Source: a virus. Taken from it: DNA of 43,478 bases. The translations under genes and the position numbers were made by a program. How positions within the stretch are numbered: position 1 is the stretch's first letter; every line of letters starts with the position of its first letter. The notes beneath the pieces were generated by a model. The model searched no databases, was not told the origin of the DNA, and worked only from the letters and a program-made list of their open reading frames with translations. This document shows, piece by piece, positions 1-43,478 of the stretch. The stretch spans positions 1 through 43,478 of IMG/VR virus record IMGVR_UViG_3300042879_003157; one strand, 5' to 3'.

Positions 1-163
1 GGGTCAGCGGTTGTAATTCGACACCGCATTTTTTTGCGAGCCATAGCAGCCAGTCGCCACGATGGCAGTCGGCTACGACCTGTTCAATTGTTTTATCGCC
101 AGCCCAATCAATGGCGGTCTGGCAGGCTTCTAATGATTTAAGGTATTGATTAAAGGTTTTCAT
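1..163 (-). CDS. Hypothetical protein, C-terminus cut by window edge
   Basis: A reading frame starts with ATG at 163 and stays open to the left edge, giving 54 residues. It is rich in Trp and Cys and carries the stretch CHRGDWLLWLAKK, a Cys-x-Arg-Gly-Asp-Trp pattern I associate with uncharacterised proteins of Bacteroidetes and their phages. Its start overlaps the stop of the upstream gene in an ATGA junction, so the two are probably translated together. Codons such as GCC, GGC and CTG make it clearly richer in GC than the genes beyond about 700, which suggests separate acquisition. The function is unknown. Confidence 0.6.
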   Translation of the reverse strand, partial: MKTFNQYLKSLEACQTAIDWAGDKTIEQVVADCHRGDWLLWLAKKCGVELQPLT

Positions 164-363
164 GGGTTGGGGATTAAGGTTGAATTGAGTTCTTGAAGCT
201 TATCCGAGATGATGATGAGGTCACTTGCGCTGAGCCATCCATCCCCTTGCTTGTAGTCGAAGTAATACTCTCCGTTATCGGATTGGATGAATACCCCTAT
301 AAACTTCCCCATAAAACTAACTTCGAGTACATAGGGGTTTTCAGTTGGAGTGCAGGTAATCAT
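160..363 (-). CDS. Small hypothetical protein (67 aa)
   Basis: This soluble protein of 67 residues has no recognised domain. It holds a possible beta-rich centre (SFMGKFIGVFI, GEYYFDYKQGDGW) and a helical C-terminus. ATGA-type overlaps link it to genes on both sides, so it is the middle member of a leftward three-gene unit. An ORF of similar length on the plus strand here is a shadow, because it would break the continuous minus-strand operon. The function is unknown. Confidence 0.6.
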   Translation of the reverse strand: MITCTPTENPYVLEVSFMGKFIGVFIQSDNGEYYFDYKQGDGWLSASDLIIISDKLQELNSTLIPNP

Positions 364-704
364 AGTTTTACAATTTCAATTAATTTTCTAAGACAAGCAA
401 GTTCTGTTTCTTCGTAGGTATCATATTCTTTAGAATAACTATTTAATTGTGTAATCTTATAGTATTGTCTACCTTCTAAACCATCTATTACTGAATATAA
501 ACCATACTTCTCTCTAAACCATCTAAATGCTTGCGAGAATGTTGGTGCTATAACAGTATGCTCTCCTTGTGCATGATGAACTTTGCAATCACAAACTGTA
601 AACTCTTTAGTTGCATGGTAGTAAGCCCCTAGGTAAGGTTCATCAAAACCAAGTTCTTTAAGAATCAGGGCTTGTTCGTAAGGTACAAATTCTTTTTCTA
701 ACAT
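360..704 (-). CDS. Conserved phage hypothetical protein (114 aa)
   Basis: This 114-residue protein begins with MLEKEFVPYEQALILKELGF and has a central PTFSQAFRWFREKYGL segment and a C-terminal TYEETELACLRKLIEIVKL helix. I recognise this arrangement from uncharacterised proteins shared by many Bacteroidetes phages and prophages, but no function is established. It is the first gene of the leftmost unit. The AT-rich gap 705-764 upstream is the likely place for its promoter, although I see no clear consensus there. Confidence 0.7.
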   Translation of the reverse strand: MLEKEFVPYEQALILKELGFDEPYLGAYYHATKEFTVCDCKVHHAQGEHTVIAPTFSQAFRWFREKYGLYSVIDGLEGRQYYKITQLNSYSKEYDTYEETELACLRKLIEIVKL

Positions 705-764
705 AAAATTAAATTATTTTTATAAATAGTATTTATGTGTCGTTATTAATCCAATCTTTTGTCA

Positions 765-881
765 TTACAATTGAAGTGTCAATTTTAAATCTCCTCCAAA
801 CCCTTGTTGAATTATTTTCATAAGAGTAGAAAGTCGAATGTTAGAAGAATTGTTTTCAATAAAACAAATTCTTGTATTATG
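765..881 (-). pseudogene. Possible remnant of an XRE-type HTH regulator
   Basis: The last 38 residues before the stop at 765 (starting HNTRICFIENNSSNIRLSTL) resemble the C-terminal half of XRE/HigA-like helix-turn-helix domains: recognition helix, an IEN turn, then a short beta-like tail. There is no N-terminal half. Upstream, the frame runs antiphase through the end of the neighbouring gene, which looks real. The simplest reading is a truncated remnant. A chance resemblance is possible, so confidence is low. Confidence 0.3.
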
Positions 882-1176
882 GCATTTCAAAATTAGGTTC
901 GCGGTTGTCATACTCGTATTGTAAAATATCTTGAATAAAATATTCATTTTCAATAAAATCATTAATAGCATTTAAAATTTCTATAGTCATTTTATGAGTA
1001 AGAAGTTTTCCATTTTCATAAGTAGAATAAATATCTTTTTCTAAAATTACATTAAATTCACCGACCGTATCATTATGCAAATTAACATCTATATCATCAT
1101 ATTCAATTTCTAAATAAAAAATAATTGTTTGACCTTTGTAATTTATTTGCCTACTTACATCTATATTTGTTATCAT
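877..1176 (-). CDS. Hypothetical protein (99 aa)
   Basis: This acidic protein of 99 residues has an N-terminal half of probable beta strands (YKGQTIIFYLEIEYDD) and a helical C-terminus (MTIEILNAINDFIENEY). Its ATG overlaps the stop of the upstream DnaA-like gene in an ATGA junction, so the two are probably co-translated. I recognise no family. A gene for the DnaA-like protein's partner or antagonist is possible, but nothing in the sequence shows it. Confidence 0.6.
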   Translation of the reverse strand: MITNIDVSRQINYKGQTIIFYLEIEYDDIDVNLHNDTVGEFNVILEKDIYSTYENGKLLTHKMTIEILNAINDFIENEYFIQDILQYEYDNREPNFEMP

Positions 1177-1640
1177 AAATTAAAAGTTTTATTGTAATAC
1201 AATTCAAAATTATTGCTTTTTTGTTTATAACTCATTAAAAGTTCTTCTTTGTGTTTTTTTTTAATTGCATCAATAATTGCTTTATCAATTTTATAAATAA
1301 AACCAAACATATTAATGCATTCTAAAACATTCATTTTATCATTATATTCTAAATTATTATCTTCATATTTTGGTATATCTTCAATCCAATTATATATTTT
1401 TCCTTTAATGAAATAATCATCATTAATTGAATTTTTAGCATGGTAAATAATGCTGTGATCTTTATTTACATGTTGACAAATAATTTTTAATCGCAAATCA
1501 GCTTTAACACGTAAAAGATAAACTAATGCATAACGAGCTTGTACAATTTTATGTTTACTACTTTTACTTCGTATTTGATCAATATTTATCCCTGTTTTTT
1601 TAGTTATTTCTTGGGTATAATAATCAATAATTGGTTTCAT
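1173..1640 (-). CDS. DnaA domain IV-like DNA-binding protein
   Basis: Residues about 15-75 match the C-terminal DNA-binding domain of the bacterial initiator DnaA. A basic helix (IRSKSSKHKIVQARYALVYLL) is followed by the signature region KDHSIIYHAKNSI, equivalent to the RDHSTVxxA DnaA-box recognition motif. There is no AAA+ ATPase domain, so this is a stand-alone domain of 155 residues with an unknown helical C-terminal extension. In DnaA this domain recognises 9-bp DnaA boxes. Here it could mark a phage origin, compete with host DnaA or repress transcription; these roles are inference. It begins a two-gene unit with the 99-aa gene. Confidence 0.75.
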   Translation of the reverse strand: MKPIIDYYTQEITKKTGINIDQIRSKSSKHKIVQARYALVYLLRVKADLRLKIICQHVNKDHSIIYHAKNSINDDYFIKGKIYNWIEDIPKYEDNNLEYNDKMNVLECINMFGFIYKIDKAIIDAIKKKHKEELLMSYKQKSNNFELYYNKTFNL

Positions 1641-1705
1641 AATTCGTTATTATTATTTTTTAATAATTTAATTTTTAGTGTAATTGCGTATATTTTAACA
1701 TATTT

Positions 1706-2272
1706 TTAATTTTTATCTAATTCACATTTTATTTTGTCACAATCTTTCGTTCCCAAATGAACCGAACTACCTACATTCATATTAGAACGGGTTTCATCTT
1801 GTTTCCAAAACTCATGACGAATAACTTGGAGAATATCCCAAGCCACTCTTGCACTTTCATCTACTTGGGGATTGTATATACCATAACTTCCACCATTAGC
1901 AAAGTTTTCTTGTAAAAGCATGTTAGCAGCATTATGTAATATTTTATCTGCTTCATCTCTAATACTGTGGTATTTTTCATAATCAATAGATAATTTTACA
2001 TCCTCAACATCAGTCCAAGTACGAATTTCTTCCCCATTACCCCAATGACCTTTGGTTTTAATGTATCCATCTCCAATTTCTATCACCTCACCACGTTCAG
2101 TACTATCACCAACTTCTATTTCTTTTTTAGGTCGGAGTTTATTATGTAAAACATTGTAATAGGTTGGGTGGTCTTTAATTACCCATAATTGGCCGATACC
2201 AATACGAGAATACATATCCAGTGCTTGTTGGATTAGTCTAAGTTGTTCGTTTGTAACTTCTAATGTTACCAT
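1706..2272 (-). CDS. Conserved phage hypothetical protein (188 aa)
   Basis: I place the start at 2272 (MVTLEVTNEQLRLIQQALD). The frame could begin 15 residues earlier, but that extension is low-complexity and Lys/Thr-rich. The protein holds the phrase YSRIGIGQLWVIKDHPTY, which I associate with a family of uncharacterised proteins in Bacteroidetes phages, and a second conserved-looking region (SARVAWDILQVIRHEFWK) near the C-terminus. No catalytic motif is visible. It stands alone between the DnaA-like gene and the tRNA region. Confidence 0.65.
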   Translation of the reverse strand: MVTLEVTNEQLRLIQQALDMYSRIGIGQLWVIKDHPTYYNVLHNKLRPKKEIEVGDSTERGEVIEIGDGYIKTKGHWGNGEEIRTWTDVEDVKLSIDYEKYHSIRDEADKILHNAANMLLQENFANGGSYGIYNPQVDESARVAWDILQVIRHEFWKQDETRSNMNVGSSVHLGTKDCDKIKCELDKN

Positions 2273-2453
2273 AACTTTTATTTTTTTATTTGTGGTAAAT
2301 GTAGAAATAAAAATCATAATCTTTAAATGACAGAGTTATGATTTTTATTTTTAAATTTTAATTAGTTTATATTTTACACCATCAATTTTTATTATTTTAT
2401 CCTCACAAAGTTTGAGTCGGTTATTTACTATATTATCTATACTATTTATTTTA

Positions 2454-2549
2454 GTGCCAAGGTGGGATTCGAACCCACGTTTACAACTTCTGTTTACGGT
2501 CGGGGTGCGCACTCCCTAATTGTCGTTTTACCACTTAAACTACTTGGCT
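2454..2549 (-). tRNA. tRNA with a 31-nt anticodon loop (isotype unclear)
   Basis: On the minus strand, all arms of a class I tRNA can be drawn. The acceptor is AGCCAAG/CTTGGCA with one A-A mismatch at pair 1-72. The D-stem is GTTT/AAAC, the anticodon stem ACAAT/GTTGT and the T-arm GTGGG-TTCGAAT-CCCAC. The anticodon loop is about 31 nt instead of 7 and contains a small hairpin (GGGAGTGCGCACCCC with one bulged base), so about 24 nt appear inserted. The anticodon cannot be assigned. It could be a tRNA with a tiny intron-like insert, or a degenerate tRNA. Confidence 0.6.
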
Positions 2550-2556
2550 TTTTTTG

Positions 2557-2627
2557 TAGTCAGGACAGGATTTGAACCTCGATAAACAGAATCAAAATCT
2601 GCTGTACAGCCGTTAGACGAGGAGGCA
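2557..2627 (-). tRNA. tRNA-Gln(TTG)-like gene with mismatched 3' end
   Basis: The 5' part is tRNA-like, with a normal anticodon arm (stem GCAGA/TCTGT, loop TTTTGAT, anticodon TTG). The 3' end does not fit. The T-stem pairs only 3 of 5 positions, and the 3' acceptor strand CCTGACT cannot pair with the 5' strand TGCCTCC. That 3' end is identical to the end shared by the four leucine-type elements further right. It looks like a chimera in which the original 3' half was replaced, so it is probably not functional as a glutamine tRNA. Confidence 0.55.
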
Positions 2628-2658
2628 GCGATTTTTCCAAGATGTCAATGAACTATTT

Positions 2659-2781
2659 TTAAATTAATGATGATATAATAACTTTAAGAATAAGTAGAAT
2701 AATCCAAAGTAAAATTACTAAAGATGAAAAACCTACTACTAAGTAGTAAAATATATCAAATCGTGTGTTTTTTAATTTCAT
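2659..2781 (-). CDS. Small membrane protein (40 aa)
   Basis: This frame encodes 40 residues, starting MKLKNTRFDIFYYL, with one long hydrophobic stretch covering roughly residues 10-36 (VVGFSSLVILLWIILLIL) after a short basic N-terminus. A single inner-membrane span with a cytoplasmic N-terminus is the natural prediction. It begins one base after the stop of the neighbouring small membrane gene, so the pair probably forms a unit. Holin-like, superinfection-exclusion or host-modifying roles are possible but not shown by the sequence. Confidence 0.5.
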   Translation of the reverse strand: MKLKNTRFDIFYYLVVGFSSLVILLWIILLILKVIISSLI

Positions 2782-2782
2782 A

Positions 2783-2899
2783 TTATTTTTTATAATAATC
2801 GTGAAAAGGTTTAATAAACATATAAACAAAAAGAACTACAAAACAAATACCAAAATAGGGTAATAGTTGGTTTAGAATTTGATTTATTGTTTCCATCAT
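2783..2899 (-). CDS. Small membrane protein (38 aa)
   Basis: This frame encodes 38 residues, starting MMETINQILNQLLPYF, with one predicted transmembrane segment at about residues 14-29 (YFGICFVVLFVYMFI) followed by a short charged tail (KPFHDYYKK). Two adjacent ATG codons are available, at 2899 and 2896. It sits directly upstream of the 40-aa membrane protein, and both lie between tRNA-like genes. The function is unknown. Confidence 0.5.
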   Translation of the reverse strand: MMETINQILNQLLPYFGICFVVLFVYMFIKPFHDYYKK

Positions 2900-2915
2900 A
2901 ACTTTTATTTTTTAG

Positions 2916-3025
2916 TAGTCAGGACAGGATTCGAACCTGTAAGTGCTGAACCAACGATGGGTCTTACATTCAGCTTAACTCCCATCACGCTCTGTGGTTG
3001 CGTTTACCAATTCCGCCACCTGACT
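2916..3025 (-). tRNA. Leucine-type tRNA-like element A (110 nt)
   Basis: The shell is a good class II tRNA: acceptor AGTCAGG/CCTGACT (7 of 7 pairs), D-arm GCG-GAATTGGTAAA-CGC and T-arm ACAGG-TTCGAAT-CCTGT. Between the D-stem and T-stem are 59 nt, where about 32 would be normal. AACCA/TGGTT can pair as an anticodon stem, but it closes a 41-nt loop holding a GATGGG/CCCATC helix. No normal 7-nt anticodon loop is visible, so no anticodon is assigned. CCA is not encoded. It shares both ends with three other elements to the right. Confidence 0.5.
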
Positions 3026-3225
3026 ATGGTGACACCCTAATTTATCCAACTTACAGGTGTCTTGGCTGTCCTCTATATAAGAGTTAGGACTAATCATTTG
3101 ACTTGGCGAGGTGCAGGCTGACTTGCCCTGGAGTTCATCCCTATACTCCATACGTGAACCATGTAGAGAACTACTCTACTTCTCATCATCCAGGTCTGGA
3201 CTATCTGTTAGTTACACAGAACGTG
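3026..3225 (-). other. Structured non-coding spacer between tRNA-like elements
   Basis: This 200-base stretch has no credible reading frame but many hairpins: GACACC/GGTGTC at 3031-3061, GTCCT/AGGAC at 3068-3090 with an inner CTCT/AGAG, TGGAGT/ACTCCA at 3129-3150, GTAGAG/CTCTAC at 3163-3179 and CCAG/CTGG at 3190-3199. It is richer in GC than the surrounding genes. Similar but shorter structured spacers fill 3361-3418 and 3589-3676. Strand is assumed from the flanking tRNA-like genes. It could be a processed non-coding RNA or spacer RNA of a polycistronic precursor. Confidence 0.4.
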
Positions 3226-3360
3226 TAGTCAGGACAGGATTCGAACCTGTGGTGCAAGTTATTAGGTGAAGTAATACTCTTCATTCATCAGACTGAGCTG
3301 AACCTCTCATTACCTTGCCGACTTGTAGTAGTTGCGTCTAACCAATTCCGCCACCTGACT
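3226..3360 (-). tRNA. Leucine-type tRNA-like element C (135 nt)
   Basis: It has the same acceptor (AGTCAGG/CCTGACT), the same T-arm and nearly the same D-arm (one extra base, GAATTGGTTAGA) as the neighbouring elements. The region between D-stem and T-stem is 83 nt and unrelated in sequence to the inserts of its neighbours. A long helix GCAAG-GTAAT pairing with ATTAC and CTTGC can form within it. No standard anticodon arm can be assigned with confidence. ORFs across this locus are chance frames over the RNA. Confidence 0.5.
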
Positions 3361-3418
3361 ATATCCTCGTCTTTCCGAGATGTCATCCCTTTTATTTGGT
3401 AAGGATGGGAAACCCTTG

Positions 3419-3588
3419 TAGTCAGGACAGGATTCGAACCTGTATGCCATTTGTGGTTTTCTCTTCCATTTACGGTTGCAACCGTACCACCAGCGCTTTG
3501 CCACTCCTGCACGATGTCCGCTTACGACCAGCATGCAATATCAACCTTGCGAGTTAATGTGTGCGTTTACCAATTCCGCCACCTGACT
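3419..3588 (-). tRNA. Leucine-type tRNA-like element D (170 nt)
   Basis: The same acceptor, D-arm and T-arm shell encloses 119 nt, the largest insert of the four. Near its 3' side is a perfect palindrome TACGGTTGCAACCGTA. It resembles an anticodon arm with a 6-nt loop reading GCA and is preceded by GGAGTGGCAAAGCGC, which looks like part of a second D-arm. The element may therefore be one tRNA fused into another. No anticodon is assigned. Confidence 0.45.
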
Positions 3589-3676
3589 ATGTTGAGGATG
3601 AGAAGTCCTCTGTGCTGTAGAGGTAAGTTGCAGAAGCGACTCTCTTGACATTCCTTTCTCAAGGGAACAACACAAG

Positions 3677-3786
3677 TAGTCAGGACAGGATTCGAACCTG
3701 TATGATAAGTAGCAATATTTTTGGGAAGTGACAATATACTTACTTATCTATTCACTTCTAGCGTCTACCAATTCCGCCACCTGACT
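3677..3786 (-). tRNA. Leucine-type tRNA-like element B (110 nt)
   Basis: This is the fourth copy of the shell: acceptor AGTCAGG/CCTGACT, D-arm GCG-GAATTGGTAGA-CGC and T-arm ACAGG-TTCGAAT-CCTGT. The 59-nt middle has the same length as in element A but unrelated sequence. Two competing helices are possible: GAAGTGA/TCACTTC (7 bp) and GATAAGTA/TACTTATC (8 bp). A canonical 7-nt anticodon loop is not visible. It is the first of the group in the direction of transcription. Confidence 0.5.
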
Positions 3787-3907
3787 ATTTCATATTAAAT
3801 GTGCTTTTCAAATCCATGTTGAATAACCACCAACTAAAGATTTTCCAAATAGCGACTAATCTTTTTATATCCAGCTTCAATTATAACTTTTGATATTACC
3901 ATTTTTA

Positions 3908-4192
3908 TTAATAATAATATTTACCAATATATTGATTATTAATTTTAGATTCTATTTTAAATTTTTCAGGTAATAAATTATAATCTAATTTAGGTAAAAA
4001 ATCTAAATTATCAATTTTATTTTCTTCTAAAGGAAGATGTGCTAATACATTATAATAGTTTTCATTACAAATACAATTTTCTTGAATTAAAAGTTTTTTA
4101 TTTAAACTATCATAAATATATTTTGTATATAAATTAAATTTATTTACATCAATTAATAATAAATATTCACCTGTTGATACAATATTTTTCAT
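3908..4192 (-). CDS. Hypothetical protein (94 aa)
   Basis: This AT-rich gene encodes 94 residues (start MKNIVSTGEYLLLIDVNKFN) with alternating hydrophobic residues suggesting a small beta-rich fold. Two cysteines (ENCICNEN) lie near the centre, and the C-terminus is Tyr-rich (NNQYIGKYYY). It overlaps the upstream 201-aa gene by 4 bases (ATGA), so the two should be expressed together. I recognise no family. Confidence 0.55.
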   Translation of the reverse strand: MKNIVSTGEYLLLIDVNKFNLYTKYIYDSLNKKLLIQENCICNENYYNVLAHLPLEENKIDNLDFLPKLDYNLLPEKFKIESKINNQYIGKYYY

Positions 4193-4794
4193 TTTTTTAT
4201 TAGTTTTTTATAATATTTTTCTAAATTTTGATTAGTCATATATTTATTAAAATCTGGTTCAATTTTTTTGATTTTTTTGGTTAAATCTTTTTTGTAACCT
4301 TTTTGATAGTAATAATTTTCAATGGAATCAGCAAGGTTCTGAATGTATTGAGGTGCAGCAACTGAGATTCTTAAATCATACCATTCCCATTTTGTTTTAT
4401 AATCTGTGAATGTAATTCCTTTAGTTAGTTTTCTATGTAAGTTGTGTAGTGTCCTATTACGAACCCTTACAATTGATTTATCGTTACCAAATACATCGAG
4501 AAATCTAAGAAACCAACGAGGACACCACCAAGGTTTTGCTTCATAGTCCATAGTTAAAACTAATGGGACCATAGCTTGGTTACAACTATATTCTCTTGGT
4601 ACTGCACCTAAATAACCATACTTTTCAGAAAAATCTTTAGGAAAGAAAATATAACGAATATCATCCCACTCTATATCACGAGTATGTACTATACCTTTCT
4701 TTCTACCCTTCCAAAATAGGAGAGATTGTCCAAAGTCTTTGATTTTATTAATAAGTGGGCGATTGTCTTTAATAAAAAATTTACTTTTTTTCAT
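4189..4794 (-). CDS. Conserved phage hypothetical protein (201 aa)
   Basis: This 201-residue basic protein has a central aromatic-rich segment (MDYEAKPWWCPRWFLRFLDV) followed by RVRNRTLHNLHRKLTKGI. I associate that pattern with uncharacterised proteins present in many phages of gut bacteria. The C-terminus is Lys-rich and probably helical. No catalytic motif stands out. It sits in a leftward run with the HNH gene and the genes between, separated by 1-4 bases. The function is unknown. Confidence 0.65.
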   Translation of the reverse strand: MKKSKFFIKDNRPLINKIKDFGQSLLFWKGRKKGIVHTRDIEWDDIRYIFFPKDFSEKYGYLGAVPREYSCNQAMVPLVLTMDYEAKPWWCPRWFLRFLDVFGNDKSIVRVRNRTLHNLHRKLTKGITFTDYKTKWEWYDLRISVAAPQYIQNLADSIENYYYQKGYKKDLTKKIKKIEPDFNKYMTNQNLEKYYKKLIKK

Positions 4795-4795
4795 A

Positions 4796-5170
4796 CTATT
4801 TGGTTAATACATCATGCAAAACTATACCAAATCCAATTGAAAAAATAATAAATGTCATTATCGAAATAATAGAAGACAAAAGTAAAAAATAAAATTTTTT
4901 ATGTTTCATAATATTGTATTTTAATAAAAAGCAACCCCAATAAATAAGTAATAGACACTTCCATTTTGAAAGCCAACCTGCTTTATATGGATCAGATGTT
5001 TTACACAATGTAAATCTTACTACATTATTATTTTCCCAATTCTGTTCAGTAGGAGTAAATTCAATTGTAGCGGTTGAATATCTTGCTCTAAAATAAAAAT
5101 AATGATTTAAGAAAGTACCTTCAGATTGAACGGGGCAATTACCTGAAGGTTTATATAACCATTTTATCAT
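4796..5170 (-). CDS. Hypothetical protein with C-terminal membrane segment (124 aa)
   Basis: The N-terminal half (WLYKPSGNCPVQSEGTFLNH then YFYFRAR) resembles a soluble domain seen in uncharacterised phage proteins, apparently built around a CPVQ motif and a beta hairpin. The C-terminal 37 residues form a strong transmembrane segment (FYFLLLSSIISIMTFIIFSI) starting just after an internal Met in MKHKKF. This could be one membrane-anchored protein, or a soluble gene joined in frame to a separate small membrane gene. It lies 3 bases from the HNH gene. Confidence 0.6.
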   Translation of the reverse strand: MIKWLYKPSGNCPVQSEGTFLNHYFYFRARYSTATIEFTPTEQNWENNNVVRFTLCKTSDPYKAGWLSKWKCLLLIYWGCFLLKYNIMKHKKFYFLLLSSIISIMTFIIFSIGFGIVLHDVLTK

Positions 5171-5173
5171 TTT

Positions 5174-5401
5174 TTATAATCTTGATTTTGATAAATTTAA
5201 TTCTTTAGCGTCTTCTGGATGTTCTGTAATCCAAACATGACAATTTCTACATACACAAAGCCAAGTAGAAATATCTAAATAATATTTCCCTCGGCCTTGC
5301 ATATGATGAATGTCTGTTGATTTTATTGTACAATTATAAATATTAGCTTGACAAACAGGATATTTATTTAATTGTTGTTTTCTTAATTTTGTATAACTCA
5401 T
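5174..5401 (-). CDS. HNH endonuclease-type protein (75 aa)
   Basis: The 75 residues carry an HNH nuclease pattern: a first zinc-type Cys pair region (YPVCQANIYNC), the central DIHHMQGRGKYYLD with the catalytic-type His pair, and CRNCHVWITEHP with the second Cys-x-x-Cys-His. HNH nucleases nick or cut DNA using a divalent metal. This length fits a stand-alone domain, and such genes are often homing elements or packaging helpers in phages. It lies far from the terminase, so a homing or host-DNA role is as likely as packaging. Its ATG overlaps the TAA of the upstream gene by one base. Confidence 0.75.
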   Translation of the reverse strand: MSYTKLRKQQLNKYPVCQANIYNCTIKSTDIHHMQGRGKYYLDISTWLCVCRNCHVWITEHPEDAKELNLSKSRL

Positions 5402-5841
5402 TAAAATTGTAAAAAAGTTTTAGGAAGTATATTTTCAGACATTAATTTTAAAATAACATCTTCATATTTAATTCCTAAATCACTTAAACGCATAGTATTT
5501 GTTATTGGTGCAACTTCATTTGTTGGCAAATCTAAAAATACTTGTATATTATGATTATTTTTAAATATTTCTTGTAAATATTTATTTACTTTTTTATTTG
5601 AAATATCTTGTTTCCAAATATTCATAACATGTTGCGTTTTAAATAAATAAAGCTTTGCTTTTTTTGTTTGTTCTTTTGTAAATTGTTTATCTTTTGGAAA
5701 AGCTTTAGGTCCGTGTAAACATATTTTAAAAAGTAAACTTTGTTTTTGAGGAAGTTTTCTAAAATCTAAATTTTTTAATTCGTTTTCAGTTAAAGATTGA
5801 TAAATTTCAGATAATCCATAAAAAGTATAACGTTCTAGCAT
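5401..5841 (-). CDS. Hypothetical protein (146 aa)
   Basis: This helical, Lys/Leu-rich protein of 146 residues starts MLERYTFYGLSEIYQSLTEN. No motif allows a function to be given. It is the first gene downstream of the terminator hairpin at 5850-5864, so it may be transcribed from a promoter near that hairpin or by read-through from the possible ssDNA-binding gene. It overlaps the HNH gene by one base. Confidence 0.6.
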   Translation of the reverse strand: MLERYTFYGLSEIYQSLTENELKNLDFRKLPQKQSLLFKICLHGPKAFPKDKQFTKEQTKKAKLYLFKTQHVMNIWKQDISNKKVNKYLQEIFKNNHNIQVFLDLPTNEVAPITNTMRLSDLGIKYEDVILKLMSENILPKTFLQF

Positions 5842-5849
5842 AAAATAAA

Positions 5850-5864
5850 GGGGGTATTACCCCC
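5850..5864 (-). terminator. GGGGG/CCCCC hairpin after the 161-aa gene
   Basis: Read leftward, GGGGG and CCCCC pair around a 5-base loop, followed by TTTATTTTA. It lies 6 bases beyond the stop of the 161-aa gene. The stem is short but all G-C, and a T-rich run follows, which fits an intrinsic terminator or attenuator for leftward transcription. Confidence 0.55.
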
Positions 5865-5869
5865 CCTGT

Positions 5870-6355
5870 TTAAAGTTCAAAATTTTCTTCAATAATTTCA
5901 TTAGATTTTTCTGCATTTATAGCACGAATTTCTTCACTATTATTGTGAGAAATTGTGATATCTTGTGCATTTAAATCTTCAGTAAAATAAGTGATTCTGT
6001 AAATAGGTTGTCCATCTACACAACATACAGGTCCATTAGCACCAGCTCTTTTATAATCCCTTTCAGGTTCATTTTCACGAAATGGTTCTAATGATTCTAA
6101 AATAACAATTTTACCAGGAATTTTTTTACTTGGATTAGCTGCAATAATATCTTTCAGCTCTTCAACAGTACCTTTGATTAAAGCTGTAAGTTTATTCGGT
6201 TTAACCCAACCAATGCTTTTAACATTAAATGGATTAGACTGAATAGAAACACGTTTTTGTGCCACTAAAATAACACCGTATTCAGGATTATTTGGACTAA
6301 CACGAATAGAAGCTTGCGTTGCTGGATTAGCAACAATTTCAACAAAATTTGACAT
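5870..6355 (-). CDS. Possible ssDNA-binding protein (161 aa)
   Basis: The protein starts MSNFVEIVANPATQASIRVS and has a beta-rich body with an OB-fold-like rhythm (GVILVAQKRVSIQS, IGWVKPNKLTALIKG, KIPGKIVILESLEPF). It ends in an acidic tail closing with hydrophobic residues (IIEENFEL). Length and acidic tail resemble bacterial and phage SSB proteins, which coat single-stranded DNA and recruit partners through the tail. No single motif proves this. It is followed by a G-C hairpin terminator, so it may be expressed strongly with the upstream 75-aa gene. Confidence 0.4.
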   Translation of the reverse strand: MSNFVEIVANPATQASIRVSPNNPEYGVILVAQKRVSIQSNPFNVKSIGWVKPNKLTALIKGTVEELKDIIAANPSKKIPGKIVILESLEPFRENEPERDYKRAGANGPVCCVDGQPIYRITYFTEDLNAQDITISHNNSEEIRAINAEKSNEIIEENFEL

Positions 6356-6361
6356 GGGTTT

Positions 6362-6589
6362 TTAATTTAAGTTATCAAAAAAATAAGGATCATTTCTATT
6401 GTCTAATAAATCATCTTCGTCATCTAATTCTATATAATCAATAGAATAAAGATTATAAAATGGATCTAAACAATCTTTAGTATAAATATCCCCTAATGTA
6501 TTTAAATCTTTAATGTCTTCATCAGACATACTTAAATACTCTTCTGTTGATAATTCTATTATTCTTCCGTTAGGTAATTGTAATATCAT
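6362..6589 (-). CDS. Small acidic phage protein (75 aa)
   Basis: This highly acidic protein of 75 residues begins MILQLPNGRIIELSTEEYLS. I recognise that opening from short uncharacterised proteins of Bacteroidetes phages. The C-terminus is almost all Asp, Glu, Asn and aromatic residues. It lies 6 bases upstream of the 161-aa gene and is the first gene of that unit. The AT-rich gap 6590-6665 upstream may hold a promoter. A DNA-mimic or regulatory role is possible but not demonstrated. Confidence 0.65.
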   Translation of the reverse strand: MILQLPNGRIIELSTEEYLSMSDEDIKDLNTLGDIYTKDCLDPFYNLYSIDYIELDDEDDLLDNRNDPYFFDNLN

Positions 6590-6665
6590 ATTACAAATAT
6601 ACTTTTAACAAAAGAAATAAATGAATTAATTAGAGAATAATTAAAAATAATTTATAATATAATAG

Positions 6666-6905
6666 CTAAAGTAAAATAAAAATATTTTTTTCTTTTTTTA
6701 AATAATTATTTTGTTTTAGCTCGCGAAGATAACGTCTTATTTGAATTTTGCTTTTATTAAGATTATTTGATAAAGTGTTTATAGAAGGATAGCACTTTCG
6801 ATTTGTATCAGCATATGTACATAAGACTGCATATAAAGCTTTAGCCTGAATACTAAGGCTAGGATTTTTTAATATATTTTCGTTTACTAGTCCATATTTT
6901 ATCAA
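6666..6905 (-). CDS. Winged helix-turn-helix protein (79 aa)
   Basis: Residues about 15-70 fit a winged helix of the HTH_36 type found in phage and plasmid replication initiators: an opening helix LSIQAKALYAVLCTYAD, the turn CYPSINTLSNNLNKS and a recognition helix IQIRRYLRELKQNNYL. It lacks a longer C-terminal domain, so it is either a DNA-binding regulator or the N-terminal part of a replication-type protein. It overlaps the upstream small gene by 4 bases. Confidence 0.65.
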   Translation of the reverse strand: MIKYGLVNENILKNPSLSIQAKALYAVLCTYADTNRKCYPSINTLSNNLNKSKIQIRRYLRELKQNNYLKKEKNIFILL

Positions 6906-7087
6906 GTTATATATTTTTTTAAAATTAAATTTATTGTTTCATCCATGTTTGTGGATTCTTCAATTTCTTTATCATTCCATAAATATCGAGATGACATCCA
7001 TTTTCCAAAACTAATATTAATTTTATCTTTAATATCCGCCCAAAATTTTATTTCGTGATTCAATAATGTTAATGAGATATTCGCCAT
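6902..7087 (-). CDS. Small hypothetical protein (61 aa)
   Basis: This 61-residue protein (MANISLTLLNHEIKFWADIK) has no recognised domain. Its 5' end overlaps the 3' end of the 149-aa gene by 59 bases in another frame, which is long but not unusual for compact phage operons. Its end overlaps the winged-helix gene by 4 bases, supporting a translated unit. Confidence 0.45.
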   Translation of the reverse strand: MANISLTLLNHEIKFWADIKDKINISFGKWMSSRYLWNDKEIEESTNMDETINLILKKYIT

Positions 7088-7478
7088 TAAAATGTGAAAT
7101 TAAATGTTTATCAATTTTTTTTAATTCTAATACAAATATATCTTGAGTAATAATTTTTTTAAATAAAAAAATTTCACATTTTATTTTAATTGCTGAATTT
7201 AAATTATAAGTTTGAATAACTTTTGCAAAAATATAGTTATCTGCGTATAATCCATTATCAATTAAATCATCAATAAAAATTTTTTCAGATATATTTGATA
7301 TGTGTAATTTAACATAATCGCCGTAATTAAATTCGTTTACTTTTTTAAGTAATAATGTTTTTATAATTAAATCTTCACCTTTATGATAAAGGTTGTTGCA
7401 AATTATACTTGATATATAATTTGCAACTTCCAAATCAGCTTTAATGTATGAAGCTAATATATGCTCATTTATGTTCAT
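7029..7478 (-). CDS. Hypothetical protein (149 aa)
   Basis: This very AT-rich gene encodes 149 residues starting MNINEHILASYIKADLEVAN, with alternating helix and strand and no Cys-rich or catalytic motif. It overlaps short genes on both sides. It has the same composition as the neighbouring regulators and belongs to the same leftward run. The function is unknown. Confidence 0.55.
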   Translation of the reverse strand: MNINEHILASYIKADLEVANYISSIICNNLYHKGEDLIIKTLLLKKVNEFNYGDYVKLHISNISEKIFIDDLIDNGLYADNYIFAKVIQTYNLNSAIKIKCEIFLFKKIITQDIFVLELKKIDKHLISHFNGEYLINIIESRNKILGGY

Positions 7479-7614
7479 TGATTTTATTCAATTTATTTTT
7501 TGCAGAATCTACAGCTTCTTTATTTTGTGAAAATTGTATAACAAATTCTAAATTAAATTTTTCCTGTAATTTATCAATAGTAGATAAATTATTATACCAA
7601 TCTAAATAGTTCAT
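7465..7614 (-). CDS. Small hypothetical protein (49 aa)
   Basis: This frame encodes 49 residues (MNYLDWYNNLSTIDKLQEKF) with a predicted helical C-terminus (EAVDSAKNKLNKINEHK). Its start codon overlaps the stop of the upstream 41-aa gene in an ATGA junction, and its end overlaps the next gene by 14 bases. This chain of overlaps supports a real translated unit. Confidence 0.45.
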   Translation of the reverse strand: MNYLDWYNNLSTIDKLQEKFNLEFVIQFSQNKEAVDSAKNKLNKINEHK

Positions 7615-7736
7615 AAATAAGTTTTAACATTGTTGATATAAAAAAATATTTTTGAATCAGTGCGATATAATGCTAATTCTAAAGAAGGAGTGCAATACTC
7701 TTTTTTATTTTTAGTGTAATAAAATAAATAATCCAT
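7611..7736 (-). CDS. Small hypothetical protein (41 aa)
   Basis: This frame encodes 41 residues (MDYLFYYTKNKKEYCTPSLE) rich in Tyr and Lys. It begins just downstream of the hairpin at 7745-7768 and overlaps the next gene by 4 bases. No family is recognised. Support comes from the overlap pattern, the position and codon use like its neighbours. Confidence 0.45.
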   Translation of the reverse strand: MDYLFYYTKNKKEYCTPSLELALYRTDSKIFFYINNVKTYL

Positions 7737-7744
7737 AATAGTTA

Positions 7745-7768
7745 CCGGGAGCCCTCTCAAACTCCCGG
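7745..7768 (-). terminator. CCGGGAG/CTCCCGG hairpin between leftward genes
   Basis: A perfect 7-bp G-C-rich stem surrounds a 10-base loop, 5 bases beyond the stop of the 103-aa gene. A six-base T run follows on the plus strand; on the minus strand the following bases are only TAACTATT. It may act as a terminator or attenuator for the leftward operon, or an RNA-stability hairpin. Confidence 0.5.
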
Positions 7769-7773
7769 ATTTT

Positions 7774-8085
7774 TTAAATTAAAGTTTTTACAAATTCATT
7801 AACTTCGTTAATATCTGAAGTTTTAAACACAAAGATAGTATATTTATCATGTTTAATAATCTCTTTTGTAGGAGATATTTTTGAATATGTAAAATTCTTT
7901 CCTATTGCAAGTTTTTTTTCTAACACTAATTCTTTTATCCTGGTACGTATAGTGGTATCACAAATGTTAAATTTGTTTTTTAACATGTTGATTTTAAACT
8001 TTTCAGGTAAACGATTATAAAACTCTTCTTTTGTAATTCTTTTTTTAATAAGGTTTATTTGTCCTTTAATTGCGTAGTTTTTCAT
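7774..8085 (-). CDS. Helix-turn-helix-like regulator (103 aa)
   Basis: Residues about 15-60 look like a winged helix: ITKEEFYNRLPEKF, then a turn and the helix ICDTTIRTRIKELVLEKKL, which resembles a recognition helix followed by a wing. The rest is probably a short beta sheet. The gene is second in a leftward unit that starts just below the palindrome array at 8412-8582, so autoregulation through those palindromes is an attractive inference. The family is not named with confidence. Confidence 0.55.
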   Translation of the reverse strand: MKNYAIKGQINLIKKRITKEEFYNRLPEKFKINMLKNKFNICDTTIRTRIKELVLEKKLAIGKNFTYSKISPTKEIIKHDKYTIFVFKTSDINEVNEFVKTLI

Positions 8086-8218
8086 AATTTTTTTTTGTTT
8101 GTAAATAACGTCCGTATAATTCGTAATTAATTGTGAATGGTTTAATTGTTTCAGAATATGAAGGTAAAACTTTCTTTACTCGCTTAATATATTTCAACCA
8201 AGTTTCTAATGTAGCCAT
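8066..8218 (-). CDS. Small basic hypothetical protein (50 aa)
   Basis: This frame encodes 50 residues (MATLETWLKYIKRVKKVLPS), basic and probably helical at its N-terminus. It overlaps the start of the HTH-like gene by 20 bases and is the first gene downstream, leftward, of the palindromic repeats. The family is unknown. Codon use is like its neighbours. Confidence 0.5.
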   Translation of the reverse strand: MATLETWLKYIKRVKKVLPSYSETIKPFTINYELYGRYLQTKKNYEKLRN

Positions 8219-8411
8219 ATAATATTGTTTAAAAATGAAAAAATGATGAGAGGAATTTTTAATGATTTGTGGTGTGGGGTTTTACCCAAATATTGCGTTT
8301 GCAGCGTTTAAACGCACTTTTTTTGCAATTAATTTGTCAAAATGTGTTAAAAAAATCAGTGAAAAATAAATAAAAAACATTTAAAAAAACACATTAAAAA
8401 ATATGTATAAA
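8219..8411. other. Non-coding leader with palindrome
   Basis: No credible gene is seen here. The stretch contains the perfect 12-base palindrome GCGTTTAAACGC at 8304-8315, part of a wider TGCGTTT/AAACGCA hairpin (8294-8316), and then an A-rich run. It forms the promoter-proximal leader of the leftward unit beginning at 8218, so the hairpin may be an operator or attenuator. Confidence 0.45.
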
Positions 8412-8582
8412 GTATATCAAATTTGATATAGTATAACATAAGTATTATAATATAATATATATGTTATGGTATATCAAATATGATATATGTTAACAAAGTA
8501 TATCAAATATGATATAGTATAACATTATAATATATTATAATATATATGTTATGGTATATCATATTTGATATATGTTGAATTC
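8412..8582. repeat. Two tandem 86-bp units of nested palindromes
   Basis: Unit 1 (8412-8497) and unit 2 (8498-8582) are near-identical direct repeats. Each holds two 18-bp palindromes at its ends. The four copies are TATATCAAATTTGATATA at 8413-8430, TATATCAAATATGATATA at 8470-8487 and again at 8499-8516, and TATATCATATTTGATATA at 8555-8572. Inside each unit, ATAACAT and ATGTTAT form a further inverted repeat around a pure A/T core. A degenerate half-site follows at about 8581-8594. Centre spacings are about 57, 29 and 56 bp. The structure suits multimeric binding of a dimeric protein: an operator, a partition site or a replication origin. Confidence 0.85.
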
Positions 8583-8625
8583 ATATTTGATTAATGTTGT
8601 CTATACAAATATTAGGAAATCTCTC

Positions 8626-9330
8626 TGCACTCAGTTATAATGTATAAGAAACACCAAAATGCTGTTCAATAGCATATCTAGCTTCCCAATCATTACCTAA
8701 CATTTTATTGTCTATGCAGACATCAACATTTAATTCTTTAGCTCTTTTCCATACATGAAAAGCTTCTTCAGGTGTACGTGCTATTGAAAATAGCTGCATA
8801 TATTCTTCACCTGATTCTTTGTTTTTAATAAATTCCACCATATAGTTAAGTTTTAAGTTTTACAAATCTATTAACCCCTCTGCACTCAGTTGTAGCCCCA
8901 CACCTTTGGCGGTATTTTCAAGCTGTCATCTATGTGACAGTAGGTCTACAGATTATAACCTGTCTAGAAAGGATATAACCAACTACAACTGCTCACCCTT
9001 GGGAAGTGAGTTATGGTGCATTAATAAAAACAGCTTAACCTACTGTTTATGCTTGAGAGAAAGGGAAGGTTTGACGTTCAACACCTACAACAGCCTATGT
9101 TTATCCAGAATACTCTCTATCTGTACTATTTTTAAGTTGATAGTATCAAGTTTCGTTTCTATCTAACTGCATTGGAACACCTATGCTATGTTAATAATCC
9201 CTCCGCACTCAGTTGTAATATTGGCAGCCATCTTAAACTTACACTCTTCATGTAAGATATTTTCTAAAGATAGTCTGTTGTTCCAACTTAATACAACTAA
9301 AGTGCATTAGGATAGTGCACTAAGTTGTAA
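8626..9330 (-). repeat. Four dispersed copies of a 15-base tag
   Basis: Plus-strand copies are TGCACTCAGTTATAA (8626-8640), TGCACTCAGTTGTAG (8881-8895), CGCACTCAGTTGTAA (9204-9218) and TGCACTAAGTTGTAA (9316-9330). The first three are preceded by a CTC- or CCTC-rich stretch. Read leftward, each tag ends a segment. The first contains the stop codon of the 68-aa gene, and the next ones end structured stretches. The last forms the 3' arm of a 12-bp stem with ACAACTAAAGTGCA at 9293-9306. Confidence 0.75.
8635..8841 (-). CDS. Small hypothetical protein (68 aa)
   Basis: This 68-residue protein starts MVEFIKNKESGEEYMQLFSI and contains ARTPEEAFHVWKRAKELNVD, a helical segment with a Trp-Lys pattern. 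Internal Met residues (EYMQLF) allow a shorter start. Its stop codon lies inside the first 15-base tag. It is isolated from other genes by the palindrome array on one side and the structured stretch on the other. No family is recognised. Confidence 0.55.
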   Translation of the reverse strand: MVEFIKNKESGEEYMQLFSIARTPEEAFHVWKRAKELNVDVCIDNKMLGNDWEARYAIEQHFGVSYTL

Positions 9331-9491
9331 CAAGTGGCACCCATTTGCAGGTAGGTGTTCTCCAATGGTTTCCTATTACAGCATACGTTCTGTAATATTC
9401 CCTGCTTGTTCTTGTTACAACTAGATTACAACTGCGCATAGTACTTAGACTAGCAAGTAACTATGCGCAGTGACTTTCAATATAAACCTGC
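8842..9491 (-). ncRNA. 650-base hairpin-rich non-coding region
   Basis: No convincing gene is seen, although a chance plus-strand frame of 86 codons crosses it. Hairpins include CTGTCA/TGACAG at 8923-8940, CTCAC/GTGAG at 8992-9010, ACTAT/ATAGT at 9125-9144, CTTACA/TGTAAG at 9238-9256 and a bulged 12-bp stem at 9293-9328. TATTACAG/CTGTAATA at 9374-9397 and a perfect 11-bp stem CTGCGCATAGT/ACTATGCGCAG at 9432-9470 complete the series. Composition is clearly richer in GC than the AT-rich genes around it. The strand is inferred from flanking genes. It may hold one or several structured RNAs. Confidence 0.5.
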
Positions 9492-9502
9492 TTATGCAGG
9501 TT
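9484..9502 (-). terminator. Terminator overlapping the stop of the 112-aa gene
   Basis: Read leftward, AACCTGC-ATAA-GCAGGTT forms a 7-bp stem with a 4-base loop, followed by TATATT. The TAA stop codon of the 112-aa gene forms part of the loop. The compact stem suits an intrinsic terminator separating that gene from the structured region beyond. Confidence 0.55.
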
Positions 9503-9830
9503 CAACCCAGAAGAGGTTGTCAAGTGCCTCCCCAGTTTCACTGTTGACAACAGGATTGTTGCTCAACTGGAAACCTGGCATTTCATCTCCAGCTTTAAGC
9601 TTTGCTTGCAAGTTTTTAATGGTGGGATGAGTGGCTTTCATTGACTCACCGGTCTTTGGATCGGTTAAGGCAAGGATGCCAAATTGCAGATTCTGTTGGT
9701 TGCGTGCACCAACTTGGAAGCCTGCAATCTCTGCCTTGACTTGTGTCAAGGGTGCAGAGGAGACAACGATAACAACACTCTGTGTTTTATCGTTGACTTT
9801 AATCTTACGGAAGAAAACTGATTTGCTCAT
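9492..9830 (-). CDS. Hypothetical protein, GC-rich gene (112 aa)
   Basis: This 112-residue protein starts MSKSVFFRKIKVNDKTQSVV and is mostly beta-strand-like (VVIVVSSAPLTQVKAEIAGF, NLQFGILALTDPKTGES), ending NLFWVEPA. A small OB-fold or other beta-barrel is possible but no motif decides. Its codon use (CTG, GTG, GCC) is much richer in GC than the flanking genes, suggesting recent acquisition or different selection. It is the first leftward gene from the divergent control region, so it is likely expressed early and strongly. Confidence 0.6.
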   Translation of the reverse strand: MSKSVFFRKIKVNDKTQSVVIVVSSAPLTQVKAEIAGFQVGARNQQNLQFGILALTDPKTGESMKATHPTIKNLQAKLKAGDEMPGFQLSNNPVVNSETGEALDNLFWVEPA

Positions 9831-10003
9831 AGTAAATTATTTTTTTTAGGTTAAACTTATGGGGGCTACCCCCCCTGTCAGAATTTAGCCGGGGAGCGGT
9901 TCAATGGTACTCCCCCCCATTGCAAAACACATTAAATTTTAAAAAATAAATTTAAAAAAAATAAATTTTAAAAAATGAATTTTAAAAATGTTTATCTTTG
10001 TGT
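9831..10003. promoter_or_regulatory. Divergent intergenic control region
   Basis: This 173-base gap lies between the leftward and rightward gene blocks. It contains a GGGGG-CTA-CCCCC hairpin (9861-9873), a GGGGAG/CTCCCC pair (9891-9915) and a CAATGG/CCATTG pair (9902-9922). Near-repeats of AATTTTAAAAAATAAA follow to about 9987. TATCTTTG at 9993-10000 matches the Bacteroidetes -7 promoter consensus TAnnTTTG, but no clear TTTG -33 element precedes it. The box ends 3 bases before the ATG at 10004, so the first rightward message could be leaderless. Leftward promoters are presumably here too, but I cannot pinpoint one. Confidence 0.5.
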
Positions 10004-10213
10004 ATGGATATTCATAAAGCTTTTTATAATTCTTATAATGTAATTGTAAGAAAAATAGATTATTTAGATTTATTTGAAGATGGTGTGTTATATTTAATAC
10101 ACGATCCTGATGAACCTTTAAATAAGGAAATTTGTGATAATATGATAAAATATTTTGAAGAGCAGGAAGAATATGAAATTTGTAATGAATTAATTAATAT
10201 ATTTGCAAGTTAA
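10004..10213 (+). CDS. Hypothetical protein, first gene of late block (69 aa)
   Basis: I choose the ATG at 10004 (MDIHKAFYNSYNVIVRKIDY). A TTG two codons upstream is possible but lies inside the promoter-like box. The protein is acidic and probably helical at the C-terminus (YFEEQEEYEICNELINIF). It opens the rightward operon, 11 bases before the next gene. No family is recognised. Confidence 0.55.
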   Translation: MDIHKAFYNSYNVIVRKIDYLDLFEDGVLYLIHDPDEPLNKEICDNMIKYFEEQEEYEICNELINIFAS

Positions 10214-10224
10214 AAAAAATAAAT

Positions 10225-10431
10225 ATGGAAAAAGAAGATATGGAAATTAGGAGAAGAGAGATTACTGCGTTTTATGAAAGTAATATCCCGCATTTAAAAG
10301 TGCAAAAAGAGTATGAGGAGTTGTTGTGTATTATTGAGGAAACAAGGGCTCGTCGTATTCAAGCTGTTATGTTTATGGCGGAAGTTGAAGACCGCTCTAA
10401 AAAAACTGAAGATGAAGGTAAACAAGATTGA
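10225..10431 (+). CDS. Conserved small phage protein (68 aa)
   Basis: This 68-residue, charged, helical protein has ITAFYESNIPHLKVQKEYEE followed by LLCIIEETRARRIQAVMFMA. I recognise this FY-x3-IPxLK-x-QxEYExL pattern from short uncharacterised proteins placed ahead of packaging genes in Bacteroidetes phages. It is probably a coiled-coil dimer. Its 3' end overlaps the next gene by 20 bases in another frame. Confidence 0.65.
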   Translation: MEKEDMEIRRREITAFYESNIPHLKVQKEYEELLCIIEETRARRIQAVMFMAEVEDRSKKTEDEGKQD

Positions 10432-10762
10432 TAAAAAAATAATCACTGATTTAAATGAGGCTATTGCTTTTAATTTTGTCAGTTATTGTTTTTTTAAAGG
10501 TATTAAGATAAACACTTCCGAAGTGGGGTGTTTATCTTTATTATCTTTTTATAATGATGTTAATAGGGGTGATTTTTGTAGAATTTGTGTATCCCGGGGG
10601 TTATTTAAAAGCGAGCAATTAGCCCGGAATGTTGTATCTTCTTTAATGAAGAAAGGTTTGATTATTGGAAGTAAAAAAATATCTATAGGTATTGAGTGTC
10701 CTATTGATGGTAATTTATATTTAGATTTTAAAATTTTAGGAATTGAACCCAAAAAAAGCTAA
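10412..10762 (+). CDS. Conserved crAss-type hypothetical protein (116 aa)
   Basis: The start is set at 10412 (MKVNKIDKKIITDLNEAIAF) because the longer open frame reads back through the preceding gene. A helical core (SEQLARNVVSSLMKKGLI) resembles a winged helix-turn-helix with an N-terminal helical bundle. The C-terminus probably forms strands (KISIGIECPIDGNLYLDF). It overlaps the IHF-like gene by 20 bases. A DNA-binding role beside IHF is reasonable but inferred. Confidence 0.6.
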   Translation: MKVNKIDKKIITDLNEAIAFNFVSYCFFKGIKINTSEVGCLSLLSFYNDVNRGDFCRICVSRGLFKSEQLARNVVSSLMKKGLIIGSKKISIGIECPIDGNLYLDFKILGIEPKKS

Positions 10763-11090
10763 GTCATTTAAAAATGGAATTGCAGAGGAGGTGGGAGTTC
10801 ACCCTAATGTTGTGGAAGATTTTATAAATTTTTATTATAATGAATTAAGGAATATTCTTTCTAATTTAGAATCTATTAATGTTTACATAAATGGGTTGGG
10901 TACATTTTCTATTAGGAAGACAAGATTAGAGGGTAAAATAAAAAAATATAAAAGTTTTTTAGGAAACGAAAATAAAACCACGTATATTGGTTATAAGAAG
11001 ACGGAGGAATTAAAGGAATATTTAAAAAAATTAGAGCGTATTTTAGCGGAGTATGAAATTTTAATGAAAGAAAAAAATGATTTTAGATAA
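10743..11090 (+). CDS. IHF/HU-family DNA-bending protein
   Basis: Residues about 5-65 follow the HU/IHF fold: an N-terminal helical pair (FKNGIAEEVGVHPNVVEDFI), then the strand-turn INGLGTFSIRKTRLEGK, which corresponds to the conserved GxGxF-x3 segment leading into the DNA-wrapping arms. The C-terminal 45 residues are a Lys/Glu-rich extension not found in bacterial HU. IHF-like proteins are encoded in the structural region of crAss-like phages. They bend DNA, probably in packaging, condensation or transcription. The gene overlaps both neighbours. Confidence 0.75.
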   Translation: MNPKKAKSFKNGIAEEVGVHPNVVEDFINFYYNELRNILSNLESINVYINGLGTFSIRKTRLEGKIKKYKSFLGNENKTTYIGYKKTEELKEYLKKLERILAEYEILMKEKNDFR

Positions 11091-11403
11091 ATATTTAAAT
11101 GCTTTTAAAAACAAGAAAAAAATTCTTGAAGGTATTAAAAATAAAATTTTTAAATACGAGCATGTTGAAGCTGAAGCTGCTATTAGGATGGCAACTTGTA
11201 AAGCTTGTTCATCTATAGATAATGAAGGCTCTCATTGTGTTGTTCCTTACACTAATCCTTGTTGTAAAGAATGCGGGTGTAGTTTAAGTTTAAAAGTTAG
11301 ATCTTTATCTAGTGAATGTCCATTAGGACATTGGAAAGCTTTAATGGATGAATCTACTGAGTTAAAATTAATTAAACAATTAGATAATAATGATACAAAT
11401 TAG
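11077..11403 (+). CDS. Cysteine-rich zinc-binding protein (108 aa)
   Basis: After a basic helical N-terminus (about 35 residues) come Cys pairs arranged as a zinc ribbon: ATCKACSS, then NPCCKECGCSL, then SSECPLGHW. The pattern CKxC ... CCxxCGC ... CPLGxW recurs in small proteins encoded just ahead of the terminase in gut phages. The function is not established, but a structural zinc domain for protein or DNA contact is likely. It overlaps the IHF-like gene and the next small gene. Confidence 0.65.
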   Translation: MILDKYLNAFKNKKKILEGIKNKIFKYEHVEAEAAIRMATCKACSSIDNEGSHCVVPYTNPCCKECGCSLSLKVRSLSSECPLGHWKALMDESTELKLIKQLDNNDTN

Positions 11404-11551
11404 TAAAGAAGAAATCAATTCTATTTCAAATGACTCTGATTTAGGAAAATATGTTAGAGAAAAATTAAATAAAGAATTAATAGTAATTACTACAAATATT
11501 CGCTCTGATGTTACTATACATGGTATAAATTATGTTTATGATTACGTTTAA
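11390..11551 (+). CDS. Small hypothetical protein (53 aa)
   Basis: This frame encodes 53 residues (MIQISKEEINSISNDSDLGK) with strands near its end (LIVITTNIRSDVTIHGINYV). It overlaps the zinc protein by 14 bases and the nuclease gene by 20 bases, exactly filling an otherwise empty gap. That is strong circumstantial support for translation. No family is recognised. Confidence 0.55.
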   Translation: MIQISKEEINSISNDSDLGKYVREKLNKELIVITTNIRSDVTIHGINYVYDYV

Positions 11552-12344
11552 AGAAGATGAGCATAAATATGAAGGTAATGGTATAAAATGGACAAGTGTA
11601 ACTTCATTTATTGGGTTATTTAAAGAAAGTTTTGACCCTATTGCTGCTGCTGAAAAAGCAACGCAAAATAAAAAATCTAAATGGTTTAATATGTCTGTAC
11701 AGGATATATTAAATGCTTGGGATTTAGAGAGAGATAGGAGTGTTACATTGGGAAATTGGTATCACAAACAAAGAGAGAGTGATATTGTTGGTTGTGATAC
11801 AATAGAACGTGAGGGAGTTAATTTAATTATTAATCCTCCGGTTATTAAAGATGGTATTAAAATTTCATTAAATCAAAAATTAGAGGATGGAATATATCCT
11901 GAGCATATTGTTTATTTAGAGTCAATTGGTTTATGCGGGCAAGCCGATTTAGTGGAAGTCGTAAATGGAAAAATTAACATTACAGATTTTAAAACAAATA
12001 AAGAAATAAAAAAAACAAGTTTTGTTAAGAATGGTGTAAGTAAAAAAATGAAAGCTCCTTTATCTCATTTGGATGATTGCAATTTTAATCATTATAGTTT
12101 ACAATTAAGTTTATATGCTTATATGATAAAAAAACACAATCCAAAATTAAAAATTGGAAAATTAACAATTCAACATGTTATATTTAAACAATTAGGGTTA
12201 GATAAATATGGTTATCCTGTTAATGATTATGTTAATGGTGAACCTATTGTTAAAGATGTGATTTTTAATGATGTTGTTTATTTAAATAATGAAATTGAAA
12301 ATTTAATAATTTGGGCTAAAAATAATGGTTATAAAACTTTTTGA
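11532..12344 (+). CDS. PD-(D/E)XK superfamily nuclease
   Basis: The 270-residue protein shows the RecB/Cas4-type nuclease core. There is a His in GNWYHKQ near residue 78, LCGQADLVE with Asp 139, the strand INITDFKTNKEI giving Asp 152 and Lys 154, and YSLQLSLYAYMI at about residue 188, the conserved Q-x3-Y helix. These enzymes use metal ions to cut or resect DNA. Lying ahead of the terminase, it may trim replicating DNA for packaging or act in recombination. A second ATG lies two codons in (11538). Confidence 0.8.
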   Translation: MFMITFKEDEHKYEGNGIKWTSVTSFIGLFKESFDPIAAAEKATQNKKSKWFNMSVQDILNAWDLERDRSVTLGNWYHKQRESDIVGCDTIEREGVNLIINPPVIKDGIKISLNQKLEDGIYPEHIVYLESIGLCGQADLVEVVNGKINITDFKTNKEIKKTSFVKNGVSKKMKAPLSHLDDCNFNHYSLQLSLYAYMIKKHNPKLKIGKLTIQHVIFKQLGLDKYGYPVNDYVNGEPIVKDVIFNDVVYLNNEIENLIIWAKNNGYKTF

Positions 12345-12843
12345 TATACAAAATGGGGTTATTGTTCCTACTGAGCATTGCTATAGTTTAGAAACTTTAA
12401 AACTTATTATGGATAAATACCCTAATAGTTATTTGTCTATTTATAAGTATTTGTTTTATATGACATGTCCTAACCCAGATTTAAATCCATTTTTTAATGT
12501 GCCTGAACATGAAAAAGAAGATTTAATAATTAATGAAGTTGATTTTAATGAATCTTTAGATGATAGTGTTATTCAACAAGCTTTAATTTTTTGTGAAAAA
12601 TTATATGAAACTCCCGCGTATAGAGCGTATAAAGGAATTAAATCAATGCTAGATAGATTAGCTAAATATATGGAAACAACAAATATTGAACATGGTAGAG
12701 ATGGTAATATTAATTCGTTAGTTAATGCGGCTGCTAAATTTGAACAAATTAGACAGTCTTATAAAGGCGCTTTTAATGATATGAAAGAAGAGCAAGAAAG
12801 TCATGTAAGAGGCGGACAAGGATTAGCTTATGATCAACTCTAA
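12325..12843 (+). CDS. Conserved crAss-type protein ahead of terminase (172 aa)
   Basis: This helical, acidic protein of 172 residues has a central YETPAYRAYKGIKSMLDRLA and a Gly-rich tail (HVRGGQGLAYDQL). Position and helical composition would suit a small terminase subunit, but no N-terminal helix-turn-helix is obvious, so this is only a suggestion. It overlaps the nuclease by 20 bases and the next gene by 1 base. Confidence 0.55.
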   Translation: MVIKLFDIQNGVIVPTEHCYSLETLKLIMDKYPNSYLSIYKYLFYMTCPNPDLNPFFNVPEHEKEDLIINEVDFNESLDDSVIQQALIFCEKLYETPAYRAYKGIKSMLDRLAKYMETTNIEHGRDGNINSLVNAAAKFEQIRQSYKGAFNDMKEEQESHVRGGQGLAYDQL

Positions 12844-13472
12844 TGGCATATTTAAATCATAATTTACCTCTCACTCCTTGTTTTATAAGGAATGAATTTT
12901 TGTTTAATCATGAAAAAGGGTTTGGTGAATACACTGTAGCTAATTTACACTCTGTTTCTTCAATAGAGGGTATGGTACCTTTATTTGAAGCTTTTTTAGA
13001 AAATGGGGTGAATTGGACTCGTAGGCCAATACACGCTTTTTGTTGGAAAAAAGATGCGCAAATTTTACCTCTCACGGAACATGTTTATTGGGATAGTTTT
13101 AGCCCGTATATTGATGTTCAAGTAAGAGCAAGACTCTACCCATTAAGTGCGGAATTAATTTCCATTAGTGGAGTAAAAAGAAAAGGGGTGTATATGTTTA
13201 CTTTAGATTGGTCGCATGAAAATAAAACAATGTTAGATACAAATTTTTCTGAAACGTATGAGCATAAGTGTGGGCATGTTTTTAAAATGGATAATGGTAA
13301 TTATTTTATTTATCCTAATAACAGGATTATATGGATTGATAAAGCTTATACATTTAATAGGATTAATGCTAACCCAGGTTATAAAATTGATAAGAATTTG
13401 TATAGTGTTGATTCTGGCCGCGGTTATTTTACTGATGATAATTATATCACGGACTTTAAAAAAGATATATGA
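12843..13472 (+). CDS. Conserved hypothetical protein (209 aa)
   Basis: This 209-residue protein starts MAYLNHNLPLTPCFIRNEFL and is rich in aromatic residues, with predicted strands throughout (IDVQVRARLYPLSAELISI, GVYMFTLDWSHEN, NYFIYPNNRIIWID). I take it as a conserved protein of the pre-terminase set in related phages but know no function. It overlaps the genes on both sides by 1-4 bases, so it is tightly coupled to the SET-domain gene. Confidence 0.6.
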   Translation: MAYLNHNLPLTPCFIRNEFLFNHEKGFGEYTVANLHSVSSIEGMVPLFEAFLENGVNWTRRPIHAFCWKKDAQILPLTEHVYWDSFSPYIDVQVRARLYPLSAELISISGVKRKGVYMFTLDWSHENKTMLDTNFSETYEHKCGHVFKMDNGNYFIYPNNRIIWIDKAYTFNRINANPGYKIDKNLYSVDSGRGYFTDDNYITDFKKDI

Positions 13473-13816
13473 TAAGATTTAAAACATCAATTAAAGAATC
13501 TCCTGGAAAAGGAAATGGGCTTTTTGCAGAAGAGTTTATTCCAAAAGGAGAGTTAGTTTATGAAAATAGCATATCTAAAATTCATAAAGATAATGTGACA
13601 TTTTCTAAAGAGTATATAGATATGTATACTTGGATAGTTGGAGATTATCTTTATTTTTGTAATGATGATACAATGTATATTAATCATTCATTTACACCAT
13701 CTGTAAATGGTGTTGATGGCACTGCATTAAAAGATATTATTGTTGGCGAAGAAATTACAGAGCATTATTCTACTTTTGATCCATCTTTTGAAACTTATAA
13801 AAATTTATTAAAATGA
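13469..13816 (+). CDS. Small SET-domain protein, putative lysine methyltransferase
   Basis: The 115 residues fit a minimal SET domain. GKGNGLFAEEFIPKGELVYE (about residues 13-32) matches the opening G-x-GlfA...i-x-kGe-i segment. YINHSFTPSV (70-79) matches the NHSCxPN cofactor motif, and DIIVGEEITEHYSTFD (89-104) matches GEElt-x-dY with Tyr 100 in the catalytic position. SET proteins transfer methyl groups from S-adenosylmethionine to lysine side chains. There is no pre- or post-SET zinc region. The gene sits directly before terminase, so a virion, packaging or host protein could be the substrate; this is inference. Confidence 0.75.
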   Translation: MIRFKTSIKESPGKGNGLFAEEFIPKGELVYENSISKIHKDNVTFSKEYIDMYTWIVGDYLYFCNDDTMYINHSFTPSVNGVDGTALKDIIVGEEITEHYSTFDPSFETYKNLLK

Positions 13817-13938
13817 ATATGATTTTTTGTTATTGGGATGATTGTTTATTTATAAATAAACAAAGAAAACTAAAGGAAGAACTTGAAAAACCAGAGGAAA
13901 AACTAGAAGAAAAACCCGAAGAACCTAAAGATGTATAA
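13813..13938 (+). CDS. Tiny acidic/proline repeat protein (41 aa)
   Basis: This frame encodes 41 residues: a short aromatic start (MNMIFCYWDDCLF) and then a repetitive Lys-Glu-Pro tail (KLKEELEKPEEKLEEKPEEP). It overlaps the SET gene by 4 bases and the terminase start by 8. It could be a real small protein or mainly a translational coupling device for terminase. No family is recognised. Confidence 0.45.
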   Translation: MNMIFCYWDDCLFINKQRKLKEELEKPEEKLEEKPEEPKDV

Positions 13939-16087
13939 AAGTATACCAACATATGATGGTGAATGGACTATTACAGAATTTGATTCCGATAAAGATTTTA
14001 TTAGGTTTTTATTACAAATATTTAAAGAACCTGGGAATTATGATTTTAATGAAATTTCATTTTTATTTAATGAACAAGCTAATAATTTTAATAAAAATGG
14101 GGTGTATTGTTTTGCACCAATTAGATCAAAAGATTTTAAAGATTATTGGGATGATCAAAAAAATAAATGTAGAAATGGAGTAATTTTTAAAAATGATGAT
14201 AAAACCTGGTATTTAACTAGGGATTATTATATGTGGTTAAATTTTCTTCCTATTTATGATAAAGAAGAAAAAAAATATGGGTTTGCTAAAGTAAGAGATG
14301 CGCAATATCATATGGCGCTTTATGAGTTATTGGCAGAATTAAATTTTAAACACTCTGCAATTTTAAAAAAACGGCAAATAGCCAGCTCATATTTTCATAT
14401 GGGCAAATTAATTAATCAATATTGGTTTGAAGAAGGTAGTGTTTGTAAAATAGGGGCTAGTTTAAAAGATTATATAAATGATAAAGGTTCGTGGAAATTT
14501 TTAGATGAATATAAAGATTTTCTTAATGAACACACGGCTTGGTATAGACCAAGTAATCCAGATAAAGTATTATTGTGGCAACAACAAATTGATGTTAGAA
14601 TAAATAATAGAAACACAGCTAAAGGATTAAAATCTAAAATACAGGGTACATCTTTTGAAAAAAGTGCAACAACAGGAGTTGGTGGACCAACCACATATTT
14701 TTTTCATGAAGAAGCTGGAATTGCACCTAAAATGATGGAAACATACGAGTATTTAAGACCGGCTATGTCATCTGGAGCATTAACTACAGGTATGTTTATT
14801 GCGGCGGGTTCTGTTGGTGATTTAGAACAATGTAATCCATTAAAAGAAATGATTCTTAACCCCATTAATAATGATATATATGCCGTAAAAACAAATCTTT
14901 TAGATTCAGATAATACTGAAGGTTATGCTGGATTATTTATTCCTGAGCAATGGTCTATGCCCCCATATATTGATATGTATGGTAACTCTCTTGTAAAAGA
15001 AGCTTTAGAAGCAATTATTATTGAAAGAGAAAAATGGAAAAAAGATTTAAATCCAGAACAATATCAATTAAGGATATCACAAAAACCCACTAATATAGCC
15101 GAGGCTTTTGCTTATAGAAAAGAATCTATATTTCCTCAAAGTCTTCTTTCAAAACAATTAAGACGAATTGAAAATAAAGAATACCCTATTGAATATTTAG
15201 AATTATATAGAGGGATTAGTGGTATTGAATCTAAAAAAACAAACAAAATTCCAATAAATGAATTTCCTGTTAGTAAGAAAAAACAAAATAAAGAAGGTTG
15301 TTTAGTTGTTTGGGAAAGACCTGTAAAGAATGTAATATTTGGAATGTATTATGCATCTATTGACCCCGTTTCTGAAGGACAAACAACAACTTCAGATTCT
15401 TTATGTAGTATTTATGTTTATAAGAATGCTGTTGAAGTAACAAAAGAAACTCCAGAAGGACCCCAAGTTTATTTTGAAGGAGATAAAATTGTTGCTGCTT
15501 GGTGTGGCAGATATGATGATATAAAAAAAACACATGAACAATTGGAATTAATTATTGAATGGTATAACGCTTGGACTATTGTTGAAAATAATATTTCTTT
15601 ATTTATTCAATATATGATATCTAAGAAAAAACAAAAATATTTAGTTCCTAAACAACAAATTTTATTTTTAAAAGAATTAAATTCAAATAATACGGTTTAT
15701 CAAGAATACGGATGGAAAAACACAGGGGTTTTATTTAAAAGTCATCTTATATCATATGCTATTGAATTTTTAAGAGAGGAAATTGATAATGAATTTGATA
15801 TGCATGGAAATGTTATAAAATCTAAAATGGGGGTTGAAAGAATACCAGATATTATGTTAATTAAAGAAATGTTAAGTTATCAACCCGGATTAAATGTGGA
15901 TAGATTAGTTTCTTTTTCAGCTTTAATAGCTTTTGTTAAAATTCAACAATCAAATAGAGGTTTTATTAAAAGAAGAGAAGAGAATGAAAATTTGCAAAAT
16001 TCAAAAAATTTATATAAATTAAATCATAGACCGTTTAAAAATTTAGGGACTAAATCATCTAAACGGGCGTTTAAAAATTATAGATAA
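13931..16087 (+). CDS. terL: Terminase large subunit
   Basis: This 718-residue packaging motor has an N-terminal ATPase domain: a Walker A-type segment KKRQIASSY (about 146-154), a Walker B-type strand TTYFFHEEAG (254-262) and a coupling segment IAAGSVGD (290-297). The C-terminal RNase H-like nuclease has its first Asp in YASIDPVSEGQTT (Asp 478), a Glu in IVENN (552) and a third acid in RIPDIML (Asp 640). TerL docks on the portal, translocates DNA with ATP and cuts the concatemer. Its stop overlaps the portal start. Its length fits crAss-like terminases. Confidence 0.92.
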   Translation: MYKSIPTYDGEWTITEFDSDKDFIRFLLQIFKEPGNYDFNEISFLFNEQANNFNKNGVYCFAPIRSKDFKDYWDDQKNKCRNGVIFKNDDKTWYLTRDYYMWLNFLPIYDKEEKKYGFAKVRDAQYHMALYELLAELNFKHSAILKKRQIASSYFHMGKLINQYWFEEGSVCKIGASLKDYINDKGSWKFLDEYKDFLNEHTAWYRPSNPDKVLLWQQQIDVRINNRNTAKGLKSKIQGTSFEKSATTGVGGPTTYFFHEEAGIAPKMMETYEYLRPAMSSGALTTGMFIAAGSVGDLEQCNPLKEMILNPINNDIYAVKTNLLDSDNTEGYAGLFIPEQWSMPPYIDMYGNSLVKEALEAIIIEREKWKKDLNPEQYQLRISQKPTNIAEAFAYRKESIFPQSLLSKQLRRIENKEYPIEYLELYRGISGIESKKTNKIPINEFPVSKKKQNKEGCLVVWERPVKNVIFGMYYASIDPVSEGQTTTSDSLCSIYVYKNAVEVTKETPEGPQVYFEGDKIVAAWCGRYDDIKKTHEQLELIIEWYNAWTIVENNISLFIQYMISKKKQKYLVPKQQILFLKELNSNNTVYQEYGWKNTGVLFKSHLISYAIEFLREEIDNEFDMHGNVIKSKMGVERIPDIMLIKEMLSYQPGLNVDRLVSFSALIAFVKIQQSNRGFIKRREENENLQNSKNLYKLNHRPFKNLGTKSSKRAFKNYR

Positions 16088-18792
16088 TGATATATAATGC
16101 ATTACAAATAAAAAATGGAGCAAAAGTTAAAAAAAATTTAACACATTCTAGTTTAACTCAACCGCTTCAATTTTTACCAGCAAAAGAAAAAGATGAAGAT
16201 TGGGCGGCTTGGAATATGGATTGGTTAGAAGTACAAGGGATAGAATTTTTAAGAAATAATTCTAAAAAATTATTAAAAAATTATAAATTAGCAAAAGGAA
16301 TAATCGATAAAAGAGATTATATAGTTGAGGAAGATAATGAAAATAAAGATTTAATTGATATTCTCACTAAAGAAGATGAATCTGCTTTAGAACTTAAATT
16401 TTATCCCATCATTCCAAATGTTGTAAATGTGCTTAGTGGGGAGTTTTCAAAAAGATATAATAAAATACAATTTAGAGCTGTAGATGATATTTCATATAAT
16501 GAAATGTTAGAACAAAAGCGGGGAATGATTGAAGAAACATTATTAGCAGAAGCGGAGCTTAAAATGTTACAAAAAATGATTGAAATGGGGGATGTTCAAG
16601 AAGAATTGTTATCAAGAGAAAATTTAATGACGCTTCCTCAAATTGAAGATTATTTTAAAAAAAGTTATAGATCATCTATTGAAGAATGGGCTACACATCA
16701 ATATAATGTTGATGTTGAAAGATTTAGAATGAATGAACTTGAAGAAAGAGCATTTCAAGACATGCTAATTACAGATAGAGAATTTTGGCATTTTAAAATG
16801 CATGAAAATGATTATGATGTAGAATTATGGAACCCTGTTTTAACATTTTATCATAAATCTCCAGATTCAAGATATATATCCGAAGGAAATTTTGTTGGAA
16901 AATTAGATTTAATGAGTGTAGCTGATGTAATTGATAAGTATGGGTATTTAATGAATGAAGAACAATTGGCTTCTTTAGAAAATGTTTATCCACAAAAATC
17001 AGCTTTGTATCAAGTTAATGGTTATCAAAATGACGGCTCTTATTATGATGCTACAAAATCTCATGAATGGAATACAAATTCTCCAGGGTTAGATTATAGA
17101 AGGCATGTTAGTAACTGGCGATCTGGTGAAGGAGATATTGTAAGCGCTATTCTTAATGAAGGTGAAGATGTTAATTTTTGGGGAGAAAGTTATTTAATGC
17201 GGGTGTGCACCACTTATTGGAAAACTCAAAGAAAGGTGGGGCATCTTATTAGAATTTCTGAGATTGGGGAAATAACACAAGATATTGTCGATGAGACATA
17301 TAAAATAACAGAGAAAGGTGTTTATGACACAAGTGTTTTTAAAAATAAAACTAAAGAAAATCTTCTTCAAGGAGAACACATTGATTGGATTTGGATTAAT
17401 GAAGTGTGGGGTGGTGTTAAAATAGGGCCAAATTTACCAAGCACATGGCGTTCAAATATATCGGATAATAATATAGCTCCCATTTATCTTGGCATAAATA
17501 GGAAAATGCCTGGAAAAATTCCATTTCAATTTAAAGGAACAAACAATTTATATGGGTGTAAACTTCCTGTAGAAGGTAGGGTATTTTCAGATAGAAATAC
17601 AAAATCAACATCTCTTGTAGATCTTATGAAACCATATCAAATTGCTTATAATATGGTTAATAATCAAATAGCTGATATACTTGTTGATGAATTAGGAACA
17701 GTAATTATGTTTGATCAAAATGCTTTACCTAGACATTCTATGGGTGAAGATTGGGGAAAAGGAAATTATGCAAAAGCATATGTTGCAATGAAAGATTTTC
17801 AAATGCTTCCTTTAGATACAACAATAACAAACACTGAAAATGCTACAAGTTTTCAGCATTATCAAGTGTTAAATATGGAACAAACCAATAGATTGTTAGG
17901 TAGAATACAATTGTCAAATTATTTTAAACAACAAGCTTATGAGACTATTGGTATTAATTTACAAAGAATGGGGACACCAATTGCAAGAGAAACAGCAACA
18001 GGAGCCACTCAAGCTTTAAATCAATCTTATTCTCAAACTGAAATATATTTTAGTCAACATGCTGATCATTTAATGCCAAGAGTGCATCAAATGCGGACGG
18101 ATTTAGCTCAGTTTTATCAATCTAAAAATCCAAGTATAAGATTAAGTTACATAACAAGTGAAGCTGAAAAAATTAATTTTAAAATAAATGGTGTAAATCT
18201 TTTATTAAGAGATTTTAATGTTTTTGCTACTACTAGAACAAATCATAAATTTATTTTAGATCAATTAAAACAATTAGCTTTATCTAATAACACTACAGGC
18301 GCAACAATATTTGATCTTGGAAATATTATTAAATCAGAGTCTATATCTGAAATAACTAATGTCTTAAAGATGGCTGAAGAAAAACAAATAGAAGCACGAG
18401 AAAGACAAATACAAGTTCAACAAGAACTTCAACAGCAACAACTTCAAGCAAAAATTGAAGAAGACAAAATGAAAATTCAATTCCAAGTTGATGAAAATGA
18501 AAAAAATCGACAAAAAGATATTTTAATTGCTGAAATAAGAAGTGCTGGATATGGTACAGGAGATATTAATAAAAATAATATCTCTGATTATAGAGATGCA
18601 ATGGAAGAAATTCGTAATACCACGCAATATCAAGAACAAATGAATCTTAAAAGAGAGCAAAATATTATGAATAATGGAATAAATAAAGAAAAATTAAATA
18701 TTGAAAAAGAAAAAATAAATACACAAAAAGAAATTGCAAATACACAATTGCAAATTGCTCGTGAAAACAAAAATAAATACGATAAGAAATAG
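16087..18792 (+). CDS. Portal protein
   Basis: This 901-residue protein follows terminase directly. The N-terminal AWNMDWLEVQG and NYKLAKGIIDKRDYIVEED are typical of crAss-like portals. The middle holds the clip/stem region, with residues such as QIAYNMVNNQIADILVDELG. From about residue 755 a Gln/Glu/Lys-rich coiled coil runs to the end and probably forms the long barrel seen in large portals. Portals form a dodecameric ring at one head vertex through which DNA enters and leaves. Confidence 0.88.
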   Translation: MIYNALQIKNGAKVKKNLTHSSLTQPLQFLPAKEKDEDWAAWNMDWLEVQGIEFLRNNSKKLLKNYKLAKGIIDKRDYIVEEDNENKDLIDILTKEDESALELKFYPIIPNVVNVLSGEFSKRYNKIQFRAVDDISYNEMLEQKRGMIEETLLAEAELKMLQKMIEMGDVQEELLSRENLMTLPQIEDYFKKSYRSSIEEWATHQYNVDVERFRMNELEERAFQDMLITDREFWHFKMHENDYDVELWNPVLTFYHKSPDSRYISEGNFVGKLDLMSVADVIDKYGYLMNEEQLASLENVYPQKSALYQVNGYQNDGSYYDATKSHEWNTNSPGLDYRRHVSNWRSGEGDIVSAILNEGEDVNFWGESYLMRVCTTYWKTQRKVGHLIRISEIGEITQDIVDETYKITEKGVYDTSVFKNKTKENLLQGEHIDWIWINEVWGGVKIGPNLPSTWRSNISDNNIAPIYLGINRKMPGKIPFQFKGTNNLYGCKLPVEGRVFSDRNTKSTSLVDLMKPYQIAYNMVNNQIADILVDELGTVIMFDQNALPRHSMGEDWGKGNYAKAYVAMKDFQMLPLDTTITNTENATSFQHYQVLNMEQTNRLLGRIQLSNYFKQQAYETIGINLQRMGTPIARETATGATQALNQSYSQTEIYFSQHADHLMPRVHQMRTDLAQFYQSKNPSIRLSYITSEAEKINFKINGVNLLLRDFNVFATTRTNHKFILDQLKQLALSNNTTGATIFDLGNIIKSESISEITNVLKMAEEKQIEARERQIQVQQELQQQQLQAKIEEDKMKIQFQVDENEKNRQKDILIAEIRSAGYGTGDINKNNISDYRDAMEEIRNTTQYQEQMNLKREQNIMNNGINKEKLNIEKEKINTQKEIANTQLQIARENKNKYDKK

Positions 18793-18881
18793 CTATATAT
18801 TGCAAAAAATTTAGTTATTTAATTAAATAAATTATATTTATATTTTAATAACATGTATATTGTATTTGAAACCAACATAAT

Positions 18882-20030
18882 ATGAATTCAGTTAATACAA
18901 CAGTGGAAAAAGTAGATATTGATATTGATGAATTATTTTCTGGTGCAGTTTCTGCTAATAGTGTAACTACTACAGAAGATGTTCCAAAAAATCTTTTTTC
19001 TAGGCCGGAAGCCCCGGATTTTTCTTTTACAGAAAAAGAACCTGCAGAAACTACAGAAACTGTAGAAACTACAGAAATTTCTGAAATAATTGAAAAAATT
19101 GATGAAGAAGAAAAACCAAAAAACAATATTTACAATGTTTTTTCTAAACTAATTAAAGAAGATAAATTAATTCCTTTTGATGATGATAAACCAATAGAAG
19201 AATATAGTATTAAAGATTGGCAAGATTTAATTGAAGCTAATTTAGAAGAAAGAGTGAATCAAGTAAGAAAAGAAACTCCAAAAGAATTTTTTGAATCTTT
19301 ACCACAAGAATTACAAATTGCAGCAAGATATGTTGCTGATGGTGGTTCAGATTTAAAAGGTTTGTTTGCTACATTAGCTCAAGTAGAAGAATCAAGAGAG
19401 TTAGATGTTTCTAACGAAAGAGACCAAGAATTAATTATTCGAGATTATTTGCGAGCAACAAATTATGGCAATGAAGATGAAATTTCTGAAGAAATAGAAT
19501 TGTGGAAAGATTTAGGAAAACTTGAACAACAAGCTTCTAAATTTAAACCTAAGTTAGATGCAATGAAAGAAAAAATTGTTGTTAGAAAACTTCAAGAACA
19601 AGAAATGAAGAAAAGACAACAAGAAAATGCAGCTAAAGAATATATGGATAATGTGTATAATGCATTAAAAGATGGTGAAATAGATGGTGTAAAACTTGAT
19701 AAAAAAACACAAAGTTTTCTTTATAATGGATTAGTGCAACCTAATTATCCTTCAGTTAGCGGAAGAAACACAAATTTATTAGGACATTTATTAGAAAAAT
19801 ATCAATTTGTAGAACCTAATTATTCTTTAATAACAGAAGCTTTATGGCTGTTATCAGATCCAAATGGATATAAAATAAAAATTATGGAAAAAGGTTCTCA
19901 AAAAGCAATTGAATCTACAGTTAGAAAATTAAAAACTGAAGAATCAAATAAAAATACAAGTTTTGTAGATTCAGAACCAGAATCAAAAAGAAAAATTCAA
20001 CGACCAACAAATATTTTCAAACGTTTTTAA
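18882..20030 (+). CDS. Putative scaffolding/assembly protein (382 aa)
   Basis: This acidic, low-complexity protein of 382 residues sits between the portal and the major capsid protein, the usual site of scaffold genes. The N-terminus is Thr/Glu-rich and disordered (about 1-85). The centre is helical (EELWKDLGKLEQQ-like segments, then KLQEQEMKKRQQENAAKEYM), and the C-terminus is short and basic (SKRKIQRPTNIFKRF), as scaffolds often use to bind the shell. I see no protease motif. An 89-base AT-rich gap separates it from the portal gene. Confidence 0.65.
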   Translation: MNSVNTTVEKVDIDIDELFSGAVSANSVTTTEDVPKNLFSRPEAPDFSFTEKEPAETTETVETTEISEIIEKIDEEEKPKNNIYNVFSKLIKEDKLIPFDDDKPIEEYSIKDWQDLIEANLEERVNQVRKETPKEFFESLPQELQIAARYVADGGSDLKGLFATLAQVEESRELDVSNERDQELIIRDYLRATNYGNEDEISEEIELWKDLGKLEQQASKFKPKLDAMKEKIVVRKLQEQEMKKRQQENAAKEYMDNVYNALKDGEIDGVKLDKKTQSFLYNGLVQPNYPSVSGRNTNLLGHLLEKYQFVEPNYSLITEALWLLSDPNGYKIKIMEKGSQKAIESTVRKLKTEESNKNTSFVDSEPESKRKIQRPTNIFKRF

Positions 20031-20049
20031 CCCTTTTTAAAATTTAATT

Positions 20050-21666
20050 ATGCCAGTTCCAGTTTTAAATAATGGAATTTATCTTAGAGATACTAATTAC
20101 AAAGTTAGTTCACATTTAGATTCCTATCACTTAACACAAATGTTGGGTTCAGCAGAGCCCATGGATTTAGGTCCAGTAGACTTGTGGGCAATGACCCAAA
20201 AAGTTGAAATGCCATTATATCAAATGGCTTCTTTTGGTGGTAAAAATACCATTTTAGTTAATCACCCTCGTGGTGAGTATCGTTGGCAAACACCTATTTC
20301 TCAAGATTTACCATTTAGCATGGGAGCTTTGGGACAAACTACAGGTATTGGTATTGATGGTACTACTTTTAAAATTAAACTTTCTCAAAGAGCTTTTGGT
20401 CATGGTGATATTATCACTTATGATAAATACAATGGTTTAGAATTATACATTACCGCAGATGATATTATTCCTTCAGGAGAAGGTTTTATTTATACAGTGC
20501 AATTAGTGAATAATGATAATTCTGTAGGTTTTAATCCAGATTATTTGGCTGCAGGAACTAAATATTTTCGTAAAGGTTCTGCACGCGGCGAATATGGAGA
20601 GCGATTTTCTGATATTCAAACGGGTTCGGGATTTCGTGAATTTTATAATTTTGTAGGTGGTGCTGAAGCTCACGTTCATTATTCTATTTCTAGTCGTGCT
20701 GATTTAATGCTTAAAGGCGGTTTAAATGCCGATGGTACAGTTCCTGTTACAGAAATTTGGCGGAATTTTAATGCTGATTCTACAGATCCTTCAATTGCTT
20801 CAATTGATCAATTGATTGCTTCTATGGGTAAAGCTGGCGCTAAAAAAGCTTTTGAAAGCGGCCAACTTACTCGTACGTTTATGACTAATTTAGAAGCAGC
20901 GCATTTGTCAAAAATTGCTAATGACATTGAAACATATCTTATGTGGGGTAAAGGTGGTAGGATTAAGCAAGACGGCCCAGATGATATTCGTCTTTCTGTA
21001 GGTTTGTGGAGTCAACTTGATAACTCATTTAAGAGGGTGTATAATAAATCTTCTTTCTCTCTTGATATGTTTAAATCTGAGCTTTACAATTTTTATCAAG
21101 GTAAAGTTGAATTTAAAGGCCCAGATCCTCAACGCAAACTTGTTGTACAAACAGGTATTGGTGGAATGCAACTTATTAACAAAGCTATTGCCGAAGAGGT
21201 ATTTACTTCAGGTTTAGTTCAAGATGCAAGTAATGTGGGAGCTGTTACAGGTAAAGGTATGGATCTTGATTTTGGTTTTGCTTATACTAGTTTTACAATT
21301 CCTTTCTTAGCTAATGTTAAATTTGTTCTTAACCCAGCTTTTGATAATCTTCATACTAATGATATTGAAAATCCATTAATTGATGGACGTCCTTTAAGTT
21401 CTTATAGCTTTATTATTTTTGATATTACAGATCAAGGAAATGATAATATTTATCTTTTGAAACTTTCTTGGGATAATCAATTAAAATGGTTCTATCAAAA
21501 TGGTACTATGGATTATATGGGACGCAGTCAAGGATTTGCATCTGTAGGAAACTTTAATGGATATCGCGTTTATATGAGTCAAACAATGCCCGCAATTTGG
21601 GTAAAAGATCCAACAAAAGTTCTTAAAATTGTAATGCGCAATCCTGTAACGGGAGGTTCATTTTAA
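20050..21666 (+). CDS. Major capsid protein
   Basis: This 538-residue protein is placed after the scaffold-like gene and followed at once by a strong terminator. It reads like the HK97-fold capsid proteins of crAss-like phages, with LGSAEPMDLGPVDLWAMTQK near the N-terminus, several Gly-rich beta regions and the C-terminal FNGYRVYMSQTMPAIWV. It forms the icosahedral shell. Codon choice is less AT-biased than in its neighbours (GGT, CGT and GCT are common), as expected for a highly expressed protein. Confidence 0.88.
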   Translation: MPVPVLNNGIYLRDTNYKVSSHLDSYHLTQMLGSAEPMDLGPVDLWAMTQKVEMPLYQMASFGGKNTILVNHPRGEYRWQTPISQDLPFSMGALGQTTGIGIDGTTFKIKLSQRAFGHGDIITYDKYNGLELYITADDIIPSGEGFIYTVQLVNNDNSVGFNPDYLAAGTKYFRKGSARGEYGERFSDIQTGSGFREFYNFVGGAEAHVHYSISSRADLMLKGGLNADGTVPVTEIWRNFNADSTDPSIASIDQLIASMGKAGAKKAFESGQLTRTFMTNLEAAHLSKIANDIETYLMWGKGGRIKQDGPDDIRLSVGLWSQLDNSFKRVYNKSSFSLDMFKSELYNFYQGKVEFKGPDPQRKLVVQTGIGGMQLINKAIAEEVFTSGLVQDASNVGAVTGKGMDLDFGFAYTSFTIPFLANVKFVLNPAFDNLHTNDIENPLIDGRPLSSYSFIIFDITDQGNDNIYLLKLSWDNQLKWFYQNGTMDYMGRSQGFASVGNFNGYRVYMSQTMPAIWVKDPTKVLKIVMRNPVTGGSF

Positions 21667-21668
21667 AT

Positions 21669-21697
21669 GAGAGGGGAGTAATCCCCTCTCTATTTTT
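21669..21697 (+). terminator. Intrinsic terminator after major capsid gene
   Basis: GAGAGGGGA and TCCCCTCTC form a perfect 9-bp stem around GTAA, followed by TATTTTTT. It begins 2 bases after the capsid stop codon. This is the strongest terminator-like structure in the window and should raise capsid mRNA relative to the genes beyond. Confidence 0.85.
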
Positions 21698-21719
21698 TAA
21701 TAATTTAAATTTAAAAAAA

Positions 21720-22277
21720 ATGATATATCCTAAAGTAAAAAAAAGAAATGTAAATCAATTTTTAAATAATCCTGCAGCAAATATTGTTAAAGAAGGTTTG
21801 TTGCAAGGATTAAAAATAGGCGAACGTTATAATGGCGGCGTTATTTTTCATTTATGGCTTGATTCAGAAGGTAAACAACACGGTTTAATTGTTGAAGATG
21901 TTGCTGTTAGAACGCAACAAGCGTTATCTACTGATCAAACAACTGCATCTTCAGGTACAAGTTTTATTGATGGTAAAGCTAACACAAATTTATTTATACC
22001 TTTAAGTACTGGTATTTCGGCAATAAAAACAATTTCTGATTCAACGGAAGGCGGTTATGATGATTGGTATTTACCATCTGTTCAAGAAATGCTTACTTTG
22101 TATACAAATCTTTATGAAGTAAACAAAACATTAACTAATAAAATTACATCAGCTCTTTACTGGACATCTACAGAAGTTAATAGTTCAAATGCATACAATT
22201 TTAATATGTTAACATCTGCTGTTACTAGTATTGGTAAATCAAACTCATTAAATCCTATCGGAATTAGATCATTTTAA
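21720..22277 (+). CDS. DUF1566/Lcl-type lectin-fold virion protein (185 aa)
   Basis: The C-terminal two thirds match the Lcl/DUF1566 domain, related to C-type lectin folds: GGVIFHLWLDSEGKQHGLIV, DDWYLPSVQEMLTLY, ALYWTSTEVNSSNAYNF and a terminal GIRSF. The N-terminal about 40 residues (NVNQFLNNPAANIVKEGLLQ) may anchor it. Placed straight after the capsid gene, it is a good candidate for a head fibre or decoration that binds glycans or the host surface. The C-terminal position of the lectin-like part is also typical of diversity-generating retroelement targets, but no reverse transcriptase is in the window. Confidence 0.75.
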   Translation: MIYPKVKKRNVNQFLNNPAANIVKEGLLQGLKIGERYNGGVIFHLWLDSEGKQHGLIVEDVAVRTQQALSTDQTTASSGTSFIDGKANTNLFIPLSTGISAIKTISDSTEGGYDDWYLPSVQEMLTLYTNLYEVNKTLTNKITSALYWTSTEVNSSNAYNFNMLTSAVTSIGKSNSLNPIGIRSF

Positions 22278-22295
22278 TAAATTAAACAAACCAAC

Positions 22296-23303
22296 ATGGA
22301 TTACACAATCGTTGAAAAATATCAACAAAACAAAAATAAAACTATTGCAATTCGCCCATTTTTTAATAAAAACAAACAAAATATGGGATTGGAAAATTAC
22401 GGAATGTCTCTTTATGAAGGTGTATGGCATGAAGAATCTTTAGCTTGTCTTGAACTTAATGGAGTTAAAAGATATGTCACAGGTTTAAATGAATTTGCTC
22501 CTGAAGTAAAGAGGCTTCCTGATTCCGAAAAAGAATTAAAAATTAAAGAAATTCGAAGAATTGTTGTTCAATTAGAAGCAGAATTAGCGGCTAATGTAAT
22601 TGATCCAGAAGATAAAGATTTTTGGAATAAAGTTACTTTACTTAAACCAGATAATCATAAATTTTGGTCTAGAATTAGTATTAGATGTGGTAATGACCCC
22701 GTGTTTTTAGATCCTGCATCAGACCCTTATGATTTAATTAAAATTTTTGCAATAAATGCTGGCGGATTTTCTATTGTTGCAAAATCATTAAAAGATGCTA
22801 AACAAAAACAAAACGTTAAATTTTACCTTGATCAGGTAGAAGAAACTGTAAATACAAGAACTGAGTATACAAAACTTAAAAATAAAGCAATTTCAGAATT
22901 GCAAAAACTTTACGATAAAAATATAAATAAATTATTTTATGTAGCTAAAGTTGTAGATGTTGATAGTTTTCAATATACTAAATCTACACCTAATGATATT
23001 TTATATGAAAATATGGATTTATTTATTGCTGGAGATTCTTCAGAATCAGGTAAAATAAGAGCCGCAGAATTATTTTTAGAAGCTGTTAATTCTACAATGG
23101 AAGATTTAAAACTTAAATGTATTGTAAAAGATGCAATAGCTTATAAGTTTATAACAAGTAAACCAAATGGTTGGTTAGAACACACTGAAAGTTCTTCTAA
23201 ACTTGGAAAAAATATTTCTGAAGTTATTATGTATTTAAAAGATCCTTTGAACGAAGAGGTATTTAAAAATTTAATGGTAAAAGTTGAGCAATACTGGAAA
23301 TGA
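22296..23303 (+). CDS. Conserved virion-associated protein (335 aa)
   Basis: This 335-residue protein starts MDYTIVEKYQQNKNKTIAIR. It has a beta-rich N-terminal part (GMSLYEGVWHEESLACLELN) and a longer helical C-terminal part (EIRRIVVQLEAELAANVIDP, AELFLEAVNSTMEDLKLK). Its place between the capsid and ring proteins is typical of a conserved crAss-like structural gene, perhaps a head auxiliary or cargo protein. The exact role is unknown. Its TGA overlaps the next ATG. Confidence 0.6.
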   Translation: MDYTIVEKYQQNKNKTIAIRPFFNKNKQNMGLENYGMSLYEGVWHEESLACLELNGVKRYVTGLNEFAPEVKRLPDSEKELKIKEIRRIVVQLEAELAANVIDPEDKDFWNKVTLLKPDNHKFWSRISIRCGNDPVFLDPASDPYDLIKIFAINAGGFSIVAKSLKDAKQKQNVKFYLDQVEETVNTRTEYTKLKNKAISELQKLYDKNINKLFYVAKVVDVDSFQYTKSTPNDILYENMDLFIAGDSSESGKIRAAELFLEAVNSTMEDLKLKCIVKDAIAYKFITSKPNGWLEHTESSSKLGKNISEVIMYLKDPLNEEVFKNLMVKVEQYWK

Positions 23304-24004
23304 ACAACAACACACTTCGATTAAAGTTTAAACAACGACTTAACAAATTGTCAAGCAATGACTATGATAACATAGAAAATTGGCAAATTGTTGAAAGTTT
23401 TAATAAAGCTCAAATTGAGTGGGTTAGGCGAATGCTTCATGGAAATAATATTTACAAAGAAGGAGATGAGCAATCTAAAAGACGAATTGATGATCTTCAA
23501 ATATTATTAAAGCAATTTAATATTTCTGGCGTTGATAAAATAAAATACTTTGAAAGTACAAATTTTCCTCCAACAAATTATATGGAATATAAACGTGTTA
23601 GCACTAATGCTAAAGATAACTGTTGTCCTAAACCTAGATCAATGACTGTTTATCTTGTAGAAGAAGCTAATGTTGATATGTATTTTAGAGATCCTTTAAA
23701 AAAACCAGATTTTTCTTGGGGAGAAACATTTTGTACATTAATTGATAATAAAATTCGAATTTATAAAGACGGGTTTGATATAGTTAAACCTACTCTCACT
23801 TATTATAGGCAACCAGTTAATATAGAAATTAAAAACACATTAAATCCTTACACTGGAAATACATCATTAAATGATGTGGAATGTGAGTTTAAAGATGATA
23901 TTGTTGAAATAATATTAGATGAAGCTGTTTCTATATTAGCTGGAGATCAAGAAAATATAACACAATATCAAAGAACACAACAAAATTCTGAACGTAATAA
24001 TTAA
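23300..24004 (+). CDS. Head-tail connector/ring protein (234 aa)
   Basis: This 234-residue protein opens with a long helical region (RLKFKQRLNKLSSNDYDNIE, then FNKAQIEWVRRML). A beta domain follows (RSMTVYLVEEANVDMYF, KPTLTYYRQPVNIEI), and it ends with the helix EIILDEAVSILAGDQENITQYQRTQ. This helix-beta-helix layout and the closing DEAVxILAGDxENxxQYQ helix recur in crAss-like adaptor/ring proteins stacked under the portal. It is coupled to both neighbours by overlapping start and stop codons. Confidence 0.65.
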   Translation: MNNNTLRLKFKQRLNKLSSNDYDNIENWQIVESFNKAQIEWVRRMLHGNNIYKEGDEQSKRRIDDLQILLKQFNISGVDKIKYFESTNFPPTNYMEYKRVSTNAKDNCCPKPRSMTVYLVEEANVDMYFRDPLKKPDFSWGETFCTLIDNKIRIYKDGFDIVKPTLTYYRQPVNIEIKNTLNPYTGNTSLNDVECEFKDDIVEIILDEAVSILAGDQENITQYQRTQQNSERNN

Positions 24005-24426
24005 TGGAACGAATGTTAAAAAAATCCAGACCACTGGAAATGTTAAAAGTAGATAAACTAACAAGTAGTTTAATTCAAGAATTAATGAATGCGGCTACAA
24101 GTTTTCATAAACTACATTTACAAATTACTGGGGAAGGCTCTTATGCCGCACATAAAGCTCTTAATGAATTGTATGATTCTCTTCCTAATTTAGCTGATTC
24201 TATTGCTGAAGGTTATCAAGGTGCTTGTGAAATAATATTACAATATCAATCACAAGGCCCGGTTATTTTAAGTAATGTAGAAGATGCTTTAGATTACATG
24301 CGGCAAATTAAAACACAAATTGATGAATTACAAAAAGTAATGCATCACACTGAAATAATTAATTTATTAGATACAGTAAAAGATTCAATAAATTCTGCAA
24401 AATATAAATTAATTTTTCTTAAATAA
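24004..24426 (+). CDS. Dps/ferritin-like protein (DUF5856-type)
   Basis: This 140-residue four-helix-bundle protein resembles Dps. The segment LHLQITGEGSYAAHKALNEL, followed by YDSLPNLADSIAEG, lines up with the Dps LHW-x-VxG...LHE...LYD...DxxAER signature. The putative ferroxidase ligands His 38, His 50, Asp 65 and Glu 69 have the same spacing (12, 15 and 4 residues) as His 51, His 63, Asp 78 and Glu 82 of E. coli Dps. Dps-like proteins oxidise and store iron and can protect DNA. Encoded among connector proteins, it may be a virion or assembly component. Retained ligands suggest metal binding. Confidence 0.7.
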   Translation: MERMLKKSRPLEMLKVDKLTSSLIQELMNAATSFHKLHLQITGEGSYAAHKALNELYDSLPNLADSIAEGYQGACEIILQYQSQGPVILSNVEDALDYMRQIKTQIDELQKVMHHTEIINLLDTVKDSINSAKYKLIFLK

Positions 24427-24484
24427 TTTTGATTTTTAAATTTTATTTTTTATATTATCTATATAACCTTTTAAATTAAAAAAT

Positions 24485-25792
24485 ATGTCTTATTTTAATC
24501 ATTCTTTTATAAAATCTTTTTATAATACAGCAACATCAGCTGTTACTAATAATACACTAACACAAAATATTTCGGGAGGAAATTTAGCTTTAGTACAAGT
24601 TAGTGACACTAATGTATGGGAAACAATTAATCCCGCAACAGGTAGTGCTACAACACTTGGTTGGGTTACACCACCATCAAGTACTGCTTATGGTGATACT
24701 GACGGATTAGATGCTAAAAAACTTGTTTATTTAGTACAAGGTAGCATTTTACCAAATGATAAAATTGGTTCTCATGGTGGATTTAAAGAAACTGTAAAAT
24801 CTAAAGGTATTAATGTAAAATACATTACTGGACTTTGGAAAAAATCTGCAGCAGCCTCAACTACATCAAAAATTCGAGTAATTGTTGGACCTACATGCGC
24901 TCCTTGCGGTGAACCTCTTCGTTTTCGTTTAGATGTAAAAGGTTCACCTGCATTACGATTTTTAAATCGCAACGCATATGCTATTGCTGATAGTGAATTT
25001 TCTTTAAATAATAATGCTAGCGTGTGTTGCGCTAATGACCAAGAATATTTAGATCCAGTTGTTGCTTTAGCTAAAATTGGTGCTTTTTTAATTCAAGATC
25101 CTATTATTGGTAAATTTTTAAGTACAACACTTACTACTGGAGCAACTCTTCATTATGCAAATACTAGTGGAGAACTTGGGACTATAACAAGTCTTGGAGG
25201 AACTGCTACTACTATTAACGACGTTATAGGAACATCTGCAAGTTATACACCACAAACTACTCCAACACGTTGGGCTGCATTAACTTTAGAGGCAAATACT
25301 TTAGCTAATTTGTCTACAAATTTTGGATTTGGTTCTTTTGATACTAGGGATTTTTATGAAACTGAACCAATTACATTTGCTGGTTCAATATTAGATGAAA
25401 CAGGAAATCCATGTAATAATTGTGGAACAGTTACTACAACAATTGGAGTTCGCCCAGAAACTACTGGAGAAACTGTAGTTCGTGACTTGCTATTAACTCA
25501 ATCATATATGCAAAATCCAATTAATCAAGGAAATAAAGATTCAGCACGTATGCGAGAAATTTTAGGATTTGACGCGTCTAACAGTTATAGTTCAATTAGT
25601 AGAACTACAACTTATGACGTTAATTATATTGAACACGTTGTTCCTAGGTTTAATAATCCTTCATCTACGTTTGATAGTGAACAGTATTTGTATAAAATTT
25701 ATAGTACTGGTTCCGCAACTGCTATTGTTGATAATATGATGACGGCTTTAGCGAGAGCTTCTGGAGTTAGCTATGTTACTTCAAACACTTAA
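24485..25792 (+). CDS. Conserved virion structural protein (435 aa)
   Basis: This 435-residue protein starts MSYFNHSFIKSFYNTATSAV. It is Thr/Ser/Asn-rich and mostly beta, with Cys-rich patches (GPTCAPCGEPLRFRLD, ASVCCANDQEYLD, GNPCNNCGTVTTT). The C-terminus is helical (ATAIVDNMMTALARASG). I read it as a major structural protein conserved in crAss-like phages, either head-auxiliary or a tail component. A terminator follows immediately, so it is probably abundant. An AT-rich 58-base gap precedes it and may hold a promoter. Confidence 0.65.
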   Translation: MSYFNHSFIKSFYNTATSAVTNNTLTQNISGGNLALVQVSDTNVWETINPATGSATTLGWVTPPSSTAYGDTDGLDAKKLVYLVQGSILPNDKIGSHGGFKETVKSKGINVKYITGLWKKSAAASTTSKIRVIVGPTCAPCGEPLRFRLDVKGSPALRFLNRNAYAIADSEFSLNNNASVCCANDQEYLDPVVALAKIGAFLIQDPIIGKFLSTTLTTGATLHYANTSGELGTITSLGGTATTINDVIGTSASYTPQTTPTRWAALTLEANTLANLSTNFGFGSFDTRDFYETEPITFAGSILDETGNPCNNCGTVTTTIGVRPETTGETVVRDLLLTQSYMQNPINQGNKDSARMREILGFDASNSYSSISRTTTYDVNYIEHVVPRFNNPSSTFDSEQYLYKIYSTGSATAIVDNMMTALARASGVSYVTSNT

Positions 25793-25811
25793 TTTTTATT
25801 TTAATTTTTTA

Positions 25812-25841
25812 AAAGGTGAGGCTTTGTTCTCACCTTTTTTT
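25812..25841 (+). terminator. Intrinsic terminator
   Basis: AAAGGTGAG and CTCACCTTT form a 9-bp stem around GCTTTGTT, ending in a run of T. It lies 20 bases after the stop of the 435-aa gene. A longer frame for the next gene would start inside this hairpin, which argues for the later start at 25870. Confidence 0.85.
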
Positions 25842-25869
25842 ATTATATTATAATTGTAAACAGAATTAT

Positions 25870-26367
25870 ATGCCCAGTTTAAGTTTAAATATTCCTGTAA
25901 TATCAGATGATACTTTATTATCTATTTCAGATACTAGTGATATACCAACACTTAATGCTAATTTATTAATTGGTATTCCGGGATTTAATTCTGGAGTTCA
26001 AATTCCTAATTTAACTAAAGGATTTTCTTTGAATTTAACGGCTTGTCATTTAAATTTGTCTCAAAGTTGTACAATAAGACCTGTTATACCTGATGGTATT
26101 TATTCTATTAGAATGGAATCTACATATCAAAATGTTACATATAATGTTTGGTATAATCATTTAAAAACATCTAGTTTTTTAAAACTTTATTATGAAAAAT
26201 TAAATTTAATAAATTTAAATGAATTAGATAAAACATTTTTATCAGAAATGTACGAAATTAAAACTTTACTTGATGCTGCAATTTCTCAAGTAGAATATAC
26301 AAATGATGCTGCAAAAGGAATGTCTATTTATAATTATGCTTTAACCAAATTAAATTTAATAACATGA
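25870..26367 (+). CDS. Conserved structural-region protein (165 aa)
   Basis: The start at 25870 (MPSLSLNIPVISDDTLLSIS) is chosen because the longer frame begins within the terminator. The N-terminal half looks like beta strands (GFSLNLTACHLNLSQSC, IPDGIYSIRMEST). The second half is helical (YEIKTLLDAAISQVEYTND). This pattern recurs in small tail or neck-associated proteins encoded beside fibre genes in gut phages; the role is unknown. It overlaps the following Cys-rich gene by 4 bases. Confidence 0.6.
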   Translation: MPSLSLNIPVISDDTLLSISDTSDIPTLNANLLIGIPGFNSGVQIPNLTKGFSLNLTACHLNLSQSCTIRPVIPDGIYSIRMESTYQNVTYNVWYNHLKTSSFLKLYYEKLNLINLNELDKTFLSEMYEIKTLLDAAISQVEYTNDAAKGMSIYNYALTKLNLIT

Positions 26368-26486
26368 GTTGTAAAAAATGTAAACAAAATTTTAGTTGTA
26401 GTTGCCAACAAGCTACAGCAAGTGATGGTTCAACAGTTCATAAATCTTGTTTAGAAGAATATGAACAAACAATAAAGAAAAAATAA
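26364..26486 (+). CDS. Tiny cysteine-rich protein, putative zinc ribbon (40 aa)
   Basis: This frame encodes 40 residues starting MSCKKCKQNFSCSCQQATAS. Cys at positions 3, 6, 12, 14 and 29 and His 26 can form a small zinc site (CxxC...CxC...H-x2-C). The pattern recurs as a short protein near tail genes in related phages. Both ends overlap neighbours (ATGA and TAATG), so it is translated as part of the unit. Confidence 0.6.
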   Translation: MSCKKCKQNFSCSCQQATASDGSTVHKSCLEEYEQTIKKK

Positions 26487-26902
26487 TGTATTCTGCAAAT
26501 CTTAGAATTAAACAAGAAAAACAATTTGCAGAAACTATTTTTAATAATGTTTTATCTACATATGTTATTTTAGAAAAATATTTAGGTGCTTGGAAAGAAG
26601 AACAAATAAAAAGCAGTTTAAAATTACCATCTGTAGTTACAAATATTAATGAAAATGTTTATTATGTAGGAAATGGTAAAGATTTATCCTTTACCATTTC
26701 CACTAGTAATTCTTTTATAAAAGTTTATGATGTTAAAAATCAAACTGAAGTTGTATATGATTATATAACGGGATTATCTACATATTTTACTATCACACAA
26801 ACATTAACTACATCAACTATAACATTTAAATATCCTCCTGATTTAAATGATTATATTTTAGTTGTTCAACAACAAAATGAAAATCCTGAACCAGAAATTT
26901 AA
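26486..26902 (+). CDS. Hypothetical structural-region protein (138 aa)
   Basis: This 138-residue protein has a helical N-terminus (LRIKQEKQFAETIFNNVLST) and a beta-rich remainder (NVYYVGNGKDLSFTISTSNS, TLTTSTITFKYPPDLNDYIL) that resembles a small Ig-like or jelly-roll domain. It lies just ahead of the fibre gene and may be a baseplate or fibre-adaptor component. No family is recognised with confidence. Confidence 0.5.
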   Translation: MYSANLRIKQEKQFAETIFNNVLSTYVILEKYLGAWKEEQIKSSLKLPSVVTNINENVYYVGNGKDLSFTISTSNSFIKVYDVKNQTEVVYDYITGLSTYFTITQTLTTSTITFKYPPDLNDYILVVQQQNENPEPEI

Positions 26903-26950
26903 TTTGAATTATTAATTTTTTTTTGTATATTAAATATGTAAAGTAAATTT

Positions 26951-29329
26951 ATGAGCATACCAATAACCAATAATTCTTCTCTTATTATATCATCAAACAC
27001 TGTTATTTGGGAAGGAGCAAATATTTCTTGTATTAATTTATGTACAGGAGATTCAATTAGTACTGTTATAAATGCTCTTGCTAATGAATTATGTGATTTA
27101 ATAGAAGATGTAAATCAAACATCTCAATTAAATTTAAATTTAGGATGTCTTCCTAATAATACTTCACAAACAACTGAAGGTATTTTGCAAGCTATAATTG
27201 ATAAATTATGTCTTCTTGTACCTACATCATCTCAAAATATAAATTTACCAACATGTTTACAATATTTAGATGGTATTGGAAATACTGTTACGACTTTACC
27301 TTCTAATGAATATATTTTATTATTAGCTAATAGAATATGTTCTATATTAATTAATATTACAGCAATTAATACAGCAATTAACAATTTGCAAAATCAAATT
27401 AATAGTTTAAATGCTAGTATTACAAATATAAATTCTACAATAAACACACCAGCAACAATAATTTCTAATTGCATATCTCCATCACAATCTGTTACAATTT
27501 CAGTTTTGTTAAGTGCTTTAGAAAGTGCTTTTTGTGATTTTAGAACAACTGTTGGTACAATTTCTCAAATTAATCAATCAATAACTTCTCAATGTTTACT
27601 ATCAAGTACTCCCATATTAAATTTTAGTTGGGGAAATAATAATAGTACTTATAGCAGTTTAACAAATTGGATAAATAATCCAGCAACTTTAGCTCAAAGT
27701 TCTCAAAATCAATGGGTGGCTATATGTGATTTATATAATGCTTTAAATTATGTAATTGAAAATTGTTGTTGCGATAATAATTCACCATGCAGTAATATAA
27801 ACCCAAGTTTTACAATTGAAGGTTTATCAAATGATAATGTTATTACAGCATTAAAATTAGATTTTTTTGGTATTCCAAATAATTATCAAGATTGTGGTTT
27901 AACAACTCCAATTAAATTTACTTCTAACACAGGTCTTATTGCTACTACATCTCAAAATATTAGTGGTTTAGCTAATAATACACTTAATTGGTCTATACCA
28001 TCAATATGGGGGCAAGTTCAATCAATTTCTGTTGAAGTTCCATTTTGTTTTACAAATGGTGTAAATCAATGTGCTAACACTCAAACTAAATTATTTAATT
28101 TAACAATTCCTTGCCCAAATGTAATTTTTACTACTACAGTTAATTCAATAACATTTACATTTTCTAATTTATTAGGGCCAACCGGTATTTTTGCTTGTAC
28201 TTTACTTAAAAATAATATTCAAGTACAAACACAAACTATTACAAATCAAGGTAGTTCAATTAGTATAACATTTACAAATTTAATACCTAATCAAGCTTAT
28301 TCATTGAATTTAGCAATGAGTAGTCCTTCATTTATAACAGGCATTATTTGCAATAATGTTGCTACAGCAACTACATTAAGTAGTGGATCATCAACAGTGT
28401 ATACATTTAAACCTTGCACAAGTTCAGCTAGTACTATTCCGGCAGATAAAATAATTTATTGGGCTCATCCAACACCACCTATTTTATCTACTTCAACAAA
28501 TACATTCTATCAAATTCAAGATAATACTACAAACACTTATCATATTGGTAGAATTACAAGTTCAAGTACAGCTTCTAATTGGGATTATGTAGCTGTAAAT
28601 CCTTCAATTACTTATGATTGCGGTTCAACTTGGTATGTAAAAGTATGTAATACTAATAATTATTATACTTTACAAATTGATTCAAATATTCCTAATAAAT
28701 ATCCTGGCGGTATACTTAGTGTATATCCAACAAGTAATATTTCTGCGGGAACTTATCCAGCATGGAATGCTTCAGTAAATCAATGTGTTGAATTAATAAA
28801 AACAGTTTCTGGTCCAGGAACAGAAGCATTTTCAATAAATTCAACAGTTTATTCAAATTGCTCTGATTGTAATACTAATCAAAATAATCCTGCTAAATAC
28901 GTTATTGCATTATGTGATTCTTATTCATCAGGTCCTGGATTTACAGCAGCATTTCTTGTTACTGCAGGTGGTTTTAGTGGACAAGCTCCTACTGTAGGTA
29001 AAGTTTATCCTATTAAAGCTACTAGTTTGGGTACACCCGCTTCTCCATGGTCTCCATTACCATATACTGGAAGCGACGTACAATCAACTTCAATTTCATC
29101 ATGCGGTAGTAACACTAATTGTATTAGTAATAATAGTGAAAGATGTTTTAAAATTATAGAATTAGTTGGTCCAACACATTCTTTAGCATCAACAACACCG
29201 CAATTCTCAATTGCGCCAGTTGATGCAAATGTTCCACCAAGTGGATTTAATACATGTTGTGGAACAAATCAATGTAATGATTATCTTTTCGATTCTTCTG
29301 ATGCTAAAGTAACTTGTAATACACACTAA
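26951..29329 (+). CDS. Tail fibre/adhesin-like protein (792 aa)
   Basis: The N-terminus (SNTVIWEGANISCINLCTGD) is of a type I recognise in Bacteroidetes phage fibre proteins and may be the attachment region. A helical, heptad-like segment follows (INTAINNLQNQINSLNASIT). From about residue 290 come beta domains of Ig/fibronectin type and Cys-rich, Ser/Thr-rich segments ending CNDYLFDSSDAKVTCNTH. It is therefore a good receptor-binding or tail-fibre candidate. Its TAATG end overlaps the next fibre-like gene. Confidence 0.65.
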   Translation: MSIPITNNSSLIISSNTVIWEGANISCINLCTGDSISTVINALANELCDLIEDVNQTSQLNLNLGCLPNNTSQTTEGILQAIIDKLCLLVPTSSQNINLPTCLQYLDGIGNTVTTLPSNEYILLLANRICSILINITAINTAINNLQNQINSLNASITNINSTINTPATIISNCISPSQSVTISVLLSALESAFCDFRTTVGTISQINQSITSQCLLSSTPILNFSWGNNNSTYSSLTNWINNPATLAQSSQNQWVAICDLYNALNYVIENCCCDNNSPCSNINPSFTIEGLSNDNVITALKLDFFGIPNNYQDCGLTTPIKFTSNTGLIATTSQNISGLANNTLNWSIPSIWGQVQSISVEVPFCFTNGVNQCANTQTKLFNLTIPCPNVIFTTTVNSITFTFSNLLGPTGIFACTLLKNNIQVQTQTITNQGSSISITFTNLIPNQAYSLNLAMSSPSFITGIICNNVATATTLSSGSSTVYTFKPCTSSASTIPADKIIYWAHPTPPILSTSTNTFYQIQDNTTNTYHIGRITSSSTASNWDYVAVNPSITYDCGSTWYVKVCNTNNYYTLQIDSNIPNKYPGGILSVYPTSNISAGTYPAWNASVNQCVELIKTVSGPGTEAFSINSTVYSNCSDCNTNQNNPAKYVIALCDSYSSGPGFTAAFLVTAGGFSGQAPTVGKVYPIKATSLGTPASPWSPLPYTGSDVQSTSISSCGSNTNCISNNSERCFKIIELVGPTHSLASTTPQFSIAPVDANVPPSGFNTCCGTNQCNDYLFDSSDAKVTCNTH

Positions 29330-30171
29330 TGATACTTACATGGAACACATTTTCGGGTATAACGTATAATCTTGAACACTCTTATTGTTCGCAAACATAT
29401 ACTACACTTACAACTAATGTAACATCTCCTCACACATTTACACCAACAAATTGTTCTAAATATAGAATAAAATCTAATTGTGGAACAGTTAGTAATGAAA
29501 CAACGGTATATACAAATTTTCCAAGTTTTAGTTTTACTATTACACATGTTAATTCAACAACATTTAATGTATCTGGACCAGCATTACCTTCAGGATATGT
29601 TTATGAAAAAATTGAAGTAAATACAATAACAAATATTAATTCAAATACATTAAATCAAAATTTAACATATCCTTCAGGAAATGCAGTTGTTTTTACGGTA
29701 AAAGTTTTTATTGCACCATCTAATTGTTTAACTTGTAATACGTTTTTAATTAAAGAATTTTCAACACCTACAAATTGTAATCAAATATGTTGGAAAATTG
29801 ATCCTGAATATTTGTTAAATACTCCTGTCACTCAAAATCCATCATCTACACAATTTGGATATATACCTAATGTAAATAATACTAATCAACAAAATCCATT
29901 AAATTTTTTAAATACATTTCTTTTTCACGAAATACCATTTTCAGGAACTAATTGTTTATCAGCACTTAATAATAATAATTTTTTAGTGTTATTGTGGGGA
30001 CAACATTATGCTAAATATAGAATATTTAATATTAATTATACTTCTCCAATATATTCAGTTAGTGTAGGTTATTTATTTGGTAGTATAAATGTTTCTCCTC
30101 AATTTAATGAAATAAATCAAGAAAATTATTGTTTTATTTTTACTAATAATTCAACAAATGCCCCAGTGTAA
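29329..30171 (+). CDS. Fibre-associated beta-rich protein (280 aa)
   Basis: Residues about 1-60 (MILTWNTFSGITYNLEHSYC) and 65-140 look like fibronectin/Ig-type beta domains of the same style as the end of the preceding fibre gene. The C-terminal half is Asn-rich with an aromatic core (NFLVLLWGQHYAKYRIFNIN). Coding starts at the last base of the upstream stop codon, which suggests that the two are subunits of one fibre or a split long fibre. The final 14 bases overlap the next gene. Confidence 0.55.
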   Translation: MILTWNTFSGITYNLEHSYCSQTYTTLTTNVTSPHTFTPTNCSKYRIKSNCGTVSNETTVYTNFPSFSFTITHVNSTTFNVSGPALPSGYVYEKIEVNTITNINSNTLNQNLTYPSGNAVVFTVKVFIAPSNCLTCNTFLIKEFSTPTNCNQICWKIDPEYLLNTPVTQNPSSTQFGYIPNVNNTNQQNPLNFLNTFLFHEIPFSGTNCLSALNNNNFLVLLWGQHYAKYRIFNINYTSPIYSVSVGYLFGSINVSPQFNEINQENYCFIFTNNSTNAPV

Positions 30172-30367
30172 ACCTTGTAATCCTTGTCAAAATGGTAAAA
30201 TTTTACCACTTCCTATTAATTGTCAATTAGGAGAAGAAGTTACTATTACTATAGGTAATACATCATTTACTGGACAAGAAATATTACAGATGCCTTTATA
30301 TGGAGGAATACCATGTGAAGGTTGTATTAAAAAAGTTAACGGTAAATTTTATTTATATAATGAGTAA
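30158..30367 (+). CDS. Small cysteine-rich protein (69 aa)
   Basis: This 69-residue protein begins with a CxxCxxC cluster (MPQCKPCNPCQNGKILPLPI) and has a second pair near the end (GGIPCEGCIKK). The middle is a small beta segment (EEVTITIGNTSFTG). It overlaps both flanking fibre genes, so it is part of the fibre cluster, perhaps a cap, chaperone or metal-bound structural piece. The function is unknown. Confidence 0.55.
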   Translation: MPQCKPCNPCQNGKILPLPINCQLGEEVTITIGNTSFTGQEILQMPLYGGIPCEGCIKKVNGKFYLYNE

Positions 30368-32666
30368 TTGTTGTAATTGTCCTACATCAGATCCATTAGT
30401 TATTAATTGCAAAGGTTATTGGCAAGATGGACCTTGTATTAATGGACAAATTACAAGAACATTTATTGTTACAGCAGCACCTACTAACAACGGTGAACCA
30501 TGCCCCGCTAGTCCTATTACTATACCTTGTTATAATATTTCCGGGCCAAATAGTGTTTGTGTTGGTGGAACAATTCAATTAATTGGTACTAGTGCCGGTG
30601 GAACATGGAGTAGTAATAATGCAAATGTTACTGTTGTTAATGGATTAGTAACAGGTGTTTCAGTTGGGCAAAGTATTATTACATATGGTGTTAGTGGAAA
30701 TACTGATACACATACAGTAATTGTTCAAGCTCCAATTCCTGTAACACTTAATTGGGGTACAGCATCTTGTGTTGGAGATTCAGTTACAATTACGTCAACT
30801 ATTCCAGGAACTATAACAATAAATGGACCAGTTTCTAGTTCTGGGCAAACTCCTTTTGCTTTTACATTTGATATTCCCGGAACATATACAGCAACACATA
30901 CTTTATTTAATGGTAATAATTGTCCATTAACTGTAAATGTTAATACATATAATATAAATGAAACAGACAATAAAACTGCTGTAATAAATGGGCCAAATAA
31001 TATTTGTACTAACACTCAATATACAAGTTCATTTAATGGAGTTAATTTATCTGGCGGAACATGGAGTAGTAATGACCCAACTGTTGCTACAGTTTATAAT
31101 GGATTAGTGAATGTTGTTAATGCAGGAACTTTTATTTTAAATTATACTAAGCAAGATGGATGTATATTTTGGACAGGAAATAAAACAATTACTATAAGTG
31201 ATGCTTTACCATCACCACAAATTACTGGTACAAATTCATTATGTTTAAATGCAACTGCTACTTTATTAGCAACACCATTAGGTGGAATTTGGAATAGTGC
31301 TAATTCAAATATTGTTTCGGTAAATCAAAATGGCCAAATTACAGCACATTCTGTTGGCACCACTATAATATCATATATTATAACAAATGTTTGTGGAACA
31401 CAAAATATATCGCATTCAGTAACAGTAACACAAACACAATCTTTAACAATAACTGGAAATAATGATATTTGTTTAGGAAACACTACTACATTTACAGGTA
31501 CACCTTCAGGTGGAACATGGAGTAGTAGCAATACAACAATAGCTACAGTAAATTCAGCAGGTGTAATAACATCAGTATCTGCCGGAATATGTAATATTAT
31601 TTATACTCTTAACGCATCTTGTACTCAACCAAGTATTTCTAGATCATTAACTATAAATCCAATTCCAAATGTTGAAATTATTGGAAATTTAAGTATGTGT
31701 CAAGAACCCACATTAGGAAATATTATTAATTCTAATTGTTTAGCTTGCGCTCGTGTGGGTTTTGATTATGGAAAATATGGTGGTCAAGTATATTATAATA
31801 ATGATCTTTATACTTTTTTAATTTGGACTCAAACTGTAGGAACTGCACAATTTAATAATCAATCAAATACAGGTACTCTTACAGCTTTTGGAAATGAAAA
31901 TACAAATCAATTACAAAATTTAAGTCAAATTTTCGCATGGTATAAAGCAAGAGCCGTTTCTTTTATAAGTTCAACTTTACCTTTAACAACAAATCTTATT
32001 AATAATTGGTTTTTACCAAGTATAATAGATTTAAAAAGAGTGGAAAGTTTAATATCGTTTCCTCTTTGGAGTAGTAGTTGGGTAAATAATGGAGCTTATA
32101 TAAATACAAATCTTACTGTTGGATTAAATAATGCAACTAACTCGGTTTTACCAGGAATATATAAAAATAGTATATATGCAACAAAGTTAACAGGATCACC
32201 TGCTGGTGGAACATGGACTAGCACAAATAATATTAAATTTTTTAATCCTAATGGAGGAACATTTTTTCAAGGTTATTATTTAGGAGAAAAAGTTGATACA
32301 ATAACTAGTGATGAAGTTTGGGTTGTAAATACAGGAACAAGTGGAACAGTTACATATAGTGTAGATTGTAGTAGTGATACTAAAACAATAACTACAAATA
32401 ATAATACAGCAAATGCTATTACTGGACCAACAACATTATTAGTTGGTCAAACTGGAACTTATTCAATTACTTGTAGTAATGGAAACCTTAGTTGGAGTAC
32501 TATAGGTAGTCCTACAATTGCTCAATTAAATAATAATCAAATAACTGGAATTTCTCCAGGAACAATTACTCTTTTTGCTACTTGCGGTATAATTTGTCCA
32601 GCATATTCTTCATTAGAAATAACAATTGTGAATTGTCCATCTATAACATTAAATTTTGAAAATTAA
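30360..32666 (+). CDS. Ig-like (BIG2-type) repeat adhesin with inserted lectin-like domain (768 aa)
   Basis: The start at 30360 overlaps the preceding stop. After a Cys-rich head, bacterial Ig-like repeats follow, each with the signature GGTWSSxNxxIATVNxxGxI and then SVGTxIIxYxI. They lie at roughly residues 60-125, 205-280, 284-356, 360-435, 607-680 and 685-757. Between the fourth and fifth, residues about 450-605 form a different domain with NNWFLPSIIDLKRVES and PLWSSSWVNNGAY, resembling the DUF1566/Lcl lectin fold. Such Ig-like modules bind carbohydrates or host surfaces. It is probably a tail fibre or tip protein. A terminator follows. Confidence 0.75.
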   Translation: MSNCCNCPTSDPLVINCKGYWQDGPCINGQITRTFIVTAAPTNNGEPCPASPITIPCYNISGPNSVCVGGTIQLIGTSAGGTWSSNNANVTVVNGLVTGVSVGQSIITYGVSGNTDTHTVIVQAPIPVTLNWGTASCVGDSVTITSTIPGTITINGPVSSSGQTPFAFTFDIPGTYTATHTLFNGNNCPLTVNVNTYNINETDNKTAVINGPNNICTNTQYTSSFNGVNLSGGTWSSNDPTVATVYNGLVNVVNAGTFILNYTKQDGCIFWTGNKTITISDALPSPQITGTNSLCLNATATLLATPLGGIWNSANSNIVSVNQNGQITAHSVGTTIISYIITNVCGTQNISHSVTVTQTQSLTITGNNDICLGNTTTFTGTPSGGTWSSSNTTIATVNSAGVITSVSAGICNIIYTLNASCTQPSISRSLTINPIPNVEIIGNLSMCQEPTLGNIINSNCLACARVGFDYGKYGGQVYYNNDLYTFLIWTQTVGTAQFNNQSNTGTLTAFGNENTNQLQNLSQIFAWYKARAVSFISSTLPLTTNLINNWFLPSIIDLKRVESLISFPLWSSSWVNNGAYINTNLTVGLNNATNSVLPGIYKNSIYATKLTGSPAGGTWTSTNNIKFFNPNGGTFFQGYYLGEKVDTITSDEVWVVNTGTSGTVTYSVDCSSDTKTITTNNNTANAITGPTTLLVGQTGTYSITCSNGNLSWSTIGSPTIAQLNNNQITGISPGTITLFATCGIICPAYSSLEITIVNCPSITLNFEN

Positions 32667-32703
32667 CTTTTACAATAGTTGTTGGTTTCTATTGTGATTG
32701 TTG

Positions 32704-32728
32704 AAAAAGGGGGCAACCCCTTTTTTTT
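32704..32728 (+). terminator. Intrinsic terminator after fibre cluster
   Basis: AAAAAGGGG and CCCCTTTTT form a 9-bp stem around GCAA, with further T residues after it. An additional weak pair CAATAG/CTATTG (32672-32694) lies just upstream. Together they end the fibre operon. Confidence 0.85.
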
Positions 32729-32729
32729 G

Positions 32730-32737
32730 TATATTTG
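32730..32737 (+). promoter_or_regulatory. Bacteroidetes-type -7 promoter box
   Basis: TATATTTG matches the TAnnTTTG -7 consensus and lies 14 bases before the ATG at 32752, directly after a terminator. A TTTG -33 element at the normal distance is not seen, because that position is the terminator stem. Phage-encoded polymerase use is also possible. Confidence 0.4.
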
Positions 32738-32751
32738 TAAAAATATAAATT

Positions 32752-33912
32752 ATGAATTTATTAGAATCAAAAGTATTAAGCAGTTTAAAATGGAAAAAAT
32801 CCATAAAAGAATGCGCTAAAAAATTAGGAATTACAATAGATGATTATTGTAAAATAAAACAAAAATTAATTTCTGGAGATGAAAAATTAAATCATTATAA
32901 TTTAGAAAAAGGGGAGGCTAAATTAAACTGTGTTTCTTTACACGAACCAAAATCACCAAATGAAATTATAAAAATATTAAATATTGATATTTCAGAATGG
33001 AAATTATCTCAATATTGGAATAAACAAATGGGTGATCATTGGCGAATATCAGCGTTAATAACAAAAATTAATAATGATGAAAAATCTTTTAAATATTTAT
33101 TAGATAATTGGAAACCCAAAAAAAATCAAATATTTAAAAAATATATTGATAATGAAAATGAATCTGTTTGTGGAATTTTATCTATACAAGATATTCATTT
33201 TGGTAAAGAAAATAATGAATATGTTAATAAAGATTTTGAAAAATCTATTATTAATTTAATTAAAAAAGCAAATTTAATTTATAATATTAAAGAATTATTT
33301 TTTGTAATTGGCGGTGATATATTAAATATGGACACTTTTGATGGTACTACAACTCAAGGTACAGTAGTAGATAATAGTTTAAAAGCAACAAATGCTTATA
33401 TGCAAGCTTTTGATACAATGCATTGGGCTATTGAATATTTAATAAATTTTTGTAATAAATTACATGTAATTTATATTCCAGGAAATCATGATAGATTATC
33501 ATCTTTTCATTTAGTTCAAGCTTTATCAAAATCTATAATTTGCGATGATATAATTTGGGACACTGATTATAAAGAAAGAAAAATAAAAGTTTGGGGAAAA
33601 AACTTTTTAGCATTTGAACATGGTGATGTAAAATCAAAACATACACCTTTAATTTATGCTACAGAATTTTCTGAAGAATGGGGTAATACAAAGTATAGAA
33701 CTTTATTTACAGGGCATTATCATCAAAATAAAAAAGTCGAATATATAACAACTTCTGAAGAAATTGGTTTTGTTCATAAAACTCTTCCTAGTTTATGTAA
33801 AAATGATTACTATCATTATCACAATAAATATGTTGGTAATAGACGTTCTGCTGTTTTAGAAATTCAATCTGAAGAAAAAGGAGAAGTTTGTCAATTAGTT
33901 TATTCACTTTAA
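32752..33912 (+). CDS. Calcineurin-like metallophosphoesterase
   Basis: This 386-residue protein carries the full set of metallophosphoesterase motifs: SIQDIHFGK (Asp 147, His 149), IGGDILNMD (Asp 189), PGNHDR (Asn 245, His 246, Asp 247), FEHGD (His 290) and FTGHYHQ (His 322, His 324). The N-terminal 40 residues look like a helix-turn-helix (SIKECAKKLGITIDDYCKIK). These enzymes hydrolyse phosphate esters or nucleic acid ends using two metal ions. Its position between fibre and ring genes is unusual. It may be a DNA-repair/Mre11-type enzyme, a packaging helper or a virion-carried phosphatase. Confidence 0.88.
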   Translation: MNLLESKVLSSLKWKKSIKECAKKLGITIDDYCKIKQKLISGDEKLNHYNLEKGEAKLNCVSLHEPKSPNEIIKILNIDISEWKLSQYWNKQMGDHWRISALITKINNDEKSFKYLLDNWKPKKNQIFKKYIDNENESVCGILSIQDIHFGKENNEYVNKDFEKSIINLIKKANLIYNIKELFFVIGGDILNMDTFDGTTTQGTVVDNSLKATNAYMQAFDTMHWAIEYLINFCNKLHVIYIPGNHDRLSSFHLVQALSKSIICDDIIWDTDYKERKIKVWGKNFLAFEHGDVKSKHTPLIYATEFSEEWGNTKYRTLFTGHYHQNKKVEYITTSEEIGFVHKTLPSLCKNDYYHYHNKYVGNRRSAVLEIQSEEKGEVCQLVYSL

Positions 33913-33948
33913 TCTTGTTTTATTTGTTAGTTTTTTGTAAATTATAAT

Positions 33949-34491
33949 ATGGGATATAAAATACCAAATATTAAAGGACCTAGATATAGAAAAACAAGAT
34001 TAAACATATTAGAATATAGTAGACTTAAAAAATTTAAAGATTTAAACCCAATTTATAAAAATATTAAAAATAGCAAATTAAAAAAAATAATTAAACTTTT
34101 TAATGAAAAAATATGGGCAAATGTAATTGAATGCAGAGACGGTGTAGAATTACCTGAGTCTTTAGGGTATATATTTATTGCAACATGTAATTCAAATAAT
34201 CCTAAAAATATAAATTACAATTTATCACAAATATACAATAAACCATTATTAAATAGAAATTGGGAAACTGACGGTCATATTGCTAAAATAGTTTATACAA
34301 ATTTTTCTGTAAAATATAAATTTAAAAATAGAGATCTATGGAAATTTGAAGCTTGTAGAAATTTTAAAAGAACTTTATCAAAACATTATCCTCAAAATTG
34401 GACAAAATATATTGTTTTAAATAAAGATATATCAATATCAAGAATTATTAATCAAAAATATAATGAATACAATAGGAGAAGCGATAGGTAG
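33949..34491 (+). CDS. Conserved phage structural-region protein (180 aa)
   Basis: This basic protein of 180 residues includes the segment ECRDGVELPESLGYIFIATC, then NWETDGHIAKIVYTNFSVKY and LWKFEACRNFKRTLSKHYPQ. I recognise these blocks from an uncharacterised family common to crAss-like and other large gut phages, encoded beside neck and tail genes. No enzymatic motif is apparent. A nucleic-acid-binding or assembly role is possible. It ends in TAG and overlaps the next gene by 29 bases. Confidence 0.65.
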   Translation: MGYKIPNIKGPRYRKTRLNILEYSRLKKFKDLNPIYKNIKNSKLKKIIKLFNEKIWANVIECRDGVELPESLGYIFIATCNSNNPKNINYNLSQIYNKPLLNRNWETDGHIAKIVYTNFSVKYKFKNRDLWKFEACRNFKRTLSKHYPQNWTKYIVLNKDISISRIINQKYNEYNRRSDR

Positions 34492-35128
34492 AATTAGAAG
34501 TTTAATGAAAGCAAATTCTGATGATGCTTTTGTAACTGATAGATATATTTATAGTTTAATATTAAATTATGCGCAAGTTTTAATGCGGCGACAAGATAGT
34601 TTAAATAAATTAATGCGATTTAATTCTATATGGAAAACACTTCCTTATGTTAAGTTAATAACTCTTGATAAAACTGAATCTGCTTGTTTTAATGTAAGTA
34701 CTGGCTCTTTTATTAAAAGAACTGAAGAAAGATTACCTGATATGGTGGATGGTTATTGGGGGCCTTTAATTAGAGCAGTAACATCTTTAGATGGTAATAT
34801 TGAATATCAATCAACACAACCGGGAACATATACTTCAATATCAAAAACAACATCATTTAAATACAATAATAAAAAATATTTTTGGTTTTTAGATGGTTAT
34901 TTATATTTTCCAAATTCATCAGTAGATGCTGTAAAAGTTGAAGCTGTTTTTAATGATGATATTTCGCTTTGGAGATGCGAAGATAAATGTGTGCCTATGT
35001 ATAAACAAGATTTTAGTATACCTAAATTTTTATTTGCTGAAATAGAAAATCAAGTTTTAAGTTCTATGTTTAATTCTATAAAAATCCCTGTAGAAGACGC
35101 TGATAATAATAAAAATATAAATAGATGA
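34463..35128 (+). CDS. Tail/ring adaptor protein (221 aa)
   Basis: The protein opens with a helical pair (TIGEAIGRIRSLMKANSDDA, DRYIYSLILNYAQVLMRRQD). A beta domain follows, with ERLPDMVDGYWGPLIRAVTS and a conserved-looking YFWFLDGYLYFPN. These blocks recur in ring or adaptor proteins of the crAss-like neck. It is translationally coupled to its neighbours through a 29-base overlap at its start and an ATGA junction at its end. It likely stacks in the collar between the portal and tail. Confidence 0.65.
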   Translation: MNTIGEAIGRIRSLMKANSDDAFVTDRYIYSLILNYAQVLMRRQDSLNKLMRFNSIWKTLPYVKLITLDKTESACFNVSTGSFIKRTEERLPDMVDGYWGPLIRAVTSLDGNIEYQSTQPGTYTSISKTTSFKYNNKKYFWFLDGYLYFPNSSVDAVKVEAVFNDDISLWRCEDKCVPMYKQDFSIPKFLFAEIENQVLSSMFNSIKIPVEDADNNKNINR

Positions 35129-35982
35129 ACAAATATAGAACATTTGATCAATTATACGAAGATGTATCTGTTGATTTTGCAAGTTATACTTTAGAAGGTT
35201 TTGTAGATCCTGCGCAATTAATAAAAGTTGCTATTCGAGTTAATTATGATTTAGGATTAAAAATTCATAAAACAAAAGATACAGTATTAGAAATTGATCA
35301 TGGAAAAGCACTTCTTCCTTTAGATTTTGCATATTTAAATTACGCATTTAGATGTGGTAATTACACTATTTCTGAAGAAATGCCTTGTGGAACAACAATT
35401 GAAACATTTAATCCAGTACCTTATGTCCCTTCTCCAAATGAAGTTTCTAATTGTGAAACAACTCCTACATGTAATAATGTTTGTGTAATTCAAAATTGTA
35501 ATAATCAATATCAATTAATTCATAGAGTTGGTGGTTCTTTATCATATAGAGTATATAATATGTTTATTCCACTTAAAATTAAAAAAATAAACAAATATAC
35601 ATGTGATTGTTTTAGTGATGAAACTGCAGATGATATTGCAGAAATAAGAGACGGTTATATATACACGTCTTTTACTACAGGAAAAGTATATATTAATTAT
35701 CAAGGAGCAATGGAAGATACTAATGGAAATCTTTTAGTATTAGATCATCCTTATTGTAATGAATATTATGAATATGCATTAAAACAAAGGATATTAGAAA
35801 ATATGCTTTTTGGTGGAGAAAATGTAACTCCTCAATTAACACTTATAGAACAACGATTACGTGCTGCTAGAAATAATGCTTTAACATACGTTAATACCCC
35901 TGATTTTAAAGAAATGCAAAACGTTTGGCAAACAAATAGAAAAGCACAATATCATAATTATTATAGCATGTTTAAATCATAA
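35125..35982 (+). CDS. Tail adaptor/ring protein (285 aa)
   Basis: The 285 residues start with MNKYRTFDQLYEDVSVDFAS and a helical VDPAQLIKVAIRVNYDLGLK region. A beta domain follows (DTVLEIDHGKALLPLDFAYL, KVYINYQGAMEDTNGNLLVL), then C-terminal helices (YYEYALKQRILENMLFGG). The helix-beta-helix plan is that of tail-adaptor proteins related to P22 gp4-like rings. A Cys-rich insert (NCETTPTCNNVCVIQNCNN) lies in the middle. It is followed after 2 bases by the giant tail gene. Confidence 0.65.
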   Translation: MNKYRTFDQLYEDVSVDFASYTLEGFVDPAQLIKVAIRVNYDLGLKIHKTKDTVLEIDHGKALLPLDFAYLNYAFRCGNYTISEEMPCGTTIETFNPVPYVPSPNEVSNCETTPTCNNVCVIQNCNNQYQLIHRVGGSLSYRVYNMFIPLKIKKINKYTCDCFSDETADDIAEIRDGYIYTSFTTGKVYINYQGAMEDTNGNLLVLDHPYCNEYYEYALKQRILENMLFGGENVTPQLTLIEQRLRAARNNALTYVNTPDFKEMQNVWQTNRKAQYHNYYSMFKS

Positions 35983-35984
35983 CT

Positions 35985-38900
35985 ATGTCTAAAGAAAAAG
36001 TTTTAAATACCTTTTCAAAAGGTATGATAAAAGATATTCACGGTTCTATTCAAACAAATAATTCGTGGTCTCATGCAAGAAATGCAAAAAATAATTCTTT
36101 AGATGGTGATACTGGTGTTATAAGTAATGAACCTGCTAATTTTAAAACTGGAGTTATTCCTTATACAGCAATTGGTTTTATACACAAATCTGCAGATAAA
36201 TGGTATGTTTTTTCAACAGATGATGTTAATTCAGAAATAGGTTTATATGATGATAGTACCGGAGAATATAATTTAATTGTAAATGCTCCTTGTTTAAATT
36301 TTAATCGAAAATATTTAATAACCGGCGGTTCTAAAGAAAATTTTGATTGCACTTGGCAAATATATTGGGATGACGGTAATAATCCATCTAGAACATTAAA
36401 TGTTGATAAAATACCTTGGATTAAATATATAACAAGCCCACCTAATGCAAGTTGTATAACGTATGCTAATAGTAATGTTTTAAATTGTGAAGAATTAAGA
36501 ATTGCTCCTTTAGTTGATACACCTTGTGTTAAACTTTCAATTGGAAAAGATGGTGGACTTTTAAGAAATGGAGCTTATAAAGCTTTTATAGCATATTTAG
36601 AAAATGATCAAAAAGTAACAGATTATATTGGAATATCAAATATTCAAACATTATTTGATCATAATCAAAATTCAGGTTCTTTAATTGTTAATTTATCTAA
36701 TTTAGATAAAAATTTTGATTTTTTTGAATTAGTTATACTAAGTAATAATCAACAAAATATTGTTGCTAAAAAAATAGGATCTTATAGTACTCAACAAACC
36801 ACTGTTTATATAGATTATATTGATCAATCATTAGAAACGGTTTCTTTAAAAAATTTATTTTTAAGAACTCCAGCTTATGAAAAATCAGATAAAATGTTTG
36901 TTGTAAATGATTATTTAATAAGACAAGGACCGACAGAACAATTTGATTTTAATTATCAACCTTTAGCAAATCAAATTAAAACAGAATGGGTGGTTATTGA
37001 ATATCCTCAAGATTATTATATTAAAGGAGGAAATAATGTTGGGTATTTAAGAGATGAAGTTTATTCATTTTTTATAAGATGGGTGTATAATACTGGTGAA
37101 AAATCAAAATCTTATCATATACCAGGACGTTCAGCAAATCCACTTGGAAGAAATCAAAATGGAGATTTAATAAATGAATTAGGTCAAACAAGTGGCCCAA
37201 ATTCAGTGGATGGTTCTAATTATATGTTTGAAATATATAATACTGCAACAACAACATCTTTATCTCAATCTACATTTGGTGATGGTGTAATATTGGGTCG
37301 TGGTGAAATGGCATATTGGCAATCAACAGAAAAATATCCGGCAACACAACCGGAAATTTGGGATTCAACATACGTTGAAAATGGAATAAATTTAGGGGAA
37401 ACAACAAACACTAATTTTAATTTATGTGGTAAAAATATTAGGCATCACAAAATGCCCACTGAAGAAACATCTCCTATTTTAAAATTATATGATAAAACAA
37501 AAAATACAATTAGAATATTAGGTGTAGAATTTTCTAATATTAAAAAACCAAAATTTAATGATGGAAAAGAAATTCCAAATATTGTAGGATATGAAATTTT
37601 AAGAGGTTCGCGAGAAGGTAATAAATCTATTCTTGCTAAAGGTGTGTTTAGAAATATGCGGGAATACACTATTCCAGAAAGTACCTTAAAAGGTTTATAT
37701 CCAAATTATCCTTATAATGATTTAAATCCTGATATTTATTTTCATACAGGAAGTCAATTATTTTCAAAACGTTCTGACGGTTGTCATGATTTACAAGAAT
37801 CAATAACTGCTTTTAAACCATTAAGTGATTATTCTAAAAAAGTATTTACTTTTCATTCTCCCGATTTAATGTTTAAAGATGTATATTTAAATGCTAATGA
37901 AGTAAGATTATATGGAGAATATTTTGGTGAATCTATTGGTTATTTTATAAATTCAGAGCTTCACCCTAAAAATGTATTAATAAGAAATATAGGTGCAATT
38001 ATTGCAGCTATAGTTGGTATAGGATATGCTATAAAAGCAATGTCTGGAACAAGAACTACAAGTGTTGGTTTTCCAGCAAATATTGTTACTGGTATATTTG
38101 ATTTAAGTGGTGGAACAGCTGCTGATTCTCTTTTAACTGGAGGTTCGTTATATAATGCTGTTTTAGGTACACTTAGTGCTGCCGGTTTAGGTGCTGGAAT
38201 TAGATATGATAATGAAAGAAGCGATCCTATTGCAAGTGCTCCTGGATTAATTAAAATAGCAACAAGTTTTTTAATTCTTAGACAAAAATTAGCTGAAGGA
38301 GCTCAAGAAATTATAAATACAATGTATAATTTCTCAAAACCAAATGATCACGTATATAAACATAATTCATATGGTGAATTATTTGATTTTTCAAAAGCCG
38401 ATATTTATAATATTTTTAGAACAAAAATTGTAGATCAAAATTTTATTGGTTCTTCATTTCAAGTATTTAATAAAACTAATAAAATAAATAATTTATTTAG
38501 ACCTAAAACAATAGCTATTGCTGTAAATAATGAACTACCAAATCCAAGAATTGTTGATAAATCTAGATATGTTATTTCTGGTTATTTTGAAAATAATAGA
38601 ATTGTACATCAAGATAATTTTTTAAAATCTCCAGAAATTAAAAGATCAAAGCCTATATCAATGCAATATGGTGCTTTAAAATTTAATTTTCAAAACCAAT
38701 ATGGGCAATTAGATAATATAAAACAAACACTTGTTTTAACTTGTGCTAGTGTAAAATCTATTAGTTTATTAAATTCTATTCCTAATAAAAAAACAAGGAA
38801 TAAAAACACAAATAAAATATTTAAATCCGGAGTAATATTTGGAGGCGATGTTTATGTTAATCGCTACACTGAAAAAGTTATAATGCCTATTTTTTCTGAT

Positions 38901-41258
38901 TTTTTATATGGACAACCAGATGAATATAATTACGATTATTTAAAACGTATAAATATACCATATCCAAGATTTTGGATGAATACAGAAAAATATGATACTA
39001 CGGAATTAGCAAACGAAATATCAACATTAGGATTTGATTTTACAGAAAACGCAATGCCTAATGATTTATTTTATTTAGATAGAGGCAGATATACATGTCA
39101 TAAAGGAAATTTAAGAAATCTAAAAAATAATTGGCATTTAGATCCAAATCCTAAATTTTATATGAAGTATGCTTTTATGTACACTCATGTAAATGGAGTT
39201 TTAGATTTTTTTACAGAATCTGAAATTAATTTGGCGCATAGAGATTGGGAAGATAAAGACGAATCAAGATATTACGATCCTTATAGATTTAATGACATTA
39301 ATAGTTTATTTGATGCTAAAATTATAAAAAAAGATAATTTTTTTAAATATGATTTTTCATTAAGTGCTTCTAAGTTTATTACAAATCTTACATCATTCGG
39401 ACAAATTCAAGATAGAAATTATGATCCTAAAGTTGCTGAAAAATGTTTTTCTTATTATCCAAAAAGATTAATTTATTCTCTTCAAGCGCAAGATGAATTT
39501 AAAAAAGATTTTTGGAAAGTATTTTTAGCTAATAATTATAAAGATTTTAGTAAAATAACTACAATAAAACCTATTAATCAAACTGGTGCAATTATATTTT
39601 TTCCTTATAAATCACCTCAATTATTTCGAGGTGTAGATACATTACAAACAGATTTAAATACTAAAATTACAATTGGTGATGGTGGATTGTTTAATCAGTC
39701 TCCTCAAAATATTGTAAATTCAGATTTATCGAATGAGTATGGTTCTTGCGAAAGTGCAAAATCTGTAATTAATACACCTGCTGGTTTATTTTTTATATCG
39801 CAAGCCCAAGGTAAAATATTTCAATTTTCAGAGGGATTAGTTAACATATCTGATCAAGGTATGAAATGGTGGTTTAATAAATATCTTCCTTCTGTATTAA
39901 TAAAACAATTTCCTGAATTAGAAAATTCTGTATTAAGTGATAATACGGTAGTAGGTATTGGTTGTCAATCAATTTATGACCCTAATGACGATGTAGTTTA
40001 TTTTTGTAAAAAAGATTATAGTGTTAAAAAAGAATTCGATATAACATTTAATTCAAATCAATTTTATTTAAATAAAACTATTCCAATTAAACTTGGTGAT
40101 CCTGAATATTTTGATGATGTTTCATTTACAGTATCTTATGATGTAAAATATAAATCTTGGATATCATTTCATGATTGGCACCCCGATTTAACAATACCAA
40201 GTATAAATCATTTTTTAACTACAAAAACTGAAACATTTGAAACTCCAGTTTGTCCTCCAGGATATGTTTATGATAATATTACAAAAAATTGTGTTTTAAA
40301 TATTTATGAGTCTGAACCAGCTATTGTTGATATTGATGAAGTTCCGGTTATAATTTCTTCTATAAATCAATGCTCTTGTCCTGAAGGTTATACATTAGTG
40401 TATCCTACTACATCATCAACATGGAGTTCTCAAACTGGAAATTGTACAGACAAAAATCCACCAATTTGTAGAAAAGTATCTTGTAAATGCCCAGATAATA
40501 ATGGTTTTGTTATAGATTCAATATCTGGTTTTTCTGATGATGTTTATTTAGCTGGTCCTAATGGAGATTTAAATTATATTAATAATAATCCTGTTATATG
40601 CCATTATAAAAATTCAGATAGAGTTCCTGCAGCAACTACTGGAACAGGAATATGGCGACATAATAACAGATGTGATTTATATTCTAATTTTTATGGTGTA
40701 GATTACCCTTGGGAAATTGAAATGACTAATAATTCTGGGCAAACCGTTACAACATTAAAAAGTTTAGAATATCAATTAGAATCATATGTTTATAAAGGAG
40801 ATTTAAATAACAAATGTGGGGATGATAAATGGCATGATTTAGATTTTAATTTTGATGAAGTTATTATTTATAATTCAGAACAAACTTCAGGTTTACTAAG
40901 ATTAACCATTAATCCTAAAGAAAATCCATTTTTAGCTTTAAATTATCCAATCATCACTCAAAATGATATTAAAATATTATATTCAAAAGAAGAACAAAAA
41001 TATAGATTTAATCAATTTTGGGATATAACAAATAATAGAGGTGAATTTGACAATTCTCAACAAGAAATTTTTATAACTCATCTTAATGGATATATAAAAG
41101 ATTTAAATTTAAATAATTTAAATTATTTTAAAAAAGAAAATGAAAGAAAAAAATTTAGACATTACAGTAATAAAATTCTATTAAGAAGAAAAAAATCTAA
41201 TAATCGACAAATGTTACTTAGATTAAGTGAAGTAAAATTTAATATTTCAATAAGATGA
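35985..41258 (+). CDS. Giant tail (muzzle/stabilisation-type) protein (1757 aa)
   Basis: The N-terminus (SKGMIKDIHGSIQTNNSWSH) followed by repeated WD/YD beta segments is the hallmark of the large stabilisation protein that closes the tail of crAss-like phages, analogous in position to P22 gp10. Two hydrophobic, Gly/Ala-rich stretches at about residues 662-690 (IGAIIAAIVGIGYAIKAMSG) and 721-741 could enter a membrane. The C-terminal region (about 1420-1500) has Cys-rich CPPGYVYDN and CPEGYTLVYP knots. It is probably the tail tip or muzzle that opens at infection. Confidence 0.78.
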   Translation: MSKEKVLNTFSKGMIKDIHGSIQTNNSWSHARNAKNNSLDGDTGVISNEPANFKTGVIPYTAIGFIHKSADKWYVFSTDDVNSEIGLYDDSTGEYNLIVNAPCLNFNRKYLITGGSKENFDCTWQIYWDDGNNPSRTLNVDKIPWIKYITSPPNASCITYANSNVLNCEELRIAPLVDTPCVKLSIGKDGGLLRNGAYKAFIAYLENDQKVTDYIGISNIQTLFDHNQNSGSLIVNLSNLDKNFDFFELVILSNNQQNIVAKKIGSYSTQQTTVYIDYIDQSLETVSLKNLFLRTPAYEKSDKMFVVNDYLIRQGPTEQFDFNYQPLANQIKTEWVVIEYPQDYYIKGGNNVGYLRDEVYSFFIRWVYNTGEKSKSYHIPGRSANPLGRNQNGDLINELGQTSGPNSVDGSNYMFEIYNTATTTSLSQSTFGDGVILGRGEMAYWQSTEKYPATQPEIWDSTYVENGINLGETTNTNFNLCGKNIRHHKMPTEETSPILKLYDKTKNTIRILGVEFSNIKKPKFNDGKEIPNIVGYEILRGSREGNKSILAKGVFRNMREYTIPESTLKGLYPNYPYNDLNPDIYFHTGSQLFSKRSDGCHDLQESITAFKPLSDYSKKVFTFHSPDLMFKDVYLNANEVRLYGEYFGESIGYFINSELHPKNVLIRNIGAIIAAIVGIGYAIKAMSGTRTTSVGFPANIVTGIFDLSGGTAADSLLTGGSLYNAVLGTLSAAGLGAGIRYDNERSDPIASAPGLIKIATSFLILRQKLAEGAQEIINTMYNFSKPNDHVYKHNSYGELFDFSKADIYNIFRTKIVDQNFIGSSFQVFNKTNKINNLFRPKTIAIAVNNELPNPRIVDKSRYVISGYFENNRIVHQDNFLKSPEIKRSKPISMQYGALKFNFQNQYGQLDNIKQTLVLTCASVKSISLLNSIPNKKTRNKNTNKIFKSGVIFGGDVYVNRYTEKVIMPIFSDFLYGQPDEYNYDYLKRINIPYPRFWMNTEKYDTTELANEISTLGFDFTENAMPNDLFYLDRGRYTCHKGNLRNLKNNWHLDPNPKFYMKYAFMYTHVNGVLDFFTESEINLAHRDWEDKDESRYYDPYRFNDINSLFDAKIIKKDNFFKYDFSLSASKFITNLTSFGQIQDRNYDPKVAEKCFSYYPKRLIYSLQAQDEFKKDFWKVFLANNYKDFSKITTIKPINQTGAIIFFPYKSPQLFRGVDTLQTDLNTKITIGDGGLFNQSPQNIVNSDLSNEYGSCESAKSVINTPAGLFFISQAQGKIFQFSEGLVNISDQGMKWWFNKYLPSVLIKQFPELENSVLSDNTVVGIGCQSIYDPNDDVVYFCKKDYSVKKEFDITFNSNQFYLNKTIPIKLGDPEYFDDVSFTVSYDVKYKSWISFHDWHPDLTIPSINHFLTTKTETFETPVCPPGYVYDNITKNCVLNIYESEPAIVDIDEVPVIISSINQCSCPEGYTLVYPTTSSTWSSQTGNCTDKNPPICRKVSCKCPDNNGFVIDSISGFSDDVYLAGPNGDLNYINNNPVICHYKNSDRVPAATTGTGIWRHNNRCDLYSNFYGVDYPWEIEMTNNSGQTVTTLKSLEYQLESYVYKGDLNNKCGDDKWHDLDFNFDEVIIYNSEQTSGLLRLTINPKENPFLALNYPIITQNDIKILYSKEEQKYRFNQFWDITNNRGEFDNSQQEIFITHLNGYIKDLNLNNLNYFKKENERKKFRHYSNKILLRRKKSNNRQMLLRLSEVKFNISIR

Positions 41259-43478
41259 AAAAATTACAACGCGGTTTACCAAAAGGAAGATATTCAAAAT
41301 ATGGATATAAACGAAACAGTCCTGATGTAAATAAACCTTTTAATATTATTCCTTCAGGAAACATTACTATGAAGGACGTGGACTTTCCTGTTAGAGGTGT
41401 AGATAATCTTGGCAACGAGATTGTAATGATGCCAGGGCGCGAGTACACTTTTCCTGGTGACTACGTTGTTGAAACTCCGTATCAAAAAGGCGGTGAATCA
41501 AATGCAACTTATAATTCTAACTGGTTAAACAAATACCAAGACGCGGGAGAAGTTCCACCAAAAGATAATTATATTGAAGTAAGAAGTGGTAATACATTTG
41601 ATGACTATATTACAAATCCTTTAATAAACGGTATTGCAAGAGGTCTTGATGTTACAGGTGATTGGTTAAATAACACATTACAATCTGCAACAAAAAATGC
41701 TTTAGAGACAATGTACAATAGTCCTACAACGGCGTCAACTGCAGCACGAATTCAATATGGAGCAAGACCGTGGTTAGGTAAAAATATTAGACCTGTTGCA
41801 TATCCTGGAATTTTTACAGCACCGATAGAACTTACAAGAGGAGCACTCGGTATGAATCCTCCGCCATCTAAAGATGCTCAAGGAGATTACAGCGTGGAAG
41901 AAGAAGCTTGGAGAAAAGCTTTAGGTTTACAAATGAATCCTAAGTATATAGTACCATCAAACTATAAACCATCAAAAGCTAAAAATCCAAACGCACAATA
42001 CTATACTCTTAACAGAGATGTTATTGATCCTCAGCTTTTGATTGCTGAAGCAAAAAGAAGAAACTTGCAGGAAGGTCAATCGGTGGTTATTTCTTCTCTT
42101 GCGCCATATATACGTGAAAATTTTATGCCAAAAGATGAGTTTTCTCAAATTGATCCATTACAGAACTTTACAATAGGTGTTGGTAAAGACAAGAAAGGAA
42201 AATACGTATCTATATATGATAAGTATGATTTTGAAGGTCCTTTAAATTCATTTATAACACCATATGAATTTTATGATAGATATTATTACCAACGGGCAGG
42301 ACAAACTTCACCTACTTACTTTGGAGGAACATTGCCAACGGCAGACATTGTTTCTGACAACTCTGGCACACAATATCCCTACTACAAAAACTTGACAGAT
42401 GAAGAGAAAAGATTTTTCAGTTCTAATACACCAATAGGCAGAGCAGTTAGAGCAAAAGCTCAAACAGGAAAAGTAGGGCAAACGTATAATGACTTGTCAA
42501 AAGCAGCTAAAACAATTGGAAAAACAGCTGCAGAATTCACAGGTGTTCCTGGAGCTGTGAGATTCTCAAGAAATCCATCAGAAAATCTTAAAGGTGCATT
42601 AAGTACTATTGAAAAAACAATTATTGGAGCATCGCCTGGAGTTCCTCAAAGCTCTACTCCATATGACTCTAAAGAAGTTGAGGGGTTTTTTAACACATTA
42701 GATGCTGCGGGATTAGCATCAATGGGAGCACCTTTAGTAAAAACAGGTATATCTGGGGCAAGAGCTCTTCCTGTTGTAGCAAGACAAGCTGGCAGATATG
42801 CTACAACACAGACTCCTTTAAGAAATGCTTGGAAATTAAATCCTTGGGCATTTAAACCTGATCCTAAAGCTGCTTATAGAATGTTAGGAGATGAAGGATT
42901 TGATGATGCTATTCAAGTAGGTTATCTTAGGGCAAAACCTTCTGCAGGAAAATGGAATACTCAAACAGGTAAAGTTGAATACGGTACACCTAATTATGAG
43001 CATCCTTATTTTTCTGTAGGAAAACCTTGGGATAAAAATTTAGTTCCTGGAAAACCTCATATGGGTTATAAAGGACCTTACATGGCAGAATTAAAAAATC
43101 AAAAATTGATTGAAAATGATTTAGGTTATTCAACAGGTAGAAATAATATATTTAGACCTGAAGAACAAATATTTACAGATAATCCTAATCTTAGATTTTA
43201 TAAAGAAGATTGGTTAAGAGGATATAAAGAAATTCCTAAATCTATTAATAAAGATGGTGAATTAGATGGAATATTAGGAGATGAAACTAAAGCTGCTTTA
43301 GAAGATTGGCAGAAAAAAAATTCTAAAAAACAACTAGGCGGAGCATTATTAAAAGCTCAATTTGGTGCTTTTGGAACTATACCAACTTCTCCACCATTTA
43401 TGCCACAAAAAGAAAATGTTGTTACTTCTAAAAAAGTTGATAATTTACCTAAAATAAAAGTTAATACAACTGTTCCTG
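41255..43478 (+). CDS. Large virion protein, N-terminal 741 aa (cut by window edge)
   Basis: The frame opens at 41255 (MKKLQRGLPKGRYSKYGYKR), overlapping the previous stop by 4 bases, and stays open to the right edge. The first 80 residues contain IPSGNITMKDVDFPVRGVDN and MPGREYTFPGD, a block I recognise at the start of large virion proteins of Bacteroidetes phages. Near residues 668-690, KDGELDGILGDETKAALEDW matches a peptidoglycan-binding type 1 motif. An Ala/Gly-rich helical region lies between. It could be an ejected cargo or wall-penetrating protein. The true length is unknown. Confidence 0.65.
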   Translation, partial: MKKLQRGLPKGRYSKYGYKRNSPDVNKPFNIIPSGNITMKDVDFPVRGVDNLGNEIVMMPGREYTFPGDYVVETPYQKGGESNATYNSNWLNKYQDAGEVPPKDNYIEVRSGNTFDDYITNPLINGIARGLDVTGDWLNNTLQSATKNALETMYNSPTTASTAARIQYGARPWLGKNIRPVAYPGIFTAPIELTRGALGMNPPPSKDAQGDYSVEEEAWRKALGLQMNPKYIVPSNYKPSKAKNPNAQYYTLNRDVIDPQLLIAEAKRRNLQEGQSVVISSLAPYIRENFMPKDEFSQIDPLQNFTIGVGKDKKGKYVSIYDKYDFEGPLNSFITPYEFYDRYYYQRAGQTSPTYFGGTLPTADIVSDNSGTQYPYYKNLTDEEKRFFSSNTPIGRAVRAKAQTGKVGQTYNDLSKAAKTIGKTAAEFTGVPGAVRFSRNPSENLKGALSTIEKTIIGASPGVPQSSTPYDSKEVEGFFNTLDAAGLASMGAPLVKTGISGARALPVVARQAGRYATTQTPLRNAWKLNPWAFKPDPKAAYRMLGDEGFDDAIQVGYLRAKPSAGKWNTQTGKVEYGTPNYEHPYFSVGKPWDKNLVPGKPHMGYKGPYMAELKNQKLIENDLGYSTGRNNIFRPEEQIFTDNPNLRFYKEDWLRGYKEIPKSINKDGELDGILGDETKAALEDWQKKNSKKQLGGALLKAQFGAFGTIPTSPPFMPQKENVVTSKKVDNLPKIKVNTTVP

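Follow-up and report, generated by a model that had tools for sequence, protein, structure and literature searches.

The tRNA cluster of phage T4 encodes two stable RNAs, C and D, that are not themselves tRNAs. In the laboratory, tRNAs have been engineered as scaffolds in which the acceptor, D- and T-arms are kept and a foreign structured RNA replaces the anticodon stem-loop, and tmRNA joins a tRNA-like end to pseudoknots, with no anticodon arm (PMC3753655). A tag reading frame is a further part of tmRNA. Phages also carry large structured RNAs of unassigned function, GOLLD and ROOL, near their tRNA islands (PMC12286853). Type III antitoxin RNAs such as ToxI and CptI are small pseudoknots of diverse sequence, encoded as tandem repeats and processed by their toxin, and a pseudo-ToxI RNA of phage TE neutralizes the ToxIN toxin (PMC5086642). 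Finally, phage-encoded tRNAs counter defenses that cut tRNAs (PMC10264068), and the Septu system cleaves the variable loop of tRNA-Tyr (PMC13096335). Here, we describe a set of phage elements in which the frame of a tRNA-Leu encloses variable inserts predicted to be structured.

Four tRNA-Leu-framed elements in a crAss-like phage

The window, by which we mean the entire 43,478-base virus record analyzed here, is placed among the crAss-like phages by its terminase and portal genes, and the best named relative of its portal protein is that of Leptolyngbya phage Lbo-JY46. G+C content is ~40-50% over most of the island holding the elements vs roughly 11-30% just outside it. Elsewhere in the window, the small protein encoded at 1173-1640 (minus strand) matches the DnaA C-terminal DNA-binding domain in Pfam (2.3e-10), and a gene at 12843-13472 (plus strand) matches a PHROG annotated as ferredoxin (3.8e-45).

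An earlier note on this DNA had drawn attention to four minus-strand elements with a common acceptor stem and T-arm and an almost constant D-arm, and we find them as it described, at 2916-3025 (element 1), 3226-3360 (element 2), 3419-3588 (element 3) and 3677-3786 (element 4). Their 3' part, ACAGG-TTCGAAT-CCTGT-CCTGACT-A (25 nt), is identical in all four, the 5' part, AGTCAGG-TG-GCG-GAATTGG...ACGC, varies by 1-2 differences, and each element has a complete 7-bp acceptor stem. Between these parts lie inserts of 59 nt (2941-2999), 83 nt (3251-3333), 119 nt (3444-3562) and 59 nt (3702-3760), exactly the lengths first given, and the inserts have no kinship with one another. Chance is excluded as the origin of the frame, because a scanner for this shell, run on 578 kb of shuffled sequence, found none. 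The elements thus framed carry the acceptor, D-arm, T-arm and core tertiary bases of a canonical tRNA-Leu; the anticodon arm with a 7-nt loop and a Leu anticodon is absent, and 0 unspliced normal arms occur in 149 insert families of the wider class described below. ARAGORN called none of the four elements and reported no tmRNA in the window, the Rfam tRNA model passed its threshold only at 3226-3360 and at a separate element (2454-2549), and no other RNA family in Rfam matched the window.

Predicted folds and their conservation

The inserts had first been described as forming long helices. Helices are indeed predicted, but they often cross as pseudoknots rather than forming simple long hairpins. 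In element 1, the helices GATGGG/CCCATC and GCTGAA/TTCAGC cross; element 2 combines a small hairpin, a variable-arm-like helix (GCAAG/CTTGC) and inner hairpins with loop pairing; and in element 4, GAAGTGA/TCACTTC forms a pseudoknot with GATAAGTA/TACTTATC. When nested folding alone is considered, the elements give weak z-scores of -0.3 to -2.5, modest values that are expected if the helices cross.

The predicted folds are supported by compensatory changes among orthologues; this support is strong for elements 1, 2 and 4 and weaker for element 3. Element 1 has diverged orthologues in L247, L058 and L094; across four orthologous sequences, 100% of pairs are standard and 11 of 27 are changed on both sides, these lying in the acceptor and T-stems and in the two insert helices that cross. 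None of 500 shuffles scored as high, and sliding the partner strands abolishes the signal. The 83-nt insert of element 2 recurs without change (83/83) in L258, L261, L262 and L263, with flanks unlike those of the window, and a diverged version in L005 has 6 pairs changed on both sides, distributed over five helices. Diverged orthologues of element 3 (L005, L362, L363, L364) have 3 such pairs in two insert helices, with one summary measure no better than shuffles. An identical copy of element 4 is present in L090, and variants of it in L096, L249, L250, L251 and L254; in its distant relatives L006, L255 and L068, GAAGTGA/TCACTTC is replaced by GACCA/TGGTC or GACCC/GGGTC while GATAAGT/ACTTATC and the topology are kept, a replacement that was read by eye, the automatic alignment misplacing that helix. 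The crossing helices of element 1 covary and the topology of element 4 persists; set beside the H-type pseudoknot of type III antitoxin RNAs, the linkers differ from those of the classic form. The recurrence of inserts in independent contigs with other flanks, identically in four contigs for element 2 and in one for element 4, together with the diverged orthologues of elements 1 and 3, also rules out the metagenomic assembly artifact against which the earlier note had cautioned.

Related elements across the class, mostly 85-185 nt in size, have a common architecture. By simple stacking energies and with mononucleotide shuffles as the control, a helix (energy below -6) ends exactly 2 nt before the T-stem, the end point of the variable arm in class II tRNAs, in 48 of 95 insert clusters vs 12.8 for shuffled sequences; in the equivalent test of 150 insert families, this helix has a crossing partner at p <= 0.05 in 46 (7.5 expected) and a nested partner in 32. 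The remaining 104 families lie above p 0.05 for a pseudoknot in this simple test, and some members are plain hairpins; pseudoknots are thus a frequent feature of the inserts, though not one that all of them share. Loop 3 is A-rich (45% vs 33%). With respect to core chemistry, a Leu-type D-loop and A14 are seen in the class, and among viral members with a Leu-type D-arm nucleotide 48 is T in 166/175 and the discriminator is A73 in 148/175, the latter vs 60/61 for normal phage tRNA-Leu. Of 204 elements, 14 encode CCA, and in some members (L080 3159-3291, L084 4246-4378) the D-arm is not of the Leu type.

Distribution, turnover and neighboring RNAs

A first pattern scan found at least 120 stretches, and the class now comprises at least 325 distinct long-insert, tRNA-framed elements in at least 207 viral loci; these abundances are lower bounds, and since the scan selects the frame by design, finding its sequence conserved does not in itself count as evidence. 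Forty-two bacterial contigs also matched; about half of these were judged by eye to be normal tRNA genes that are duplicated, gapped or adjacent, and the remainder are mostly from Bacteroidota, where the two neighborhoods inspected contain phage genes (NinG; ERF recombinase). In the isolated Bacteroides phage BS-TP2 (PQ571275), the 153-nt gap between the DUF2303 and NinG genes is occupied by an element, at about 19550-19657, that the annotation lacks. Searched by BLAST against isolated phages, single elements matched only BS-TP2 and fragments, and a plasmid search gave one weak match. Two further observations concern isolated phages: BS-TP2 (L264 324-405) has another unusual tRNA-like RNA, whose frame is non-Leu and whose anticodon loop measures 16 nt, and in Leptolyngbya phage Lbo-JY46 (L124 48041-48142) a tRNA-framed element with an insert of 49 nt has likewise escaped annotation.

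In large phages, the elements form arrays adjoining nearly complete tRNA sets, and normal tRNA-Leu genes coexist with them. L100 and L080 have 23/23 tRNA species in common and 0 inserts; L112 and L080 have 25 tRNAs and 2 inserts in common. The inserts thus turn over like accessory cassettes. The cassette array proposed in the earlier note is accordingly supported in part, by this strong turnover beside conserved tRNA arrays, by the identical inserts with other flanks and by the tRNA-Gln chimera described below. Simple decoration of tRNA arrays was considered and dropped, because single elements adjoin recombination genes in temperate phages. Across 119 nonredundant loci, no protein neighbor of the elements is present at more than 11, and the neighborhoods thus give no pointer to a target.

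Other tRNA-like features lie beside the four elements, all on the minus strand. The RNA at 2454-2549 (Rfam tRNA, 44.6 bits) is tRNA-shaped with a non-Leu frame, and a 31-nt insert replaces its anticodon loop; an identical insert is found in L241, where the acceptor stem differs, and a variant in L261/L262. Archaeal-type splicing of this RNA was rejected by eye, no register giving T33 with an intact stem. At 2557-2627, the 5' part of a tRNA-Gln(TTG) is joined in the T-loop to the 3' part of a shell, leaving the acceptor unpaired; since L100, L080, L112 and L005 have an intact tRNA-Gln followed by a shell, the chimera is explained by deletion between two T-loops. In L249, the phage array that includes an element 4 orthologue also contains a GOLLD RNA (1293-1710, 262 bits).

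A second constant frame occupies 3594-3673, between elements 4 and 3 and, like the spacers described below, on the minus strand; it likewise holds a variable payload between constant ends. One end is GTGTTG plus a GAGA-containing hairpin, TTCC-CTTGAGAAA-GGAA; the other is CAACAC plus GAGGACTTCTCATCCTC, the window having CAGCAC in place of CAACAC, followed by the hairpin GAGGA-CTTCTCA-TCCTC. By eye, the two constant loops, which are invariant, have the potential for a six-base pairing, TGAGAA/TTCTCA. The same ends enclose different payloads in about 105 viral stretches, immediately precede an AGTCAGG-type shell in 55 of 111 copies, and hold pseudoknot-like payloads in 13 of 39 clusters (2 expected). 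Exchange of payloads between the tRNA-Leu shell and this second frame was considered and rejected, their comparison revealing no match beyond 13 nt. The spacer at 3026-3225, between elements 2 and 1, has 77% identity over 196 nt to L307 and partial matches elsewhere, and short stems in which changes on both sides were seen by eye; it is, as judged from these comparisons, a third conserved structured RNA. The spacer at 3361-3418 ends just before element 2 in the hairpin CTCGGAAAGACGAG, which also precedes tRNAs or shells in L005, L080, L123 and L305. Neither the second frame nor the spacers match Rfam.

Interpretation and relation to known systems

Taken together, the comparisons show a conserved, apparently non-decoding tRNA frame with exchangeable inserts that are predicted to fold. 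Of the explanations in the earlier note, the one that fares best is a tRNA scaffold for variable structured RNAs, backed by covariation and by the many unrelated inserts in one frame. We see about an even chance that the elements are members of a widespread phage RNA class, a natural scaffold in which the anticodon and variable arms of the tRNA-Leu frame have given way to a variable structured RNA, commonly a pseudoknot. The framed RNAs would be matured by RNase P, RNase Z and the CCA enzyme of the host, yielding stable RNAs incapable of decoding; the frame would serve as the carrier that stabilizes the insert, and the insert as the effector. The repeated frame may also be the site of the recombination that exchanges inserts, and each knot might imitate or block a host RNA-binding factor. 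The second, unrelated frame with its variable and often pseudoknotted payloads lends support to the scaffold, while the A73 bias and Leu core count against it, as they could reflect a need for charging that a pure carrier would not have. As to function, we tentatively favor counter-defense, a guess more apt to be wrong than right, because the inserts turn over and because an antitoxin pseudoknot is known to be mimicked by a phage RNA (PMC5086642). Against it, Rfam gave no match that would tie an insert to an antitoxin or sRNA already described. More speculative is a broader scheme, on which we would put about one chance in four, whereby at least two constant RNA frames, the tRNA-Leu shell and a kissing-hairpin clamp, carry hypervariable pseudoknot effectors that are swapped as cassettes in tRNA islands and directed against host defenses.

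That the elements are ordinary tRNA-Leu genes with small unrecognized introns, as had also been suggested, would fit the insert position between the D- and T-arms, but we give this almost no credence: in elements 1, 2 and 4 (element 3 being too long for the procedure), no excision gives back a tRNA-Leu anticodon arm together with a variable arm, whereas a positive control was restored, and normal tRNA-Leu genes are present alongside. Across the 149 insert families, 8% pass the same test vs 2% of shuffles, in a set that includes duplicated normal bacterial tRNA-Leu genes. Group I or II introns were dismissed by reasoning, the inserts being too short. Functionless relics scrambled by recombination are very improbable; the chimera at 2557-2627 demonstrates that such recombination occurs, but compensatory changes and the 83/83 identity of one insert across contigs speak against decay.

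The elements might instead be non-decoding leucyl-tRNAs, charged by LeuRS, that feed non-ribosomal leucine transfer or occupy LeuRS, EF-Tu or the ribosome; the Leu-type D-loop, A14, A73 and T48 all point this way, yet A73 is lost in 15% of elements vs 1/61 normal phage tRNA-Leu, the non-Leu D-arms of L080 and L084 do not fit, and the diverse, individually conserved inserts are left unexplained, so that we judge this unlikely. Decoys or resistant substitutes facing defenses that bind or cut tRNAs, the knot tying up regions hit by anticodon or variable-loop nucleases, would accord with the adjoining large tRNA arrays and with the phage tRNAs and Septu activity cited above (PMC10264068, PMC13096335). 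Without an anticodon, however, an element can neither mimic the substrate of an anticodon nuclease nor replace a lost tRNA; the decoy for anticodon nucleases envisaged in the earlier note fails for want of an arm to cut, and the wider proposal is improbable. We consider it quite improbable, too, that the elements belong as domains to a longer ornate RNA, similar in kind to GOLLD and ROOL, into which tRNA modules are built. Conserved structured spacers, the GOLLD RNA in the array of L249 and the occasional presence of tRNAs within GOLLD linkers (PMC12286853) are in its favor; against it, GOLLD and ROOL covariance models find no match in the window, and elements also occur singly, as in BS-TP2, and with unrelated spacers.

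Natural RNAs that borrow a tRNA frame without decoding and hold covarying inserts, and that do so across hundreds of phage sequences, would add a new kind to the non-coding RNAs of phages. This novelty rests on Rfam 15 and on a literature search of partial coverage, which found no prior description; a paper beyond that coverage may exist. Most framed elements are missed by tRNA finders or labeled as odd or ordinary tRNAs, and they bear on the question of why phages carry tRNA islands. Their presence in an isolated Bacteroides phage makes the proposals testable, and the inserts constitute a ready-made library of natural RNA knots.

Among known systems, type III antitoxins and the pseudo-ToxI mimic resemble the inserts as small pseudoknots of diverse sequence (PMC5086642); the phage elements, however, have no tandem-repeat organization, constant protein neighbor such as a toxin gene, or Rfam match. 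GOLLD and ROOL are likewise structured phage RNAs near tRNA islands, and one GOLLD shares an array with relatives of our elements, which differ in being short, tRNA-framed and hypervariable and in having no sequence match to either. The resemblance to tmRNA lies in a tRNA-like end with pseudoknots and no anticodon arm, but no tag reading frame was found between the tRNA-like ends in the window, and the phage elements keep a full D-arm. Closest in design is the engineered tRNA scaffold (PMC3753655), which keeps the same three arms and replaces the anticodon stem-loop; it is a laboratory construct, whereas the phage elements are natural, use a tRNA-Leu frame, frequently carry pseudoknots and have the variable arm replaced as well.
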